From positions 1 to 55,603 of IMG/VR virus record IMGVR_UViG_3300031772_000046: a stretch of 55,603 bases of DNA; one strand, 5' to 3'. Source of the stretch: a virus. The translations under genes and the position numbers were made by a program. Of this stretch, positions 1-55,603 are shown in pieces; the stretch's first letter is position 1, and each line of letters starts with the position of its first letter. The notes beneath the pieces are model-generated. The model did no database searches, had not been told where the DNA came from, and saw only the letters and a list, made by a program, of their open reading frames with translations.

Positions 1-377
1 ACGAGGTTGGTTGTGTCAACCGATAGGATGAACATGCAGCCGGTCGTGACATCGGAGGCCAGAAGGTTGTCCGCACTCGTATCAAGGTCGGCGGTTTGCT
101 GACCCTTCAGAAACGTGGCGTCAGCCGTGCCAACGTAGTTCGCTTCCAGGATGTCGGCTGAGTCAAGCAGAATGAAATCAGCCTCAACGTCCGTACCGGC
201 GTTCACGTCTTCGATGCATAGGGCATCGGGAGTTGTCCCTCCATTACCCTCCTTGGTCATGCGCTGTGACGAGAACTTGAAGAGACGGCCTGCAACAGCC
301 GTCTCCGAGTCGGTCATATAGAACGCATGAACCTGCGGGGTCGTACCGTGACGATTTCCTACCCAACGGAAAGCCAT
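1..377 (-). CDS. Partial virion protein after scaffold (decoration or capsid-like)
   Basis: This open frame starts at ATG 377, six bases downstream of the scaffold stop, behind AGGTGAC, and runs off the left edge (125 codons seen). The visible part opens MAFRWVGNRHGT and is rich in Thr, Asp, Ala and Gly, as small beta-rich head proteins often are. The order terminase, portal, scaffold, then this gene is where a decoration or major capsid protein normally sits. I do not recognise the family, so the structural role rests on position only. Confidence 0.6.
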   Translation of the reverse strand, partial: MAFRWVGNRHGTTPQVHAFYMTDSETAVAGRLFKFSSQRMTKEGNGGTTPDALCIEDVNAGTDVEADFILLDSADILEANYVGTADATFLKGQQTADLDTSADNLLASDVTTGCMFILSVDTTNL

Positions 378-382
378 CTATG

Positions 383-1255
383 TCACCTCTTGTTTTGTTT
401 CTTGAGAGTGCGCCACATCTCAATGTTCGGAGCACCTTTGCCGCCGTCTTGGGATTTGGCATATGCGATGAGCTTGCGGCGCTCGACCCATTCCTTGCGC
501 GTGAGCCCCGCGCGTTTGCGGGCCTTCTCCTCCTTCTCCTCCAGAACTTCCTCGCGCTCCATGTTGGCTGCCGCACCGCCGCCGGATTCGACGGCGTAGA
601 TCCGCCCATCCTTGAACTTCTCGAAGGCGCCGGCCTCGGCGGAAGCGCGTTGCTTGGCGACGATCTTGGACATCTCCTTCGGGAGTAGATAGCGAAGGGC
701 GGCGACTACGGGCATATCCTCTTCACTTGCCAGTTCCTCGGCTTTCGGCAGTAGTTCATTGAACACGTCGTCACCGATTTGCTGGCGCAGTTCGCTCAGA
801 GGCTTCTCCTCAGTCCGCTGCTTGCGCAGGAACTCATGATCCGCGTCCTCTTCGGGATCCCTCTGGGGTTCGCGGCGCGGGGGTGGGTACTGTTGCTGAT
901 CGACGGGGGGCTGTTGTAGGGGGGGCTGCATCTTCTGCCGCAGGAACTCATGCACCTGCGATAGAGGGATGTTGAGCAGTTCCTGGATCTGTCTGGCCGA
1001 AGCGAGTATCGCCTTGGCCTCGTCCCTGTCGCAGCCGAACTCCTTCTCGATTTCACGCACCGCTTGCTTCTTGCCCTTGTTGTGTTCGCGGGCCATGATC
1101 TTCGCTGCTTCCCGCTCGGTCAGGAGCTTCTGGGTTTTTTCCGGCTCACCAGTAGCCGTCTGGCTATCGTCGTCCAGTACGTCGCCCGTTGTCACCGGGG
1201 CGTCGGTGTCGTCGTCGTCGTCAGCGAACATCTGGAGATCAAACACGGTATCCAT
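383..1255 (-). CDS. Scaffolding protein (head assembly)
   Basis: This 290-residue protein lies between portal and the next head gene, the usual scaffold position. It is highly charged. The N-terminus carries FDLQMFADDDDD; the FDLQ-FA start is common on scaffold and capsid proteins of Firmicutes phages. Residues about 110-140 are a Gln/Pro/Arg-rich linker, and a Glu/Lys/Arg-rich helix with coiled-coil character (about 225-255) is followed by a basic C-terminus that could contact coat protein. It should act inside the procapsid and leave before packaging. The start has GGAGGT upstream. The call rests on composition, motif and synteny, as scaffolds are poorly conserved in sequence. Confidence 0.75.
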   Translation of the reverse strand: MDTVFDLQMFADDDDDTDAPVTTGDVLDDDSQTATGEPEKTQKLLTEREAAKIMAREHNKGKKQAVREIEKEFGCDRDEAKAILASARQIQELLNIPLSQVHEFLRQKMQPPLQQPPVDQQQYPPPRREPQRDPEEDADHEFLRKQRTEEKPLSELRQQIGDDVFNELLPKAEELASEEDMPVVAALRYLLPKEMSKIVAKQRASAEAGAFEKFKDGRIYAVESGGGAAANMEREEVLEEKEEKARKRAGLTRKEWVERRKLIAYAKSQDGGKGAPNIEMWRTLKKQNKR

Positions 1256-1329
1256 TGATTGGATTACCTCCGGTTTTATAGTCCCGCGGTGGACTTATTC
1301 AGGGTTTTGCGCTCCCTGTAGCGTCCCGA

Positions 1330-3366
1330 TTACGCGAGGGTCGCGGGGCCGACACGGCGGCCCATGTCAAGCGCCTCCGGCGGAACCGGAGGCTCGACGC
1401 CGAATTGCCGCACTTGTTCCAGTTGCGCTGGCAGTTGCGGCCCTACGGCGGGAACGGGCATCTGTTGGGCTTGTCCCACGCCGGGCTGTCCCGGCATCTG
1501 GGGCTCTACGGGAGGAGTCATGCCCGCCCCTTGCAACAGGGCGGGGATGCCTTGAAGCAATTCGGGGTTCTGTTCGAGCAGGATTCTCAGCTTGTCCTCC
1601 GGTGTCAGATCCTCCTCTCGCGGCAGCGGCAGCCACACGGCTATCCTGCCGTCTGGGGACATCATGTTGAGTTCCTGGCGCTTCCTGAGTCGCTGCTTGA
1701 TCGCCTCCCTCTCTGGTAGCTCGGAGATGTCAAGCAGACCCTCAATGTCTATGCCCCCGATGGGGAACAACTCTTTGGCCTGCTGCATCTTGAACGCTCT
1801 GGTGATCTGGAAGGCATCGGACCCCTCCCACGTCCAGTCGAAGTAGGCGCGTTTGCGCTTGGCGTCGAGTTTCTCCCGATTCCACGTGGGTTTCCCGCCC
1901 TCTAGAATCGGTTGGCCCTCTGCGTCCACCTCCTTGACCATGCGATACTGGGGAAGCTCAACGTGGTTGGCACGCTCGTAGCAGAAGTCCTGTGGCACAC
2001 CGTTCTTGCCAAGGATCCGAAGCCACTTTTCCTCCGGCCAGAACTGCAGGCACAGGGAATAGACCTGCTCGGCCAAGCGGGCCATGGCCTGCTTCTTCAT
2101 CGCCACCATCGCGACTGCGCTCCTGGCGCCCGCCTCATTCAAAAGAGCCATGCCCGTAGCCGTCGGGACGCCGCCGGGCTTCTCGCCACGGCTGACATCA
2201 AACGTGCGTGTCTGCTTGTCCATCTCGAACTTCTTTGTTTCACGCTGCTGCGGTATGTGCGGGGGGAGTTGGGCGGCCTCCAGGCGCTTGATCTGGTTCA
2301 CGTCACGCACGGGCAGGACCAGACCGATTGCGTTGGTCAGCTTCTTGATATTGAGGATGTTCTTCCATTGGCAAATCGTCTGGGGATGTCCGACCGCCTT
2401 CACATTCGTTTCGATCTCGCGGTCGTAGAAGTCGATGCTGTCCTGGATCTTCTCGCACGCCTCCATCGGCGTCCGGCCCCAGAACCGCGCCTCATCCTTG
2501 ATGCAGGGAACGGGGACGACGGGGAGCTGGCGGTGGTTGTAGAACGTCTTCTTGGTCTTCTCCTCGTCCCTGCTGTGGTGAAGCACGACGAGGTTGGAAC
2601 CGGCCAGGTGCGCGACGTGAACGCCGCCATCGGCCAGATACCAGTACTCGTACACCATCGCGTGGGTGTGCGAGGCGGCAAGGTTGGAGATTGCCGCCGC
2701 ATCATCCTCTTCGGCTTGAACAATCGGATGGTCGCGGTCAAGCGTCGTGCCCGTATCGCCGTAGAGTTCCACATCGCCGAAAGATGATTCGGATTCAACG
2801 TACTGCCAGTTCTCGGGCCACCGCTTCTTGATGTAGGAGAGGGGCCGCTTGTTTGCGTAGAGGAAGAACTGGCAATCGTCGATGTCAAGGGCGTTGGGAT
2901 CCTGGAAGCAGTTGACCGGGCTAACCACGTCAACTTTTATGTCTTCGGTGCTGGGGTCGTAGTACGGCTTCAGTATCGCATCCCCGAGCTTGGCGCGCAG
3001 GCGCTCCAGCCGCTCTTCCTTCTCGGGCCACCTGCTCTTCTGTAGCACGAACAGGAACATGGCCGATGCTTGGTCCGCAAGTTCATCGTCGCCGGGTTCC
3101 GTCGCCGCCGCAGAGGCGTTGTAGCTTCTGGATACGCTGTTGGCTATGATCTCTTCGGTTTTGGCCTGGAAGAAGTTCGTCTGCGGGTTGGGCATCCAAT
3201 CTTCCGCAGGCGCTTTCAATTGTTCGCCGTAGTAGTATGAATCGAGCTTGATCATGCGGTCGTTGTCGTTACTCTTCTGCGCCTTCGCGGCGGAGTAGTC
3301 CAACTGGAACCGCCGCTGGATCTCCAGATGCTCGTCAGGCGGCGAATAAAAGGTTACATCGCCCAC
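1330..3366 (-). CDS. Portal protein
   Basis: This 678-residue protein forms the dodecameric ring at the capsid vertex through which DNA is packaged and ejected. It follows TerL with a 13-nt overlap. The N-terminal part has the portal-like pattern VVSPVNCFQDPNALDIDDC (near residue 165), typical of P22-type portals, where a DPxA..xxDC segment follows the clip and stem. The C-terminus is Pro/Gln-rich (GQPGVGQAQQMPVPAVGPQL), likely a flexible tail. Length fits large P22-like portals. The call is well supported by sequence pattern and by its place between terminase and scaffold. Confidence 0.9.
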   Translation of the reverse strand: MGDVTFYSPPDEHLEIQRRFQLDYSAAKAQKSNDNDRMIKLDSYYYGEQLKAPAEDWMPNPQTNFFQAKTEEIIANSVSRSYNASAAATEPGDDELADQASAMFLFVLQKSRWPEKEERLERLRAKLGDAILKPYYDPSTEDIKVDVVSPVNCFQDPNALDIDDCQFFLYANKRPLSYIKKRWPENWQYVESESSFGDVELYGDTGTTLDRDHPIVQAEEDDAAAISNLAASHTHAMVYEYWYLADGGVHVAHLAGSNLVVLHHSRDEEKTKKTFYNHRQLPVVPVPCIKDEARFWGRTPMEACEKIQDSIDFYDREIETNVKAVGHPQTICQWKNILNIKKLTNAIGLVLPVRDVNQIKRLEAAQLPPHIPQQRETKKFEMDKQTRTFDVSRGEKPGGVPTATGMALLNEAGARSAVAMVAMKKQAMARLAEQVYSLCLQFWPEEKWLRILGKNGVPQDFCYERANHVELPQYRMVKEVDAEGQPILEGGKPTWNREKLDAKRKRAYFDWTWEGSDAFQITRAFKMQQAKELFPIGGIDIEGLLDISELPEREAIKQRLRKRQELNMMSPDGRIAVWLPLPREEDLTPEDKLRILLEQNPELLQGIPALLQGAGMTPPVEPQMPGQPGVGQAQQMPVPAVGPQLPAQLEQVRQFGVEPPVPPEALDMGRRVGPATLA

Positions 3367-5216
3367 AGTTGCTCGTCCTCCTCCTCTTCCTCAACGGAGG
3401 GATGCTTCCACCCTTTGTCGGTGTCTTTGACCTGCTTGGCTCTGCCGGGAACAAAGGGTTCGACCTTTGGCGCCGGCGACATCTCCGTCAGTTGGACAGC
3501 AATACCCATGGCTATGATCGTGTCGTCGCACTTACCCTTGACCGCACGCGGCTTGCCCTTGGCATCGCGGATGAACGTCAGGCATTCATCTATGAAGCGG
3601 CGGGAATGTGTCTTCAGTTCCTCCGTCCTCAAGACACGTCCCAGGCCGTCCACAAGGATCGGGCGCGTCTTCTTGTCCGTCGCCCACCCAAGTTCCTCGC
3701 GCATCTCGTCTGTCTCTTTATCAACGTAGGTGCGTTTGTACTGGGGCGTGTTCTTCTCGCGCAGATAGCGGATCACGGTTAGGCCGTGCTGCATGGCCTC
3801 GACGCCGACAAGGGCGTGGTTGTAGTACGCGCTGAGCTTTTCGAGTTCATGGCCGTACTCATCGGGATCCATGTGCCCATGCCATTCGGCGCAATGATTC
3901 AGGTTCGAGTCCAGAACCTGGGCGCAGGAGTAGTCGCCGTGCTCCAGCCCTTCGGCCACGTCCCCGCCGATGAAGTACTCCTCTTGGGGGTCGGGATTGT
4001 GCCATATCTCCAAGTAGCCGCCCGACATCGGCACGAACTTGACTTGTTTATCCGCCAGTTCGAGGTTGCCGACCGCGCCCTCCTTGCAGGCCAACTGCCG
4101 CTTCTGAAGCATCTTCTTGTCCCACACCGGACGGCCCGAATGCAGGAACGCTTCCTCTTCGGTTGAGGGATACTGCCAGGCGAAGATGTCCGAGTCGCCG
4201 TTGCACTGGATCGATGCGATGATCATCCTGCGCCAGTTCAGCTGCTCGGGCGTCAGGTTGTACTTCTTCATCATCGCCAGTTCGTATGAGTCCGACGGCT
4301 TGCCGCTTTCGGGGCTGAACTCGGGCTTGCTTATACCGGCCAGGAACGCCTTCTTCGCGTCAGGGCTATCAAAGGGCTGCGTGTAGTCGGGGAAGTCGAA
4401 CCACGGGAAGAAGAACGCCTTAAACCCGTTCTCCCCGCGCTTGGCCGCCCAATAGGTGTCGTAGAAGTAGTCGCCGATGTTGCCGCCGGTTGACTCCAGG
4501 ATGACCATCGTACCCGCCATCTCGGGAACGGCGGGCATCATTGCGGCCATCAGCCGCTTGCCGTCTTTCCATTCTGCCACCTCAGAGCCGTGGAAGTTAT
4601 GGATGGTGTAACTGCGACCTGCTCTGAGGTTGGCGGCGGTGTCAATAAGGATCTTGCTGTTCAGCGAAGGACGCGGATCCTTCGACGACGGGTTACGGAA
4701 CAGCAGTTCCTTCTTGTTCGAGGAGGCGGTCGCCGGTTGAAGATGGGCGGGCAGGTTATCATGGATGAGCCGCGACATGTCGAAGATGGTCTTTGACGCA
4801 TCGTCGTCGTGGGCGATGATCATGCTGTTGACGTTTGGATGGGTGGCGGTGTCGGTGTAGATCAACGCTTCTGTGATCGTACTCATACCCGTCTGGCGCG
4901 GCTTCAGGATGATGATCCTGACGGGCTTGCCTATGGTCCGCTGATGCACGATCTCCCGATAAAGCCTCTCCTGGACGACGTTGGGCTTGAGCAGTATCAA
5001 GCCCTTCTCCTTCGTCGTGATGTAGACGAAGTTCTCTATGAACCAGAGATCATCTTCGGCCGCGTGCAGACACTCATACTCAAGGCGGAGGGCGCGGAGT
5101 CTCTGGTCGGCCTCGCGCTCTTCGTCGGGAGTGAACATCCCCAGGTTCTTGCGCCGTTCGTATTCGGGGATGAGAAGGCCAAGTTCGCGTTCGATGTCCT
5201 TTGCGGTCAGCATCAT
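3354..5216 (-). CDS. terL: Terminase large subunit (packaging ATPase and nuclease)
   Basis: This 620-residue motor protein translocates and cuts genome DNA into the procapsid. The ATPase half has a Walker A-type loop, KPRQTGMST (residues 105-113), and a Walker B-like HGSEVAEW near 210. The C-terminal RNase H-like nuclease half shows an acidic GGDVAEG near 410 and a second acidic cluster, CDDTIIAMG, near 575. It ends in a Glu-rich tail. ATG ATG at 5216/5213 gives two possible starts; the second has better spacing to GGGGG. The TerS-like gene lies about 3 kb upstream rather than adjacent. Confidence 0.95.
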   Translation of the reverse strand: MMLTAKDIERELGLLIPEYERRKNLGMFTPDEEREADQRLRALRLEYECLHAAEDDLWFIENFVYITTKEKGLILLKPNVVQERLYREIVHQRTIGKPVRIIILKPRQTGMSTITEALIYTDTATHPNVNSMIIAHDDDASKTIFDMSRLIHDNLPAHLQPATASSNKKELLFRNPSSKDPRPSLNSKILIDTAANLRAGRSYTIHNFHGSEVAEWKDGKRLMAAMMPAVPEMAGTMVILESTGGNIGDYFYDTYWAAKRGENGFKAFFFPWFDFPDYTQPFDSPDAKKAFLAGISKPEFSPESGKPSDSYELAMMKKYNLTPEQLNWRRMIIASIQCNGDSDIFAWQYPSTEEEAFLHSGRPVWDKKMLQKRQLACKEGAVGNLELADKQVKFVPMSGGYLEIWHNPDPQEEYFIGGDVAEGLEHGDYSCAQVLDSNLNHCAEWHGHMDPDEYGHELEKLSAYYNHALVGVEAMQHGLTVIRYLREKNTPQYKRTYVDKETDEMREELGWATDKKTRPILVDGLGRVLRTEELKTHSRRFIDECLTFIRDAKGKPRAVKGKCDDTIIAMGIAVQLTEMSPAPKVEPFVPGRAKQVKDTDKGWKHPSVEEEEEDEQLWAM

Positions 5217-5326
5217 GAACCCCCGTCAGAAAACAAATACGCCGGGCGACCCAATGCCTTGAAGCACAGGGCCACCCGGCGCATTACAGCGCACTAGGGC
5301 CACGAGGTATCGGTTGTTAGATGCTA

Positions 5327-5521
5327 CTACTCAATCGTAATGGTCAGGATCTGGCCGACGTGGTATTTGGCCGCGTCTTCCGCGGAAGCTAGGAGCTGCG
5401 CGTCAACGGGTGGGAAGGCACCTGGGTCACTCTGGCCGACAAGGGTCAGATACTTCACAAACCCGGACGGACCTGGCAATTCCATAGTTCCGATTTGCTG
5501 CACCTTGCATGTGAACGTCAT
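5327..5521 (-). CDS. Small hypothetical protein
   Basis: A 64-residue protein whose ATG overlaps the stop of the preceding gene (ATGA at 5518-5521), so translation is probably coupled. The opening (MTFTCKVQQIGTMELP) resembles that of the 94-residue protein at 13943-14227 (FRVCVKTTMELP), suggesting distant paralogues. It is beta-strand-rich with no recognised domain. Downstream, before terL, is a gap of about 110 nt that holds an imperfect GC-rich hairpin (5240-5282) without a T-run. Confidence 0.7.
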   Translation of the reverse strand: MTFTCKVQQIGTMELPGPSGFVKYLTLVGQSDPGAFPPVDAQLLASAEDAAKYHVGQILTITIE

Positions 5522-5766
5522 GCGGATTCCTCCTCGTCAACGGGCCTTACTTCCAGCACGAACTCCCGCCACAACGTATATGGCTTCATGGCCTCCTGGG
5601 TTGCGAGAATGCGGATGCCGTTCGACTCGAAAGTGATAACGCCCTCGTTCCCGTTGCCCAAGTCTACCCTTCGCGCACCGTGCAGCACCGCTTCCACTAA
5701 GGGCGGACAGGCGGGGTGTGACTCCGCCTTTGCAATCTTCTCGTAGACCGTAAGGTTCATTTTCAC
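5518..5766 (-). CDS. Small hypothetical protein
   Basis: An 82-residue protein in the string of small late genes upstream of terL. GTG 5766 sits 7 nt after AGGGGGA, a better fit than the in-frame ATG at 5760 or the far ATG at 5790. Its stop overlaps the next start. Apart from an acidic C-terminus (VRPVDEEES), no motif or domain was recognised. Confidence 0.7.
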   Translation of the reverse strand: MKMNLTVYEKIAKAESHPACPPLVEAVLHGARRVDLGNGNEGVITFESNGIRILATQEAMKPYTLWREFVLEVRPVDEEESA

Positions 5767-5786
5767 GAAGATTCCCCCTCTTCCTT

Positions 5787-5954
5787 TCATTCCACATACA
5801 CCGTCCGCGTCACGCCCTCTGCGTCCTTGATGCCCACCTGTGTTAGGGCCAATACGTCACCATTACACCTGGGGCACGTGATGTGAACCCCGCCGTCACG
5901 AATGACGGCGACCTTGCGCTCACACGCCTTGTTGGGGCAATGGATGCCTTTCAT
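5787..5954 (-). CDS. Small zinc-ribbon protein (55 aa)
   Basis: A complete 55-codon frame from ATG 5954 to TGA 5787. The protein has a CPNKAC knuckle near its N-terminus and CPRC about 18 residues later, the spacing of a four-cysteine zinc ribbon. It resembles Com-like zinc-finger proteins found beside phage genes, but no function can be assigned. It lies in line between the basic 57-residue gene and the 82-residue gene. Confidence 0.65.
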   Translation of the reverse strand: MKGIHCPNKACERKVAVIRDGGVHITCPRCNGDVLALTQVGIKDAEGVTRTVYVE

Positions 5955-5969
5955 GCACCATCCCTCGCA

Positions 5970-6143
5970 TTAACGCTTGTGCTTCTTCTTCGTGGTCTTC
6001 TTGGGCTTCTTCTTCGCCTTTTCGGGGAGGGACTTAATGTTGGGCGTGTGTTCCGCCCATCGCTTGGCGGTCCCTTTCTCAATGTCACCTCTGGCCTCGG
6101 CTGCGAACATGAAACGTCGCTGACGCTGACTACGGAATGGCAT
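5970..6143 (-). CDS. Small basic protein (57 aa)
   Basis: The frame runs from ATG 6143 to TAA 5970. The N-terminus (QRRFMFAAEARG) followed by GTAKRWAEHT and a very Lys-rich tail is a pattern I know from many short phage and metagenomic proteins of unknown function. The basic tail suggests nucleic-acid binding, which is inference. The start overlaps the previous stop as TAATG, so translation is likely coupled. Confidence 0.7.
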   Translation of the reverse strand: MPFRSQRQRRFMFAAEARGDIEKGTAKRWAEHTPNIKSLPEKAKKKPKKTTKKKHKR

Positions 6144-6295
6144 TATCGGGGCGTCTTTGGGCGCGATAGGCCCGGACGCATGGATGCCTTGGGCGTGATC
6201 AACTTCACCGGGGACTGCTTGACACGCTTCGCGGGTTTGGGCCAGGGCTGCAACTTTGCGCCCTTGCCGCCTCCTGCGGTACGAACGTCAGGCAA
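6143..6295 (-). CDS. Small Lys/Pro-rich protein (50 aa, TTG start)
   Basis: The frame is open from GTG 6304 and TTG 6295 to TAA 6143. TTG 6295 is preferred because it lies 5-6 nt after GAGGTGA. The protein is basic and proline-rich (KPAKRVKQSPVK) and probably unstructured. Its stop overlaps the next start. Function is unknown; that it is a gene is inferred from the ribosome-binding site and the tight spacing on both sides. Confidence 0.5.
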   Translation of the reverse strand: MPDVRTAGGGKGAKLQPWPKPAKRVKQSPVKLITPKASMRPGLSRPKTPR

Positions 6296-6317
6296 TGGGC
6301 TCACCTCGCTTCATCTG

Positions 6318-6623
6318 TTAGGATAGATGCGTGATTCCGGCAGGACACACCCCGGCGGAATGGTCTGTGATTACTACCGGGCCAACGTATTGCCTCGCTG
6401 CTTTCCCGCGTCGCCAGGTCGGGGAGCGAAACCGGCACAAGTGGTTAATCAGGCATCCGGCACACTTCCTGGCTCTGAGAACAGGTGTCCCTCGCCAGTC
6501 ACAGACCGCTCTTCCATGCCCTTTTGACGGCCCCGAAGATGCTTCCTCAATTGCTGCCGTTACTTCATCCCGCCATTTGCACAGGTCGCGGTGCAGGCAC
6601 CCAAGACACAGACTGTTTGCCAT
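6318..6623 (-). CDS. Cysteine-rich small protein
   Basis: A 101-residue protein with two Cys-rich knuckles, CLGCLHRDLC near the N-terminus and CAGCLINHLC near residue 55, likely binding zinc. AGGGGGA lies 6 nt before ATG 6623. Its first 59 nt overlap the end of the glycosyltransferase gene in another frame. No family was recognised; several neighbours show similar CxxC...C patterns. Confidence 0.75.
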   Translation of the reverse strand: MANSLCLGCLHRDLCKWRDEVTAAIEEASSGPSKGHGRAVCDWRGTPVLRARKCAGCLINHLCRFRSPTWRRGKAARQYVGPVVITDHSAGVCPAGITHLS

Positions 6624-7458
6624 CTGTCTTCCCCCTCATGTACGCCTCGTACTCACTCTCCCTGTACAGATGGGTAGCAGGGTAGTGCGTGTCAAGCCAG
6701 ATGCCGAAGCCGTGGACAGCGGCGCGCACGCAGAACGCGCGATCCTCCCATTGCGACCACGACACGTTGTCAATGGGTTCGTAACGGATACCCGCCTCCA
6801 GGACATCTCGCCTGATCAGGATGCAGGCGCCCGTTCCACCCACCTTGTACAGGCCGGGGACGCGGTACTTCGCGCCGGGTTCGTCGCCTTGCTTGTCCAC
6901 AATGAACGTGTAGAAGTCCAGATCCCATGCGTTGGGCTGCGGAGGGAGACCGGGGTTCCAGCGCGTCCAGTAGACTTCGGCAATGATGGGCATGTTGGCG
7001 GCGACAAGTTGGCGCAGGGTCTTCGGATGAAGGACAAGATCCGAATCCACAAGGAAGAGGTGGCTGGGCCTAAGCTTGTCAGGCGCAGAGAGGGTGATAA
7101 CTTGCACCCCCGTCTTGGTTGACGCAACGCCCGCTATCATGTCGATGGGGCGGATGGGCCCACACGCCCGCTCAATGATGAGGTTCTTCATCGCCGCGAC
7201 GTTCGACAGGTTGTCCCGCGTCCAGCGGTGCGTCTCTTCGTCCCGGTTGTACGCACCGGCATCGTCCCACTCGTAGAACTCCGTGGGGTAGCGCAGACCG
7301 TCAAGTATCGCCCGCGCCTCATCCCTGTTCTCGCCGTTCAGCACGAAGAAGCATGAGACTTCCAGGCCGTCGGTATCAAGGCCGTTCAGGCCGTTGACGT
7401 ACTCGCGCAGTATGTGCGGCCGCTCACGGACGGGGGCGGCTATGAGGATGCTGGTCAC
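6565..7458 (-). CDS. Glycosyltransferase family 2-like
   Basis: A 297-residue GT-A fold enzyme. The N-terminus (MTSILIAAPVRERP) and a DSD metal/nucleotide-sugar motif at 138-140 (HLFLVDSDLVL) are typical. Near 205 is GGTGACILIRRDVL, and WEDRAFCVRAAVHGF follows near 240, the usual acceptor-side pattern. It should transfer a sugar from an NDP-donor to an unknown acceptor such as a virion protein, DNA base or host glycan. A second glycosyltransferase and the FkbM and class I methyltransferases lie in the same operon, suggesting a glycan-modification set. Confidence 0.85.
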   Translation of the reverse strand: MTSILIAAPVRERPHILREYVNGLNGLDTDGLEVSCFFVLNGENRDEARAILDGLRYPTEFYEWDDAGAYNRDEETHRWTRDNLSNVAAMKNLIIERACGPIRPIDMIAGVASTKTGVQVITLSAPDKLRPSHLFLVDSDLVLHPKTLRQLVAANMPIIAEVYWTRWNPGLPPQPNAWDLDFYTFIVDKQGDEPGAKYRVPGLYKVGGTGACILIRRDVLEAGIRYEPIDNVSWSQWEDRAFCVRAAVHGFGIWLDTHYPATHLYRESEYEAYMRGKTDGKQSVSWVPAPRPVQMAG

Positions 7459-7480
7459 AAACTTACCCCCTCACCGGATG

Positions 7481-7582
7481 CTACTTCTTGCCCTTCTTCA
7501 GGGTGCCGCCGACATTAGCGCCGATGGTGGGATCGCTCTTGCCGCCCATGGTGCCCGAGACGCCGTTGAACTTGAAGCCCAT
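7481..7582 (-). CDS. Tiny Gly-rich protein (33 aa)
   Basis: The frame runs from ATG 7582 to TAG 7481 behind a good AGGTGA site six bases upstream. The peptide is glycine-rich and ends in a Lys-rich GTLKKGKK. It lies between two supported genes with short spacers. Nothing in the sequence points to a function. Confidence 0.5.
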   Translation of the reverse strand: MGFKFNGVSGTMGGKSDPTIGANVGGTLKKGKK

Positions 7583-7588
7583 GCGTTG

Positions 7589-7915
7589 TCACCTGCCTTT
7601 CTGCTTTTGGGCTTCGATGGCCGCCCTTATCCGCTCATCCTGGGACACCGTATTGACGGGTGTGCGCTTGATTGGATCACCGACGTTGCCGATCCACTTC
7701 GCTTGCGCGTTTGTCCATTGGGTCATGAACGCGCGCTCGTACTCGCCCGCGCAATCGGGGCAGATGTCCTGGCGGGCGATCTCCGCGAATCTGACTTCAG
7801 CCCTCTGCTCGGCCTCCTTTGCGGCGGGGTCGTCACCGTGGAAGGCATGGTCGAACATCACCGCCCAGTAGTAGGGCCGACCGCACTTGCTGCAACGTCC
7901 ACTCTCTGAAGTCAT
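7589..7915 (-). CDS. Small zinc-ribbon protein
   Basis: A 108-residue protein with CSKCGRPYYW at residues 8-17 and CPDC near 52, forming a likely four-cysteine zinc site separated by an acidic helix. The C-terminus is basic and helical. GAGGGG lies just before ATG 7915. No family was recognised. Confidence 0.7.
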   Translation of the reverse strand: MTSESGRCSKCGRPYYWAVMFDHAFHGDDPAAKEAEQRAEVRFAEIARQDICPDCAGEYERAFMTQWTNAQAKWIGNVGDPIKRTPVNTVSQDERIRAAIEAQKQKGR

Positions 7916-7937
7916 GCACCCCTCGGGCAGGTACAGT

Positions 7938-8180
7938 CTAGGCTTCCTTGCGTTTGGAATAAAGAGCGGAAAGCCTCTCTGCAGTTGCCCTCACCTCCGG
8001 GTCAGACGGGTCGAATGGCTCTTCGTCGGGGATGCCCGCCCGCTGTCGCGGTTTGGCGGGGATAGGCGCATCGGGAAGCGCGGCGATCAGGGCGCGGTAG
8101 AGGAAGATACCGGCCACGCCTCCGACAACAATGCCCAGCACGAAGGACGCGAAGCCCACGGTTAGTGCGATGCCGAGCAT
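7938..8180 (-). CDS. Single-pass membrane protein
   Basis: An 80-residue protein with one N-terminal transmembrane helix (about residues 3-25, IALTVGFASFVLGIVVGG) and a charged Pro-rich tail ending in SALYSKRKEA. ATG 8180 is preferred over an upstream start because the extra residues would be out-of-frame reading of the TerS-like gene, with which it overlaps by 19 nt. Function unknown. Confidence 0.65.
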   Translation of the reverse strand: MLGIALTVGFASFVLGIVVGGVAGIFLYRALIAALPDAPIPAKPRQRAGIPDEEPFDPSDPEVRATAERLSALYSKRKEA

Positions 8181-8596
8181 GGCTTCTTCGCCAACCTTCT
8201 GAAGAACTCGATGTTCTCCTGGGCACTTCCTGCGTGTTGGGTGATCGATGTGGGCCCACCCGTCAGCAGCTGCGCCAACTTGGGCGTCTCCAGGCACAGG
8301 CGAATCAGTTCCTGATTTGTGATGTCGCCACTCTCCAGGCGCTTCTTTATCGCATCGCGTGTGACATCGTGGAGCCCCCAGAGTTCGGACGCCCGTTCGC
8401 CCTTCGCCAGGTCAAGTGCGGCCTTCAGGGCGGGGTCTGGGATCTTCTTCTGCTCGGCGTCCCACCCACGCACGGTGTTAGCCGGTACGCCCGTGCGCTT
8501 GGCGACCTCAACGCTGGTCAGACCCTCCGCCAGCATCGTCAGGGCGCGTATCTTCTGCTCTTTGGGCCATTCAGTCGTCTTGTTCAATCGCGCCAC
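8162..8596 (-). CDS. Putative terminase small subunit (HTH protein)
   Basis: A 144-residue protein with an N-terminal helix-turn-helix (about residues 12-45, LTSVEVAKRTGVPANTVRGW) followed by helices, as in small terminases and related phBC6A51-type phage proteins. A small terminase would recognise the packaging site and regulate TerL. It lies on the same strand as terL but about 3 kb upstream, and it overlaps the glycosyltransferase stop by 13 nt. It could instead be a DNA-binding regulator, so the packaging role is inferred. Confidence 0.6.
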   Translation of the reverse strand: MARLNKTTEWPKEQKIRALTMLAEGLTSVEVAKRTGVPANTVRGWDAEQKKIPDPALKAALDLAKGERASELWGLHDVTRDAIKKRLESGDITNQELIRLCLETPKLAQLLTGGPTSITQHAGSAQENIEFFRRLAKKPCSASH

Positions 8597-9351
8597 CTCA
8601 CAAGGTTGGGGTGCGGGTCGAGGATTGACTCATACTGCTCCTTGATGCCGTACTTGCAGTCGGGGTCGTGAAGCTTGTACCGCTCGAACTTCCGCTGACG
8701 GCGCTCCGGGGCGGCCCATCCCCAATGCTGGATGCGCGCACTCAACCCAATGCCGTTCTTCCCGATGGCGCCTTGCGGAAAGCGCCCGCAATGCACCGGT
8801 TGGTCGGGCCACACGTTCGGCTGGCCGAGATAACGGACCATCAGGGGCCAGTTGCGAGTATGCGCGTTCCACCATTGATCTTCGCGGTAGTGACAGCTGT
8901 CCCACATGTCGAACAACTGGAATGCCGCATAACTGATAGGCTCATCGGATTCCTCCGTGTTTTGCCTGTCCCACTCGGGCAACTTCTCGTCAAGTTGACG
9001 CAGTCTGTGATTGAAACGACCCTGGTCGCGCCTGGCAATGACCTCATCGGAATCAAGACACAGGATCCAGTTGCCCATACCGGCCTCCTCAGCGGCCATC
9101 TCCCACAGTCGCGCACGCGCCTTGGGTTCGTTCTTCATGAAGGTCGGTTCGGGAAGCGATTCAAAGCGAAGGGGCTTGAAGAGCTTGCATCTGTCGGTTA
9201 GCAGGCTGCTGTTGGAGCAATCATCAAGGATGACAAGGCCCGAAGTTGCCTCTTTGAGCGAGGCGAGGGCGGGGTAGAGACCACCGTAGAGATTATCAAG
9301 GAACGACTCGGGATCGAAATGGACCAGCATCGCGCCTATGATCTTGGGCAT
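8584..9351 (-). CDS. Glycosyltransferase family 2-like
   Basis: A 255-residue GT-A-type enzyme starting MPKIIGAMLVHFDP. It has ILDDCS at 41-46 (donor loop) and the metal-binding LCLDSDEVI at 98-106. A C-terminal HWGW..ERRQRKFERY segment followed by HDPDCKY is typical of phage glycosyltransferases. TAATG couples it to the preceding gene. Twelve codons closely matching its start recur at 9698-9754 in a truncated remnant. The acceptor is unknown. Confidence 0.85.
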   Translation of the reverse strand: MPKIIGAMLVHFDPESFLDNLYGGLYPALASLKEATSGLVILDDCSNSSLLTDRCKLFKPLRFESLPEPTFMKNEPKARARLWEMAAEEAGMGNWILCLDSDEVIARRDQGRFNHRLRQLDEKLPEWDRQNTEESDEPISYAAFQLFDMWDSCHYREDQWWNAHTRNWPLMVRYLGQPNVWPDQPVHCGRFPQGAIGKNGIGLSARIQHWGWAAPERRQRKFERYKLHDPDCKYGIKEQYESILDPHPNLVRWRD

Positions 9352-9662
9352 TACAGGCGCCCCTCAGATGATGCCGCTGTCAGACCGTCCATAACGGCAT
9401 CCCAGTGGCCGGGTTGCTTGAGGTTCGCCACATCGGCGGGGTCTACATGATCGTCCTTCGTCCATATGTACACGTCGGGCCCTGCTTCCTCCATGTACCC
9501 GCGCGCCATGGCCGAAATGCAGTCGCGGCTACAGACATAATGCGGCGGATGCCATCCGGGCGAATCATTGATAAACCACCCTTCGGGCTGCCGCCACTTG
9601 CCGTCACGGTAGATTCCGAGAACGGTCGTGCCGCAAGCGTCGCAACGAAAGTTTACCGCCAT
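9351..9662 (-). CDS. Small zinc-binding protein
   Basis: A 103-residue protein with CDACGTTVLG at residues 7-16 and CSRDC near 45, a likely treble-clef or zinc-ribbon site. The Trp/His/Pro-rich centre and acidic tail give no further clue. Its stop forms TAATG with the glycosyltransferase start. Function unknown. Confidence 0.7.
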   Translation of the reverse strand: MAVNFRCDACGTTVLGIYRDGKWRQPEGWFINDSPGWHPPHYVCSRDCISAMARGYMEEAGPDVYIWTKDDHVDPADVANLKQPGHWDAVMDGLTAASSEGRL

Positions 9663-9697
9663 GATGTCTGCCCCTCGCTTCCCGCTACTTCTGGCGC

Positions 9698-9754
9698 TTA
9701 AAGGTAACGGTTCGCCTCGTTCCTGACCAGCATCGCGCCGATGATCTTGCTCAT
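9698..9754 (-). pseudogene. Truncated glycosyltransferase remnant (18 codons)
   Basis: ATG 9754 overlaps the stop of the upstream gene (ATGA) and opens a frame reading MSKIIGAMLVRNEANRYL before TAA at 9698. This is the classic N-terminus of a family 2 glycosyltransferase and matches the start of the intact gene at 9351 in 27 of 30 bases. The rest of the gene is absent, replaced by the zinc-binding gene. It is most simply the 5' stub of a deleted or replaced paralogue. Confidence 0.65.
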
Positions 9755-10389
9755 CTCACCGCTGGCCTCGCTTTATCGACATTGCCCTCCCAGCCACACC
9801 GGCAGCAGATGGCGTGGCCGTCTTGCCACATGAGGTTGTGGGATTGACACAGGGGACACAGGTCGGGCCGTTCCACAAAGCCCGCCGTACCCAAATACTC
9901 CAGCCCCACGCGGTACTTCTCGTAGGGTTCAAACCACAGGTCGCGGGCGGGGGTCTGAATGTGGATGAGGAACGTACTGAGGGAACAGTGGGCATCAGGA
10001 TCGAGCAATGCCCCCGGCTCCTCTACCGCGCTTACCATCTCGGCGAACTGCGCAATGTCGCCGTTCCAGCGTTCGGTGCGCATGGCCTGCCTGACTTCGT
10101 GATCCGTTGACGGTATCTCTGTCGCGGGTAGGCGGTCTTCTCCCCGGCGCTCCAGATGCACGCAATAGACCTGGCCTACCTCGAAGCGAATGGACGGCGC
10201 CGGGTGACTCAGGGTCATTTTGATGATTCCTATCGGCGGGTACTCGGGATGAAACAGCCCGGTACATCGCCTCTGTATGGTCGGGGGATACATCTCCGCG
10301 TACTCCCCATAGTTGTCGCCCATCTCGGATAAACCCTTCATGACACGCGCGACGCGGAAGTCGCCGGTGAAGACCTTGACCGCGCTCAT
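9751..10389 (-). CDS. Hypothetical protein with C-terminal zinc ribbon
   Basis: A 212-residue protein. The first part is mixed alpha/beta with no recognised fold. The last 40 residues hold CPLCQSHNLMW and CCRCGWEGN, a classic zinc ribbon. GGAGGGGG precedes ATG 10389. The ribbon suggests nucleic-acid or protein binding, but no family was identified. Confidence 0.75.
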   Translation of the reverse strand: MSAVKVFTGDFRVARVMKGLSEMGDNYGEYAEMYPPTIQRRCTGLFHPEYPPIGIIKMTLSHPAPSIRFEVGQVYCVHLERRGEDRLPATEIPSTDHEVRQAMRTERWNGDIAQFAEMVSAVEEPGALLDPDAHCSLSTFLIHIQTPARDLWFEPYEKYRVGLEYLGTAGFVERPDLCPLCQSHNLMWQDGHAICCRCGWEGNVDKARPAVR

Positions 10390-10408
10390 CGAACCCCCTC
10401 CATTCGCC

Positions 10409-10608
10409 CTACTTCTGCCGCTTCACCGTCTTGATGTCCAGGCTCACGCGCGGGTCGTACTCGTTATCCAGACTCTTGATCCTGCCCTTGACCAGCAACG
10501 TGACCGACTCATCAAGGTGTGCCTTCCTTAGTCGCTTCGCATCGGCGCCATATAGGGTGAGGCTGGTCTTGGGTCTTTGTACCCCATTATCTTAGGGGTC
10601 TTCGCCAC
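10409..10608 (-). pseudogene. Small gene with probable frameshift
   Basis: A perfect AAAGGAGGT lies 8 nt before GTG 10608, which opens VAKTPKIMGYKDP and stops at 10528. From about 10575 the -1 frame reads a protein-like KTSLTLYGADAKRL, ending in SLDIKTVKRQK at TAG 10409, and it has no start of its own. The two parts join into about 66 residues if one frame change occurs near 10570. No strong slippery heptamer is visible, so decay or a base-calling error is as likely as programmed frameshifting. Confidence 0.5.
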
Positions 10609-10633
10609 CCACAAAACCTCCTTTCAAGGGAAC

Positions 10634-10741
10634 GGCGGGCCGCCCACATGCGGTCGCTAACCGCGCGTAATAAGCGAATAGCCGGGGATGCGGTCGCTAG
10701 CCGCGTGTAATAAGCGAATAGCCGTGGGTGGGCGGCCCGCC
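10634..10741. repeat. Two tandem 40-bp repeats flanked by a 14-bp inverted repeat
   Basis: A perfect 14-bp inverted repeat (10634-10647 and 10728-10741) encloses two direct 40-bp copies (10648-10687 and 10688-10727) that differ at only a few positions. Each copy has an internal short hairpin (GCGGT...ACCGC type). The element fills the intergenic space between two leftward genes and has no T-run, so it is not a typical terminator. Confidence 0.8.
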
Positions 10742-10747
10742 AATGGG

Positions 10748-10921
10748 TTACTCTAACGTCTCAGTCACAAAGGCCAACAGGCAGTAATAACCGTGGAATC
10801 GTAGTGGATGTTCGTATTGAGGATCGCGCAGAACGAGTTTGGCGGGTTCCTCATCAAGAAAGGGACCGCTGCAGTAGGCGCAGTTGTTTACGGTGTCTGA
10901 TGGCAGTTGCTTGGCTCCCAT
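10748..10921 (-). CDS. Small Cys-containing protein (57 aa)
   Basis: The frame runs from ATG 10921 to TAA 10748, with AGGAGG upstream at good spacing. CAYC near residue 14 and a lone Cys near 47 suggest a partial zinc knuckle. It is immediately downstream of the 106-residue zinc protein. Function unknown. Confidence 0.65.
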   Translation of the reverse strand: MGAKQLPSDTVNNCAYCSGPFLDEEPAKLVLRDPQYEHPLRFHGYYCLLAFVTETLE

Positions 10922-10939
10922 CGGTCAGTCCTCCTGCTT

Positions 10940-11260
10940 CTATCCCAACCCTAGAATCTTGGCGGGTTCGGCCATCAGGCCCGTCGCCGGCGCGTGTCCC
11001 ACTCCGGGACCGTAGGACGGGTCGAGCTTGGCGGCGTAGTCCCAGGCGCAGTCGAAGCAGCAGACTTCCACTCTCTTCTGCCCGCGTGCAGTCCAGAACT
11101 GTACCTGCCAACCCGTTATTTCCTTGCCACACGCCGCGCAATGACGGATCGGAATTGACTCGGGCTTCTGGCTGCAGAACGATGCGCCCACGGAAACATG
11201 CGAGAAGAGTGGCACACTCGCCGACGATTCCTCATCCGTGAACTTGGCCTCACCCGCCAA
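10940..11260 (-). CDS. Zinc-binding hypothetical protein (TTG start)
   Basis: The coding part begins at TTG 11260, 8 nt after AAGGA, and gives 106 residues. Longer readings of this frame to 11485 are the shadow of the GroES-like gene. CAACGKEITGW at 41-51 and CCFDC at 67-71 form a likely four-cysteine site of MYM/TRASH type. It overlaps the GroES-like gene by 11 nt. Function unknown. Confidence 0.6.
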   Translation of the reverse strand: MAGEAKFTDEESSASVPLFSHVSVGASFCSQKPESIPIRHCAACGKEITGWQVQFWTARGQKRVEVCCFDCAWDYAAKLDPSYGPGVGHAPATGLMAEPAKILGLG

Positions 11261-11498
11261 TGGGTTGGTCCTTATCTTCCGTAATCGCACAGTCGATACC
11301 GGCATCCCAGACGATTTGATAAGTCTCCCCGCCGTCTTGAACCATTCGGGCGAAGCACTTGTCATACAACACAATGTCACCGACGTGCCAGGGATACCAC
11401 CTGGCCGCCGTTGAGGCCACGACCCGGCCCCGCAGAAAGGAGAGATGCGTTCCTTCGGGTTTGACGAGAACATTGCCCGGTGCAAGTGTGATCCCCAC
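11250..11498 (-). CDS. GroES (Cpn10)-like co-chaperonin
   Basis: An 82-residue protein from GTG 11498, 8 nt after AGGAGG. The order of signatures matches Cpn10: NVLVKPEG near the N-terminus (as in the DRVLVK strand), GRVVAS, then VGDIVLYDKCF, and a final segment, ETYQIVWDAGIDCAITED, like the family's EYLI...DILAVVE. A Cpn10 caps GroEL during folding; phages use their own versions to fold capsid proteins. The mobile loop seems shortened and the protein is slightly short, so it may be divergent. Confidence 0.65.
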   Translation of the reverse strand: MGITLAPGNVLVKPEGTHLSFLRGRVVASTAARWYPWHVGDIVLYDKCFARMVQDGGETYQIVWDAGIDCAITEDKDQPIGG

Positions 11499-11501
11499 GC
11501 C

Positions 11502-11705
11502 TCAGTCCTCCTGCTTGGCTACGTACTTGGCGAGACAGGACCAGGAGCAGAAACGCACCGGATCTTTGCGCACGGGATCATACAGCGTCAACACGGCATC
11601 GCTGGGCGGTAGAACCTCCTTGCAGAGGGCGCAATAGCGGGCGGCGGTAATGGCTGTATTCCGCCCCGCCATGATAGTGCCGCTGATGATTACGTTGTCG
11701 CGCAT
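11502..11705 (-). CDS. Small MYM/treble-clef zinc protein
   Basis: A 67-residue protein with CALC at 25-28 and FCSWSC near 52, the spacing of a MYM- or TRASH-type treble clef. AGGAGGGGG lies six bases before ATG 11705, directly after a 15-bp inverted repeat. Its end contains the Shine-Dalgarno of the GroES-like gene. Function unknown. Confidence 0.7.
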   Translation of the reverse strand: MRDNVIISGTIMAGRNTAITAARYCALCKEVLPPSDAVLTLYDPVRKDPVRFCSWSCLAKYVAKQED

Positions 11706-11727
11706 CAGAAACCCCCTCCTTCCGTTC

Positions 11728-11824
11728 CTCTGGGAGAGCCAGCTTAAGCCGCTTTGGGGGCGTCAGGCTTATGCCTACGTCGTTTCGCCGATGGGCGTTC
11801 GGCTGGTATCTGGCTCTCCCAGAG
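11728..11824. repeat. Perfect 15-bp inverted repeat around a gene end
   Basis: CTCTGGGAGAGCCAG at 11728-11742 is perfectly complementary to CTGGCTCTCCCAGAG at 11810-11824. One arm lies within the last codons of the metallopeptidase-like gene, the other between its stop and the Shine-Dalgarno of the next gene. In the leftward transcript this would form a long-loop hairpin (67-nt loop) next to the ribosome-binding site. Confidence 0.7.
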
Positions 11825-12382
11825 AGACGGGTTGTCCCGCAAAACTTGATGAACGAGTCGGCCCACGCGACGGGCCTCCTTCTCGGAAAGGCCCAGGCTC
11901 ATCATGCCGCTGGCACAGACGCATACAGCGGCCACCAGGGCCGACATCATGTACTGTAGCGTTCCGGCCACGACGCGCAGGCAGCATTGCGAAGGGTTGA
12001 AGTCCACCGCCGCGCTCTCGTCTTCATCGCCGCACGCATCCTTTAGGGCATCGACCTGCACCACGGCAAACTGCAATCCCACAATGTCCACCACATCGGG
12101 AAGTTGGGTCGTCCCCGCAAATACGGCAAGATTGCGCTGGATCACGTCTGTTAGAATCTGGACGACGGTCTCGCCGTGTTGCATTCCACAGTGCCACTCG
12201 ATGCAATGCAGAATTTCGTGTAGCAACGTCTGCGGCGCCTGGGCAGGACTCAGATCCTTCCGAAGTTTGATACACCCGCGCCTGACGTTGAGGCGCCCGA
12301 GAAGGTCGGGCTCGGAGTCAATCACACCTTCGCGAATCACGGCATATTCGACACTCCCGATCTTCACCGTCTCCGGTATCAC
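11744..12382 (-). CDS. HEXXH metallopeptidase-like protein
   Basis: GTG 12382 follows AGAGGGGGA at normal spacing and gives 212 residues. The start (IPETVKIGSVEYAV) and HEILH at 55-59 in QTLLHEILHCIEWHCG match the small HEXXH proteins common in phages, related to ImmA/IrrE or SprT-like zinc peptidases. A hydrophobic stretch lies near 145-165, and the tail is basic. Catalysis would need a zinc bound by the two His and a later residue; a target is not evident. Confidence 0.65.
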   Translation of the reverse strand: MIPETVKIGSVEYAVIREGVIDSEPDLLGRLNVRRGCIKLRKDLSPAQAPQTLLHEILHCIEWHCGMQHGETVVQILTDVIQRNLAVFAGTTQLPDVVDIVGLQFAVVQVDALKDACGDEDESAAVDFNPSQCCLRVVAGTLQYMMSALVAAVCVCASGMMSLGLSEKEARRVGRLVHQVLRDNPSLWESQIPAERPSAKRRRHKPDAPKAA

Positions 12383-12395
12383 GTCGCTTCCCCCT

Positions 12396-12593
12396 CTACT
12401 GGTAGCTGTCCCAATCCCCCAGGATCCTGTCGGCCGCCTGCTCCGGGGTGAACTTCCCCAAGTCCTCGCGCTTCGCCGTGCGAGTGATCGCCAGTATCTC
12501 GGGGCGGGCGAGGGCCTTCTGCTCCGCAATGGACATGGCGGGATTCTTGCAGCGCACGCGGAGGATGACGGGTTTGATGTCATCGCGGGTCAT
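12396..12593 (-). CDS. Small hypothetical protein
   Basis: A 65-residue, mostly helical protein with LGKFTPEQAADRILGDWDSYQ-like C-terminus. ATG 12593 overlaps the stop of the 59-residue gene (ATGA). Its first seven codons (MTRDDIK) recur upstream at 12803 in 20 of 21 bases. No domain was recognised. Confidence 0.65.
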   Translation of the reverse strand: MTRDDIKPVILRVRCKNPAMSIAEQKALARPEILAITRTAKREDLGKFTPEQAADRILGDWDSYQ

Positions 12594-12769
12594 TGCCGTA
12601 TGGTTCTGGGGCCAAACATTTCATCATGCGGCGCCCGCCAGACAGTGAGGGGAATCGTGAAGACCGTATGGATGCCGCTTGGGCCGTATCGGAAGAGGCC
12701 CCATCGCCTCTGCTCGATCCACTCGCCGCACGCCTCCCGCTGAGCGTCAACGATCTCGAACTTGAACAT
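12590..12769 (-). CDS. Small hypothetical protein (59 aa)
   Basis: The frame runs from ATG 12769 to TGA 12590, with AAAGGAGG upstream. The protein is aromatic- and Arg-rich (EQRRWGLFRYGPSG) with one Cys. It is translationally coupled to the next gene by ATGA. No family was recognised. Confidence 0.65.
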   Translation of the reverse strand: MFKFEIVDAQREACGEWIEQRRWGLFRYGPSGIHTVFTIPLTVWRAPHDEMFGPRTIRQ

Positions 12770-12803
12770 GGGTCAGTCCTCCTTTGATGTCGTCGCGGGT
12801 CAT
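12747..12803 (-). pseudogene. Duplicated gene-start stub (18 codons)
   Basis: ATG 12803 overlaps the stop of the gene at 12800 (ATGA) and opens with the same seven codons, MTRDDIK, as the gene at 12593 (one base differs). The frame then diverges exactly at the Shine-Dalgarno of the next gene and stops at 12747. It looks like the stub of a duplicated copy interrupted by insertion of the 59-residue gene. Confidence 0.5.
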
Positions 12804-13105
12804 GGTTTTCCCCCTAAGTCCTCATCTGGCTGAAGCCAGGGCATTTCTGCGATATACCAGCCGTCCGCGTCCGGGCGCGGCGAGAAGGGGACGCCCGTAA
12901 GATGGCCCTCTTCAAAAGTGGATGGGGCCGAATGACGCCCAATCATGACCGCCAGGTCCAGGGTGCCATCGTCATGGACGGCTTCGACCATGCACAGCAG
13001 GTCTAGGCGCCGCCTCCGACATGGGGTGTCGGGGGTCGCGATCCCCGACCAGTCGCGCGTGCAGCGGACGCGAATGATCTGACCGACAGGCGGGGTGGGG
13101 GTCAT
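12800..13105 (-). CDS. Hypothetical protein (101 aa)
   Basis: The likely start is ATG 13105 behind AAGGAGG; upstream codons in frame have no ribosome-binding site. The protein is beta-rich (GQIIRVRCTRDWSG, AVMIGRHS) and ends in an acidic tail, WLQPDEDLGGKP. There is no recognisable domain. It lies between the phosphoesterase and the 59-residue gene. Confidence 0.65.
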   Translation of the reverse strand: MTPTPPVGQIIRVRCTRDWSGIATPDTPCRRRRLDLLCMVEAVHDDGTLDLAVMIGRHSAPSTFEEGHLTGVPFSPRPDADGWYIAEMPWLQPDEDLGGKP

Positions 13106-13149
13106 GGGGATGCCTCCTTTTTCAGGTCCACGCACACCAGCGCCCGAAG

Positions 13150-13905
13150 TCACATCGTAACCTCCATGTCCCTCTCCTTGGCCCCCAGGATCACACGGGG
13201 AAGCCCCCTGGCTCCCGGCGGGTATCCCCCGCGCTCGGCGTATCCACCCCATCCCAGGAAGGACGCGCAAGAGAGGAACGCTTGCGTGTCGTACCTGACG
13301 CGGCCCGCCCGCTCGTCAATGCGCACGCGGAGTTTCTTGAAGGGCGTCACCACATGTCCATGCCCTAGAAGGTAAACATCGGCGTCCACGTGTCCGCTGA
13401 TACCCACGAGGTTGTTCAACTTGTTTCCGGCCTGCTTGCCACCGGCCCATCCATGCGTCGCGTAGATGTGGTAGGAACGCTGTCGGCCCTTGTAGCGGCC
13501 AAACCGGAGCCAGATCAGCGTCCCGTCCTCCACGTAGGGCGCGTCCAGACTTACCGCGATGTCCTCCGCTGGCTTCAGGCCGGTTTCGCGGTAGATGCGG
13601 AGGTCGTGGTTCCCCGCACAGACCGCCAGAACCCGCCCTTTCAGGGGCGCTAAGTCGGCGATGGCGCGCTTCTTTTGCTCCTGGGGTTCCATCTGATTGA
13701 AGATTTCGCCCTTGCTGCTTTTGGTGACGAAGTTGCAGTAGTCGCCCAGAAGTACCGCGTAGGCATTGGGCCTTTCGACTATCCAGGCGATTGCCCTTGT
13801 GAGCCCCGGGCCGTCATGCAGCGGGTCGCCGATGTGGAAGTCGCCAAGGGGTACTAGTATAAGGTTGTCCAGGTCGGAGGATAGCGTACATTGCAGGAAC
13901 CGCAT
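13150..13905 (-). CDS. Calcineurin-like metallophosphoesterase
   Basis: A 251-residue enzyme starting at ATG 13905 behind AAGGAGG. The full metal-site set is visible: GDFHIGD at 21-27, GDYCN at 54-58, GNHD at 98-101, a later THGWAG, and GHGHV near 195. It should hydrolyse a phosphomonoester or diester (nucleotide or nucleic acid) with two metal ions. Its substrate is not evident from context. Confidence 0.88.
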   Translation of the reverse strand: MRFLQCTLSSDLDNLILVPLGDFHIGDPLHDGPGLTRAIAWIVERPNAYAVLLGDYCNFVTKSSKGEIFNQMEPQEQKKRAIADLAPLKGRVLAVCAGNHDLRIYRETGLKPAEDIAVSLDAPYVEDGTLIWLRFGRYKGRQRSYHIYATHGWAGGKQAGNKLNNLVGISGHVDADVYLLGHGHVVTPFKKLRVRIDERAGRVRYDTQAFLSCASFLGWGGYAERGGYPPGARGLPRVILGAKERDMEVTM

Positions 13906-13942
13906 GGCCACCCTCCTTCCGTGAAGCGGACATGGTGGAGAG

Positions 13943-14227
13943 TTAGTCCGCCGGCGTGAAGTCGATGTGGTATGCCTTGCCGCGCTCAAACACGGCGGCG
14001 CACTCAGGGTCGCACGTCATGAACTTGAGAGGTGCCTTGATCACATCGCCGAAGAGAACGGACGGTTGGTCAGACACGTCAAAGTAGATGATGTACTGGC
14101 AACGGGGTAGGGGCGGAATGACCTCGAATACGCCGGGTCTGTCGGGAATAGCCTTGCCCGTCGTAAACTCAAGGGGCGGCGGCAACTCCATCGTCGTCTT
14201 CACGCAAACCCTGAATGTCAGCCGCAC
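13943..14227 (-). CDS. Small hypothetical protein
   Basis: A 94-residue protein from GTG 14227 with GGAGGA upstream. Its N-terminus (LTFRVCVKTTMELPPP) resembles the 64-residue protein at 5327-5521. It has two further Cys (TCDPEC). No family was recognised; the similarity suggests both descend from one small gene. Confidence 0.65.
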   Translation of the reverse strand: MRLTFRVCVKTTMELPPPLEFTTGKAIPDRPGVFEVIPPLPRCQYIIYFDVSDQPSVLFGDVIKAPLKFMTCDPECAAVFERGKAYHIDFTPAD

Positions 14228-14230
14228 GTC

Positions 14231-14512
14231 TCATTCCTCCTCCGGCATCGTCGTCGCCGTCTTCTCCACACATGCGACGACGTACTCGGGAATCAGTCCC
14301 GCTATCACGACACCGCGCCGGTCAAGTTCGTCCTTGATGGCCGCCAGTCTCTCCGTGAGGTCCGCCGCCGCGACCGCCAGCGCCTGACTCGGGCCCGTTG
14401 TTGGGTCTGCGGGAAGCGGCAGAAAGTCAACCTCGTGAAGTCCCAGGTGGGTGAAGATTTCGGGAATCAGGGTTACTGGCTCACCATCGCTCATGAGGGG
14501 CACGTTATTCAT
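14231..14512 (-). CDS. Small hypothetical protein
   Basis: About 93 residues from ATG 14512 (an in-frame ATG 14518 is also possible). ATG 14512 overlaps the stop of the 31-residue gene as ATGA. The second half is a long amphipathic helix (LTERLAAIKDELDRRG), possibly coiled coil, then an acidic end. Function unknown. Confidence 0.65.
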   Translation of the reverse strand: MNNVPLMSDGEPVTLIPEIFTHLGLHEVDFLPLPADPTTGPSQALAVAAADLTERLAAIKDELDRRGVVIAGLIPEYVVACVEKTATTMPEEE

Positions 14513-14604
14513 CCGCATTCGCTTTCACCACACTCTGGGCACCATGCGCACCCGCCCTGATGGGCCAAGGCCGTACCGCATAGTTGGCAGGTATCGTCGA
14601 TCAT
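14509..14604 (-). CDS. Tiny zinc-ribbon peptide (31 aa)
   Basis: The frame runs from ATG 14604 to TGA 14509 behind AGGAGG. Seven of 31 residues are Cys-related to knuckles (CQLCG, CAWCPECG), a compact zinc ribbon. It sits directly downstream of the tRNA-Gln gene in the transcript. Function unknown. Confidence 0.6.
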   Translation of the reverse strand: MIDDTCQLCGTALAHQGGCAWCPECGESECG

Positions 14605-14622
14605 GGGCAGTCCTCCTGTTCT

Positions 14623-14697
14623 TGGCTGAGGCGGCACGGGTCGAACGTGCGTTGACGGGTTCAAGGCCCGGCGTCCTACCGGCTAGACGACGCCTCA
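14623..14697 (-). tRNA. tRNA-Gln (anticodon UUG), with C33
   Basis: The 75-nt cloverleaf has a full acceptor helix TGAGGCG/CGCCTCA, D arm GTCT...GGAC, anticodon stem CCGGG/CCCGT (outer pair mismatched), T arm GCACG-TTCGACC-CGTGC, G73 and an encoded CCA. The weak U1-A72 pair and G73 are Gln identity features and agree with anticodon UUG. Loop CCTTGAA puts C, not the near-universal U, at position 33. Confidence 0.85.
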
Positions 14698-14707
14698 GCG
14701 TGGGGTG

Positions 14708-15001
14708 CTAGTTGTTGCTGGGTTGCTGGGCGAACACTTGGGCCGGGGCCATGCCACAGGCAACGCCGAAAATGCGCGGCAGGCGCGAGGTTGCGAAGGC
14801 ACAGTAGACGATGGGCGAGACAACCAAAGTGTGTCGCGTCTGAGTGGTGAGAGGATCCACGTTAACGACCTCGCTTCTGAACACGCGGGGCGGCATCTCG
14901 GCGACGGCCTTCCTCACATCGGCGGACAAGGCACATGTTTCCTTGGATGCGCAGTTGTCGCACGGGACCGAAACCTTCACTTCTGCATCGAAACTGGTCA
15001 C
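14708..15001 (-). CDS. Cysteine-containing hypothetical protein
   Basis: A 97-residue protein from GTG 15001, eight bases after AGGGGG. CDNCASKETC near residue 14 is a three-Cys knuckle. The centre is Arg/Pro-rich and the C-terminus is uncharged. It lies just upstream of tRNA-Gln in the transcript. Function unknown. Confidence 0.65.
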   Translation of the reverse strand: MTSFDAEVKVSVPCDNCASKETCALSADVRKAVAEMPPRVFRSEVVNVDPLTTQTRHTLVVSPIVYCAFATSRLPRIFGVACGMAPAQVFAQQPSNN

Positions 15002-15014
15002 TCAGGATTCCCCC

Positions 15015-15584
15015 TCATTTGGTATTGGGTGGCGCCTCAATGTACGGGGCGTAGAGACGCACCGGGTTAATCTGAACGGGAACGGGGGTGATGCGCAGGT
15101 CAATCGCCCTGGACAGCGGTTCTCCTGCATCCAAGTCGTCCCAATCGACATTCGCGCGAAAGTGGATGCGGAATGCCAGTCCCTCCTGAAACACGGCGAG
15201 TCTCAGACTGTTCTTGTCGTAGAACAACCCGCGAAAGGCTTGGTTAAGAAGGCGCCCGGCGTGCTCTTCGACTTCGGCGTAGGTCGGGGGTGACTTGCGC
15301 GTGAATGAGGCGTGGCCTACGAAGTTCTGGTCAGCAGGAAGCTGGCCGTAGGCCGCCACCAATTCCCTTATCCGCTGGGCGAGAACCACGTATTCAGGCC
15401 ATGCCGTAATCTCGGGCGGGCGCCTGAAGATGCGCCGCCACCAGGGAAGGCCGCAGTACGAACGCTGGCATTCAACCTGATGCCGCAGGTTGTCTATGTC
15501 ACGGTCGAGGCAGGGAAGAGACTTGTTCAGGTATTGGATGTGCGGCGCGATGGCGATCAACCGCTCGGCGGTGATGGCCTCCAT
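15015..15584 (-). CDS. Hypothetical protein (189 aa)
   Basis: The start is set at ATG 15584, eight bases after AGAGGGGG, rather than the in-frame ATG 15605. The N-terminal half is helical and the C-terminal half mixed, with a Cys-containing segment near 40 (VECQRSYCGLPWWRRIFRRP). No domain was recognised. A spacer of about 105 nt upstream has weak inverted repeats only. Confidence 0.65.
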   Translation of the reverse strand: MEAITAERLIAIAPHIQYLNKSLPCLDRDIDNLRHQVECQRSYCGLPWWRRIFRRPPEITAWPEYVVLAQRIRELVAAYGQLPADQNFVGHASFTRKSPPTYAEVEEHAGRLLNQAFRGLFYDKNSLRLAVFQEGLAFRIHFRANVDWDDLDAGEPLSRAIDLRITPVPVQINPVRLYAPYIEAPPNTK

Positions 15585-15689
15585 ACACCGTTCCCCCTCT
15601 CGCATAGACGCGCTACAAGGCCCCTATCGTCCTGCGGGCAGTACGATACTCGGGGCAGTCTGATCGACGCAGGAAGGGGCGTCTACGGC

Positions 15690-15872
15690 CTAGCGCAAAG
15701 CTGGTGGTAGGCTCAGGTTGTAGCCACAGAAACCGTTGAGCAGGTAGATGAGGTCGGCGGCGTCAATCCCACCCTCTTGGTACTGGTGGACCCACAGCGG
15801 AAGGCCCCTGGTTGACTTGGCGGCCTCGCACTCGGGGCGCCATTGGCAACGTCGAAAGGTCTTACACCACAT
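15690..15872 (-). CDS. Small Cys-rich protein (60 aa)
   Basis: The frame opens at ATG 15872, four bases before the previous stop is cleared, and ends at TAG 15690. CKTFRRCQWRPEC in the first 16 residues resembles a metal knuckle. The rest is hydrophobic and uncharged. The evidence for coding is position and the Cys pattern; the ribosome-binding site is weak. Confidence 0.5.
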   Translation of the reverse strand: MWCKTFRRCQWRPECEAAKSTRGLPLWVHQYQEGGIDAADLIYLLNGFCGYNLSLPPALR

Positions 15873-15875
15873 CGG

Positions 15876-16058
15876 CTAGGGCCGCCCCCAGAGGAGGAGG
15901 CTGACGGCCACAAAGCCGCCGAAAAGGAAGCTGACCATCCGCGACCAGCGCAACGCCGCCTCTGACATCTGAGTCTGGGGCAGGTTCAACGCCAGCGCCA
16001 GTAGACCGCAAAGCCCCTGGATGGCAAAGATGCAGAACGCAAGCCAGAAAGGCCACAT
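15876..16058 (-). CDS. Two-helix small membrane protein
   Basis: A 60-residue protein from ATG 16058 behind GGAGGGGG. Two transmembrane helices are clear (about residues 3-22 and 40-57, the latter FLFGGFVAVSLLLW) with a short linker. It could be holin-like, but it is far from the lysis genes. Function unknown. Confidence 0.65.
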   Translation of the reverse strand: MWPFWLAFCIFAIQGLCGLLALALNLPQTQMSEAALRWSRMVSFLFGGFVAVSLLLWGRP

Positions 16059-16062
16059 GGGA

Positions 16063-16359
16063 TTACCCCCTCCGTGTCCATCGCGCCCACCGGGGCCAGA
16101 AAAGCCAGCGGATATACCCGGCGATGTACCGGCCAAGCGGACAGTACGAAACAGTCTTGGGGTTTGCTGCCAACGCCTCTTTCAACATCGTCGCCGCGCG
16201 GTCCATGACGGGCAAGAGTGTTTCCAGCCTACAGCGCGACGTGCACAGGCCAACTTCGACGCATTCACCTTGCCACGTTGACTTGCCCAGGCCGTCGCGC
16301 CAATCGTAGTCGGCGTAGAAGTGCAGCGTCTTGGGCCATCGGTTGGCCGTCCAGTACAT
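16063..16359 (-). CDS. HicB-like domain protein
   Basis: A 98-residue protein of the pattern seen in HicB-type partial RNase H folds: a strand pair (LHFYADYDW), then WQGECVEVGL, then a helix with VMDRAATMLKEAL. It ends in a Trp/Arg-rich tail. It is a tandem paralogue of the next gene (same MxxTAxxWPKT start and WxRRG/WIVRG end). No HicA toxin is nearby, so it may be an orphan domain. Confidence 0.6.
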   Translation of the reverse strand: MYWTANRWPKTLHFYADYDWRDGLGKSTWQGECVEVGLCTSRCRLETLLPVMDRAATMLKEALAANPKTVSYCPLGRYIAGYIRWLFWPRWARWTRRG

Positions 16360-16363
16360 GCGA

Positions 16364-16636
16364 TTACCCCCTCACGATCCACTTCAGGTGACGGGGCCAG
16401 AGATACCACAGAAGCCACAGATACCACGGGGCGCGGTCGCGGTGAAAACCTTCATCGCCGGGGGGACGATCCCCAAAGATTTCAAGGTGCAGGGCCAGGT
16501 CGTCCCTTGCTTCCTTGACGGTTGGGTAGTCGTCCGATATCTCGTGGAACTCCAATGACTCACCATGCCAGGCGTCGCCCCAACGGACGGCGCGGCAATC
16601 GAACGTCTTCGGCCAGTTGGCGGCGGTGTAGCGCAT
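16364..16636 (-). CDS. HicB-like domain protein (tandem paralogue)
   Basis: A 90-residue protein from ATG 16636. Features shared with its neighbour are NWPKTFDCRAVRWGD, then HGESLEFHEI, a helix with VKEARDDLALHLEIF, and a Trp-rich basic end. The order strand-strand-helix matches HicB. As no toxin partner is visible, function is not assigned; the two copies imply a local duplication. Confidence 0.6.
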   Translation of the reverse strand: MRYTAANWPKTFDCRAVRWGDAWHGESLEFHEISDDYPTVKEARDDLALHLEIFGDRPPGDEGFHRDRAPWYLWLLWYLWPRHLKWIVRG

Positions 16637-17016
16637 CACAGACCCGCCTTCGCGCGGGCTTGGGCGAGAACGGCATCGGCGAAGCACTCCTCGATATGGT
16701 TAGGGTCGCGCGGCTGGTTTCGCCCGCAAGCCCACACTCGGTATCCAGCCGAGTCGTATTCCGTCGGCTCGACGATTGCGCCATCTGGACAAAACACACA
16801 CAGGTTGGTGTGGACGTTCAGTATTGCAACAAGGCACCTTACCGCCTCCTCCGCGACGATGGCGCGTTCGAGGGCGTGGGCCTCCATGACCGCCATGGCC
16901 CTAATTGAGTCCCAGTACATCTGGTGTATTGGCACTTGGGGTTGGGCGGCTGCAGCCGCCTCCTTAATCTGTCGTATGAAGTCAAGATCCGCCCGCAGGT
17001 CACGTTGCTCAGGCAT
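16636..17016 (-). CDS. Hypothetical protein with Cys cluster
   Basis: About 126 residues from ATG 17016 (an upstream TTG 17022 is also in frame). The N-terminal half is helical (LDFIRQIKEAAAAAQ). CVFC near residue 73 and WACGRNQPR...EEC near 96-112 could bind a metal. It overlaps the stop of the preceding gene. Function unknown. Confidence 0.65.
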   Translation of the reverse strand: MPEQRDLRADLDFIRQIKEAAAAAQPQVPIHQMYWDSIRAMAVMEAHALERAIVAEEAVRCLVAILNVHTNLCVFCPDGAIVEPTEYDSAGYRVWACGRNQPRDPNHIEECFADAVLAQARAKAGL

Positions 17017-17341
17017 CGTCAAGTCCCGCCTCTCTACGCATCCGGTTCAGTAAGGCGGTCTTGAAACACGCCTGCCTGGAACCCGATTTGATACTGTCTT
17101 GGCAATCGGGGCGCATCTGACACCACGCACATAGCGAATCCTCGTTCTCCAGGCCGTCGATAACGAAGTCCAACGCCTTGTCGCTGGCAATTGCCTGCGG
17201 TAGGACGGCCGCGGCGATGTCGGCGGCCTTCCGGCCCTCATTAGCCAAGAGCGACGGCCACCGCTGGGCCTGCGGGTTGGCCACGGTATCTCTACACTCC
17301 ATCGCCCGTCTCAGATCCGCCAATAGGACATGCTCGGGCAT
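17009..17341 (-). CDS. Hypothetical protein with Cys cluster
   Basis: The start at ATG 17341 follows AGGAGGGGG; longer readings are shadow of the methyltransferase. Its 110 residues are helical, with CAWCQMRPDCQDS near 73-85 and one later Cys. It is similar in plan to its downstream neighbour (helical part then Cys cluster), perhaps distant paralogues. Function unknown. Confidence 0.65.
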   Translation of the reverse strand: MPEHVLLADLRRAMECRDTVANPQAQRWPSLLANEGRKAADIAAAVLPQAIASDKALDFVIDGLENEDSLCAWCQMRPDCQDSIKSGSRQACFKTALLNRMRREAGLDDA

Positions 17342-17343
17342 CC

Positions 17344-17898
17344 CTACCCCCTCCTGACCTTGTAAACCGCCATTTCGTCCTGCTTGCCGAAGACATTGAC
17401 CTCGCCGCCCAGGTCCACCATCTCCACCAATTCCCACTCGCAGATTTTCAGCAAATGCTGCATCTGCCTCTGCGTCGGAACGATGATGTGATGGCGGTAC
17501 TCCTGCCACCATTGGCCGGGGATGAAGATCAAGCCTTTTCCGCCTGCCTTGACCACCCTTCGCGCCTCGCACAGCGCGTCGTACATCGACGGGCAATGCT
17601 CCAGCGAATCCCACATGACCATGGCATCGAACTGAATGTCAGGGAAGGACAGATTCTGCATGTCGGAGAGAACGAGGTCAATGCCCAGCTTTGCACCTGC
17701 CTCAACCTCACAGGGATTGTACGTGACGCCGACGGCCTCTTTCCCTGAGTCCCGAAGACGCTTTACGAGGTGGCCGACACCGCAACCGAGATCAACGATT
17801 CTCTGGCAGTCCATGAGCCACGGTAGGTGTTCGTCAAGGTAGGCGACTTCGGGGCGGTCTGAGAATTCGTCTTGCCGCCAAGACCAGTAGGCGTTCAT
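17344..17898 (-). CDS. Class I SAM-dependent methyltransferase
   Basis: A 184-residue enzyme with motif I VDLGCGVG (35-42), acidic motif II around VTYNPCEVEAG, and motif IV-like VMWDSLEHCPSMYD near 95, as in methyltransferases of the UbiE/type-11 group. It is coupled to FkbM by ATGA. Next to FkbM and with glycosyltransferases in the same operon, it probably modifies a glycan or small molecule; the substrate is not evident. Confidence 0.85.
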   Translation of the reverse strand: MNAYWSWRQDEFSDRPEVAYLDEHLPWLMDCQRIVDLGCGVGHLVKRLRDSGKEAVGVTYNPCEVEAGAKLGIDLVLSDMQNLSFPDIQFDAMVMWDSLEHCPSMYDALCEARRVVKAGGKGLIFIPGQWWQEYRHHIIVPTQRQMQHLLKICEWELVEMVDLGGEVNVFGKQDEMAVYKVRRG

Positions 17899-18695
17899 GC
17901 CGCGCTCTCGGGGGGAATCATCAGCAGATTCGCGCACGATCCCGCCGCAAGTACGGCGTCAAGGTCAATCGGGGTCGGTTCGCCGTCGTCGCTCAGGCCG
18001 TGGAAGGTGGCGCCTCTGTGGCCGAGAACCGTCAGTACGCTGCAGAATTTGCGGTAGTCGTCCTGCGCCATCATGCGATTCACTTCCATGACCACGGCGT
18101 GGATCTTGTCGCGGCACAGGAGGTCGCCAAGACCAAGAAGGGCGTGATACTCGCCGCCCTCGATGTCCAGCTTCAGGAGATCCACCGGCAGGTCGTCGGC
18201 CAGCATCGTGTCGAGGCGGGCGGCGTCAATCTCGGACCCGAAGCTTATGCCGTCGTAGTGCTGCTTGTACTCCTCGCTGTGCCGGTGGATACTGGAGTTG
18301 CCGGGGTAACGACCTGCCGTGTAGAAAGACACGTCCCCATTCTCGGAATACGCCGCCTTCGCCTCCACCCGGCACCACGCGCGCATGTAGTTGAGACTCA
18401 AATTGTCCGCAAGGTACACCGCAAGAGCCGGGTCCGCCTCAATGGCAATGACCTTGCCCGTCTCACCCACCAGATAGCCCGCCAGGACCGAGAAGTAGCC
18501 GACGTGGGCACCAACATCCACCACACGTTGACCCGGAAGAAGCGTGCGCATGAAGTAGCGCGTCAACGGCGGTTCAATGATGCCGTCAAGCGCGAACTGG
18601 GGAGTGATGCTCAAGTCGTCAGCCGGGATGATCATGCGACCACCCCAGACGGGTTTCACAAGAAGTCTGCCGTCGCCGATGTAGAGAGCGTTCAT
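17895..18695 (-). CDS. FkbM-family methyltransferase
   Basis: A 266-residue protein from ATG 18695 (longer readings lack a ribosome-binding site). VVDVGAHVGYF (58-68), EADPALAVYLADN, and the C-terminal LLKLDIEGGEYHALLG near 175-190 are FkbM hallmarks. Members O-methylate sugars or polyketides. The neighbouring methyltransferase and phage glycosyltransferases suggest methylation of a glycan on virion or host surface; that is inference. Confidence 0.88.
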   Translation of the reverse strand: MNALYIGDGRLLVKPVWGGRMIIPADDLSITPQFALDGIIEPPLTRYFMRTLLPGQRVVDVGAHVGYFSVLAGYLVGETGKVIAIEADPALAVYLADNLSLNYMRAWCRVEAKAAYSENGDVSFYTAGRYPGNSSIHRHSEEYKQHYDGISFGSEIDAARLDTMLADDLPVDLLKLDIEGGEYHALLGLGDLLCRDKIHAVVMEVNRMMAQDDYRKFCSVLTVLGHRGATFHGLSDDGEPTPIDLDAVLAAGSCANLLMIPPESAA

Positions 18696-18841
18696 AGAAG
18701 ACTCACCGCCGTCTGCCACATGCAGGCCGCTCCTATTCCGCCGCACAGGATGCGATACCAGGGCGTCCACTTCCGATTGAAGGCGCGCTCCAGACACAAG
18801 ATCCCAAGAACCGCCAGCACTGCAATCACGAGAAGCGCCAT
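18692..18841 (-). CDS. Small membrane protein (49 aa)
   Basis: The frame runs from ATG 18841 to TGA 18692 with GAGGGGG upstream. Residues 2-17 (ALLVIAVLAVLGILCL) and about 30-47 are two hydrophobic helices joined by a basic loop. ATG forms TAATG with the upstream stop, and its own stop overlaps the FkbM start. Function unknown. Confidence 0.65.
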   Translation of the reverse strand: MALLVIAVLAVLGILCLERAFNRKWTPWYRILCGGIGAACMWQTAVSLL

Positions 18842-19437
18842 TACGATACCCCCTCGTTCCAGCTTCGGGCCACCGCTACCGCGAACTCGTTGTCCAAGAG
18901 TCTACGTTTTTCGGCCTCCCAGGCCACCCCGAGCCGCGCATGTTCCACTAGTGCTCTTTGATGGGCCGCCTTAGACCGTAGGCCCCGCCTTGGCGGCGCG
19001 AACGAGAAGCCCGTCGTGTCACCGTAGGCAAGAACGGGGCAGGCGTATGTGTGTGCCAGCCAGATCCCCGCCGTCTCCAGAAGGACATCGCCATCCGGCG
19101 CCTCTCGACGCGCTTCCAACAGGCGCGGTCGCAGCTCACACACCTCGCCGAATTTGCAGTTCGACCACCCAAAGCAGCCCGGCAACGCACATGGGAGGCG
19201 CTGGTCAAGGGCCGTGGACCGCGCCGGTATCTTCTCATCGACGAACTCCCCGACGGGACACACGAATATGGGGCGGCACCGTATTTTGGGCACCGTCGCG
19301 CCCACGTCGGCAAACCAACGTTCCGCCGCCAGGGTCGCTTGATGTGCGGCCAACGCTTCCCTCACCTGTAGCGGGTACTTGCAGCCGTGGACCTTCTTGC
19401 ACCAGAAGCAGCCGAAAAGCGGATCGGGTCGGTTCAT
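18841..19437 (-). CDS. Cys-rich hypothetical protein (198 aa)
   Basis: The first gene after the tRNA pair in this segment, with GAGGGGGA before ATG 19437. The N-terminus has CFWCKKVHGC (10-19), and more Cys follow near 54-60 and 83-100 (CALPGCFGWSNC). The C-terminal part is helical. The Cys spacing suggests two or more zinc or Fe-S sites. No family was recognised. Confidence 0.7.
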   Translation of the reverse strand: MNRPDPLFGCFWCKKVHGCKYPLQVREALAAHQATLAAERWFADVGATVPKIRCRPIFVCPVGEFVDEKIPARSTALDQRLPCALPGCFGWSNCKFGEVCELRPRLLEARREAPDGDVLLETAGIWLAHTYACPVLAYGDTTGFSFAPPRRGLRSKAAHQRALVEHARLGVAWEAEKRRLLDNEFAVAVARSWNEGVS

Positions 19438-19456
19438 GGCAATTCCCCCTCAAACA

Positions 19457-19530
19457 TGGTGGAGCGGCGCGGACTTGAACCGCGATCTCCTGGGTGCAGA
19501 CCAGGAATTCTCCCGTTGAACTACCGTCCC
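19457..19530 (-). tRNA. tRNA-Ala (anticodon UGC), with C33
   Basis: A 74-nt cloverleaf with acceptor GGGACGG/CCGCTCC, D arm GTTC...GAAT, perfect anticodon stem CCTGG/CCAGG, T arm CGCGG-TTCAAGT-CCGCG, A73 and encoded CCA. The G3-U70 wobble, the classic alanine identity element, is present, which supports anticodon UGC. Loop TCTGCAC puts C at 33. One acceptor mismatch (A4-C69) is seen. Confidence 0.85.
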
Positions 19531-19535
19531 AAAGA

Positions 19536-19610
19536 TGGTGGGCGCGGGAGGAATCGAACCTCTATCGCGCGGCTTAAAGGGCCGCCGCTCTACCGTTGAG
19601 CTACGCGTCC
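19536..19610 (-). tRNA. tRNA-Lys (anticodon UUU), with C33
   Basis: A 75-nt cloverleaf with acceptor GGACGCG/CGCGCCC (one mismatch), D arm GCTC...GAGC, perfect anticodon stem GCGGC/GCCGC, T arm AGAGG-TTCGATT-CCTCC, A73 and encoded CCA. The loop CCTTTAA gives anticodon UUU with C rather than U at position 33. Its 5' end overlaps the last 10 nt of the methyltransferase gene. Confidence 0.87.
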
Positions 19611-21184
19611 GCTTCCTGCGACCCAAACAACGGCAACTCGGCACCCATGCGTTGCCTGATGATGTCGCAGTAGTGCGCATCCTTCTCGATGCCTACGGCG
19701 TTGAAACCCTCGCGCACAGCGGCAAGAAGGGTTGTCCCCGAACCGGCGAAGGGATCAAGGATGGTGCCGTTGGGCGGGCAGACAAGGCGACAGAGCCAGC
19801 GCATCAGGGCCAGGGGCTTGACTGTTGGGTGGTCGTTACCCTCGCCACGCTCAGACTGCGATGCCTTGGCGCAGTATCTAAATCGCTCTACGCAGTCCCG
19901 CCCCCCAAGAACCGCGTTCATCAGCATGGAGTCGGATATGACACTTTCTGCAAAGCCATCGATACTCGAAAGGGTGTGAATAGTCCCCATGGTGCTTATC
20001 AGCCTGTGGACTACCACATATCTCACAGGGGTGTCGTTCAACATTTCCGTGATTATGCGCCGCAACTCGGCAACACACTCTCGCCCTGTATTCCGCATCT
20101 GCGTGATACCGTTCCCGTCTCTCTGCTCGTATGCGTTCCCCATGGCGCTCATAAAACGTGCCAGCGGTGCGTTTGCGGCTTGCCCCTCTGGCAATTGCGC
20201 GACTACTACAAGATCTAGAACAGAATCGGCGAATCCCCTTGACTGCGTTGAATCCATTGCCACAGAATTCGCAGTATTTGACCAACTCTCGTCTCCCCCC
20301 TTCGTAATCTTGAAGAAACGAGAAGCGCCGCCCTTGCTGGGTCCGAAGTGTGCGCCGTCTGGTTTACCTCGAAACTGCCCGTAGATGCCGTGTCGCCCGG
20401 CTATGGCGGGCGCCGTCGGGCTTCTTGTCACGGCACCGCTGTTCAGGACACCGCTCTGCTTATCCAACATCGCAGCCGCCTCTTCGTCCAAGACGACGTT
20501 CGCGGGCCAGCGGCCATCGGTTGGGCGCGGGTGTTCACGGTTATCAAGTTGGCCCCCGTATCCGCATGAGGGATCGCCCTTCCAGCCACCCTTGCCGAAC
20601 AATCGGCACTCCTCGATGTTCATCGCCCCACATCCCCACTTGGCGATGTTCTGCGCATACGTGCCGTCAAGGGGCTTCTGCGCCAGGATAATGTCCTCAT
20701 GGGCGGGTTTCAGGGCCGTGCCCCACCCGTGCCAGTCGGGCATCTCTGCGGCAATGTTGTGGTTCTTGGGGAAGCCTGTCCCGTACAGCCAGCACAGTTT
20801 GTCCCTGACGATGAACCCCGCATCCTCAATCCCACAGGTAAGGCGATGAACCGTGCGCGTCCCGCCGAAGGCAAGGAGGTAGGCGCCGGGCTTCATCACG
20901 CGCAGAAGTTCGCGTGACCATGAGGTACACCACACTTGGTACGGATGTCCCGCCTCGTATGCGTTGACCGCATGGCGGACGTAGGCTCCCTTGCTGGCAT
21001 CGCGCAAATCAGCTTCACGTCGCGTGCGTGCTTCCGCGTGGGTATTGGCGGACTTAAAGCTGTCCCATTCCTGGCCCATGAACTCCAAGCCGTAGGGGGG
21101 ATCGGTGACAACGGCTTCGATGCTGTTGGCTGGCATGGCGCGCATTAGGTCCAGGCAGTCGCCTTGGTGCAGGGTCCATGGCAT
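19601..21184 (-). CDS. DNA methyltransferase (beta-type order) with in-frame insertion
   Basis: A SAM-dependent N4-C/N6-A DNA methyltransferase. Catalytic DPPY is at 28-31 and SAM-binding DPFAGSGTT near 477, the circular order of beta-class enzymes. ATG 21184 is preferred for Shine-Dalgarno spacing. The usual ...ASRFF|YCAKAS... junction is split by a 435-nt (145-codon) insertion at about 19877-20311 that stays in frame and contains an HNH gene in another frame. If translated through, the enzyme carries an extra 145-residue block before its last motifs, so activity is uncertain. No restriction partner is seen. Confidence 0.9.
   Translation of the reverse strand: MPWTLHQGDCLDLMRAMPANSIEAVVTDPPYGLEFMGQEWDSFKSANTHAEARTRREADLRDASKGAYVRHAVNAYEAGHPYQVWCTSWSRELLRVMKPGAYLLAFGGTRTVHRLTCGIEDAGFIVRDKLCWLYGTGFPKNHNIAAEMPDWHGWGTALKPAHEDIILAQKPLDGTYAQNIAKWGCGAMNIEECRLFGKGGWKGDPSCGYGGQLDNREHPRPTDGRWPANVVLDEEAAAMLDKQSGVLNSGAVTRSPTAPAIAGRHGIYGQFRGKPDGAHFGPSKGGASRFFKITKGGDESWSNTANSVAMDSTQSRGFADSVLDLVVVAQLPEGQAANAPLARFMSAMGNAYEQRDGNGITQMRNTGRECVAELRRIITEMLNDTPVRYVVVHRLISTMGTIHTLSSIDGFAESVISDSMLMNAVLGGRDCVERFRYCAKASQSERGEGNDHPTVKPLALMRWLCRLVCPPNGTILDPFAGSGTTLLAAVREGFNAVGIEKDAHYCDIIRQRMGAELPLFGSQEADA
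19878..20285 (-). CDS. HNH endonuclease nested in the methyltransferase gene
   Basis: A 135-residue frame from TTG 20285, preceded by a purine-rich AAGGGGGGAGACGAGAG, to TAG 19878. N-terminal CEFCGNGF...FCSRSC is a zinc finger. The C-terminal part CEICGSPQADKHH...WLCRKCHIRLH is a clear HNH nuclease motif with the CxxC...CxxC zinc frame and catalytic His. It lies on the same strand as, but out of frame with, the methyltransferase. HNH genes of this kind are mobile homing endonucleases; mobility here is inferred from its nested position. Confidence 0.82.
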   Translation of the reverse strand: MVKYCEFCGNGFNAVKGIRRFCSRSCSSRAIARGASRKRTAGTFYERHGERIRAERRERYHADAEYRARVCCRVAAHNHGNVERHPCEICGSPQADKHHGDYSHPFEYRWLCRKCHIRLHADERGSWGAGLRRAI

Positions 21185-21205
21185 AGAAGTCACTCCCCAG
21201 ACGCG

Positions 21206-21469
21206 CTACTGTAGTGGACGGGGTTCATGCGCAGCCACCTCCTCATCCAACTCCTCGCGCGTGCGTCCCGTCCTCCGCAGTGTCGCCGCGATCACGTTAT
21301 CCACCCACGCCGCGTGACCGTCGGGGCCGCAGCAGGAGAGTGCTGTCACCAGCACGTCCCATGGTTCGGCGAGAGAGCCCAGGCACTCACGGCAGTAGGC
21401 GCAGGACATGGCTCCGAGGACGGAGGAGGCCACTACTGCATCCGGTGCGCCGCAGACCTCGCAGGTCAT
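21206..21469 (-). CDS. Small zinc-ribbon protein
   Basis: An 87-residue protein from ATG 21469 with GAGGGTGA upstream. CEVCGAPDAVVASSVLG and CAYCRECL form a four-cysteine site; the pattern is common in phages of Firmicutes beside methyltransferases and tail-distal genes. The C-terminus is an acidic helix (TRRTGRTREELDEEV). Function unknown. Confidence 0.7.
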   Translation of the reverse strand: MTCEVCGAPDAVVASSVLGAMSCAYCRECLGSLAEPWDVLVTALSCCGPDGHAAWVDNVIAATLRRTGRTREELDEEVAAHEPRPLQ

Positions 21470-21482
21470 ACTGCATTCACCC

Positions 21483-21686
21483 TCACTCAAACGTCCGGTA
21501 GCCGCCCTCGTCTTCTGCGTATCGGTCCAGACCCGCAAGCCACAACGGCTCACCCTGAAACGCGCGGCAAGTGGTGTCGCGCAACATCAATTGATCTGGC
21601 GCCCATACATCGACCCCGGTGTCGGCGGTCAGGGAAGTCAAGCCATGTAGGAACTTCGCGACACGCTCCATCTGGTCGGCGGTCAT
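21483..21686 (-). CDS. Small hypothetical protein
   Basis: A 67-residue protein whose ATG overlaps the preceding stop (ATGA). The first half is helical (ERVAKFLHGLTSL) and the second half is Leu/Trp/Tyr-rich. No domain was recognised. Confidence 0.65.
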   Translation of the reverse strand: MTADQMERVAKFLHGLTSLTADTGVDVWAPDQLMLRDTTCRAFQGEPLWLAGLDRYAEDEGGYRTFE

Positions 21687-22039
21687 GCCGTCACCTCATC
21701 CCACGCGGGGTGGTTGCAGGTGATGCGGGCCGTGCCCGTCACCCGCCCCGGAAATTCATTGGGCGCGTCCGCCACCTTCCACTCAACATCTCCAAGCGTG
21801 GTCTTGCCCCCGTAATGGCAGGAGAGGCAGTGACCGTTGAATTGCGGGTCGGGAACCAGCACCGGCCGGCCGCCTTCGTCTTGAACCTGACACATGGTCG
21901 AACCGTCGGCCCCGTGCGTGACGGTGTACTCCGGCTTAGTCACCCATACGCGGGTATATCCGGGACAAGCCGCAGGCGCTACACCCAACTCCTCGAACTC
22001 AATGGAAGCGGAGAACTCACCCTCAATCTCGCGGGACAT
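21683..22039 (-). CDS. Hypothetical protein, tandem paralogue 2
   Basis: About 118 residues from ATG 22039 (GTG 22048 and ATG 22045 are alternatives). It begins SREIEGEFSASIEFEELG and ends with ARITCNHPAWDEV, matching the same two places in the next upstream gene (PREIEGTLTIEF and VRVTCTYPKES). It contains CLSC near 85. This is a tandem duplication of an unknown beta-rich protein. Confidence 0.7.
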   Translation of the reverse strand: MSREIEGEFSASIEFEELGVAPAACPGYTRVWVTKPEYTVTHGADGSTMCQVQDEGGRPVLVPDPQFNGHCLSCHYGGKTTLGDVEWKVADAPNEFPGRVTGTARITCNHPAWDEVTA

Positions 22040-22334
22040 CCCCATCACTCTCCTTGGGGTAGGTGCACGTCACGCGTACGCGGACTTCGACAACGTTGTT
22101 GATCCCGAAGGTATCGGGCAGTCCCTGCTCAATGAGGACAGTCCCCTTCTCGTCATAATACGGACATGCCGTGACACTCCAACCGCTGAAGCAGGCTGGC
22201 TTGCCGGGCAGGCGGCGCGGCACGCTGAATTGGGAACAGTCGGGCCAGGGCACGGCCACTATGGTGGGTGTCGTGACGTACTCCCCGTTGTCCACGAATT
22301 CTATTGTCAGCGTCCCCTCAATCTCGCGCGGCAT
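22023..22334 (-). CDS. Hypothetical protein, tandem paralogue 1
   Basis: A 103-residue protein from ATG 22334 behind GGGGGA. It shares the REIEG...IEF start and the C-terminal V-V-C-Y strand with the following gene. It overlaps both neighbours by 17 nt, as in a tightly packed operon. Function unknown. Confidence 0.7.
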   Translation of the reverse strand: MPREIEGTLTIEFVDNGEYVTTPTIVAVPWPDCSQFSVPRRLPGKPACFSGWSVTACPYYDEKGTVLIEQGLPDTFGINNVVEVRVRVTCTYPKESDGDVPRD

Positions 22335-22836
22335 CGCCATTCCCCCATCTGGAGTCAATGACTTTGGCGACTCGGGCAAGGTCCGCTTGCCTCTGGGCCA
22401 AGGCACCCGCCAAGGCATCGTCCACGGCCTGCCGCTCGGCCTTACGCCTCGCGTCGAACCGGGGCTGGTACTCCGCCATCATCTGTCGGATGATACCCCA
22501 CCACGGCCCGTTGTCTGTGTAGTTGATGCCCACGCCGTCACACGTTACGGTGGGACGCTGCCAAGAAGACTGGTAGACCGGGAGGTTGTAATGACTCCCT
22601 AGAAGAACGTTACCGTAACAGTAAACTTGGTAGATTGGATCGCCGCCACATCTTTGAAGAACGTTAGCATTGAAGCGCCAGCAAAGCGACAGGCCGCCAT
22701 ATTGGAGGTGAAGAAAGCCGTCCGGCGACAAGAACAAGGACTGGCGATCATCATGAACAATATCGCCTACGCCGAGAAGATAGAGGCCCGCCCCGAAGCA
22801 TCGCAACCTCTGCCCTTCTTCGTCTGTCAGAAGCAT
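22318..22836 (-). CDS. Hypothetical protein (172 aa)
   Basis: A 172-residue protein with an aromatic, beta-rich core (GGLSLCWRFNANVLQRC) and a long Arg/Ala-rich helix near the C-terminus (FDARRKAERQAVDDALAG) that could be a coiled coil. AGAGGGGG precedes ATG 22836 by about 10 nt. No family was recognised. Confidence 0.7.
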   Translation of the reverse strand: MLLTDEEGQRLRCFGAGLYLLGVGDIVHDDRQSLFLSPDGFLHLQYGGLSLCWRFNANVLQRCGGDPIYQVYCYGNVLLGSHYNLPVYQSSWQRPTVTCDGVGINYTDNGPWWGIIRQMMAEYQPRFDARRKAERQAVDDALAGALAQRQADLARVAKVIDSRWGNGDAARD

Positions 22837-22864
22837 CGCCGTCAGACCCCCTCTGTCCTTGGTT

Positions 22865-23050
22865 CTAAAGGAACCGCACGACCGAGAATGCGCTCCAGAG
22901 GACCACTCCCACCATCAGGACAAGACCCAGCCAACAGCCGGGGTCGGTCCATCGGTTGCGCCACATGTCCCGACCCATCCAGATTGAAGCACCTAGAGCG
23001 ACGGTCCCGAGCGCGCTCCAAAGGCAACACATCACGTGGTTGAAGGTCAT
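22865..23050 (-). CDS. Two-helix membrane protein
   Basis: A 61-residue protein with two hydrophobic helices (about 5-22 and 40-59, CWLGLVLMVGVVLWSAF). GAGGGGG lies 7 nt before ATG 23050. It is the first clearly supported gene of the continuous leftward block. Function unknown. Confidence 0.65.
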   Translation of the reverse strand: MTFNHVMCCLWSALGTVALGASIWMGRDMWRNRWTDPGCWLGLVLMVGVVLWSAFSVVRFL

Positions 23051-23616
23051 GCGGATACCCCCTCACTTTAGTCACGCTTCAGAAAATGGCGGGTCGTTCC
23101 CGGTGGGAGAGAAACTCGCAAGGGCGGGAACGATAGCACAAATGAGGGCGTGGCGCTGTTGGGCAAAGACACCGTTGTGTTCGCATATTAAAACCCGTGG
23201 GTGGGTGGAACGAAGCCCCCGGCACGCGACCGTACCCGGTCCCTGGGTCGGGGATCGGGGTGTTGGACGATCCCCCATGATCGGCCAGCGTATCATCGAA
23301 GGATTTCATCTGACAGTGCGCACGCGCCAGCCAGTACCGCTGTTGCCCGCCAGGATCACCCAGCACGGCCCTGCAAGGCCCGCTATCGCCCGCCAGCACC
23401 TGCGGCATGGCTGTGTCCGGCGCGTCCAACACCTCCGACCTGCCAATTAGGGCCTGGAAAGTCCCAGGACGTGACAGATAAATAACTCGGCCTGGGCGGG
23501 AGCAAACCCGCGTGGCTATTGAGTTTGAGGGCATTTTAGGGTACGTCCCTTAATGAGTATTATGTAACCTAGGGGGTGAGAATGGTCCTGCTGGACGCGA
23601 CAGACGCGGGGATCGT
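23051..23616. other. Gap with no convincing gene; possible decayed reading frame
   Basis: This 566-nt stretch has no convincing intact gene. On the minus strand a 151-codon frame (23534-23079) reads plausibly in its middle (AGDSGPCRAVLGDPGGQQRY), while a second frame becomes more protein-like towards 23072 (FAQQRHALICAIVPAL), which could be a frameshifted gene. A hairpin GCGGG-AGCAAA-CCCGC lies near 23500. The region may hold leftward promoter signals, but no clear -35/-10 pair was found. Confidence 0.4.
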
Positions 23617-23922
23617 CTATGATCCTGGTCGCGGTCCTCTACTCAATGCACGCGCCGCTTCCTGGGCCATCCTCTCGACGCAGACCGCCGCGCACGTTTC
23701 GCCCTCCGCCGTCGGCGCATCCCCCGCTATAACGGTGCGGCCCCTAGCAACCAGCGCCTCCTCCTCGGCGCTCAGGGGTATCTGTCTCGCGTCGCCCTGC
23801 CATTGCTGCCCCGTGACCGCCCCCTGCAGTAGCCCGCAGTCTCCATCCCTCCATGCCATGCATCTGCCGCCCCAGCACCTGACACCCTGGCCGCGTCCTC
23901 TGATCGGGCACAGACTCCCCAT
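23617..23922 (-). CDS. Small four-Cys protein
   Basis: A 101-residue protein from ATG 23922, seven bases after AGGGGGGA. Cys at 5, 16, 21 and 28 (CPIRGRGQGVRCWGGRC...CGLLQG) matches the plan of the 57-residue protein at 50586 and of a known group of short phage four-Cys proteins that probably bind zinc or Fe-S. The C-terminal part is an Ala/Glu-rich helix. Function unknown. Confidence 0.6.
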   Translation of the reverse strand: MGSLCPIRGRGQGVRCWGGRCMAWRDGDCGLLQGAVTGQQWQGDARQIPLSAEEEALVARGRTVIAGDAPTAEGETCAAVCVERMAQEAARALSRGPRPGS

Positions 23923-24030
23923 ACCTCATTCCCCCCTGTCCTTCCCTGGTCTTCTCGACACGATCCGACATTCCGCGTCCTGCGTGCATTTGCGCGATCA
24001 GATAACCCGGCCCCCACAGGATCGAGGCTA

Positions 24031-24059
24031 TTGACATCCTCATCGGGGTATGATAGGAT
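24031..24059 (+). promoter_or_regulatory. Sigma-70-type promoter of rightward operon
   Basis: TTGACA at 24031-24036, a 17-nt spacer and TAGGAT at 24054-24059 form a near-consensus promoter. It lies about 60 nt before the first rightward gene and drives the 24-31 kb block. It also sits in the divergent gap, where the leftward late block begins. Confidence 0.75.
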
Positions 24060-24119
24060 CATGGCAGACAGAGACGCTGCGGGCGCCACAGGGCGCCGGG
24101 CGACAGGGGGACGGACACA

Positions 24120-24233
24120 ATGACGCACTGCACCATATGCCCGCTGAGTCAGGGATGTATCGACTATACCCCCGGCGCGCCGTGCTTCGCACCCGGCGAG
24201 CTCCTCAACGAGGACGACACCCGCGACAACTGA
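24120..24233 (+). CDS. Tiny Cys-rich protein (37 aa), first gene of rightward operon
   Basis: The frame runs from ATG 24120 to TGA 24231-24233 with AGGGGGA eight bases upstream. CTICPLSQGC and a later Cys (PCF) suggest a small metal-binding peptide; the C-terminus is acidic. It is the first gene after the promoter. Function unknown. Confidence 0.6.
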   Translation: MTHCTICPLSQGCIDYTPGAPCFAPGELLNEDDTRDN

Positions 24234-24271
24234 ACTGAGCGCCATCATCCATCACGAGGAGGATGCAGACC

Positions 24272-24499
24272 ATGAACGACAGCCAAGTGGCCGAACTCAG
24301 GAACATCGTCGAGAAAGAAGTCGCCCGCGCGTCACAGACCGCGGACGCGGCGCACGTCCTGATCCACAAAGCCCCCGACGCACTGTCGCACGACGCCTAC
24401 ATATACAATTGGGGCGTCCAGGTCGGGCAAGAGACACAGGCCATGTTCTTGCTGACGGTCTTGGATCGTATCACGCGCGAAGCGCCGCAGACCGCTTGA
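24272..24499 (+). CDS. Small helical protein
   Basis: A 75-residue protein from ATG 24272, nine bases after GAGGAGG (in-frame ATG 24263 lies inside that spacer). It is mostly helical (LRNIVEKEVARASQTADAA), with a C-terminal LLTVLDRIT. No domain was recognised. It is followed by a hairpin-bearing spacer of about 90 nt. Confidence 0.7.
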   Translation: MNDSQVAELRNIVEKEVARASQTADAAHVLIHKAPDALSHDAYIYNWGVQVGQETQAMFLLTVLDRITREAPQTA

Positions 24500-24591
24500 C
24501 AGCCGAAACCCCCGTCCACGCGGGCGGGGAGTCCGCCGGGAGTGGTCGCCCGGCGCTGATGAGGTAGACCACATACGAGGAGGGGTTGAGC

Positions 24592-24879
24592 ATGGATCGC
24601 GCCACTCTCAGCCAGCACGTGGCACAATGCATCGACCGCGCCAAGCGGGATCGGCGCGCATACGGCGACACCCACGACGGCGCCCAGGCAGGATACCGCG
24701 AGGCAGCCAGTCTGCTGGATACTCCGACCGACGACCTCAGTGCATCCCTGAGCTATCATATCCAGTCCGCCGACCGCGCCTACACCCGGGCGCTGGCCGG
24801 GACCGGCCCCGTCGCCTACTGCTCGGGGCGGCTCATTGCTCTGCAGCACGTACTGGCGCAATTGCCTTTGCCCGCTTGA
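24592..24879 (+). CDS. Small helical protein
   Basis: A 95-residue protein from ATG 24592 behind GAGGAGGGG. Its ends (QCIDRAKRDRRAY; CSGRLIALQHVLAQL) suggest a small helical bundle. Its plan resembles the 55-residue protein at 29953 (a G-YxxCxxxLxxLI type C-terminus). Function unknown. Confidence 0.7.
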   Translation: MDRATLSQHVAQCIDRAKRDRRAYGDTHDGAQAGYREAASLLDTPTDDLSASLSYHIQSADRAYTRALAGTGPVAYCSGRLIALQHVLAQLPLPA

Positions 24880-24925
24880 CAAGCCGGGAACGGCGAATCC
24901 GATGATCCGCCCACGGGCGGGGAGG
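24880..24925 (+). repeat. GATGA plus hairpin intercistronic element
   Basis: CGATGA at 24900-24905 is followed by the 6-bp stem CCGCCC-ac-GGGCGG. It is one of at least six spacers of the rightward operon with CGATGA 12-21 nt after a stop codon and then a GC hairpin before the next Shine-Dalgarno. Confidence 0.55.
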
Positions 24926-24958
24926 ACGCGGGATACCATCATGGAGGAGGGACGCTGG

Positions 24959-25249
24959 ATGACGCAGTACAGGTGGCGGCCCCGGGGGCAAAGGCAGTAC
25001 AGCCGGGCGGAGAGCATCCCTGGAATCGCCACACTCAAGCGCCAGAACGCGATCAAGACCCCGGTCTATCTGGCACTACGCCGGGCCGGTCTAGAGGACA
25101 AGGCCGAGGAGTTCTTGCGCCGTGCCCGTGATCTCATTGCCCTACCGCTGGCAGAGTATCGGCGCGAGGTGACAGCTATGGCGCGAGAGTACTGCGCGGG
25201 CGACATAGACCTGCTGTGCGACGTGGCCGCCGCCATCGACCCGGCCTGA
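24959..25249 (+). CDS. Small protein with repeated domain (paralogue of 29431 gene)
   Basis: A 96-residue protein from ATG 24959, ten bases after GGAGGAGGGA. The last 60 residues (KTPVYLALRRAGLEDKAEEF) match the C-terminal part of the protein at 29431-29637 (IYRVRRALQKAGLADKAAEF) and both end with a Tyr-Cys pair. This is a helical domain of unknown function present twice in the operon. Confidence 0.7.
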   Translation: MTQYRWRPRGQRQYSRAESIPGIATLKRQNAIKTPVYLALRRAGLEDKAEEFLRRARDLIALPLAEYRREVTAMAREYCAGDIDLLCDVAAAIDPA

Positions 25250-25290
25250 CTGAGCATCCCCGCCCTATGGCGGAGAGGAGGTATCGACGA

Positions 25291-25479
25291 ATGGATATTG
25301 TCTGGTCACGGACGTGCCCCGACGGCACCACCCCAAATTACTGTCATATGAGCGACGGACAGCACAACGACAGCTGCCTCGCATGTCGGGGAGTGCGCCT
25401 GCTCGTCCCCGGTGAATGGGAGGTCAACTGTGACGGGCGCTGGGTGCCCGCCACGCTCCGCCCCAGCGATCAGCCCTGA
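25291..25479 (+). CDS. Small Cys-containing protein (62 aa)
   Basis: A 62-residue protein from ATG 25291 with GAGGAGG upstream. Cys at about 9, 18, 29, 32 and 46 (CLACRGVRL) may form a zinc ribbon. Its stop lies directly before one of the conserved CGATGA elements. Function unknown. Confidence 0.65.
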   Translation: MDIVWSRTCPDGTTPNYCHMSDGQHNDSCLACRGVRLLVPGEWEVNCDGRWVPATLRPSDQP

Positions 25480-25520
25480 CGTTCCCGCGCCGATGATGCG
25501 ACGGCGGAGGCGCACAACAG
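25477..25520 (+). repeat. GATGA plus hairpin intercistronic element
   Basis: The stop and following bases read TGACGTTCCCGCGCCGATGA, then a short TGCG...CGCA stem. The 20 bases are nearly identical to those after the next gene (25689). Confidence 0.6.
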
Positions 25521-25538
25521 ACTGAGGGGGTGTCGGCG

Positions 25539-25691
25539 ATGAGCGACCAGCAATGCGAGTCCTGCGATCACTTCCGCAGCGGCGGCGACATGGACGATCC
25601 CTGGATCGCGTGCGCGCGACTGGTGCCGGAGGCCGACTGGCCCGATCCTGATAACCCCGGCGCCACCTGCGCGTCGTGGGCGGCCCGTTGA
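25539..25691 (+). CDS. Small Cys-containing protein (50 aa)
   Basis: The frame runs from ATG 25539 to TGA 25689-25691, with GAGGGGG upstream. CESCDHF near the start and two later Cys (IAC, TCASW) give a four-Cys set. It has an acidic centre (EADWPDPDN). Function unknown. Confidence 0.6.
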   Translation: MSDQQCESCDHFRSGGDMDDPWIACARLVPEADWPDPDNPGATCASWAAR

Positions 25692-25807
25692 CGTTCCCGC
25701 GCCCGATGACCCCCGTGGTGAGGGCGCACGAAGCCAGCGGCTAACTGGCGCGCGAAGTCCTGGCGCCGCCCCACACGGGGCTGCTGGAGGCGGAGGAGGT
25801 AACTGAG
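25689..25807 (+). repeat. GATGA element and 50-nt repeat copy A
   Basis: TGACGTTCCCGCGCCCGATGA repeats the previous spacer. The second half (25751-25800), starting CGCGAAGTCCTGGC, is a copy of the spacer at 28861-28910. No gene is present in the 116-nt gap. Confidence 0.6.
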
Positions 25808-26146
25808 ATGTACATCCCGCCCGGTCGGCCACCCTCCCCACGAGTCCTCGCCATGATCGACCGTGAGGTGAGGGATCGCATCAATACGCAACTGCGCGAG
25901 GAGTACGGCATAGACCCTGAGCGCGAGGTACTGATCCTGGCCGTTAAAATGTGTGACGGCAGTATCGAGTGGCGCGCGGAGGGCGCGACCTACCCCTGGC
26001 GGGCTGAGTTGACGCGCGCCGGGTTCAGGTGGGACCGCAAGCGCGGCTTCTGGACCAATTGGCCGCAGGGCTGCTATTCGTTTTCGCGCCGCCCCGCCCT
26101 TGAGGCCCTGGCCAATGTCCCGCATGTGGTAAAGGAGGCGTCCTAG
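25808..26146 (+). CDS. Hypothetical protein (112 aa)
   Basis: A 112-residue protein from ATG 25808 behind GGAGGAGGT. An N-terminal helix (VRDRINTQLREEYGI) is followed by a strand-rich, aromatic part with FRWDRKRGFWTNWPQG. The Trp/Arg-rich segment could touch nucleic acid, which is speculation. No family was recognised. Confidence 0.7.
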   Translation: MYIPPGRPPSPRVLAMIDREVRDRINTQLREEYGIDPEREVLILAVKMCDGSIEWRAEGATYPWRAELTRAGFRWDRKRGFWTNWPQGCYSFSRRPALEALANVPHVVKEAS

Positions 26147-26359
26147 ATGGCCATCCAATGTTTCATGTGCCCTCTCAATGATGGGTACTACCTCCGGCGG
26201 GACGACACGATCCGGCGCATCTGCAACGCAAGGTGGCCCGGCGGATGGAGCGGGGCGCGCATACGGAAAATCACAGACGATCCCGGCATGGTCTGCCCCT
26301 GGGGCGACCATCCTCCTGTGGCGCAGGAGCCTCAGGGCCTCGCAGCGAAGGGGTGGTGA
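26147..26359 (+). CDS. Small Cys-containing protein (70 aa)
   Basis: ATG 26147 follows directly after the previous TAG; AAGGAGG lies inside the end of the previous gene. CFMC at 5-8 and single Cys near 26 and 50 suggest a four-Cys metal site. It is basic in the middle. Function unknown. Confidence 0.65.
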   Translation: MAIQCFMCPLNDGYYLRRDDTIRRICNARWPGGWSGARIRKITDDPGMVCPWGDHPPVAQEPQGLAAKGW

Positions 26360-26361
26360 CA

Positions 26362-26442
26362 ATGCAATGGACGTTCTGCGGCGACCCCGATCCGCGCGAG
26401 GTGGAGATGTGGTTGGACGCCCTGACCGGAGCGATAGACTAG
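26362..26442 (+). CDS. Tiny protein (26 aa)
   Basis: ATG 26362 follows AAGGGGTGG at good spacing and ends at TAG 26440-26442. The peptide (CGDPDPREVEMWLDALTGAI) is acidic and helical. It is accepted as a gene because it fills a tight slot with its own Shine-Dalgarno, but with low certainty. Confidence 0.4.
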   Translation: MQWTFCGDPDPREVEMWLDALTGAID

Positions 26443-26471
26443 CCCCCACGGGGGGCAGGGAGGTGCCTGGA

Positions 26472-26945
26472 GTGGAGGAGCAGGATAAGCAGGCCCGCGT
26501 GTTAGCCCGGGAGGCCGCCGCCGCGATCAATCTCAAGACGCGGGCGGCCGAGTCGATCACCGGCGAGGAGACGTACTACGTCCTGAGGGACGACGCGCCC
26601 GCGTGGGTGCGTGAGCTGGTCCGCGAGGCCAACGCCGAGGGCGACGATTACCGCTACGAGTACATCTACGACGCTCTGGAAGCCCTGGCCGATGCAACCG
26701 ACGACCCCGATCTGGACGACTTGAGCTGGTACATTGGGCCGGACGCATACCACGGCCGGCTACTGCGCTGGCTGGGCAGCGACCCCGCCCGCATCCAGTA
26801 CGTCGATGATGCGATCAAGGAGGGCCGCGGCGACAGCGTCATGGACGACATCGGCGCCGGGCAGGTGGCCGAGAAGCGGGGGGTCTTTGATAGCGTCCTT
26901 CAGTCTCTTCGCGCCCGCGCCAAGTCTGAGCCCAAGAACGAGTAA
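26472..26945 (+). CDS. Acidic hypothetical protein (157 aa)
   Basis: GTG 26472, eight bases after GGGAGG, opens a 157-residue, strongly acidic helical protein (EANAEGDDYRYEYIYDALEAL). The longer frame from 26178 only shadows earlier genes. The low pI recalls DNA-mimic or anti-defence proteins, but no family was recognised. A GCCCCC hairpin precedes and follows it. Confidence 0.7.
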   Translation: MEEQDKQARVLAREAAAAINLKTRAAESITGEETYYVLRDDAPAWVRELVREANAEGDDYRYEYIYDALEALADATDDPDLDDLSWYIGPDAYHGRLLRWLGSDPARIQYVDDAIKEGRGDSVMDDIGAGQVAEKRGVFDSVLQSLRARAKSEPKNE

Positions 26946-26974
26946 GCCCCCACAGGGGGCGGGAGGTGTCTGCT

Positions 26975-27184
26975 GTGAACAAGAGCGAGGCCGAGAACCT
27001 GAGCGCGCGCATCGTCGAGGAGGATCCCCGGTGCCACGTTGACGGTCTGCGGTCAGAGAGTGGCGGCTACAGCATCGATGTCGTTGACACTCGCACCGGC
27101 TACCAGTTCGTGGTCGCCGACCCCGCAGATTGGGATGAGCGCGTTGCAGAAGCCCGGCGGTACGACCAGATCCTCAACGGTTGA
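26975..27184 (+). CDS. Small hypothetical protein (69 aa)
   Basis: GTG 26975 follows GGGAGG by 8 nt (GTG 26966 in frame lies too close). The protein has a helix-strand pattern, SGGYSIDVVDTRTGYQFVVA, and a Tyr/Asp-rich end. No family was recognised. Confidence 0.65.
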   Translation: MNKSEAENLSARIVEEDPRCHVDGLRSESGGYSIDVVDTRTGYQFVVADPADWDERVAEARRYDQILNG

Positions 27185-27228
27185 GGCGTGCAGTAACCGT
27201 CCCAAATCTGCATCGGGAGGTGTCGAGG

Positions 27229-27756
27229 ATGGCCTACGCGACCCTCGGCCTATGCCCAGCGCCCGACGGCCCGAGCCGACCATGCGTCAAGATCCACGAC
27301 TGGCAGGGGCTGCGCCACGAGTTCGCCTCTGCCGGGTGGCGGATCGACGGCGGCGACTGTTTCAAGGCGACGAAGGACCGTTACGATTTCGCCGGTCTCG
27401 CGGGCATCATGCGCGAGGCGCACGCCCTGGGCGCCAGGTGGGTGCTCTACCCCGAGGCGACCAAATGGAGACAGCTGATCAGCCAGAACCTCGGCTGGTG
27501 CGGGACCGACAAGCCGTCCGCCCTCGAGGCTGGGGCCATGGAGCGCGCTGCCGTGCAGTACGCCCTGATCTACGCGCTGGGCGTCAAGGTCGATTTTGAG
27601 CACGAGGTACTCGCCGCGTTCGCGGGTTTGCAACTCAGCGTCCTGCCCGACCCGGCCCACGGGGCGAACGACCCCGATCAGGAGCCGGCGGGCCCGATGG
27701 TCGTGACGATCAGGCCGGACATCCTGACGGGGCCGGCGCCGGAGCCCCAGCCTTAG
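27229..27756 (+). CDS. Hypothetical protein (175 aa)
   Basis: A 175-residue protein from ATG 27229 behind CGGGAGGT. It has a Cys near 9 and another near 19, a helical centre and a Pro-rich, acidic C-terminus (PDPAHGANDPDQEP). No domain was recognised. It is followed by the GATGA and GGGGACTGCGGC spacer elements. Confidence 0.7.
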   Translation: MAYATLGLCPAPDGPSRPCVKIHDWQGLRHEFASAGWRIDGGDCFKATKDRYDFAGLAGIMREAHALGARWVLYPEATKWRQLISQNLGWCGTDKPSALEAGAMERAAVQYALIYALGVKVDFEHEVLAAFAGLQLSVLPDPAHGANDPDQEPAGPMVVTIRPDILTGPAPEPQP

Positions 27757-27862
27757 ACCGTGCCGTTCCGCCGATGATCCGGCGCGCCAGACCCCGCGCC
27801 GGGGAGGCCAACTAGGGGACTGCGGCTACCTCAAAATCAGCGCCGCAGAGGGAGTGCTGAAC
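27757..27862 (+). repeat. GATGA element plus GGGGACTGCGGC hairpin
   Basis: CGATGA at 27772, a CCGGCGC...GCGCCGG stem, then AGGGGACTGCGGC (27814-27826) pairing with GCCGCAGAGGGAG (27842-27854). The last part matches the spacer at 28193-28290, with base changes that keep the stem. Confidence 0.6.
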
Positions 27863-28192
27863 ATGACCCAGTACGGCGTCGATGACCGCAGCAACGGTGT
27901 CCCGGAGTCCGAGTGCCTGTTCGTCGTGATGGACGCGGGCGAGGAGTGCATCGATGTGTTCCCCACGCGCGCGGAGGCCATCGCGTGCATCGAGAAGGAC
28001 CGCGCAAAGGACCACCCGTACATCGCGGACCCGATCCTGCTTGTGGTGCCCCGCTGGGGACGCACCATCGACCGCGACGCTCTGACCGACGACGACGGCC
28101 GGTACACTGCCGTCCTCTGGCCCGACGGCAAGGCGTCTGAGGTGTGGGCCGACGATGAGCACGACGCCGCCGAGCACGGCTTCAGGGCCTGA
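27863..28192 (+). CDS. Hypothetical protein (109 aa)
   Basis: ATG 27863 follows GAGGGAG by 8 nt; in-frame GTG 27854 is less likely. The acidic protein reads CLFVVMDAGEECIDVFPTRA, then LLVVPRWGRTIDRD, and has an acidic C-terminus. It resembles small phage proteins of unknown role. Function unknown. Confidence 0.7.
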   Translation: MTQYGVDDRSNGVPESECLFVVMDAGEECIDVFPTRAEAIACIEKDRAKDHPYIADPILLVVPRWGRTIDRDALTDDDGRYTAVLWPDGKASEVWADDEHDAAEHGFRA

Positions 28193-28290
28193 CCCGTCCC
28201 GCCCGATGACCCCGCCTCCCCCAGCGGGCGAGGGCTAAGAGGGGACTGCGGCGGCTCAACTATACTGCCGCCGACAGGGAGGACGAGAAG
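28193..28290 (+). repeat. GATGA element plus GGGGACTGCGGC hairpin
   Basis: CGATGA at 28204, a CCCGC...GCGGG stem, then AGGGGACTGCGGCGGC and GCCGCCGACAGGGAGG (28240-28282), a 7-bp perfect stem. The same layout as the spacer before the 27863 gene. Confidence 0.6.
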
Positions 28291-28803
28291 ATGGCGCCCG
28301 ATGACATTGACCGGCTCTGGCGTCTCATTGATAACTGCCGCATCGACGCCGAGAACGAGGTTGGCGATGACTGCCTTGTGAGGGATTTTGACTGGCACAA
28401 CACGTTTCTGGCTACGGCGGCGGCGCTGGCCGATCATTATCTCGCCGGGGCCGACTGGTGCCGCCACGCGCAACTGATCACACGCGCGTGGGGCGCGCTC
28501 GGTAACGCCTACGCCGTGTCCCGGGATACGCCCGTCGAAACGGGCATGTGGTGGGATGCGGGCGAGGACGGGCATGAGTTCCCCGTTGTGATCACGGAGA
28601 CTGTGTTCAAACACTTCTATGTCTCTGATTTTCTGCCTACTCGGCCACGCGCGGAGACGTTCGGCGGATGGCTGCTGGCACTTCAAGGTGTCCTGGGTGT
28701 GTCAGCTATGCCGCTAGACTTCGAGGAAGGCTGGCGCCGTTCCATGATGTCTGTGCTCGCGCCGCTCCTGTGTGAATTGCGCGACGCAGGGAGGGTGGAC
28801 TAA
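28291..28803 (+). CDS. Hypothetical protein (170 aa)
   Basis: A 170-residue protein from ATG 28291 behind AGGGAGG. It is helical with conserved-looking Trp and Cys (ADWCRHAQLITRAWGAL) and ends RDAGRVD. No family was recognised. It is the largest gene before the Cys-rich 111-residue gene. Confidence 0.7.
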   Translation: MAPDDIDRLWRLIDNCRIDAENEVGDDCLVRDFDWHNTFLATAAALADHYLAGADWCRHAQLITRAWGALGNAYAVSRDTPVETGMWWDAGEDGHEFPVVITETVFKHFYVSDFLPTRPRAETFGGWLLALQGVLGVSAMPLDFEEGWRRSMMSVLAPLLCELRDAGRVD

Positions 28804-28860
28804 TGTTCCTGGGCCCTCCCTTCCTCACGGCGGGGAGGCCACAAACCGCCAGTCACGGGG

Positions 28861-28910
28861 CGCGAAGTCCTGGCCCCGGCCTTACGAGGTCTGGCGGAGG
28901 CGGAGAGGAG
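28861..28910 (+). repeat. 50-nt repeat copy B
   Basis: A near copy of 25751-25800, starting CGCGAAGTCCTGGC and ending GGAGGCGGAG. Both copies sit directly before the Shine-Dalgarno of the next gene. Confidence 0.6.
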
Positions 28911-28919
28911 ATGAATGCG

Positions 28920-29255
28920 ATGTCGCCTGATGTCACAGACGCAGAACACCGGCGCCAACAGCGGCGCGATCAAGAGGGCCGATACACGCCGTATTCCGCC
29001 ACCGTCCCACGCGCTCTCCTGGAGGCGGCGATTGACGGGTGGCTACATACTGGTGGCTTGGCCGCGCCCCACAGTCACTGCCCAATAGCGCGGTGCGGAT
29101 TCGAGCCGCGCCCACCCTGTCCTTGCGCCGACTGCGGCGCGGAGCAGGCCAACTGCGACGACAACCCGTGCAGCTTCGGGGACTACTGCAACCGAGAGCG
29201 GGCGCGCGAGTGTGCGGTTGCCGCATTGGTCCAACGGTGCGGAGAGGGGGACTGA
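28920..29255 (+). CDS. Cys-rich protein (111 aa)
   Basis: Start ATG 28920 is spaced best from AGAGGAG; upstream codons read as shadow. The second half has about ten Cys (CPIARCGFEPRPPCPCADCG, then CDDNPC, CNRE), implying two or more metal sites. Function unknown. Confidence 0.65.
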   Translation: MSPDVTDAEHRRQQRRDQEGRYTPYSATVPRALLEAAIDGWLHTGGLAAPHSHCPIARCGFEPRPPCPCADCGAEQANCDDNPCSFGDYCNRERARECAVAALVQRCGEGD

Positions 29256-29260
29256 GCATC

Positions 29261-29428
29261 ATGCCCGCTGTCACGCGCTACCTCGACTGCACAGTCACGC
29301 TGTACGACAATCGCCAGATCAGCGTCAATGCGGACAGCATCGTGTTTTTTGCAGAGGTGGATGAGCACACAATGGAGGGGCTGCTCCGCCATCTCCCCGA
29401 CAACGCGGCCCCGAGAGAAGAGGTGTGA
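29261..29428 (+). CDS. Small hypothetical protein (55 aa)
   Basis: ATG 29261 follows GAGGGGGA by about 9 nt and runs to TGA 29428. Beta-rich N-terminus (CTVTLYDNRQISVNADSIVF) then acidic helix (EVDEHTMEGLLRHL). No domain was recognised. Confidence 0.65.
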   Translation: MPAVTRYLDCTVTLYDNRQISVNADSIVFFAEVDEHTMEGLLRHLPDNAAPREEV

Positions 29429-29430
29429 CC

Positions 29431-29637
29431 GTGGATACAGCCACAAAGCCTGTTGTGCGCCTTGACGGTGCGCCCCGCAACGCCGTCGCCATCATATACC
29501 GTGTGCGCCGTGCGTTGCAGAAGGCGGGACTGGCAGACAAGGCCGCCGAGTTCGAGGCGGAGGGCAAGGAGCACATCGACGATGACGATCTGGATGAGGT
29601 TCTGGGTCTTGCCTTCGACTACTGTGAGGTGGAGTAA
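29431..29637 (+). CDS. Small protein, paralogue of the 24959 gene
   Basis: GTG 29431 follows AGAAGAGG. The core RRALQKAGLADKAAEFEAEG and the end FDYCEVE match the last 60 residues of the protein at 24959-25249. An acidic stretch (HIDDDDLDEVL) lies between. Function unknown. Confidence 0.65.
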   Translation: MDTATKPVVRLDGAPRNAVAIIYRVRRALQKAGLADKAAEFEAEGKEHIDDDDLDEVLGLAFDYCEVE

Positions 29638-29707
29638 GCCCAACCCGCGCCGTGACCGATGATGCCCGCTGAGCGGAGGTCGCGGCGCAAATGAAGGAGG
29701 TGCGGTG
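29638..29707 (+). repeat. GATGA plus hairpin intercistronic element
   Basis: CGATGA at 29657-29662, then CCCGCT...AGCGG. No gene in the 70-nt gap. It follows the pattern of the other spacers. Confidence 0.5.
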
Positions 29708-29956
29708 ATGAGCAGGACCATCAAGGGCTACGCCGAGTTTGAGACGGATCACGAGGATTGGGATTTCGTGGTCGCGCCCGAGAACAAGGGCGATTGCCCG
29801 GCCCACGACAAGTACGGTCTTGAGGTGGGTCACGGCACGTGTGTTCGACACTACCAGACCTGCCCCCACTACGGCGGTGGTCTGATTCAACACGACCGCG
29901 ACATGGACTTCGGCGAGGTCGCCATTACGTGCAAGCACGGGGAGGCTACCCCATGA
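29708..29956 (+). CDS. Small Cys/His-containing protein (82 aa)
   Basis: ATG 29708 follows AAGGAGG by 7 nt. Cys near 30, 45, 52 and 75 with several His (HYQTCPHYGG, CKHG) could bind zinc. The end overlaps the next start as ATGA. Function unknown. Confidence 0.65.
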   Translation: MSRTIKGYAEFETDHEDWDFVVAPENKGDCPAHDKYGLEVGHGTCVRHYQTCPHYGGGLIQHDRDMDFGEVAITCKHGEATP

Positions 29957-30120
29957 CCCGCGATGAGCTGGTGGTCGAGTTGGAGAAGCTGGCCGCAACG
30001 TGGGCGCCTAGGGCCGACCCCGGCAACGACTACTCCTCCTACGGAGAGGGCGTCGCCCACGGGTACAACCGCTGCCTAGGTAATCTGGAAACGCTGATCG
30101 CCAAGGCGAAGGAGGCGTGA
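29953..30120 (+). CDS. Small helical protein (55 aa)
   Basis: ATG 29953 overlaps the previous stop (ATGA). The protein opens MTRDELVVELEKLAATW and ends HGYNRCLGNLETLIAKAKEA, a two-helix plan common in small phage proteins. Function unknown. Confidence 0.65.
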   Translation: MTRDELVVELEKLAATWAPRADPGNDYSSYGEGVAHGYNRCLGNLETLIAKAKEA

Positions 30121-30123
30121 ACG

Positions 30124-30318
30124 ATGCCCAGATTCCGCCTGACGGTCACCGGCGAGGTCACTACCCGTAAGCGCGACTACCTCGACGGCGCCACGCCCGA
30201 GGACATGTTGAACGTCGAGCTCCAGCAGTTGCGCGACGACCCGGCGGCGTATCTCGACTACTTCGGCGACACCCTCAAAATCGAGGGGGTTATCCTGGAA
30301 TCCAGCGAGGAGGCGTGA
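30124..30318 (+). CDS. Small hypothetical protein (64 aa)
   Basis: ATG 30124 follows AAGGAGG in the end of the previous gene. The pattern RFRLTVTGEVTTRKRDYLDG then an acidic helix suggests a small alpha/beta fold. Function unknown. Confidence 0.65.
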   Translation: MPRFRLTVTGEVTTRKRDYLDGATPEDMLNVELQQLRDDPAAYLDYFGDTLKIEGVILESSEEA

Positions 30319-30321
30319 GCC

Positions 30322-30537
30322 GTGGACATCAAGGAGGCTGTTGCCAGGTTGCGCGCGGAGGCCGCCTCGCATGAACGGGGCGGCACGATCAGTCTGCTGG
30401 CGCTGCGGGAGATCAAGCACATTGGCGAGGCCGATAAGGTCATGGCGCTTGCCCAGGGCATCCTGACCGCCCGCCAAGGGCGCGACCTGTTGATTCTGAT
30501 GGCAGACATGCTGGAGAAGGAGGCGTCCAAGCCATGA
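30322..30537 (+). CDS. Small helical protein (71 aa)
   Basis: GTG 30322 follows GAGGAGG. Helical throughout (IKEAVARLRAEAASHERGG ... LMADMLEKEAS). Overlaps the next gene by 4 nt (ATGA). Function unknown. Confidence 0.65.
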   Translation: MDIKEAVARLRAEAASHERGGTISLLALREIKHIGEADKVMALAQGILTARQGRDLLILMADMLEKEASKP

Positions 30538-30875
30538 GGCCGAAGTTGCCGCTCAACGCCGAGGTGTTCTCGAATTACCGCCATTGGTGTTCTGTGCGGG
30601 ACGCTGACAACAACCATCTCTTCTGCGTGCGCAGCGACGGCAAGACCGACGTACCCGCCGCCGAGTACGCCGCCTTCGTCGTCGCGGCGTGCAACATGGC
30701 CGAGAAGGTGGAGGCGCTGGCGAAGGACTGGGCGTACCGCGCCGAGGCGTGCGAGGACACGGCGACCGTCTCGGCGCAGATGGGCGGCGGTCTCGTTGAC
30801 ATCGCCACTACTCGCGCCAAGGATCTCCGCGAAGGCGCCGCCGCCCTCCGCGACATCCTCAAGGAGGTGGCCTGA
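30534..30875 (+). CDS. Hypothetical protein (113 aa)
   Basis: ATG 30534 overlaps the previous stop. An N-terminal strand part (WCSVRDADNNHLFCVRSDG) is followed by a long helix pair (AACNMAEKVEALAKDWAYR) that may form a coiled coil. Its plan resembles Ea22-like phage proteins in the N-terminal half, but not clearly. Function unknown. Confidence 0.65.
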   Translation: MRPKLPLNAEVFSNYRHWCSVRDADNNHLFCVRSDGKTDVPAAEYAAFVVAACNMAEKVEALAKDWAYRAEACEDTATVSAQMGGGLVDIATTRAKDLREGAAALRDILKEVA

Positions 30876-30876
30876 C

Positions 30877-31188
30877 ATGCTAGATCCACGCGGGCCGCAC
30901 AAACCGCACAAACCGCACCGACTGATCCCGCCATTCCCCGACTGGTTCACGACCGGGGACGCCGAACGCTGGCTGAAACTGTCGCCAGTCAGACTCGGCG
31001 ACGGCGCGAGGGCGGGGCGCGTGCCCTTCTTGAACCCGGCGCGGGCGTTCGGTAGCACCATCCCATACTACTTCAGCGCGGAGACCTTGATCGCGTTCTG
31101 GCGCGAACGACATGGGCTTGGCCCCGAGTGTCAGCCGCCCCCGATGCCGCCCGACTTGGCGGCGAGAATCGAGGCGGCGAAGAAGTAA
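30877..31188 (+). CDS. Putative excisionase-like winged-helix DNA-binding protein
   Basis: A 103-residue protein from ATG 30877. FTTGDAERWLKLSPVRLGDG (residues 25-44) then RAGRVPFLNP...AETLIAFWRE follows the order of MerR/Xis-type wing-helix domains: helix, turn, arginine before the wing, then the target-picking helix. It is the last gene of the operon, directly before the terminator, so it might regulate the operon or act with the integrase; both are inferred. Confidence 0.45.
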   Translation: MLDPRGPHKPHKPHRLIPPFPDWFTTGDAERWLKLSPVRLGDGARAGRVPFLNPARAFGSTIPYYFSAETLIAFWRERHGLGPECQPPPMPPDLAARIEAAKK

Positions 31189-31193
31189 CGCGA

Positions 31194-31226
31194 GGCCCCC
31201 GGCGAGGTTCTGTCGGGGGCTTTGCC
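31194..31226. terminator. Convergent terminator hairpin
   Basis: GCCCCC...GGGGGCTTT between convergent genes ending at 31188 (+) and 31231 (-) forms a six-base-pair stem with a long loop and a short T-run. It would end the rightward operon; the leftward side has only weak A/T. Confidence 0.55.
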
Positions 31227-31230
31227 GTGT

Positions 31231-31779
31231 CTATTGGCTACACGGCCAGTACGCTACACAGTCATGCACCGTGGTTTGGATGCGGGAATACTCTCGCCCG
31301 CCGGCCAAGTTGCCCTGCCACTTCTCCGCGAACGCCTCCACCCTGCGGATGATCATGTCCGCCTCGGCTTGCGCCTCATCCTTGGCGGGACCGGGATCCT
31401 TGGCGGCGGCTATTGCGTCGCGCAGGTCGGCGACAGACCATTGGCGGTATCGCGTGCTGCTGTCGGGTAGGTGCTCCTCGCCACCATGGACCGCCAAGTG
31501 AAGCCACATAGACGGGTCTTTCGTACACGCGCAGATCCTGTGGATCTCCCAGGACATGTCAGCGGCCCGCGTCTCAACCGGGAACGCCTTCGCCGTCTTG
31601 ATCAGGACGCGAACCCAGTTTGCGGAACAGCCAAGCTCAGAGGCGGCGGCGCGGTCAAACTTCTCATCGCCCTGATAGACTTCCTTGGCGAGGGCCAGGA
31701 GGTCGCCTATCTCCCAGTCGGCGTCCCAACCGTCCTCAAAGTGATCGCGGACGTGGCTCATGAACTCCTCGAAGGTCAC
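31231..31779 (-). CDS. HTH-containing hypothetical protein
   Basis: GTG 31779 follows GAGGGGG by 8 nt. FDRAAASELGCSANWVRVLI near residue 40 is a likely helix-turn-helix, and later WSVADLRDAIAAAK resembles the second domain of ParB- or gp54-like phage DNA-binding proteins. It closes the leftward early operon before the convergent terminator. Specific target unknown. Confidence 0.55.
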   Translation of the reverse strand: MTFEEFMSHVRDHFEDGWDADWEIGDLLALAKEVYQGDEKFDRAAASELGCSANWVRVLIKTAKAFPVETRAADMSWEIHRICACTKDPSMWLHLAVHGGEEHLPDSSTRYRQWSVADLRDAIAAAKDPGPAKDEAQAEADMIIRRVEAFAEKWQGNLAGGREYSRIQTTVHDCVAYWPCSQ

Positions 31780-32144
31780 TCAAACAGCCCCCTCTGTGGC
31801 TTGATCTCGAACCCGTCCCACTTGCTCTTCTTGCGCACGTCCAATGTGCCCGCCTTGAACGCCTTCAGCCGCTGTTGGTACAGGGGCGGCAGGATGCGCG
31901 CCAACGATTCTTTGCTCATGCCGTGCGCTACCGTGTGGCAACTGGCGCAAAGCGGTACTCTGTTCTCCAGCATGTCCCCGCCACCGGCCCCGCGTGTCAG
32001 CAGCCAATGGTGGTCTGTCTTGGCGCGTTGCCCACAGACAGCACAGAAGAGCGAGGAGGGTTCGACGTGTTCCTGCGGTTCTGCGTGTAGGCGCGCACGG
32101 CGGCGAAGGGGGGTGGTGGACCTAAGCGGGGTGCGGCGGATCAT
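31776..32144 (-). CDS. HNH-type endonuclease
   Basis: A 122-residue protein with CAVCGQRAKTDHH (about 34-46), ENRVPLCASCH then AHG, the zinc frame and catalytic His pair of HNH nucleases. The basic N-terminus and C-terminal Lys/Arg run are typical of small phage HNH proteins found near replication genes. It is free-standing. The cut site is unknown; it could take part in recombination or packaging. Confidence 0.75.
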   Translation of the reverse strand: MIRRTPLRSTTPLRRRARLHAEPQEHVEPSSLFCAVCGQRAKTDHHWLLTRGAGGGDMLENRVPLCASCHTVAHGMSKESLARILPPLYQQRLKAFKAGTLDVRKKSKWDGFEIKPQRGLFE

Positions 32145-32145
32145 G

Positions 32146-32320
32146 TGTGTATCCCCAAACTCAATCGGCTTTCGCCGTCATATTCGACGGGCCGGGTACG
32201 AGGTTGGCGCCTGACCCGGCCCGTCTGAGGAGGTTTGAGCGTACGGAAACTTGTGCCCCCGGTGACCTTGCAATCCTTGAGTATCCAGCTTCCCTGGGCC
32301 GGGGGCAAACTTACGCGGGC
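32146..32320 (-). ncRNA. Structured non-coding region with long inverted repeats
   Basis: No reading frame fits here. GACGGGCCGGGT and ACCCGGCCCGTC form a perfect 12-bp stem (32187-32226 region) with a 16-nt loop. A second stem pairs GCCCCCGG with CCGGGGGC across about 40 nt. The direct context AAGTTT appears on both sides of the second stem. With the tRNA-like fold at 32322-32391, this looks like one structured leader or small RNA. Its function is unknown. Confidence 0.45.
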
Positions 32321-32321
32321 T

Positions 32322-32391
32322 TGGGGCCGGCGGGGGAGTAGTACCCCATATCTCCGTTGATCAGACGGCGCTCTAGTTGAGTTACGCCGGC
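32322..32391 (-). tRNA. tRNA-like cloverleaf, possible degenerate tRNA-Ile (GAU)
   Basis: A 70-nt fold has a perfect seven-base-pair acceptor helix (GCCGGCG/CGCCGGC, extendable to nine), an encoded CCA after C73, an anticodon arm CCGT-CTGATCA-ACGG (anticodon GAU) and a T-like arm GGGG-TACTACT-CCCC. The D loop lacks GG, and both lower arms have four pairs, so it may be a decayed tRNA or a mimic rather than a working tRNA. Confidence 0.4.
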
Positions 32392-32441
32392 CCGCACGGC
32401 ACCCTGACTTTATTCAGGCCACCTGCCCGCCAATGGATCCG

Positions 32442-32669
32442 CTAGCCCTCAGTCGGGGCCTTTGTCGTCATGTAGTCCCACAGGCAATCCATGCAGTACG
32501 CGTATCCATCCTCACGGCTACTTTGTCTGGCCTCGCCGCCACAGTCGGGGCACTTGCCGCCAACAGGGGGCTTCCTGATGCCAAACTTCTGCAACATGGG
32601 CATCATTGCGCGCCGTGCGTGGTCAAACGATGGATCCTCGCGCAGTTCGCGCCACTCTTCCGGCGTCAT
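32442..32669 (-). CDS. Small zinc-ribbon protein
   Basis: A 75-residue protein with helical N-terminus (MTPEEWRELREDPSFDHAR) and CPDCGGEARQSS...YCMDC, a clear zinc ribbon, at the C-terminus. It overlaps the SLOG gene stop as ATGA. Function unknown. Confidence 0.7.
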   Translation of the reverse strand: MTPEEWRELREDPSFDHARRAMMPMLQKFGIRKPPVGGKCPDCGGEARQSSREDGYAYCMDCLWDYMTTKAPTEG

Positions 32670-33043
32670 TCGCGGAACTCCTCAACGGTTATCCCGCGCT
32701 TGCGGGCCTCATCTACACAGTCCTTGGTGCCGCTATTCTCTGGCAGGTTCGGGAAGTCGGGGTGAAAAGCCAGTACAACGTCGGGCTTCAGATCCAACAT
32801 CAGTCTGTTGCGCGCTGGACCCGCCGCGCCAACCGCGTTCTGTTTGGCCCATTTCCGCCATTGCGCGGGGTACTCGTGGATGGCGGCCCATTGGAGTTCG
32901 CGGGCCAGGTCGCACGCGATGCGGTCAGCGCCACGGCACCCACCCTCGATCAGTTCTGTGGTGTCAGGGTCAAACCGCTTCATCTCGCGCAGCATGGCCG
33001 TGAAGCTGGTCCAACCGCGGCTGCCGCAGACGAGGACTTTCAC
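32666..33043 (-). CDS. SLOG-domain nucleotide-binding protein
   Basis: A 125-residue protein (GTG 33043) opening VLVCGSRGW (3-11). GGCRGAD near 35-41 and VLAFHPDFPNLPENSGTKDC near 92-111 are hallmarks of the YspA/DUF2493 branch of the SLOG superfamily, which bind NAD- or nucleotide-derived ligands. In phages the role is unknown; links to nucleotide signalling or anti-defence are proposed for relatives. Neighbours are the RinA/ArpU-like regulator and a zinc ribbon. Confidence 0.8.
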   Translation of the reverse strand: MKVLVCGSRGWTSFTAMLREMKRFDPDTTELIEGGCRGADRIACDLARELQWAAIHEYPAQWRKWAKQNAVGAAGPARNRLMLDLKPDVVLAFHPDFPNLPENSGTKDCVDEARKRGITVEEFRE

Positions 33044-33113
33044 TCAGCGACACCTCCCGGCAACTCTACCCATACTACTATACCACGTCCCGACCCCCTG
33101 TTTCACCCACCTT

Positions 33114-33566
33114 TCACCCAACTTTACGCCGGCGCCAGGGCCAGTCGAGGTCGGTTGAGTCCACCATCCCGTATTCGACCCCTAGGAGTCGCACGACCTT
33201 GCAGCGCTGCCTGTAGTAACTTGAATCCGATAGGCTCATCTCCATCATCACCCGTCGCGGCGGCACGCGGCCCTTGAAGTAGTTCAGTTCCAGGAAGCGC
33301 CGTCCTTCCGTATCCAGGTCCACAATGAGGCGGTCAACGGCCTCCTTCTCTTTGCGCATCATGTTTAGCACCCTGGAGCGTTGCAGTCTGTGCGCCCCCT
33401 CCAGCGTGGGGTCGCTTGGGTCTGACGATAGGCGAACCGTGCTCACATGATCGGTTGACGAGCCTTTGCCCGCCAGTTCATCGATTAAGTCGTCGATCTC
33501 GCGGCCCATGCTAGGGTAGTCATAGAGTATGTCTTCAAGGCCGTAGAACCGCCCCGGTAGTCTCAC
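33114..33566 (-). CDS. RinA/ArpU-family late-gene regulator (sigma-like HTH)
   Basis: A 150-residue protein (GTG 33566). The end has FLELNYFKGRVPPRRVMMEM then LSDSSYYRQRCKVVR, a region-4-type helix-turn-helix as in RinA/ArpU regulators that switch on late genes of Firmicutes phages. The N-terminal part is charged and helical. By position near the end of the early operon, it probably activates the late promoter near 23-24 kb. Confidence 0.7.
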   Translation of the reverse strand: MRLPGRFYGLEDILYDYPSMGREIDDLIDELAGKGSSTDHVSTVRLSSDPSDPTLEGAHRLQRSRVLNMMRKEKEAVDRLIVDLDTEGRRFLELNYFKGRVPPRRVMMEMSLSDSSYYRQRCKVVRLLGVEYGMVDSTDLDWPWRRRKVG

Positions 33567-33583
33567 GTCCCCTACGCCCCCTT

Positions 33584-33608
33584 GGGGCCGGTGTCACTAC
33601 CCGGCCCC
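33584..33608. terminator. GC-rich hairpin between regulators
   Basis: GGGGCCGG and CCGGCCCC make a perfect 8-bp stem with a 9-nt loop between two leftward genes. There is no T-run, so it is terminator-like or a processing/stability hairpin rather than a typical factor-independent terminator. Confidence 0.4.
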
Positions 33609-33624
33609 GGTTCTGGAACGTCAC

Positions 33625-34215
33625 TCAGGCAACCTTCCTCTTCTTCGCCGCGCGATTCATGCGCACGTACCGATCCCGGCGTTCATACCCCTCTCGTTCA
33701 GCGAAGTACACCCTCTTCAGAGGCGCATTGTCGGTGTACTGATCAAGAGGCACCGCCTTGCCGTCTTCAAGGGCGCAGGCGCGGTACAGCCAGCCGGGTT
33801 TGAAGCCCTTGAGTTCGAGGAACTGCCGCAGTCGGATAGACCGCACTTCCCAGAACGACTGCTTGTTGGCGCTGACATGCAGGGTTTGATGCCCTTCCGC
33901 GGCGGCGCCGCACTCCATCACCACGGCGGAGACACGTTGGTCCCAGCCGAACCTGACATCCTCGCCACCTGCTTCAATGCCCATGCGGGACCGTAGGTCG
34001 GCTGAGATGGTGTGCCTATCCTTCTCGGCCAAGTACATGTAGGCACCCCGCGTCACCTGCGAGAAGCACAGGAGCCATTCGACGCCTTCGGAATCAGTCT
34101 GACAACAGACCATAGGCCCCGATGGGCCGACATCGCGCAAGTCGCCGGCCTTGGGCGCCCATTTCGGCTGTATCAGCTTGCCGTTCTCCGTAACCGCTAT
34201 TGCTCCTATCGCCAC
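33625..34215 (-). CDS. Hypothetical protein (196 aa)
   Basis: GTG 34215 follows GGGGGTAGGAGAC. The 196-residue protein is mixed alpha/beta with a strand-rich first half, a helical second half, and a very basic C-terminus (RYVRMNRAAKKRKVA). It lies between SSB and the RinA/ArpU-like gene. The basic end hints at nucleic-acid binding. No family was recognised. Confidence 0.65.
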   Translation of the reverse strand: MAIGAIAVTENGKLIQPKWAPKAGDLRDVGPSGPMVCCQTDSEGVEWLLCFSQVTRGAYMYLAEKDRHTISADLRSRMGIEAGGEDVRFGWDQRVSAVVMECGAAAEGHQTLHVSANKQSFWEVRSIRLRQFLELKGFKPGWLYRACALEDGKAVPLDQYTDNAPLKRVYFAEREGYERRDRYVRMNRAAKKRKVA

Positions 34216-34227
34216 GTCTCCTACCCC

Positions 34228-34608
34228 CTAGAATGGCGCGTCTTCTGCCACGTCTTCTTCTCTCACCGGCGGCCTGTGCCCGGCATCCTCGAACTCCGGT
34301 TCCTGATCAGCCACGATCTCCACGGTGTCACACGCGATCTCGTGCGATGTGGACTGCCGGCCCTGGACCTCGTACTCGCGGACGTGATATTCGCCGGTGA
34401 CGGCCAAGGCCATGCCCTTCACGGCCTCGCTGGCGGCCTTGGCTTTGTCACCCCACACCACGAACTTGAGCACGTCGGTGTTGACATCGCCCTCGCGCGC
34501 CCAGCGGCGGGCAACGGTGAGGGTGAACTTCACCGCCAACTTGCCGGTTCTCGTGTAGGTCACGACAGGATTCTCTGTCAGGTGTCCGGTGAAGCAGCAG
34601 GTGTTCAT
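34228..34608 (-). CDS. ssb: Single-stranded DNA-binding protein
   Basis: A 126-residue OB-fold SSB. Strands 1-3 read MNTCCFTGHLTENPVVTY ... KLAVKFTLTVARRW, and FVVWGDKAKAASEAVKGM marks the canonical middle. The acidic end stops in EDVAEDAPF, the C-terminal tip (DDxPF-type) that recruits partner proteins. It would coat single-stranded DNA during replication and RecT-type recombination. The start overlaps the stop of the Cys protein. Confidence 0.9.
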   Translation of the reverse strand: MNTCCFTGHLTENPVVTYTRTGKLAVKFTLTVARRWAREGDVNTDVLKFVVWGDKAKAASEAVKGMALAVTGEYHVREYEVQGRQSTSHEIACDTVEIVADQEPEFEDAGHRPPVREEDVAEDAPF

Positions 34609-34823
34609 GACGCTTCCTCCTTTTCTTCGATGGCGACGACCTCTGCCTCGCAGTACCGGCTACCGCAGATGGCGCAGTAGCGGACATGGCCGCAGGTGTA
34701 GTTTTCGAGGTCCTTGAACGCGCAATAGACGAGCGGCAACTTATCCCCGACCGCACGTCTTTCGGCTCCAAATTCGACGACCTCGCCGCAGGGAACGCGA
34801 ATGGTCATCATACATGCGCTCAC
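34605..34823 (-). CDS. Small Cys-containing protein
   Basis: Start GTG 34823 overlaps the previous stop (GTGA) behind GAGGAGG; the longer frame is shadow. The 72-residue product has CGHVRYCAICGSRYC near 48-62, a zinc site, and a Glu/Lys-rich end. It precedes ssb in the operon. Function unknown. Confidence 0.6.
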   Translation of the reverse strand: MSACMMTIRVPCGEVVEFGAERRAVGDKLPLVYCAFKDLENYTCGHVRYCAICGSRYCEAEVVAIEEKEEAS

Positions 34824-35278
34824 GCCGCCTCCTCCCCTCTCTTGACCGCCCGCAATGGGACTGCCAGCGCGAACTCCCGATCCGTAGACAAGGTATGGCT
34901 GCCCAATTGACCGCGCGCGTGGACCATGAACCGTCTCTCTGGCGGGGTCATGAGCCAGCCGATCAATTCGGGCAGCAGGGTCCACACATTGCGCCGCCTC
35001 TGCCTCAACGCCAACCCCTCGCGGAAGGAACGATTGAGGCGGTGGTTAAACCGTGTCAGCACGTCCTCTAGCTCGGCGCGGGCGCCCTCGACTGTGGGCA
35101 GAACCCCCGTTGCAAGGTCAAGGTCAACGCACTCGCCTTGATAGCCATCTCCACGGGATGCGATACGGCATCTGAGTACCCGCGATGGGTAGGCAGAGGT
35201 TGTCCATGCGCCGGGGTAGGCACCGGCCAGAAGGTGGAGGGCCAGGACCACACCTACGAAGATGACGATGGTGGGCAT
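34820..35278 (-). CDS. Membrane-anchored HicB-like domain protein
   Basis: A 152-residue protein with an N-terminal hydrophobic helix (TIVIFVGVVLALHLLAGAY), then RVLRCRIASRGDGYQGECVD and VEGARAELEDVLTRF, the same HicB-like pattern as the pair at 16063-16636, and a basic C-terminus. The added signal anchor makes it the odd member of the set. Function unknown. Confidence 0.6.
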   Translation of the reverse strand: MPTIVIFVGVVLALHLLAGAYPGAWTTSAYPSRVLRCRIASRGDGYQGECVDLDLATGVLPTVEGARAELEDVLTRFNHRLNRSFREGLALRQRRRNVWTLLPELIGWLMTPPERRFMVHARGQLGSHTLSTDREFALAVPLRAVKRGEEAA

Positions 35279-35715
35279 TCTTTGGACGCCTCCTTCTTCT
35301 CGCGCTCCTCAAAGTACACGCGGCAGCAGTCGGCCCGGACTTCAGGGTTCCATTGGTCGGGGCAGCGGTACTCGCATTGCGCCGCGCTGATCTTGTGTCC
35401 TCGCCCCGCACACCACTCTGTAGTGACGCAGCCTTCGACGTGGGGGCAGGGTTGTACGATGTCGCCTATGTCCAGGTCCAGGAGGGCGCGGGCGCACGCG
35501 GCGCCAATCTGAATCAGATGCACCACGGCGCGAGGATCCGGGCGTCTACTCTCGTCGGAACCCCATCCTAGATTCGTCGCGTGACGCTCGAACAGGGTCA
35601 GTTCCGCGCGAAGGACGCACGCGGCTTCGTAGATGTTCACAAAGCGGTGGGTCTCCTCGCCCGTCGCCGTAAACCGTATCGCATTCAGCGCGTCGGTGAT
35701 GGTGGTGTCGCTCAT
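35254..35715 (-). CDS. Hypothetical protein (153 aa), Cys-rich C-terminus
   Basis: ATG 35715 follows AGAGGAGG; longer frames are shadow. The N-terminal half is helical (SDTTITDALNAIRFTATGEE). The C-terminal half has Cys at several sites (CPHVEGC, CAGRG, CEYRCPDQW, DCCRVYF), consistent with two zinc sites. It overlaps the HicB-like gene at its end. Function unknown. Confidence 0.65.
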   Translation of the reverse strand: MSDTTITDALNAIRFTATGEETHRFVNIYEAACVLRAELTLFERHATNLGWGSDESRRPDPRAVVHLIQIGAACARALLDLDIGDIVQPCPHVEGCVTTEWCAGRGHKISAAQCEYRCPDQWNPEVRADCCRVYFEEREKKEASKECPPSSSS

Positions 35716-35912
35716 ACGGATGCCTCCTCTGCCTCCTGCCTGATGATGGCCGCCCAGCAATCGGCACCCGCGCGGTCGCACTTGATGGGGCCAGCGGCTG
35801 GACCGGCCTTGCCTTGATCCACCGGACACACGAACTCCGCCTCGACCGCAGGGCAGCCGCAGTTGTCATACAGGGCCTCGCACGCGCGGCGGAATAGGTC
35901 TGCGTCCGTCAC
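35712..35912 (-). CDS. Small Cys-rich protein, tandem paralogue 2
   Basis: GTG 35912 overlaps the stop of its paralogue (GTGA). The 66-residue protein reads FRRACEALYDNCGCPAVEAE, then CPVDQGK, KCDRAGADCWAAII, matching the Cys plan of the next gene. Probable zinc protein; function unknown. Confidence 0.65.
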   Translation of the reverse strand: MTDADLFRRACEALYDNCGCPAVEAEFVCPVDQGKAGPAAGPIKCDRAGADCWAAIIRQEAEEASV

Positions 35913-36136
35913 TTGGGTGTCTCCTCGTTCTGCGCCAGTTCGATGTAACGGGCGACCCAGCACTCAATGTTGCCGTTGTCGTCGTCCTCTGGCACGGTGC
36001 ATTTGGCTTGGTCATCAACGTGCCTGGCGGGGCATGGGTAGTGGTAGATGCGCGGGCAACAGTCGCTGTGGCGGAAGTAGACCGTCTCGCAAGCCAGCCT
36101 CAGCGCCCTCGCCAGTACGACGGGATCCTGTGTCAT
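35909..36136 (-). CDS. Small Cys-rich protein, tandem paralogue 1
   Basis: A 75-residue protein reading LACETVYFRHSDCCPRIYHY, CPARHV, KCTVPEDDD and IECWVARYIEL. The spacing CET-Y...CC...CP...KC...CW is shared with the neighbour, showing a tandem duplication. It overlaps the rusA stop. Function unknown. Confidence 0.65.
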   Translation of the reverse strand: MTQDPVVLARALRLACETVYFRHSDCCPRIYHYPCPARHVDDQAKCTVPEDDDNGNIECWVARYIELAQNEETPK

Positions 36137-36546
36137 GCGGAAGCCTCCTCAAGCAGCGACTGATACTCCTTCATGGCCGCAATCCCCACCAGAACACGGG
36201 GCACCGCGTCGTATCGCTTGTGAACGTCCAGGCTCACGATGCAGGAGTCGTCGCGGTAGATCACGCCGAGAAGGGCGTCCTCGACCGCCTTGATGAGGTT
36301 AGAACAGTCGGGCCGTCCCGTTGGGTACTGCTTCTTCTTCGACTTCGGCGGGCTTGAGTAGAAGACCGCCACTACCGCCAGGGGTTCATCCAGGGGCACT
36401 TCAGGCCGATGCTTCAGGGCCTCTTCCCTGATGCACAGGCGCCATGCCGCCGTGTTGGGGGGTGTGTACGGCCTACCCCCGCGCGTTCCCGAGTGACGCG
36501 CCCGCGCCTCCGCTACCGCCGTGCCGTAGACGGTGAAGGAGATCAT
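36133..36546 (-). CDS. rusA: RusA-like Holliday junction resolvase
   Basis: The 137-residue protein from ATG 36546 has the RusA core: TVYGTAVAEARARH at the start, RPDCSNLIKAVEDALLGV, and IYRDDSCIVSLDVHKRY with the conserved Asp residues. RusA cuts four-way junctions formed in phage recombination and replication, working with RecT/SSB in this operon. The end overlaps the tandem Cys gene. Confidence 0.88.
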   Translation of the reverse strand: MISFTVYGTAVAEARARHSGTRGGRPYTPPNTAAWRLCIREEALKHRPEVPLDEPLAVVAVFYSSPPKSKKKQYPTGRPDCSNLIKAVEDALLGVIYRDDSCIVSLDVHKRYDAVPRVLVGIAAMKEYQSLLEEASA

Positions 36547-37949
36547 GTCATGTCGCCTCCAAGTTGCAGCTGCTGGGGTACATCGATGGCCCCGCGCTCG
36601 AACGACCACCTTGCTTGTGCGGCCTCCGCGTCTATGCGCTTACGCGCCTCATCGGCATAGGCGGGGTTCAGCTCAACGCCGATGTATGCCCGGCCATGGC
36701 GCACGGCGACAAGCCCTGTGGTGCCCACGCCCATGAAGGGATCGAGGACAACGCACTTGGCGGACCCGTCGTTTGAGGGGCAGGGGCAGGTGGGGCGCCA
36801 GCCGCTAGTATTATAGAGGCGGGTTGCGTTACACGATGCGCCGGCATCATTGCGATCTGGATTTGGCATCGCACGTCTCTGTTTGCGTTCTGATTGCATC
36901 TTCATTACCTGCCGCCTCCATGGCGCTCCGCAGCTTGGACAAGCCATGGGGCTTGTCCCCGCCAGGATGCAGGGTTCGACGAGGGCCGGGGGAAAGACAG
37001 CGAAGTGAGGGCCGGGATAGGGTTCTGTGGGCACCCTCCAGACGTTGCGCTTGTTGCGGCCCCGCAGGGGGTCGCCGTACTGCGCCCGCCCGTCATGTAG
37101 GCCCCCCGTTGTGCGATTGCCCTGCATGGTCAAGGCGCCTGTCTTGTGGGCCGCCGTGTCGGCCGCAAACACTCGCCCGGGCTCCGCCATCGGTTCCCGT
37201 ATCGCGTCGGCGTCATAGGCGTAACTCGAGCTCTTGGCGAGGTGGAACACGTGCTCGTGGGCGCACGTGGTCCTGTCAGTCACACTCTCGGGCATACAGT
37301 TAGACTTGCCCCAGATGTTGTCCTGGCGCAGATACCAGCCGTCCGCACGCAGGGCGAAGGCGAGGAGCCAGGGGATGCCCACTAGATCCTTGGGCTTGAG
37401 GTTTCCCGTTGCCCGCCTTGTAATCTGATACCCCGCCGCACCGCGATTCTTCCCGCCCTTAAGCGTCGAACACGAACTCGGATTCGACATCCCGCCTTGA
37501 GCGTAGGTATCAGCTATGATCACCCACAGCGTGCCGTCCTTGCGCAGCACCCTGCGCACTTCGCCGAAGACCGCCACCAGATGGCCGATGTACATCTCCG
37601 GTGTCGGCTCCGCCCCCAGCTCGCCCCTCCAGGCGCCGCACGCCTGACAGAACAGCCCGCCGGCGACCAATGAATGCCTAAGCGCCCTCTCGCCTATCTG
37701 CCCTTTGCGCCGGGCTTTGCCATCGACCAGCCCCCCATGATAACCAGGATCTAGCCGACCGCCATCATCGCCCCAGTTGGTGTGCGGGCACGCCGGAGCG
37801 CCGCCCCATACCTGCGGCTCAGTACCGTAGGCCCTCAGCCCAAAGTAGGGGGGCGAGGTGACGCAGCAATGTATGCTGTTGTCGGGCAGCGTTGCAAGCG
37901 CGTCCAGGACGTGGCCTGTGATGATGGTGTTGAGGGGCAGGGAAGTCAC
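36543..37949 (-). CDS. DNA methyltransferase (TSPPY)
   Basis: A 468-residue DNA methyltransferase (GTG 37949, GTGA-coupled). Catalytic TSPPYFGLRAYG is at 31-42 and SAM-binding DPFMGVGTT near 403-411. TSPPY is usual for N4-cytosine or related enzymes. The central region has a CPSCGAPW zinc-like site and a target-recognition part. It probably methylates phage DNA to escape host restriction. There is no cognate nuclease in the window. Confidence 0.9.
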   Translation of the reverse strand: MTSLPLNTIITGHVLDALATLPDNSIHCCVTSPPYFGLRAYGTEPQVWGGAPACPHTNWGDDGGRLDPGYHGGLVDGKARRKGQIGERALRHSLVAGGLFCQACGAWRGELGAEPTPEMYIGHLVAVFGEVRRVLRKDGTLWVIIADTYAQGGMSNPSSCSTLKGGKNRGAAGYQITRRATGNLKPKDLVGIPWLLAFALRADGWYLRQDNIWGKSNCMPESVTDRTTCAHEHVFHLAKSSSYAYDADAIREPMAEPGRVFAADTAAHKTGALTMQGNRTTGGLHDGRAQYGDPLRGRNKRNVWRVPTEPYPGPHFAVFPPALVEPCILAGTSPMACPSCGAPWRRQVMKMQSERKQRRAMPNPDRNDAGASCNATRLYNTSGWRPTCPCPSNDGSAKCVVLDPFMGVGTTGLVAVRHGRAYIGVELNPAYADEARKRIDAEAAQARWSFERGAIDVPQQLQLGGDMT

Positions 37950-38311
37950 GCTACATCGCCCTCCTCCGCCGCATCCCCGGCCAGCTCGAACTCGTAGGCC
38001 CAGACCTCTTCATTTGTTGATGCCCTGAACGCTCTTTCGTGGGGATCGTATCCGCCATTGATGGCCGCCCACGCCAAGTAGAAGTCTTGGCGGTCGCGGA
38101 ACCCCTCCGCCCGCGCCTCCTCCGCGCTCACGTCCCCGATCTTCTGCCGCCACGCCTTGGCGATGCGGATCCTGGGGCCGCCCTTGCTGTAGTAGTTCGT
38201 GCAGCAGCGGTAAACGTGCCCGACCTTATAACGCTGCACCTCTCCGGCGCGGCGCGTCTGCGTCTTCTGGCCCGCCAGAATCAAGTCGATGAGGTAGGGC
38301 TTGAAGAGCAT
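37946..38311 (-). CDS. ASCH-domain protein
   Basis: A 121-residue protein from ATG 38311. MLFKPYLIDLILAGQKTQTR, then VGHVYRCC, IRIAKAWRQKIGDVSAEEA, and a final EVWAYEFEL follow the ASCH fold (a PUA-like barrel) found in many phages. ASCH proteins are thought to bind or cut RNA or nucleotides. The start spacing to GAGGAGG is long (11 nt) but acceptable. Confidence 0.8.
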   Translation of the reverse strand: MLFKPYLIDLILAGQKTQTRRAGEVQRYKVGHVYRCCTNYYSKGGPRIRIAKAWRQKIGDVSAEEARAEGFRDRQDFYLAWAAINGGYDPHERAFRASTNEEVWAYEFELAGDAAEEGDVA

Positions 38312-38571
38312 TGGATACGGCACCTCCTCTGCCAGTCGGAACGCAGAACGGTCTTCATGACCCATCCGCTGGCCTCCAGAGCCCAAGCCGCCTTCGTGCC
38401 TCCAGGCAGGTAGGCGTACACCCGCATACCCCGCCCTCGCTTCTGGACCTTGGCACCACAGCGGAGGGTTGTCATCAACCCGGCCCTGGCCCGGCGCGCG
38501 ACGGCATCGCCCCTCGACCCATACACCTCCCGGAGGCGCTTGCGGGCGTGCTTGGATATGACCATGCGCAT
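38281..38571 (-). CDS. Small basic protein (HxRxRL type)
   Basis: A 96-residue protein opening MVISKHARKRLREVYG, the ISxHAxxRxxER pattern of DUF4258-like and other phage proteins with a RelE-like start. Very basic with a C-terminal VRSDW..RC. It overlaps the ASCH gene by 31 nt. Whether it is a toxin-like RNase is not known. Confidence 0.65.
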   Translation of the reverse strand: MRMVISKHARKRLREVYGSRGDAVARRARAGLMTTLRCGAKVQKRGRGMRVYAYLPGGTKAAWALEASGWVMKTVLRSDWQRRCRIQCSSSPTSST

Positions 38572-38574
38572 GGG

Positions 38575-39300
38575 CTACCCCTCCTCCGCCATTGCGGCCT
38601 CAAGACACACGGCCTCGATTGCCGCCAACCTCCGCGCCATCAGCCGCGTGATCCCGTGCTTCCAGTTTGGGTCCACGGCCCACCTCGTACCGACACCGGC
38701 AATGGTCGGCCCGTGGTAGTACCGCCCGTCCTCGTAGAGGTAGCACATCGCCAGCAAACGGGCAGCGGCGTAGACGCTGGCTTCAAGCGACTCATAGCGA
38801 AACGCGGTGTTGGGCGTATCGTCGTAGGCGCCGATCCCAAAGGCGTTGTGGCACACCACCCCGATGAGTGAATCCCCAAACCCACTCTCCCAGTCGGCTA
38901 TCGTCACCAGAAGCAGGGGATTGACGTAGCGGAATCCCTCGCCCTCGACTGGAACCCACGCCGCGTCCAGGAACACCTCGCCCATACCTTGCATGGGTGA
39001 GGCGTGGAGGATCTTGTTAATCTCAGGCACCGTGATGTTGATGGGGATGGTCATGTCCATCTCCTGTGGCTCGGACCACCCACCCCGAGAGACGGGGGTT
39101 GTCCTCATGCGCGTCGAGACTTTGACCGACCGCGATGCTTCCAGCATGTCCATGCCGTGCGCCTTGGCGGCGATCTGGACATCAGGCGGCGGCAAGTCGA
39201 GGATCGGCGTTGACTCATACGGGACGGCCATGGCCGCGCCCTGGACGAAACCCATGGAGAACAACACGAGGATGCTCAGGACGGTTTGCCAGCGTCGCAT
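38575..39300 (-). CDS. Exported glucosaminidase-like cell-wall hydrolase
   Basis: A 241-residue protein with a signal peptide (RRWQTVLSILVLFSMGFVQG ...). The C-terminal domain reads VNPLLLVTIADWESGFGDSL (catalytic Glu about 138), then HNAFGIGAYDDTPNTAF, and TIAGVGTRWAVDPNWK, the order of the glucosaminidase (FlgJ/LytG-type) family that cuts peptidoglycan glycan strands. It lies in the early operon, far from the amidase/holin, so it may serve a different role than final lysis. Confidence 0.75.
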   Translation of the reverse strand: MRRWQTVLSILVLFSMGFVQGAAMAVPYESTPILDLPPPDVQIAAKAHGMDMLEASRSVKVSTRMRTTPVSRGGWSEPQEMDMTIPINITVPEINKILHASPMQGMGEVFLDAAWVPVEGEGFRYVNPLLLVTIADWESGFGDSLIGVVCHNAFGIGAYDDTPNTAFRYESLEASVYAAARLLAMCYLYEDGRYYHGPTIAGVGTRWAVDPNWKHGITRLMARRLAAIEAVCLEAAMAEEG

Positions 39301-39303
39301 TGG

Positions 39304-39534
39304 CTACGCCTCCTCTGTGTGAAGTGGACGCCGCGCCCTCATCATGGGTCTGGCCTTGCGTGCATCGATCACGTCACCCCAGCACTCGCCCTCACCGCAG
39401 GTCAGGATGTCGGCGCAGGACTTGCGCAGCGCCTCGCGAACGGCCTTGTGGTAGTTGCGCTTGTCACCATAGAGGCGCCAGGACTGGGTTTCCGTTTCGC
39501 CGCAGGGAAACTCGACAGTCAGGTAGAGGATCAC
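39304..39534 (-). CDS. Small hypothetical protein (76 aa)
   Basis: GTG 39534 overlaps the DnaC-like stop (GTGA) with GGGAGGGGG 8 nt before. The protein has two Cys near the C-terminal half (CADILTCGEGECWGD) and a strand-rich start (ILYLTVEFPCGETETQ). Function unknown. Confidence 0.65.
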   Translation of the reverse strand: MILYLTVEFPCGETETQSWRLYGDKRNYHKAVREALRKSCADILTCGEGECWGDVIDARKARPMMRARRPLHTEEA

Positions 39535-40340
39535 GCCGAATGCCCCCTCCCTCGATAGCTTTTGCCGCCGTTCTCCACGAACGCACACCTGTCCATCAGC
39601 CGGTCGAAGGCCCTGTCTTTGATGTACCCCCTCAGTTCATTGGGGGTCAGGTTCGTCGTCGCCAGCAGCGGTTGATGGTTTGCCGTCCTCTCGTCGATGA
39701 TGTAGAAGAGCCTGTCCCTATCGGCCTCAGACCACCGCTTCGCGCCCAGGTCGTCAAGAACGGGCAGGTCCATCGCCAGGATCGCATCCAGGATGTCAAG
39801 CTCGTTCTCCTTGGCGCGGTCGCCATAGCTCGCGTTGATCTCAAACATCAACTTCTGGACCTTGAGGAACACGGCGACACCTCCCTTGCCCACGACCTCT
39901 CCGAGAATGGCGGCGGCCAGATGGGACTTGCCGTTGCCAACCGGCCCCCACAGCAGAAGGCCCTGCGTCTGCGGCCAGCCTGAAGCATAGGATTTGGCCG
40001 CCTCGAACGCGCCCTTGCAGCCGTCACGGAGGGCGAAGTTGCGAAACGTCTTTTCCTGTAGGTCCAGGGGCAGCCCCCAGTCCGGCCACCGTTCCAGGTA
40101 ACGTTCCCGCCGCGTCGTCTGATGCGTCTGGCGCTGGCGCTTCTCGGCCTGCGCCTCCGCCCTGTCGCGGCACATTGGGCACGCGGGGATGATCCACTTG
40201 AGTTCGCCCAGTAGCGTTATCTGCAGGGCCTTGATCTCTGTCCCGCACGTCGGACATGCGCGTGCCGTCGGCGGCGATGAACTCGCCCCTGGAATAGAAG
40301 TCGTCTTCAGGATGTCGCCCAGCCGCTGCGGCCCCTGCAC
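39531..40340 (-). CDS. DnaC-like replicative helicase loader
   Basis: A 269-residue AAA+ protein from GTG 40340 (eight bases after GAGGGGG). An N-terminal zinc finger CPTC...CPMC (29-57) precedes Walker A GPVGNGKSH (132-140), Walker B LPVLDDLGAKRW near 207, sensor 1 ATTNLTP near 240 and the Arg-bearing DRLMDRC near 255. Such proteins load the host or phage helicase at the phage origin. It overlaps the initiator gene by 317 nt out of frame. Confidence 0.88.
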   Translation of the reverse strand: MQGPQRLGDILKTTSIPGASSSPPTARACPTCGTEIKALQITLLGELKWIIPACPMCRDRAEAQAEKRQRQTHQTTRRERYLERWPDWGLPLDLQEKTFRNFALRDGCKGAFEAAKSYASGWPQTQGLLLWGPVGNGKSHLAAAILGEVVGKGGVAVFLKVQKLMFEINASYGDRAKENELDILDAILAMDLPVLDDLGAKRWSEADRDRLFYIIDERTANHQPLLATTNLTPNELRGYIKDRAFDRLMDRCAFVENGGKSYRGRGHSA

Positions 40341-41145
40341 GTGCACCCACCCCCTCGTAGTGCAGCCACTCGTCGGTCTTGCCGTCGTTCCTGAAGACGA
40401 ACTCGGGCGTGCCAAATACGCGCTCGTCGCCGTTCACGCCGCAATGCCAAGGCGAACCGCGAATGTTCGTAACGGCTTGGCAGAGCTCTTCGACCGTGAA
40501 CGTCTTCAGCCGCGTCTGGATCTTCGCCCGCCGGTCGGGAGTGAGGCGAAGTGCTTTCTTGAACGGCCCCGCTGGCCCGGCGAAGGTCGCGTTGTAGTGG
40601 AGCATGATCAGGGCGACAGGATCGACATTACTCTCTTCCCCTCCGGTAGGTGCAAGTGAAGGAGAAGGAGAAGGAGAAGGAGAAGGGGAAGGGGAAGCAA
40701 CTTTTTGAGCGATTTTCAGCGATTTCTCGCTAACTTTGCCCGATCTTAGCGATGTTGCTGTGGCGCGGATCCAGGGCGCATCGGCCGGCGGCGGGCAACT
40801 TGATTCATCTGTGGTGCGCTTCGATTGTGGGATGTAGTTCTGGTATTCGTACCACTTCGATGGGTCAATAGCCATGTACCGCTGTTCGTCTAGCTGGTAT
40901 AAGTGAACCAGCCCATGGGCAGCGTACAGTTCAACCACCGCTTCAATATCAGCCGCCGCGATATGATCCAGGGCGGGGAACAGGGACAACTTCAATGATA
41001 CGGGATCGAATTTTGCCCTGGCCCAATCGTCGAAGGCGAGAAGAAACCAGGGCCACATCAGCACGGCCCGTTCATCCCTCAGTCCGATTGCCGCAAGTCC
41101 ACTATTGACGGACATCTTGTTTGAGACGTACCGTTTACGGCTCAT
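40024..41145 (-). CDS. Replication initiation protein (O/DnaD-like)
   Basis: A 373-residue protein. Residues 1-110 form the winged-helix-like first domain of phage primosomal initiators (SRKRYVSNKMSV ... LYQLDEQRYMAIDPSKWYEY). A (SP)n linker at about 150-160 is encoded by a GAAGGA-type microsatellite. A second domain (FKKALRLTPDRRAKIQTRLK ... ELCQAVTNI) resembles DnaD/O C-terminal parts. The last 105 residues are read in the same DNA as the start of the helicase loader and look low-complexity. It should open the origin and recruit the loader. Confidence 0.75.
   Translation of the reverse strand: MSRKRYVSNKMSVNSGLAAIGLRDERAVLMWPWFLLAFDDWARAKFDPVSLKLSLFPALDHIAAADIEAVVELYAAHGLVHLYQLDEQRYMAIDPSKWYEYQNYIPQSKRTTDESSCPPPADAPWIRATATSLRSGKVSEKSLKIAQKVASPSPSPSPSPSPSLAPTGGEESNVDPVALIMLHYNATFAGPAGPFKKALRLTPDRRAKIQTRLKTFTVEELCQAVTNIRGSPWHCGVNGDERVFGTPEFVFRNDGKTDEWLHYEGVGARAGAAAAGRHPEDDFYSRGEFIAADGTRMSDVRDRDQGPADNATGRTQVDHPRVPNVPRQGGGAGREAPAPDASDDAAGTLPGTVAGLGAAPGPTGKDVSQLRPP
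40658..40697. repeat. GAAGGA-type microsatellite coding an (SP)n linker
   Basis: About 40 nt of tandem six-base repeats lie inside the initiator gene and encode alternating Ser-Pro. Slippage here would change linker length by two residues without shifting frame. Confidence 0.75.
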
Positions 41146-41167
41146 GTCGTCCTCTGATGCCCCCTCG

Positions 41168-41539
41168 TCAGACGCTCATCATCGCGCGCAGGAGCCGCCA
41201 GAAGGCGGGGCCAGTACCCCGTTCGGTACACTCCAGCGCCAACTCGGAACCGTCGCGCATGTGGGCAAACTCCGGTGATAGCTGGCGGTTCTGGAGTTCG
41301 AGTTCATGGATGGTGTAACCATCGTCGGAAATGCGCCACTTCCACGTCTCGGTGTTGCGGTACGTCAGGTACACCTGGAGGTAGTCGTTGTGGCGGTCCA
41401 GAAACGGCAGGGTGACTACAACCGTGTTGCCCTCAACGCTGCGGCGCGTCTCACGCCAAAGATGTTGAAATAACTCGGAAACCGCGTGTCCCGCCGTGGT
41501 ACTCAGGTACTGCGGGTCGAATATCGCAGATTCGGCCAT
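41168..41539 (-). CDS. DUF1828-like protein
   Basis: About 123 residues from ATG 41539 behind GGAGGGTGA. LPFLDRHNDYLQVYLTYRNT then WRISDDGYTIHELELQNRQL matches DUF1828-type domains (F/L-DRH-D-LQVY, ISDDGYTI), found in phages and toxin-antitoxin neighbours. A function is not established. Confidence 0.65.
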   Translation of the reverse strand: MAESAIFDPQYLSTTAGHAVSELFQHLWRETRRSVEGNTVVVTLPFLDRHNDYLQVYLTYRNTETWKWRISDDGYTIHELELQNRQLSPEFAHMRDGSELALECTERGTGPAFWRLLRAMMSV

Positions 41540-41541
41540 GG

Positions 41542-41733
41542 TCACTCACCCTCCCCCTGGACCCAGACATGGCCGTGGACGCGCCAATGGATGAGGAGCA
41601 AGTCGAAGCAAAGGCGCGGCGCCGCGAGGAAGAACGGCATGACCATGAAAGCGAACGACACGCCCCAGCCACAGGCGTTGAATTGAACCCAGCCACGGAC
41701 TGGACCCTTGGCGAACTGGACTGGCCTAGCCAT
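41542..41733 (-). CDS. Small membrane protein (63 aa)
   Basis: ATG 41733 follows AAGGAGA by about 9 nt. A hydrophobic helix spans residues 25-45 (WGVSFAFMVMPFFLAAPRLC). The rest is basic. It overlaps the end of the DUF5131 gene. Function unknown. Confidence 0.6.
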   Translation of the reverse strand: MARPVQFAKGPVRGWVQFNACGWGVSFAFMVMPFFLAAPRLCFDLLLIHWRVHGHVWVQGEGE

Positions 41734-42667
41734 GTTGCGGCATCTCCTTCCATTGGCGGCCGTCAAGCAGGTCGCCGGCGGCCTTGCGACCGACGCGGAC
41801 CATTGTGGCGCTCGGCTCGACGGCGACTCGGAAATCCAGGACAAAGCCGCGAACGCCGAGATGGACATGCTTCAGTCCCTTCTCCATGGCCCAACCCTGA
41901 TCGCCTTTCCGCCACTCGCCGTGTCCTTTCATCCAGTAGGGCACCCCCGCCGCCATGCATTGGTCGCGCAGACGACGCAGCCAGTCGGGGTGACAGGGGC
42001 GGGCGCCGGGGCCTGTCTCGCCGCCGGCAATGATCCAAGAGACCGGTTGGCTGGCGCCATAACGGGCCAACATGTCTTCGGCGCGTTCGTGCTCGCCCTC
42101 GAAGGTCAGATACCGTATCAGATCCACCGGCCCCAACAGCGCCTCACACGAAACGAACCTGAGCGCCGCCTGGGTTTCGAGGAGCGGAGGAATGCGGATG
42201 TCCGCCGCCTCCTGATTCTCGACGCTCACCCCAAGCCAGACGTTGCGAAGGGGCCAGTTCCAGGGATTCACGCCGCTGCATTCCCTGAAAATCCGCCACA
42301 AAGTAGCCGTGTTATTCAGGTACCCCATTGCGTTCTCGGGACGCTTCGTCAGGATCTGAAACGTCAAACGGGGCGCATGGGCCATGACCGCAAATACGCG
42401 GTCTAGCACGTCGGTTGACACGTCCTCATGAAACAGATCCCCCATGCTGTCGACAAACACGCGACAGGGCCGCCATCTCAGAGGAAGTTCCAGCCTGTCG
42501 GGATGGAACGTGACACGGAAGGGATCGTCCTGGGGATACCCATACCGCCCCGCAAGACGCGTGGCGAACCGGCGGGCGTAGCAACGCTCGTAACATTGGA
42601 GCCCGGGGCTACAGCCGGTGGTGGGGTTCCATACACGGTCGGTCCACTCGATAAGGGACTTGCCCAT
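41726..42667 (-). CDS. DUF5131 (phage Gp37/Gp68 family) protein
   Basis: A 313-residue protein from ATG 42667. KSLIEWTDRVWNPTTGC then LQCYERCYA gives the Cys 19-25-29 set, and later SMGDLFHEDV, ILTKRPENAM, LGVSVENQEA and IIAGGETGPGARP are the strong hallmarks of the Gp37/Gp68 family, which resembles radical SAM proteins. Very common in phages; the reaction is unknown. Confidence 0.9.
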   Translation of the reverse strand: MGKSLIEWTDRVWNPTTGCSPGLQCYERCYARRFATRLAGRYGYPQDDPFRVTFHPDRLELPLRWRPCRVFVDSMGDLFHEDVSTDVLDRVFAVMAHAPRLTFQILTKRPENAMGYLNNTATLWRIFRECSGVNPWNWPLRNVWLGVSVENQEAADIRIPPLLETQAALRFVSCEALLGPVDLIRYLTFEGEHERAEDMLARYGASQPVSWIIAGGETGPGARPCHPDWLRRLRDQCMAAGVPYWMKGHGEWRKGDQGWAMEKGLKHVHLGVRGFVLDFRVAVEPSATMVRVGRKAAGDLLDGRQWKEMPQHG

Positions 42668-42668
42668 C

Positions 42669-43028
42669 CTACATCCCCTCCATCGCTTGCCGTATCTCCG
42701 CTTCATGTGCGGGACACAGCCACCCGTGGTCGCGTGGGTCGCCCATGTACAGGGTCAGCCACTCGTCGGACGATTCGGCGCGGCACAACAGACAGGTGTA
42801 GCCGATGAACTTCCCCTCGCGGCGAATTGCGAGAACATCGTTACGCACAGTAACCCGGTTAAGCGTGCCGTCCCGGTTGTCGTGTTGCTGGTGGGGCGCA
42901 AGCGACCGGGGGCCGTCTTCGGTCAGCCATTTGTAGACGCGGCGGTGGTTGTATGGCCTGCCACCGGGAATCGGCTCACCGCACTTGTACAGGAACTCGT
43001 CGTCGAGGCGGATAAGATACACGCTCAC
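42669..43028 (-). CDS. Zinc-binding hypothetical protein
   Basis: A 119-residue protein (GTG 43028, GTGA-coupled). An N-terminal strand-rich part (LIRLDDEFLYKCGEP) is followed by CLLCRAESSDE and WLCPAHEAEI, a possible zinc site. It lies just upstream of the DUF5131 gene. Function unknown. Confidence 0.65.
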   Translation of the reverse strand: MSVYLIRLDDEFLYKCGEPIPGGRPYNHRRVYKWLTEDGPRSLAPHQQHDNRDGTLNRVTVRNDVLAIRREGKFIGYTCLLCRAESSDEWLTLYMGDPRDHGWLCPAHEAEIRQAMEGM

Positions 43029-43465
43029 AGCTTGTCCACCTCCGCGAGGGCCGCCTTCAGTTCCCCAATGAACCCCCGCCGCCAGTTGTAGGCCGATGAA
43101 CCCTTTTGGCTGTCCTCCTCGCCGAGAGGCAGGGCCTTCGTGTCGCGTTCGAAGTCTGCGATGAACCGCAGGAGGCGCAGGTACACCTTGATGTACGGCT
43201 CCCAGCCGTCACGGGCGGCGGCGATGAAGGCAGCGTTCTCGTGCCACTTGTCGTCGCCTACGGCAACCGGAAAGGCGACCAGCCCATTGTCAAGCGTCAC
43301 GGCGACAAGTTTGCCCGCGTCGTCAAGGTCGGTGGGGTCAGGATTGGGCGCCGTGGCAACGCCCACAACATTGCTGCAATCCCTGTCGTCCTCGCAGAAC
43401 TCATACCACGGCCCCGGCGTCGCCGCCTCGCACACCTTCAGGTCAGCGTCAGGGTCACGCTTCAT
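43025..43465 (-). CDS. Ead/Ea22-like phage protein
   Basis: A 146-residue protein with VCEAATPGPWYEF near the start and ENAAFIAAARDGWEPYI in the middle, the paired pattern of Ead/Ea22-like proteins found in early regions of many phages. The tail is helical. Function unknown. Confidence 0.75.
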   Translation of the reverse strand: MKRDPDADLKVCEAATPGPWYEFCEDDRDCSNVVGVATAPNPDPTDLDDAGKLVAVTLDNGLVAFPVAVGDDKWHENAAFIAAARDGWEPYIKVYLRLLRFIADFERDTKALPLGEEDSQKGSSAYNWRRGFIGELKAALAEVDKL

Positions 43466-43698
43466 ACCATCCCCGCCTCCTCAAGGGCCTTCTTGGCGCG
43501 GTCTATCGGTACGTCCAGCAATGCCTGCCACTCGTCGTCGGAAGATCCTTCAAGTATGGCGCCCTCGGAGGCGATGTACTCGGGGCCAGAGCGGAGGTTT
43601 ATGATGTCCTCAAGTGCCTCGCGTAGGATCTTCTCCCTGCACTCCAGATCCTCGATTGCCTCCTCAAGTTGGTGGTGCAAGCACAGGATCTCACTCAT
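43462..43698 (-). CDS. Small coiled-coil protein (78 aa)
   Basis: ATG 43698 overlaps the NTP-PPase-like stop. HHQLEEAIEDLECREKILRE is a long heptad-like helix; the end is a second helix (VPIDRAKKALEEAG). Probable dimer through a coiled coil. Function unknown. Confidence 0.6.
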   Translation of the reverse strand: MSEILCLHHQLEEAIEDLECREKILREALEDIINLRSGPEYIASEGAILEGSSDDEWQALLDVPIDRAKKALEEAGMV

Positions 43699-44041
43699 CA
43701 TCGTCGGCAACCTCCTCGTCTTGCCGCTTCAGGTGACACTCGTACTCGCGATCAATGTCGGCTTGCGAGGGACCGACATCCTCGATAGCCATGTCCGCCC
43801 GATCCAGCCGGTCATGAAGCATCATGAGGTAGTTGGCGGCGTCAGCGGTTTCGTGTTGGGCGCCCAGATGGTTTCCCGCCTGAAGTTCCACGACCAACTC
43901 CGCCATCTCGAACAGGAGACGGCCTAGCAGGTCGAGGGTGGTGAGGTGGTCCCACCCGCCCTTCCAGTCGTTCCCCCGCAGCCTTGCCTCCATGACCTTG
44001 GCAAACCGCGCCACGGGCGCACGCAGTTGGTCGCTACTCAT
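43691..44041 (-). CDS. MazG-like all-alpha NTP pyrophosphohydrolase
   Basis: A 116-residue helical protein from ATG 44041. ELVVELQAGN and, after a spacer, TADAANYLMMLHDRL match the EExxE...ExxD metal-site order of all-alpha NTP-PPases in degenerate form. Such enzymes clean the nucleotide pool or remove signals. The metal-binding residues need checking by alignment. Confidence 0.6.
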   Translation of the reverse strand: MSSDQLRAPVARFAKVMEARLRGNDWKGGWDHLTTLDLLGRLLFEMAELVVELQAGNHLGAQHETADAANYLMMLHDRLDRADMAIEDVGPSQADIDREYECHLKRQDEEVADDDE

Positions 44042-44336
44042 CCTTGCCAACCCCCTTATCCGCTAGGCCCTCGTCCCGCGCCTTCGTATCCTCATCGGCG
44101 GCCTCGAAGAGTAGGCGGTTGCGGCCCACGGCCTTACAGAAGTCGGCCGCCGCCATGTCGATTGCCTCATCGATGGTGGCGCCGTAACCAAACCATGAGG
44201 GGCTGACACCGAAGTTGGGCCAATGGGTGAGGTGGATAATATACCGGGCGTCGGGATGTAGCGCCTTCGTTTCTTCAGGTGCGGGTCGGATCACAAGTTG
44301 CCAATGGCCGATCTCCTCAAGGAGGTCATTAAGCAC
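44034..44336 (-). CDS. Small hypothetical protein (100 aa)
   Basis: GTG 44336 follows GGAGG by nine bases. The mixed alpha/beta sequence HLTHWPNFGVSPSWFGYGAT is followed by a helix-rich acidic part. It overlaps the NTP-PPase-like start. The C-terminal helix and pattern GYGATIDEAIDMA recall HicB-like folds but weakly. Confidence 0.6.
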   Translation of the reverse strand: MLNDLLEEIGHWQLVIRPAPEETKALHPDARYIIHLTHWPNFGVSPSWFGYGATIDEAIDMAAADFCKAVGRNRLLFEAADEDTKARDEGLADKGVGKDE

Positions 44337-44340
44337 GGCC

Positions 44341-44709
44341 CTACACCTCCACGTCCTCGATCCTGTGGAACGTCACCACGCGCTTGCCCAACTTCTTCGC
44401 GTACTCGATGTCGTCAATCATTCCTGGGGTCAGGATGGTGTTGTGGTGCGCTGGGATGCCGGTTAGCAGTTCCAGAACGTACACCTCATCGCAGACCTCC
44501 ATGAACGAACGCGCCATCGCCATGGCCACCTTGCGTTCCACGCGTGACTTGTCGGAGAGAAACCAGGGATAGATCAGGTGCGGGGCGTAGATAGCCACCT
44601 TCTCCCCGACGACCAAATGTGCGTCCAAGACGGCGTGGCAGAAGCGGGCCGCCAAGTCCTGGTTGTCTTTTTCGCCCCCGTAGGGGGAGACGACGAAGAC
44701 GCGCTTCAT
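44341..44709 (-). CDS. Nucleoside deoxyribosyltransferase-like protein
   Basis: A 122-residue protein from ATG 44709. RVFVVSPYGGEKDNQDLAAR then AIYAPHLIYPWFLSD and DEVYVLELLTG near 80-90 fit the DUF4406/nucleoside 2-deoxyribosyltransferase-like fold (Rossmann-like, a cousin of SLOG). It may process modified nucleosides or NAD-like ligands. Confidence 0.65.
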   Translation of the reverse strand: MKRVFVVSPYGGEKDNQDLAARFCHAVLDAHLVVGEKVAIYAPHLIYPWFLSDKSRVERKVAMAMARSFMEVCDEVYVLELLTGIPAHHNTILTPGMIDDIEYAKKLGKRVVTFHRIEDVEV

Positions 44710-44891
44710 TCGCGAACCCCCCTGCACCCATACTTGCTGCGGAGCTTGCGGAGAATGCGGTAGGCGTGCCGGGTCATGTCGCCGCCGGGGGCGTAATGAA
44801 ACCAAGGAATACCCCGGTGGCCGAAGTAGACTGCGGCGCGGATGAACTCGCGCAGCAGTTCGCGTTCCTCAAGGTCGATGGACACCTGCAT
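44706..44891 (-). CDS. Small basic protein (61 aa)
   Basis: ATG 44891 follows AGAGGGGG. A helical start (DLEERELLREFIRAAVYFGH) and a basic end (RILRKLRSKYGCRG) are seen. It overlaps the next gene (ATGA). Function unknown. Confidence 0.65.
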   Translation of the reverse strand: MQVSIDLEERELLREFIRAAVYFGHRGIPWFHYAPGGDMTRHAYRILRKLRSKYGCRGVRE

Positions 44892-44914
44892 GTCCCAAAC
44901 CCCCTCTGGTTATC

Positions 44915-45187
44915 CTACTTCAGGCCGTCGAGGCCGCCCGCATCGGCCATCTTCTCGGCCCGCTTCACGTCCTCTGCATAACATGCGGCGATGATGTCGG
45001 TGGCTAGTTCCGGGTTCACGCGGTACAGAAAGTCGGCATACTGACGCAGCGCCTTCCTCGCGTAGGGGTCGCCGTCAAGGTCGTACCGGAGAACGAAGTA
45101 CTTGGCGCCGGGGTCAACGGGGGAACCGTCCACCTTCGTGACCACGTACTTGTCTCTCAGACCACCCTGCTTGTATCCACCGGGCAT
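44915..45187 (-). CDS. Small phage protein (90 aa)
   Basis: A 90-residue protein opening GGYKQGGLRDKYVVTKVDGS then YFVLRYDLDGDPYARKALRQ, a pattern known from many phage early genes but with no assigned function. It probably folds as one alpha/beta domain. Confidence 0.7.
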   Translation of the reverse strand: MPGGYKQGGLRDKYVVTKVDGSPVDPGAKYFVLRYDLDGDPYARKALRQYADFLYRVNPELATDIIAACYAEDVKRAEKMADAGGLDGLK

Positions 45188-45210
45188 GTTCCGCGCCTCC
45201 TCTGGTCATG

Positions 45211-45456
45211 CTACTTCAAGCTGTCCGTGGCGGCAGCCGGGGCCGCCTCCTTCAGTTGTGCGCGCAGTCGGCGGACAAGAAGGTTGTGGGCTGCGATACA
45301 GCCAGCAGCGGTACATGGATCCTCAGCGTCAAGCGCGTCCTCCGCCTCCTGAAGGTTCTGCGCGAGGTGCCCCACTTCAAGGGCGGCTCGGTCTTCGCCT
45401 ACCATGGCCCTCAACGCCTCCACCTCAGCGCGGGTCAGTCGCAACTCAAGTTCCAT
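45211..45456 (-). CDS. Small helical protein (81 aa)
   Basis: An Ala/Glu/Leu-rich helical protein (LTRAEVEALRAMVGEDRAAL ... LVRRLRAQLKEAAP), likely coiled coil. Its ATG overlaps the membrane gene's stop. Function unknown. Confidence 0.65.
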   Translation of the reverse strand: MELELRLTRAEVEALRAMVGEDRAALEVGHLAQNLQEAEDALDAEDPCTAAGCIAAHNLLVRRLRAQLKEAAPAAATDSLK

Positions 45457-45763
45457 GCTTAACGGCCTCCTCCCGTGGGAAGAACGCTGCGCAGAGGGCG
45501 ATTTTCACCCTCACCGCAAGGAAGGCGGTTCCTACTACGACTGGTGGGCACAGGAGCCAGCCCACCCGCCCCCCGGTGGTGATGAGTGTGACAGCCGCCA
45601 ACATGCCTATCACGCTTATGGCCACCTCAACTACCACGACGAGGCCAAGGAGCACGATGGTTCTGAGAACCTTCATGCGGGCCTGTATCCGCCTACGCCG
45701 ACGCGCCGCGAATTGCGCCCGTAGTCCACCGTAGAAGTCAAGCGGGTCCAGCTCACGCCTCAT
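45446..45763 (-). CDS. Two-helix membrane protein (105 aa)
   Basis: After a basic N-terminus (LRAQFAARRRRRIQARMKV) come two hydrophobic helices (about 32-60 and 66-88). It probably sits in the inner membrane with a cytoplasmic basic end. Function unknown. Confidence 0.65.
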   Translation of the reverse strand: MRRELDPLDFYGGLRAQFAARRRRRIQARMKVLRTIVLLGLVVVVEVAISVIGMLAAVTLITTGGRVGWLLCPPVVVGTAFLAVRVKIALCAAFFPREEAVKHGT

Positions 45764-46019
45764 GGTCAGACACCACGCGCCCCGCTGCGTTCATGACCTC
45801 TGTACAACGGTTGTCCAGCTTCATCCATTCCTCGAAGCTGGTGGAATTCAGGCGCATCAACGCAACCGCCAAGCAGGGGTCATGCTTGAAGAGTGCGAAG
45901 GCATTGACCGCTACGTTGATCAACAACAATTCCCGGGGCGTCAGTTGCAACGTTACCTTTGTTTCCGATGCCTGAAACGCCGCGCACAGGTTGCGGTCGG
46001 GGCGAACAACCTCTTCCAC
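45753..46019 (-). CDS. Hypothetical protein (88 aa)
   Basis: GTG 46019 follows AGGAG. The protein begins EEVVRPDRNLCAAFQASETK and ends in an acidic tail with VSDHEA. It is helical with two Cys. Function unknown. Confidence 0.65.
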   Translation of the reverse strand: MEEVVRPDRNLCAAFQASETKVTLQLTPRELLLINVAVNAFALFKHDPCLAVALMRLNSTSFEEWMKLDNRCTEVMNAAGRVVSDHEA

Positions 46020-46025
46020 GTCTCC

Positions 46026-46145
46026 TCACCTCCAGAACATGCCCCAGACGGCCAGGGCTAGCGTGATCACCACGATACAGCCGAAAACGATGTCGGGGTT
46101 CAAGGTATGGCCGTTGCGCTTCCACGGGCCGTCAAGTTGCAACAC
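46026..46145 (-). CDS. Tiny membrane protein (39 aa)
   Basis: GTG 46145 follows AGGAGGGA and runs to TGA 46026. Residues about 18-37 (DIVFGCIVVITLALAVWGMF) are one transmembrane helix. Function unknown. Confidence 0.55.
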   Translation of the reverse strand: MLQLDGPWKRNGHTLNPDIVFGCIVVITLALAVWGMFWR

Positions 46146-46208
46146 AGGTCGTCCCTCCTCATTTGGTGGCAGGGCGTGAGACGATTCCCACGCCCGCCAC
46201 CAGGGGTT

Positions 46209-46295
46209 TTAGCCCCAGGTCCATTGGTCGAGTACGATGCCTAGCGCGATCATTGCGGCGAAGAGAGCGGATACGATGAAGGTCCAGTTCTTCAG
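46209..46295 (-). CDS. Tiny membrane peptide (28 aa), possible CTG start
   Basis: No ATG/GTG/TTG start fits, but CTG 46295 lies just after a GAGGGGGTGTGAGGA region. The peptide (KNWTFIVSALFAAMIALGIV) is one transmembrane helix ending QWTWG. It may be translated by coupling to the preceding gene; this is the weakest gene call here. Confidence 0.35.
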   Translation of the reverse strand: MKNWTFIVSALFAAMIALGIVLDQWTWG

Positions 46296-46298
46296 TCC

Positions 46299-46481
46299 TC
46301 ACACCCCCTCGCAGACGATAAGGTCGCCCGCGTTCATCGTCAGGTGCCACTCACCGCATTCCGTGCAGTTGCCCCACCGGAGGGGACATTCTTTTGGTGA
46401 CACCTGCGCGCCCACGATCTCCCCGAGATCATCACGGAAGAACTCGGGGGCGAAGATGTAGCCGGAATGGTAAGGCTGCAT
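46299..46481 (-). CDS. Small Cys-containing protein (60 aa)
   Basis: A 60-residue protein with CPLRWGNCTECGEWHL near the middle and one Cys at the end, a small zinc site. The start overlaps the RecT stop by one base. Function unknown. Confidence 0.65.
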   Translation of the reverse strand: MQPYHSGYIFAPEFFRDDLGEIVGAQVSPKECPLRWGNCTECGEWHLTMNAGDLIVCEGV

Positions 46482-47344
46482 CAGACCAACTTGCCTGCCT
46501 CTAGAGGTTCCGCCACCGTCGGCCCAAGGTCGCCGCCCAGTACCTCGTAGGGCACGCTGATTGCATCATCGCCAAAGTCAGGCTTCTCGGAACCGACATC
46601 CGCAAGACTGGCCTTGATCGACTCGTCCTGCTGGATGCCGCGCACGATCTCTGCGGAGAGAGGTAGGAACGGCACAAGTGCGCGGATCACGGTTTTCCGG
46701 GCCATGGCGTTGTAGTCTGTGACCCACGGCCCCGAATCCTTGGCCTTGGAACGCTGCCTGCGGTCCTCAATGTCCTCGATGGACATGACTTTGAACGCAT
46801 GGCCGCCGTCCTTGAACATCGCGTAGGCGTAGAAGTGGGTGACGGGGCCTCGCTCTTTGGCGGCGGGCCGATGGGTCAGATCCTCATGTAGGCCGTACTC
46901 CCAGTGGAAGAAGTCTTCCTTATGAGCCTCCTCCGCGTAGATGGACAGAAGTTGGCCGGACCTCTGCGCAAGGCTGATGTAGCCACGGTAGCCGATGATG
47001 AACTGGACATCCTTGCTCCACGTCTCATGACCCTGGGCGTCCTTGCGCCGGCGGTTGAAGGGAACGAGGTAGCAATGGCCCAGAAGGCCCGGCTCAAGAC
47101 CCAACTGGGCGGCCTGCATCACGCCCCCAATGAGGCTCTGCACGTCGCAGTCCAGGAGGACCGGGTTCTCCCTGATCGTGGTCAGGGCAATGCGGATGAG
47201 CCGGTCGGCGGTCAGGTGCCTGGGAAGTGCGCGCCTGAACTCAGGCTCCATCTTCTGGAGCGCCTCCCGAATCGTCTGAATCGGCTTCTGGCCCTTGACC
47301 GGCTGCATGGCCTTGTCGGCCACCCTCTGTTTCAGGTCGTCCAT
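46481..47344 (-). CDS. recT: RecT-family single-strand annealing recombinase
   Basis: A 287-residue protein from ATG 47344. The RecT signature is clear: LTADRLIRIALTTIRENP, AAQLGLEPGLLGHCYLVPFN, DVQFIIGYRGYISLAQRSGQ and the WVTDYNAMARKTVIRALVPF core. It anneals complementary single strands after resection by the YqaJ exonuclease next to it, with SSB in the same operon. Overlaps the exonuclease by 13 nt. Confidence 0.93.
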   Translation of the reverse strand: MDDLKQRVADKAMQPVKGQKPIQTIREALQKMEPEFRRALPRHLTADRLIRIALTTIRENPVLLDCDVQSLIGGVMQAAQLGLEPGLLGHCYLVPFNRRRKDAQGHETWSKDVQFIIGYRGYISLAQRSGQLLSIYAEEAHKEDFFHWEYGLHEDLTHRPAAKERGPVTHFYAYAMFKDGGHAFKVMSIEDIEDRRQRSKAKDSGPWVTDYNAMARKTVIRALVPFLPLSAEIVRGIQQDESIKASLADVGSEKPDFGDDAISVPYEVLGGDLGPTVAEPLEAGKLV

Positions 47345-48246
47345 TCGTCGTCCCCGCCTTTCGCGGTGATAGTAAACCTGCGGAACGTGATCTCCTTGCC
47401 GTTCCTTTGTTGCGTGACGGCCTTCCACGCGACCCGCCACTCGCCGATGACCCCGACTTCGTTATAGCGCAACATCTGCTTCAGTCTGTTTTCGGCTAAC
47501 CGAACGTCTATCTCCGCCGTCCCTAGGCGTTCCTTGGCCTCCTGGCGGGCAACCACGAGGTCAAGTGCTTTTGGTCCAAGGGGGATGGTGTTGTCGCTGG
47601 GATCGTTGTAGAGGGATGCCAGAAGGTCAGAGCAGGCGTCGGAGCCGTCGGCCAAAGGCGGGGTCTTCGATTCTACCAGTTCCCAGAACCCGGCCTCGCG
47701 CTTGAGGATGTTGGCGATCACCTCGTCGTCGCGCGCGATGGGTTCCCGTGTGAACCAGAACTTGTTGCCGCCGATCAAGGCCGCAACGTAGGCTCTATCG
47801 GCCCCGGTCACGGCCATCTGGTGCTGAATCTGGATCATCACGCGGTCGGGGATCCTGTCGTCCCAGTCGGCCTTCCTGTATTCCGACGTGCTCTTGCACT
47901 CAAGGACGGCCCTGCCATCGTTGCCGTCCAGGACCACGTAATCGAGGTTGGCGAGAACGAATGGGTACTCTGAATGCTGCAATATCGCCCACTTGCGGCG
48001 GATCCTGAAACCCGTCTTGGCGGCGAATTCCTTGGCGATCACGGGTTCAAGTTGCTGGCCCCAGTAGGCCGCCTCTGACTGTTCGTCTTCCGGCAGGAGG
48101 TTGAGCTTGTCCAGGAACAGGTGCATCTCGGAATGAAACGGGTCAACGCCGAATAGGATCGGGGCGTCAGAAGCACCAATACCTTTGCGCCTCCAGGCAA
48201 GCCATTCATCACGGGGCATGTTCTTCGTGGAAACGAGGATCTTCAT
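47332..48246 (-). CDS. YqaJ-type viral recombinase exonuclease
   Basis: A 304-residue PD-(D/E)xK nuclease from ATG 48246. RKGIGASDAPILFGVDPF (about 22-39) is the YqaJ fingerprint, and LDYVVLDGNDGRAVLECKST carries the acidic D...E.K metal site. It resects double-strand ends to give the substrate for RecT. Upstream readings to 48504 are shadows. Confidence 0.9.
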   Translation of the reverse strand: MKILVSTKNMPRDEWLAWRRKGIGASDAPILFGVDPFHSEMHLFLDKLNLLPEDEQSEAAYWGQQLEPVIAKEFAAKTGFRIRRKWAILQHSEYPFVLANLDYVVLDGNDGRAVLECKSTSEYRKADWDDRIPDRVMIQIQHQMAVTGADRAYVAALIGGNKFWFTREPIARDDEVIANILKREAGFWELVESKTPPLADGSDACSDLLASLYNDPSDNTIPLGPKALDLVVARQEAKERLGTAEIDVRLAENRLKQMLRYNEVGVIGEWRVAWKAVTQQRNGKEITFRRFTITAKGGDDEWTT

Positions 48247-48260
48247 TGGACGGCCCCCCG

Positions 48261-48425
48261 TCAGGCGTACCACTTGTGCGAGGCGCGGAATGTCACGACC
48301 CCAGCCCCGTAACCCAGCGAATCCAGGAGGTCGCACATCAAGTCGTCGGCGTCCAGGTGTGCGCATTCGGGGTCGCCGGGGCGACACGTCTCCGACATCT
48401 TCTTGGCAAACTCGTCGGGCGTCAT
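48261..48425 (-). CDS. Small conserved phage protein (54 aa)
   Basis: The frame runs from ATG 48425 to TGA 48261, with GGAGGAAGG upstream. MTPDEFAKKMSE...DADDLMCDLLDSLGYG... HKWYA is the plan of a short protein seen beside recT in many Firmicutes phages. It is acidic and helical. No function is known. Confidence 0.75.
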   Translation of the reverse strand: MTPDEFAKKMSETCRPGDPECAHLDADDLMCDLLDSLGYGAGVVTFRASHKWYA

Positions 48426-48460
48426 CTTGGCCTTCCTCCCCGATGTCAGATTGGGAACCG

Positions 48461-48664
48461 CTACTCCGCCAAAGGGGCGCTGTGTTCCTGGATCTCCTCG
48501 TCAAGTTGCTGGATGGCCCCGATCAGGAGTGACCGCGCATGGGCCGGGTCGTCGCAGATGATGTTCAGGGTCCCGCCGTTGGGAGTGTAGAACACGACAC
48601 CGGGCGCGTGGGCAAGGCACAGCGAGTCAAGGCGCGTCGTACTGTAGATGTGGAAGGTTGCCAT
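48461..48664 (-). CDS. Small hypothetical protein (67 aa)
   Basis: ATG 48664 follows AAGGAGG. The protein begins with a strand-rich TFHIYSTTRLDSLCLAHAPG and ends in an acidic helix. No domain was recognised. It follows a long structured non-coding region. Confidence 0.65.
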   Translation of the reverse strand: MATFHIYSTTRLDSLCLAHAPGVVFYTPNGGTLNIICDDPAHARSLLIGAIQQLDEEIQEHSAPLAE

Positions 48665-49138
48665 GAGTCAGACCTCCTTGCTAGCGCATCCTCGCCATGT
48701 CGGCCCCTTGGACACCAACTCTGCTGGCGGGCGGGGGCCGGGTTATCCGGCCCAGCGCGGGATAGGCGTGTAGCGACGCCTCGTTTTACGTCCTGCCCGG
48801 TATCCATCCTCCGCTTGCCATCGTGACTCCCCGTAGGGTCCTCATCCATGGGAAGCTACTCGTCAGTACTCCGATGGTTCGCATCACCGAGCTTGTGGCC
48901 TGCCTACCCGTTTAGGGGCTGTGCCCTCAGTACTAAGCAGGTTCTCCCGCGTTCGATTCACACAGGCGTTGTGTCGCCCCGCCCGCCAAACTTGTCCTCA
49001 CGGGGGCTGGATTTGAACCAACTTTGGCGCCATCGGCCTCCCTGTTCTTGCCGCCGACTATATTGCCAGCGGTTCCAAGACGGTCGCGCCTTGAGGCTTT
49101 CAGCGTGTGCCCACCACGCCGCCCCGTGAGGCGAAATA
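48665..49138 (-). ncRNA. Structured, probably non-coding region with tRNA-like element
   Basis: No protein-like frame exists in these 474 nt. At 48998-49130 a perfect 10-bp helix (CCTCACGGGG/CCCCGTGAGG) encloses a D-arm-like hairpin (GCGTG-GTGGGCA-CACGC), a hairpin CCGCTGGC/GTCGGCGG, and a canonical T arm (GTTGG-TTCAAAT-CCAGC). No CCA follows. Towards the downstream gene come two AGTACTGA repeats and a GGCCGG/CCGGCC hairpin near 48738. This looks like a small RNA or leader, not a normal tRNA. Confidence 0.55.
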
Positions 49139-49378
49139 CTACTGGGCGTTGTCGATCTCGTCGGCGTAGACGCGGTACTTGTCGGCCAAGGCCTTGCGTG
49201 CCTCCTGCTCTGTCTCCGCCGCCGCGTTGTAGGCGGGTACAGACGTTGCCTCCGCCGTCCAGCGCACACCGTCTTCGGTCCAATGCCGCCCGATGATCAC
49301 TCGCACGCCCGATTCCTCCTTCTCGGGGTCAAAGTCAGCGAGATGTGCCAGTCCGAACACGGCGTCATGCTCCATCAT
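49139..49378 (-). CDS. Small hypothetical protein (79 aa)
   Basis: ATG 49378 (or the next ATG) follows AGGAGG near the end of the AbrB-like gene. Strand-rich with WTAEATSVPAYNAAAETEQE and an acidic helix; it resembles HicB-like folds weakly. Ends just before the structured region. Function unknown. Confidence 0.65.
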   Translation of the reverse strand: MMEHDAVFGLAHLADFDPEKEESGVRVIIGRHWTEDGVRWTAEATSVPAYNAAAETEQEARKALADKYRVYADEIDNAQ

Positions 49379-49380
49379 CC

Positions 49381-49584
49381 CTACGCCGCCTCCTCCACGC
49401 CTCGCAAGCGCGCCGCACGCATGATCAGGGCGTTGTTCGCGGTGTCGTAGAACACGTCCACCTGATCACCGGGTTTCAGACCCAAGGGGCCTCGCGCACG
49501 GACCGGGATGTAAACGCGGCCCAATTTGTCGATCTTGAGCGTGCCCGCCCACAGCAACGTGCGCGAAAAGTCAGTCGGCTTCAC
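49381..49584 (-). CDS. AbrB/MazE-like swapped-hairpin DNA-binding protein
   Basis: A 67-residue protein with IDKLGRVYIPVRARGPLGLK then DQVDVFYDTANNALIMRAAR, the looped-hinge beta pattern of AbrB/SpoVT and MazE proteins. It likely binds DNA as a dimer and regulates early or late genes. No toxin gene lies beside it, so an antitoxin role is less likely. Confidence 0.8.
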   Translation of the reverse strand: MKPTDFSRTLLWAGTLKIDKLGRVYIPVRARGPLGLKPGDQVDVFYDTANNALIMRAARLRGVEEAA

Positions 49585-49604
49585 GTTCCTACCTCCTCGC
49601 GCTC

Positions 49605-49835
49605 TCAGTCTTGGGCAAAGAAGCGTTGCACGGCTTCCACATCTTCTGGGCGACAGTACAAAATGCTGGCGTCCCAGTAGTCCGGCCCATCGTCGAAGTA
49701 CTTGGCAAAGACGACGCCCAGCGCCTCAGCTTTGTGGAAATCGTCGTGCCACATCGGCGCCTCGAAGGTGTACAGGTCCACGTTCCGGCCCTCAATTACC
49801 TCAACTTCATGCTTGGGATTCTCGCGCTCAGCCAC
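49605..49835 (-). CDS. Small hypothetical protein (76 aa)
   Basis: GTG 49835 follows GAGGAGG by 7 nt. The centre reads RNVDLYTFEAPMWHDDFHKA and the end is helical (VEAVQRFFAQD). No family was recognised. Confidence 0.65.
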   Translation of the reverse strand: MAERENPKHEVEVIEGRNVDLYTFEAPMWHDDFHKAEALGVVFAKYFDDGPDYWDASILYCRPEDVEAVQRFFAQD

Positions 49836-49839
49836 GTCT

Positions 49840-49935
49840 CTACCTCCTCGCTGCATTCTCGGGCCGCGCCGCCATGGTCACAAGCGCGACCACGTACTCT
49901 CGGCCACGAAGAGACTTGCCAACCACGGCGACCAT
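49840..49935 (-). CDS. Tiny basic peptide (31 aa)
   Basis: ATG 49935 follows GTAGGAGGT and ends at TAG 49840. Sequence GKSLRGREYVVALVTMAARP is mixed and ends ENAARR. It sits in line between two genes with its own Shine-Dalgarno. Function unknown. Confidence 0.45.
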   Translation of the reverse strand: MVAVVGKSLRGREYVVALVTMAARPENAARR

Positions 49936-49953
49936 AGGGGCACCTCCTACCGC

Positions 49954-50355
49954 TTACTTGCCCGTTAGGGCACGCAAAATCGTCTGAAGCGCGTAGTACT
50001 CGGGATTGATGAAGTGGCCCGCCCCCGTGGTGACGCAGGAAACGAGCAGACCGACTATGAGTACCGCGCCGCCCGCAAGAAACACCGTCACGGGAATTAC
50101 CCCCTCATCCTCGCTCCAGTCCGTCCTGCGCAGGTAGCGTAGACCGAACCGTAGGCCCACAGACCAGACGGCGATGAGGAGGAGGGTGGAGGCAAGCAGC
50201 GTGAACGCCTCCACGATCTGCTGCCGCACAAGGATCGCCCACACATGCTGCGCCGTTGGCCCGAGGACGCCACCCACCTTGTCCACGATGGGGCCAAGTC
50301 GCTTGCCGACCTCATCCAGGACCGCGCCAACCTCTGTGGAGATCGGGGTCGCCAT
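49954..50355 (-). CDS. Membrane protein (133 aa)
   Basis: ATG 50355 follows GGTAGGAGG. An amphipathic start (TEVGAVLDEVGKRLGPIVDK) is followed by two transmembrane helices (about 49-70 and 87-109). It is early, so unlikely to be the main holin, but could be a superinfection or membrane-depolarising protein; this is inference. Confidence 0.6.
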   Translation of the reverse strand: MATPISTEVGAVLDEVGKRLGPIVDKVGGVLGPTAQHVWAILVRQQIVEAFTLLASTLLLIAVWSVGLRFGLRYLRRTDWSEDEGVIPVTVFLAGGAVLIVGLLVSCVTTGAGHFINPEYYALQTILRALTGK

Positions 50356-50367
50356 CAAGGGCACCTC

Positions 50368-50571
50368 CTACCAGCCGATTCGTTTCAGCCCTGTCGCGCC
50401 GCAGACGGGACACTTCACCGGGACGTTGTTGGGCTGCATATGGCCGGGGTCTTGCCAGTCCATCTCCGCGCCGCATTTGTCGCATAGGACTCCCGCGCTT
50501 CTTTGGCGGCGGTTGTGTTCCGAAAGGGTCGGCCTCAGATTCGGCATCTTGTACTCACTCTCGGGGTTCAT
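50368..50571 (-). CDS. Zinc-ribbon protein (67 aa), paralogue of 50761 gene
   Basis: ATG 50571 is supported by GGGAGGTG. VLCDKCGAEMDWQD...KCPVCGATGLKRIGW is a zinc ribbon; the preceding NLRPTLSEHNRRQRSAG matches RIPTLKEFNKPHQRPAG of the protein at 50761. A dispersed duplication. Function unknown. Confidence 0.65.
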   Translation of the reverse strand: MNPESEYKMPNLRPTLSEHNRRQRSAGVLCDKCGAEMDWQDPGHMQPNNVPVKCPVCGATGLKRIGW

Positions 50572-50585
50572 GGGGGCACCTCCCG

Positions 50586-50759
50586 TTACTCGGCGTAGGA
50601 TACGCCCGTCAGCCGGGCTATGGACAGGAACGCGCAGCTCCCGCCTTTCTTGTTTCCGTGCCACAGGGCGCACTTGTCGCCAAGGCAGAACACGTCGCCC
50701 CCACCCGCCCAGGCAGCAGCATCCCGTATCGGGCATATCAGCCGCTTGTCCTCCGCCAT
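50586..50759 (-). CDS. Small four-Cys protein (57 aa)
   Basis: ATG 50759 follows GGAAGGGGTGA. CPIRDAAAWAGG...CLGDKCALW...CAFLSIARL has the same CPIR...C-xxxx-C-x-W...C plan as the protein at 23617. Possible zinc or Fe-S site. Function unknown. Confidence 0.65.
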   Translation of the reverse strand: MAEDKRLICPIRDAAAWAGGGDVFCLGDKCALWHGNKKGGSCAFLSIARLTGVSYAE

Positions 50760-50760
50760 G

Positions 50761-51021
50761 TCAGTCACCCCTTCCAAGATCAACGCGCCAGGGGGCCAAC
50801 CCCACCCCGCCATTTGGGCGCTTCGTGCCGCGATAGTCGCACTCGGGACAGGCAACCGGTATCACGTCGGGTTGGTCGGGGTAGCCGCCCGTCGGACTAT
50901 CGGGCAAGGCGAAAACCATCTCCGCGCCGCACTTGTCGCAGGCAACCCCGGCGGGTCGCTGGTGGGGCTTGTTGAACTCCTTCAGGGTGGGTATCCGCAG
51001 CCTCTGACCGTCCATTTTCAC
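50761..51021 (-). CDS. Zinc-ribbon protein (86 aa)
   Basis: GTG 51021 overlaps the upstream stop (GTGA) after GAGGGGG; ATG 51015 is an alternative. RPAGVACDKCGAEMVF and ACPECDYRGTKRPNGG form a zinc ribbon. Paralogue of the protein at 50368. Function unknown. Confidence 0.65.
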   Translation of the reverse strand: MKMDGQRLRIPTLKEFNKPHQRPAGVACDKCGAEMVFALPDSPTGGYPDQPDVIPVACPECDYRGTKRPNGGVGLAPWRVDLGRGD

Positions 51022-51134
51022 GCACGCCCCCTCGCCGTCAGTCTTGACACCAGATACACCGGCACCCCCACGGTCAGGACGATCAACGGTAGCGCCAGCG
51101 CAAGGAACAGGAGGTGGGGCCAGAGGATCGTCAT
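51018..51134 (-). CDS. Tiny membrane protein (38 aa)
   Basis: ATG 51134 overlaps the stop of the 249-residue gene (ATGA). One transmembrane helix (LLFLALALPLIVLTVGVPVY) is followed by a basic end (SRLTARGRA). Function unknown. Confidence 0.55.
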   Translation of the reverse strand: MTILWPHLLFLALALPLIVLTVGVPVYLVSRLTARGRA

Positions 51135-51880
51135 GGGCTTTCCTCGCCCAGCACACGGAACACCGCCTCATCGGCCAGCCCCAGTTCTCGAAGGATCAGC
51201 GCCTCAGCGTCGCGCTCGGTGTAAAAAGGGTGGATAAACGAATGGCGAAGGTCAATCAGGGCTGTGCGCAGGACTTCCCAGGGCAAGACCGGGACGAGGA
51301 GGGAAATCGCGCGGTGGCTCATCCAGGCGGCGGCATAGTCAGCGAATCTACCGTGTCTTCGGGCGCTAGCCAAATGGCCCTCGTACCGTGCGGATTCCGC
51401 GCGCGCAAGGTCGGTAATCGCGTTCGAATTCATGCCATCGATGACCTTGCTGGTGTCGGAGAGCGCCAGCATCGTCTCAAGTCGCCCCCTGCCCGCCATG
51501 GCGCGAACGCTCAGACCGGCGTCGTAGGCGGCTGCGCACACAAAGCGCCGGAGCGCCGTCATCTGCGCGAGGTCGGCGAAGGCGACGCAACGGCGATATT
51601 CGCTGCACAGGACTCCCCGGTCTTCGTCCTCGACCACTTGACCCCAGCAGTCCCCGATCTCAAGGATCGGGCCACAACCAGAGAACATCAGCGCCATGCC
51701 CAACCTGCGGGCGCTGAGGGGTTCTCGCGCAAATAGTCCGAAGGGCGGGTCCAGGTGTTCCACGGCCCCGATCTTGACCGGATTGGATGTGCTGTTGGCC
51801 TCACATCCCTCCACCTCGCGGAAGTGCCAGCACCGGATGGCTGAGGACTCGGAGACGGTGAACTCCTTACTCACGCGCAC
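51131..51880 (-). CDS. Hypothetical protein (249 aa)
   Basis: GTG 51880 follows AGAGGGGGG by 8 nt. The 249-residue protein has mixed alpha/beta character, a helical, Ala/Arg-rich middle (ALRRFVCAAAYDAGLSVRAM) and a final helix (DAEALILRELGLADEA). No family was recognised. It is one of the first genes of the early operon, so a regulatory or host-takeover role is possible. Confidence 0.65.
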   Translation of the reverse strand: MRVSKEFTVSESSAIRCWHFREVEGCEANSTSNPVKIGAVEHLDPPFGLFAREPLSARRLGMALMFSGCGPILEIGDCWGQVVEDEDRGVLCSEYRRCVAFADLAQMTALRRFVCAAAYDAGLSVRAMAGRGRLETMLALSDTSKVIDGMNSNAITDLARAESARYEGHLASARRHGRFADYAAAWMSHRAISLLVPVLPWEVLRTALIDLRHSFIHPFYTERDAEALILRELGLADEAVFRVLGEESP

Positions 51881-52006
51881 TCACACCACCCCCCTCTTCG
51901 GAACGATCAGCCAGTAGGCTGTCAGCGCCACGAGGGCGACGGCGCACAGGACCGCCCCCGCGCGCAGCAGGACTATCGCCAGAACCGGGGTGAAGCTCAG
52001 GGGCAT
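51881..52006 (-). CDS. Tiny membrane protein (41 aa)
   Basis: ATG 52006 follows GAGGTGA. One transmembrane helix (AGAVLCAVALVALTAYWLIV) is flanked by a hydrophobic start and a basic end. Second gene of the leftward operon. Function unknown. Confidence 0.55.
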   Translation of the reverse strand: MPLSFTPVLAIVLLRAGAVLCAVALVALTAYWLIVPKRGVV

Positions 52007-52037
52007 GTCCGGTCACCTCGCGTATATAAGGTAGGGG

Positions 52038-52265
52038 TCAGGCTGCGTCGCGGCGCTGGTACTGGACGATCAAGCCCTGCGCCAGATAGCCCGGTCTGAC
52101 TGAAAGGGCAGCCGCCACCTTGGCGGTGTTCCGAAGATTCGGCAAGCCGGAGGCTTCGACCATGACCTTGACCGTGGATCTCGATACCCCCGCCGCCCTG
52201 GCAAGTCCCTTGATGGTGGCCTTTTTGCGCCGCAGTAGTTCCGCGAACCAAGTCCGGCGTTCCAT
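52038..52265 (-). CDS. Cro-like repressor (XRE-type HTH)
   Basis: A 75-residue protein from ATG 52265 with GGGAGG upstream. RRKKATIKGLARAAGVSRST (helices 1-3, about 12-31) then VKVMVEASGLPNLRNTAKVA is an XRE helix-turn-helix. First gene of the leftward operon, divergent from the cI-like gene, which suits a Cro role: block the lysogeny promoter and tune its own. Confidence 0.7.
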   Translation of the reverse strand: MERRTWFAELLRRKKATIKGLARAAGVSRSTVKVMVEASGLPNLRNTAKVAAALSVRPGYLAQGLIVQYQRRDAA

Positions 52266-52295
52266 GGGGTGCCTCCCTTTCCAGATTGCTGATCT

Positions 52296-52308
52296 GTCTT
52301 GAACGTAA
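52296..52308 (-). promoter_or_regulatory. Candidate operator half-site (motif TTACGTnnAAGAC)
   Basis: TTACGTTCAAGAC overlaps the -10 of the leftward promoter. A near match, TTACGTCGAAGAC, lies at 52460-52472 upstream of the rightward promoter. The pair may be binding sites for the two repressors; this is inferred from repeat and position. Confidence 0.45.
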
Positions 52309-52330
52309 CACATATGAACGGAAAAGTCAA
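52302..52330 (-). promoter_or_regulatory. Leftward early promoter
   Basis: On the minus strand TTGACT (52330-52325), a 17-nt spacer and TACGTT (52307-52302) with an upstream TG form a good extended promoter. It lies directly before the Cro-like gene and would drive the 52-31 kb early operon. Confidence 0.75.
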
Positions 52331-52459
52331 TACCCCCGAGCAAGCTTTTCAGGCAGGAGGACGAATGGGTCATGCGCAGACGGAAAGATCAACCCGCAGT
52401 TTGCGCCACAACGCACGACGGGTAGCAACAGACCCTTGCCGCGCGCGGTTTTTGGCACA

Positions 52460-52472
52460 TTACGTCGAAGAC
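52460..52472 (+). promoter_or_regulatory. Candidate operator half-site, second copy
   Basis: TTACGTCGAAGAC on the plus strand, two mismatches from the copy over the leftward -10 box. It ends about 18 nt upstream of the -35 of the cI-like promoter. Confidence 0.4.
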
Positions 52473-52489
52473 TTTTCGGCCCCCGTATC

Positions 52490-52518
52490 TTGCTGCGCCG
52501 TCATGAGTATGCTACAAT
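52490..52518 (+). promoter_or_regulatory. Promoter of cI-like repressor gene
   Basis: TTGCTG (52490-52495), a 17-nt spacer and TACAAT (52513-52518) with an extended TG two bases before. It precedes the cI-like start by about 35 nt. The imperfect -35 box fits a promoter that is activated or kept weak. Confidence 0.65.
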
Positions 52519-52552
52519 GAAGACACCGGATAACTGCGGAGGTGTGAAAGGC

Positions 52553-53035
52553 ATGAACATCGAGAAGGGTCCGACCGTTGAGACGATTGCGGAATTCGGC
52601 AGGCGTTTGCAGGCATGGCTGGACGGGAAGGGCATGACCCAATGCGAGCTAGCCCAGGCACTCGGGATGCACGCGAGCCAGTTGAGCCGCATTATACGCG
52701 GGGCCGTCAATCCGTCGTGGAGTACGGGCGAAATGCTCAGGGTGATTATGGCCGAGGAGGAAGCGCGCGACCCGGAGGCCGCGCTGGCAATGACCCTGGC
52801 CCGGCTCTTCCCCGACCAGGAGCGGAGGCGTCTGGTCCTCGATCTGATCAAGACCGTCCGCGCCCTGGAGTCAAACAACGCCACCGACAACGGCGGCGAC
52901 CTCGCCCCCCCGGTTTCATCTCCCCTCAGGCAGCACGGCGCGGAGACGACCAAGCGCAGGCGGGATGGGCAGAGACGGCAGCACCCAAAATCTTCCGAGC
53001 CACTAATACTCTTATATGCCGCCTCCTCAGCGTAG
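52553..53035 (+). CDS. cI-like lysogeny repressor (XRE-type HTH)
   Basis: A 160-residue protein from ATG 52553 after GGAGGT. FGRRLQAWLDGKGMTQCELA and LGMHASQLSRIIRGAVNPSW (about 10-55) are a clear XRE helix-turn-helix. The middle is helical and acidic and the end is basic (TTKRRRDGQRRQHPKS). It lacks the peptidase domain of lambda CI, so SOS-type self-cleavage is not expected. With the integrase downstream it probably maintains lysogeny. Confidence 0.75.
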   Translation: MNIEKGPTVETIAEFGRRLQAWLDGKGMTQCELAQALGMHASQLSRIIRGAVNPSWSTGEMLRVIMAEEEARDPEAALAMTLARLFPDQERRRLVLDLIKTVRALESNNATDNGGDLAPPVSSPLRQHGAETTKRRRDGQRRQHPKSSEPLILLYAASSA

Positions 53036-53082
53036 CCCGCTAGCATCATCCTGTCAAGTCCTTCTCGCCCCGCCTAATTCCC

Positions 53083-53111
53083 TGGACATTATAGCTCGAC
53101 CGTGGTATCCT
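53083..53111 (+). promoter_or_regulatory. Promoter of integrase gene
   Basis: TGGACA (53083-53088), a 17-nt spacer and TATCCT (53106-53111) lie about 22 nt before the start of the integrase, so it can be expressed apart from the repressor. Confidence 0.6.
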
Positions 53112-53133
53112 GTTCCTTGAAGGGGGTGCCCGG

Positions 53134-54027
53134 ATGAGGCCCGAGTTCGTGGATTGGGCACGATCCGAAAGGGGTGTGGCGCCCGATTCTCTGAGGACGT
53201 ATCTTTACGGCATCAGCAAGCTTGACCGGGCGGCGGCGGGTGACGACCTCGACATAGACCACCTGGACAAGGGGCAATTGCGCCACTACATCGGGGTCAT
53301 GTATGATCGGTTCAGCAACGTCAGCACGCGCCTCACGATAGTGAGCGGCATAAAGAGGTACTACGAGTTTCTGCAAAAGGAGGGCCTGCGTGCGGATAAC
53401 CCGGCCCGCGACTTCCGGGCCGTGGCCCGGCACGGGGAGTTGCCCCGCATCCCCAGCTTCGCGGACGTGGAGCGGTTCCTGCATCTGCCGCCCGTCTCTG
53501 AAACCCCCTGGGCGCGCCGCGACTATCTCATCAAGTGGCTACTCGCGGGGTGCGCCATCAGGCGGGGCGAGGTTCGTGAGCTTCGCGTCGGCGATGTCGG
53601 TCTGGAGGAACGAACGCTGCGCGTTCTGGGCAAGGGCAGGAAGACCCGCATTGTGCCCCTAGGAGACCGACTGGTGGCCCTCCTCGGAGTCTACCTTGAG
53701 GATATTCGCCCGAGGCTTGCCCGGGGAGGCCTGCGGCACGGCCGTGCCCCCACCGACTACCTGCTCTTGGGGTGGAGGGGCGGCCCCCTGGCTAGGGACT
53801 GCGTTCGTCACGCCCTGGTGAACATCGCCAAGCATTACGGGGTGCCTCCGATTTCGCCGCATAAGTTCAGACATGCGGCGGCGCGGCGGATGATCATCGG
53901 CGGCGCCAGTCTGCGGGCGGTGCAGAAGGTGCTGGGGCACTCCAAGGTCGCGACCACGGAGGTCTACACATTCATGTACGATGAGGAGGTTGGCGACCAG
54001 GTGCGCCGGGCGAACCCCTGGGCGTGA
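53134..54027 (+). CDS. int: Tyrosine-recombinase integrase
   Basis: A 297-residue XerC/D-like recombinase from ATG 53134. Residues 1-100 form the SAM-like core-binding domain. The catalytic set is visible: Arg143 (AIRRGEV), Lys167 (LGKGRK), His243-x-x-Arg246 (PHKFRHAA), His269 (LGHSK) and Tyr278 (EVYTF). It integrates and excises the prophage. It lacks an arm-binding N-terminal extension, as in XerC/D-like phage integrases. No attP core could be identified. Confidence 0.93.
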   Translation: MRPEFVDWARSERGVAPDSLRTYLYGISKLDRAAAGDDLDIDHLDKGQLRHYIGVMYDRFSNVSTRLTIVSGIKRYYEFLQKEGLRADNPARDFRAVARHGELPRIPSFADVERFLHLPPVSETPWARRDYLIKWLLAGCAIRRGEVRELRVGDVGLEERTLRVLGKGRKTRIVPLGDRLVALLGVYLEDIRPRLARGGLRHGRAPTDYLLLGWRGGPLARDCVRHALVNIAKHYGVPPISPHKFRHAAARRMIIGGASLRAVQKVLGHSKVATTEVYTFMYDEEVGDQVRRANPWA

Positions 54028-54323
54028 AGGGGAAAGCCGCCGCCGTATTCGCCTCCCGTGGGGGCCTTGCTGCATGGCTGCGATTACGGGCGGCGTGGCG
54101 GCGGCTACGCCTTTATATTAGGACACTTTCCCGGCAGCGTCAAGCGATACTAGTTGCTGGCGGCGTGAACATCCTCCTTCCAGGCATCCACCCCCTAAAA
54201 TAGCAAAAGCCCCCGCCTTGCGGCGAGGGGCTTTTGTGCGGGCCGTAGACGGCCCTAGATGCGTTTGTCCGGTTGTAGGCTAAGTGAGTAGGGCCAAGGC
54301 CGTTTCGGTTCAGGGCGGTGCCT
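54028..54323. other. Intergenic region after integrase, with terminator; possible attP
   Basis: No gene is seen in this nearly 300-nt gap. It holds a strong bidirectional terminator (54204-54236), a second hairpin GGGCCG...CGGCCC just after it, and an AT-richer stretch near 54112-54125. In temperate phages the attachment site often lies beside the integrase gene, but no direct evidence for a core sequence exists here. Confidence 0.4.
54204..54236. terminator. Bidirectional factor-independent terminator
   Basis: CAAAAGCCCC...GGGGCTTTTG forms an 8-10 bp stem with A-run on one side and T-run on the other, so it works in both directions. It separates the rightward integrase from the leftward holin gene end. 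Confidence 0.85.
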
Positions 54324-54680
54324 CTACGCCGGGGGGTTATCGGCCACAGGGGCGGAGGGCAAGACGTACTCCACGGCCTGGTTCATGGCGAATACCGCCT
54401 GCTCTCCAAGGATGCGCCACTGGTCGTCGGTCAGCTTCGGGCCGTATCTGGTCGCCAGATTCTTCATGTACCGGATCGCCGCCTGCATCTTCGCCTCGCC
54501 GTGGGCGTCCACGACGAACTGCTCGACGCACTCAACGGCGGTCGCCGCTATCGAGTACGCCTTGCCAAGCTTCTCGCCGCCCATCTTCTGTTGAAGATAC
54601 AGGCCCAGCAGAGTGAGGACGGTCGTAACCAGGGTGCCCACAACGGAGACGATCACCCGGAACAGGACATCATCCATCAT
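54324..54680 (-). CDS. LL-H-type holin
   Basis: A 118-residue protein with one N-terminal transmembrane helix (VLFRVIVSVVGTLVTTVLTL) and a helical C-terminus (GGEKLGKAYSIAATAVECVE ... WRILGEQAVFAMNQAVE), the plan of the phage LLH holin family of Firmicutes phages. It would form the membrane lesion that releases the amidase. Its start is a double ATG. Confidence 0.8.
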   Translation of the reverse strand: MMDDVLFRVIVSVVGTLVTTVLTLLGLYLQQKMGGEKLGKAYSIAATAVECVEQFVVDAHGEAKMQAAIRYMKNLATRYGPKLTDDQWRILGEQAVFAMNQAVEYVLPSAPVADNPPA

Positions 54681-54691
54681 CTCGTACCCCC

Positions 54692-55336
54692 TTACTTGTT
54701 CTGCGGAAGGACGTTCTCCACGAGTCTCTTAAACAGGACCGCCGCCTGACCCACGGTCAGATTGGCAGCGGCATCAATGAGACCGTTCTGGTCGCCTTTC
54801 ATCAGGCCCACGTCACGCGCCCACTTGATGGCTATCTCGGCCCACTGCGTATCGCCTACTGGCTTCACCGCCTCTACAACGGCCTTTCTGAAGTTGGCTT
54901 CGGGAAAGAACTTGCCCGGACATGCGGTCGCCGTTCCCCCGATCTGCTGGCGGTGCAGGAGGATCCTGTCGGGCGTCAGACCGTGCTCCTTCATCAGGCC
55001 CAGGACAACCACGAGAAGGCCGCCAAACTGCGCCGGGGGCATGGGGGTGGTATCGAAGTTCCCGATGCAGGAGACGCCGATGCTACAGCGGTTGAGGCTG
55101 GGGCTAGTGGGCGATGAACCCGGTGCCCTGCCGTCGGTGTGGGCGCCGTCCATCAGCAAGGGGCGCCCGGTGCCCACAGACCCGTCAGCACGAACGAGGA
55201 AGTTGTAGCCGATGTCCTTGAACCCGCGTCCCTTGGGCGGCGGAGCCATGTGATAGGCCCTGATCTGTTCCACCGTCTGCGTCGCGGGACCGGCGGTGTG
55301 GTGAATGACGATCCATTCCTTATTATATGGTGCCAC
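54692..55336 (-). CDS. N-acetylmuramoyl-L-alanine amidase endolysin with SLH-like end
   Basis: A 214-residue lysin (GTG 55336). The amidase_2/PGRP domain has WIVIHHTAG (His12), SIGVSCIGNFD, ILLHRQQIGGTATACPG with the second His and the Cys/Pro zinc-side turn. Residues about 162-208 (QWAEIAIKWARDVGLMKG ... LTVGQAAVLFKRL) match an S-layer-homology repeat, which binds secondary cell-wall polymer of Firmicutes. It cuts the Ala-MurNAc bond of the host wall at lysis. Confidence 0.88.
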   Translation of the reverse strand: MAPYNKEWIVIHHTAGPATQTVEQIRAYHMAPPPKGRGFKDIGYNFLVRADGSVGTGRPLLMDGAHTDGRAPGSSPTSPSLNRCSIGVSCIGNFDTTPMPPAQFGGLLVVVLGLMKEHGLTPDRILLHRQQIGGTATACPGKFFPEANFRKAVVEAVKPVGDTQWAEIAIKWARDVGLMKGDQNGLIDAAANLTVGQAAVLFKRLVENVLPQNK

Positions 55337-55595
55337 TACTCTGGCCCCCGTTCCCCTTGAACCAGTTGATCAGCTTCCCGCCCACGTTCCCGATGGTCTG
55401 GATCGCGCCGGCGGTCAGGACGATCCCGAATACGAACGTGGCGACGTTGTAGAACTCCAGCCAGGATGAGTCGATGGGACAGCGCGAGGCGGTGATCTTC
55501 GTCAAGACGCCGTGCAGAAAGAGCCAGGCGATGATCACGGCCATGCCCGCCACGTCCTGGAGGGTCAGGCCGTTGGGGTCGTTCCCCCACCACAC
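55323..55595 (-). CDS. Two-helix membrane protein, possible second holin
   Basis: A 90-residue frame (GTG 55595; the true start may lie beyond the edge of the window) with two hydrophobic helices (about 17-34 and 52-72) and an ending KLINWFKGNGGQ. It overlaps the amidase start. In a lysis cassette this could be a holin or spanin-like partner. Confidence 0.6.
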   Translation of the reverse strand: MWWGNDPNGLTLQDVAGMAVIIAWLFLHGVLTKITASRCPIDSSWLEFYNVATFVFGIVLTAGAIQTIGNVGGKLINWFKGNGGQSSGTI

Positions 55596-55603
55596 GAACT
55601 TTG

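Follow-up and report, generated by a model that had tools for sequence, protein, structure and literature searches.

An out-of-frame HNH gene nested in an open phage DNA methyltransferase gene: a probable frame-preserving homing cassette and its family

How an HNH gene can lie out of frame within another gene whose own reading frame stays open, and whether this openness is due to chance or to selection, are the questions raised by a DNA methyltransferase (MTase) gene of an uncultured virus. The gene is located in the window, i.e., the whole 55,603-base stretch of IMG/VR DNA analysed here, which also carries phage-type genes for a portal protein, a terminase, RecT-like and RecE-like proteins, an integrase, and endolysins. 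The insert probably represents a frame-preserving, dual-coding HNH homing cassette at the site RFF/Y-CAK (the slash marking the insertion point), which consists of little beyond one endonuclease gene.

The methyltransferase gene and its insert

The MTase open reading frame extends from 19601 to 21193 on the minus strand and comprises 530 codons from a GTG start, or 527 from the ATG of MPWTL. Its N-terminal part (20312..21193, minus strand; 294 codons) is recognized by alignment and by matches to Pfam N6_N4_Mtase (E 1.1e-31) and phrog_67 (E 9e-78), and contains the motifs DPPYGLEFMG, GWGTALKP, RWPANVVLD, and ASRFF in this order. The C-terminal part (19601..19876, minus strand; 91 codons plus stop, AlphaFold pLDDT mostly 85-97) continues with YCAKAS, HPTVKPLALMRWL, and DPFAGSGTT. 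The modelled enzyme is matched by Foldseek to CcrM (6pbd, E 5e-13) and M.BceJIV (8urk, E 6e-11) and combines the DPPY and FxGxG motif halves with a Rossmann fold, as in the CcrM-like N6-adenine MTases; the window enzyme is predicted to be an N6-adenine-type, CcrM-like DNA methyltransferase. Genes for tRNA-Ala and tRNA-Lys (19457-19610, minus strand) follow immediately downstream, the latter overlapping the 3' end of the MTase frame by about 10 nt, and a second phrog_67 methyltransferase of the same genome, lacking the RFF/Y motif, is encoded at 36543-37949 (minus strand).

The initial annotation had proposed that 435 nt (19877..20311, minus strand) split RFF from YCAKAS, and alignment with 34 uninterrupted homologues has placed the junction at exactly this position. 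Read in the MTase frame, ASRFF is followed by 145 codons free of stops, as previously noted, and devoid of known similarity, before the frame enters YCAKAS. A tblastn search with this translation returned no phage match, and in the AlphaFold model the two halves of the MTase are confident, with the insert at a pLDDT of about 29-53 and showing no fold.

The HNH endonuclease gene (19878..20285, minus strand; 135 codons with a TTG start and a TAG stop) is read in frame +2 relative to the MTase. It starts 26 nt into the insert, and its stop ends at nt 434 of the 435, leaving a single nucleotide; the Shine-Dalgarno-like stretch AAGGGGGGA (20294..20302, minus strand), recognized from its sequence, lies 5' of the start. 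The out-of-frame gene with its coordinates, the Shine-Dalgarno-like stretch, and the remaining nucleotide, all noted earlier, were reproduced. At the 3' end of the insert, the Arg-Phe codons CGATTT of the MTase frame (19880..19885, minus strand) overlap the HNH stop codon. The higher AT content already suspected for the insert is borne out by a GC content of 52.9%, compared to 61.9% and 62.7% in the flanks, and the proposed comparison of codon use points in the same direction, with a third-position GC of 0.46 in the HNH frame and of 0.73-0.76 in the MTase. Because of these lower values, a foreign origin of the HNH insert is suggested.

Matches to phrog_2340 (E 3e-8) and phrog_1271 (E 3e-7) assign the protein to the HNH family, and 16 residues are invariant in an alignment of 30 members (C5, C8, C22, C26, C87, C90, H98, H99, D101, Y102, P105, W110, C112, R113, H116, and H120). 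The HNH frame alone is modelled by AlphaFold with a pLDDT of 84. Pfam yielded nothing above cut-off for the protein, the search of the model with Foldseek gave no match below E 0.8, and no solved nuclease resembled it significantly in PDB sequence or Foldseek comparisons.

The RFF/Y family, its empty sites, and its probable mobility

Alleles lacking the insert at the same site, which the initial annotation had recommended to look for, turned out to be numerous: in the 34 uninterrupted sequences, which are MTases from IMG/VR and from cultured phages at homologous loci, RFF runs directly into Y-x-[APS]-K. The mycobacteriophage relatives contain four extra residues at this site (RFFPVF[KR]Y). Carriers of the insert were collected by scanning IMG/VR with HNH protein alignments, a procedure blind to nesting, and by an additional scan of bacterial genomes; over-exact patterns derived from the window HNH alone had retrieved none from IMG/VR, while the alignment queries retrieved the relatives. 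As a result, 52 close HNH relatives of approximately 42-60% identity were obtained, 51 of them in viral contigs and one, L234 from the bacterial scan, in a contig of Paraburkholderia phenazinium LMG 2247 with phage-type neighbour genes (a prophage region). All 52 are nested at RFF/Y in the identical relative frame and within an open MTase frame, where openness refers to the visible part in those contigs that end inside the MTase gene. The existence of homologues with the same insert had been named as potential counter-evidence; since they occur as other carriers beside many empty sites, they support the insertion rather than refute it.

The members vary around a common design. The insert length is divisible by three in every measured member and ranges from 420 to 513 nt, except for L207, whose insert is longer (243 codons), and the position of the HNH stop relative to the Tyr codon varies between 13 nt before it and 35 nt past it. 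One member (L242) reads RYFF instead of RFF. Of 41 members, 30 have a Shine-Dalgarno-like stretch 5' of the chosen start, and none is obvious in the other 11; the TTG start of the window gene is rare in the family. In nearly all members, the last two residues of the insert in the MTase frame, directly before Y, are Arg and a hydrophobic one (RF in most cases), and the CGATTT of the window duplicates the RF of the interrupted RFF. Comparison by eye of the two ends of the window insert for a direct repeat gave a match at only 4 of 12 nt, for which reason the RF repeat is claimed from the family only. In L208 (79-1635 and 2094-3188), the frame holding the cassette lacks the N-terminal half of the MTase, which is encoded on a separate upstream frame, and this MTase may be broken.

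Inserted and empty alleles are intermixed in a quick MTase tree, which requires 17 changes, compared to a mean of 22.4 (range 16-27) after shuffling. The two trees are in conflict: tested on the HNH alignment, the MTase topology is rejected (delta lnL 381), as is the HNH topology on the MTase data. Moreover, the inserts of L196 and L197 share 92% DNA identity vs 58-77% in their flanks. The patchy spread, the tree conflict, and the pattern of L196 and L197 fit the predicted homing. Part of the tree conflict could stem from recombination inside the MTase gene, as reported for the same MTase family (PMC9957025).

The open host frame and the competing explanations

With the HNH protein held fixed, the MTase frame also remains open in 20-25% of synonymous shuffles of the window sequence (P = 0.21-0.25); the single case is weak evidence against chance, and only the family decides. 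Across 43 distinct members, the host frame contains no stop, compared to 36.1 expected from synonymous shuffling (summed log10 P = -22, calculated over trials that are not independent because of shared ancestry, at a median DNA identity of 58%), and the remaining third frame contains 358 stops. The control set consists of 55 HNH relatives that are more distant and lie outside RFF/Y; their equivalent frame has 255 stops vs 241 expected and is never open, and the only three control genes with the other frame open are all themselves located inside long ORFs of different genes. Since the control HNH genes show no stop avoidance, openness goes with nesting and not with HNH coding, and openness by chance, albeit compatible with the window alone, is ruled out for the family as a whole.

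These values bear directly on the alternative that survives best, according to which the MTase is dead or split and its open frame is a chance by-product of HNH coding. Such a reading can draw on the roughly one-fifth of shuffles that stay open in the window, on the poor conservation of the insert's own residues, and on the dispensability of the MTase in relatives of the mycobacteriophage ShiLan, as described in PMC11855218. It is nevertheless unlikely, as it leaves unexplained the missing stops in the family next to a control set without avoidance, the equally open frames of members with stacked double inserts, the intact motifs on both sides of the insert, and the case of L249, in which a nonsense codon breaks the HNH frame and the MTase frame is still open.

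Selection on the residues encoded by the host frame was considered as well, because an initial analysis indicated an excess of identity there (z 8.7). This candidate was rejected, because the third frame is equally in excess and both signals fade in diverged pairs, which identifies the excess as shared ancestry; in terms of conservation, the insert residues in the MTase frame fare no better than those of the third frame. The open MTase frame is best explained, as judged from the sequence comparisons, by stop avoidance through selection, and the picture emerging from sequences and models is that of a presumably tolerated loop, in which selection would act against stops and frameshifts only. The two possibilities raised by the initial annotation, a minimal dual-coding homing cassette or a tolerated in-frame extension, appear compatible with each other, and the homing-like distribution and the family-wide stop avoidance lend support to both.

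A mechanism may be proposed on this basis. Ribosomes initiating within the MTase message at the Shine-Dalgarno-like site would produce the HNH protein, while reading straight across would yield a full and, as we infer, working MTase with about 145 extra residues, probably forming an unstructured loop between the conserved halves. During co-infection, the HNH enzyme would cut or nick uninserted alleles, and repair would copy the cassette into them. As splicing machinery is absent from the element, any cassette disrupting the MTase frame would be lost, and selection would therefore keep the insert length divisible by three and stops out of the second frame, leaving the residues of this frame to drift. 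Splicing is the way in which group I introns and inteins deal with this problem; the RFF/Y element would escape the need for it by its readability.

That the insert is itself a self-splicing intron or intein, which removes itself and restores the MTase without extra residues, is very improbable. Its position at a conserved motif, its mobility, and the inteins found elsewhere in the MTases of this family (PMC9957025) would agree with this, but HNH coding takes up 408 of the 435 nt, leaving no room for a self-splicing intron, as had been noted from the outset. Searched at E values up to 1, Rfam reported matches only outside the insert, namely two tRNAs and a weak tmRNA, and thus no intron family within it. 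The strong avoidance of stops would also be unexpected for an intron, which does not need the host frame to be open. As to an intein, the insert begins with Lys and ends with Arg before Tyr, the latter being the +1 residue in the family members, and the Cys/Ser/Thr and Asn required for splicing are missing. It is equally hard to believe that the HNH protein is no longer selfish and serves the phage, e.g., in a restriction-modification-like pair with the MTase for the sake of which the nesting is kept: its intactness in many diverged members does indicate long persistence, but many close MTases are devoid of the insert, its distribution is patchy and its tree in conflict with that of the MTase, L249 carries a broken copy, and elsewhere in the same gene other HNH families are found.

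Further hidden HNH genes and relation to known systems

The MTase family is a hot spot for hidden HNH genes. Eight members of the RFF/Y family harbor a second nested gene, identified as HNH by PHROGs, with no host-frame stops vs about 30 expected. It is located at the ShiLan site in L203, L247, and L249, in the GFPK-GTALKP region in L123, L208 (there within the separate upstream MTase-like frame), and L251, before GRWPAN in L198, and inside an intein in L250. In the latter case (L250:456-3452, IMGVR_UViG_3300027895_000005), the intein is inserted at LYA/C...GN/SGFPKS and its ends match those of the ShiLan intein (E 9e-20 and 3e-9), while its middle contains an out-of-frame HNH gene (approximately 1267-1911) in place of the in-frame LAGLIDADG; the RFF/Y cassette is present in addition. 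A different HNH gene of 142 codons (phrog_99) is inserted between YVAKASKSER and HSTVKP in an open MTase frame of L082:2489-4087 (IMGVR_UViG_3300047170_000040), and long extra stretches occur in the same MTase region of L122 and L126. Two further arrangements were observed in this gene family. In L087:2045-3868, in contrast to the frame-preserving inserts, the MTase frame is split and disrupted directly past YCPKTSKKDRNEGL by a nuclease-like gene that contains zinc-finger motifs, and the MTase of an uncultured phage (L003:1503-3194) includes, in frame within its N-terminal part, a LAGLIDADG-like stretch, as in mycobacteriophage Taj.

Outside the MTases, three candidate nestings were read from long open frames alone, namely an out-of-frame HNH gene in a terminase-large-subunit-like frame (L168:1-1176, IMGVR_UViG_3300003323_000688; phrog_5653, E 3e-7; 0 stops vs 4.3 expected), one in a frame of phrog_28018 of unknown function (L186:1981-3024; 0 vs 7.6), and one in a 1,612-codon phage protein frame (L158:388-5225; 0 vs 1.5). 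It is evenly balanced, in our judgement, whether the HNH homing genes of phages are, as a general class, coding-neutral parasites; such elements would be selected to be stop-free in the host frame and invade coding sequences without splicing, stacking two per gene, using either relative frame and several host genes (the MTase, the terminase-like gene of L168, and those of L186 and L158), and even replacing the endonuclease of an intein, as in L250.

For the arrangement, of which the initial annotation was not aware of an example, precedents have been published. The closest is the ShiLan domain of mycobacteriophage ShiLan gp65, an out-of-frame HNH gene in the same MTase family (Arsenault et al., 2025, PMC11855218; PMC9957025). 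According to PMC11855218, the ShiLan insert of 202 codons likewise lies between codons of a conserved motif with a stop-free host frame, its HNH gene likewise occupies the third frame, with its start 18 nt into the insert and its stop in the last 4 nt, and here, too, no intron or intein was detected and the distribution is patchy. The window shares the motif insertion absent in relatives, the open host frame, the placement of the HNH gene, and the patchy distribution with this system. However, the ShiLan site, which was located in JN020143, is GTALK/PxFEPI instead of RFF/Y, and the similarity of the two HNH proteins is limited to a short zinc-finger stretch (pairwise E 0.001), indicating that the RFF/Y insert is the same kind of element, but not a copy of the ShiLan domain. 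Moreover, PMC11855218 describes the ShiLan gene as lacking a ribosome-binding site and suggests that its initiation in Mycobacterium is leaderless, in contrast to the Shine-Dalgarno-like stretches prevailing in the window family, and the sections of this paper that were consulted contain no stop-avoidance test for the ShiLan domain. In the open-access main texts, neither the RFF/Y family, its site, its HNH type, or a spread beyond actinophages, nor Shine-Dalgarno-like starts, frame-selection statistics with a control, or stacked inserts were found.

With this family, the puzzling case of ShiLan becomes part of a widespread class, for which a testable rule can be stated, namely that a mobile gene inside a coding sequence needs no splicing if the second frame is kept open. 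The two-frame constraint is shown statistically with a matched control set, and the members provide a natural set of dual-coding genes for studies on the evolution of overlapping genes; with Paraburkholderia phenazinium LMG 2247, a cultured carrier strain is open to expression tests.

Other known elements resemble the window insert in part. The phages Applejack (PMC12613952, as annotated there), HanShotFirst, and StellaBean also contain an out-of-frame HNH gene nested in an open frame of the same MTase family, but this type encodes an HNH protein of 208 amino acids in relative frame +1 and replaces the region between GFPKS and GTALKP. In Pacc40 gp60, an HNH-like gene is likewise nested out of frame within a phage methylase frame that stays open, although at another position and in a divergent helicase-methylase, as reported in PMC11855218. 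The free-standing phage HNH proteins of phrog_2340, e.g., those of Escherichia phage morffagbaw and Vibrio phage 1220 g2, share a related core (26-34% identity), whereas they are encoded by ordinary separate genes with stops in the alternative frames. The inteins or in-frame LAGLIDADG inserts of Hannaconda, KanikaMF1, and Taj are likewise frame-preserving mobile elements in the same MTase family; in contrast to the window insert, the inteins splice themselves out, and the LAGLIDADG shares the reading frame of the host gene. The kind of arrangement seen in the window is already known from ShiLan, and the RFF/Y family should be regarded as a separate and widespread representative of it.
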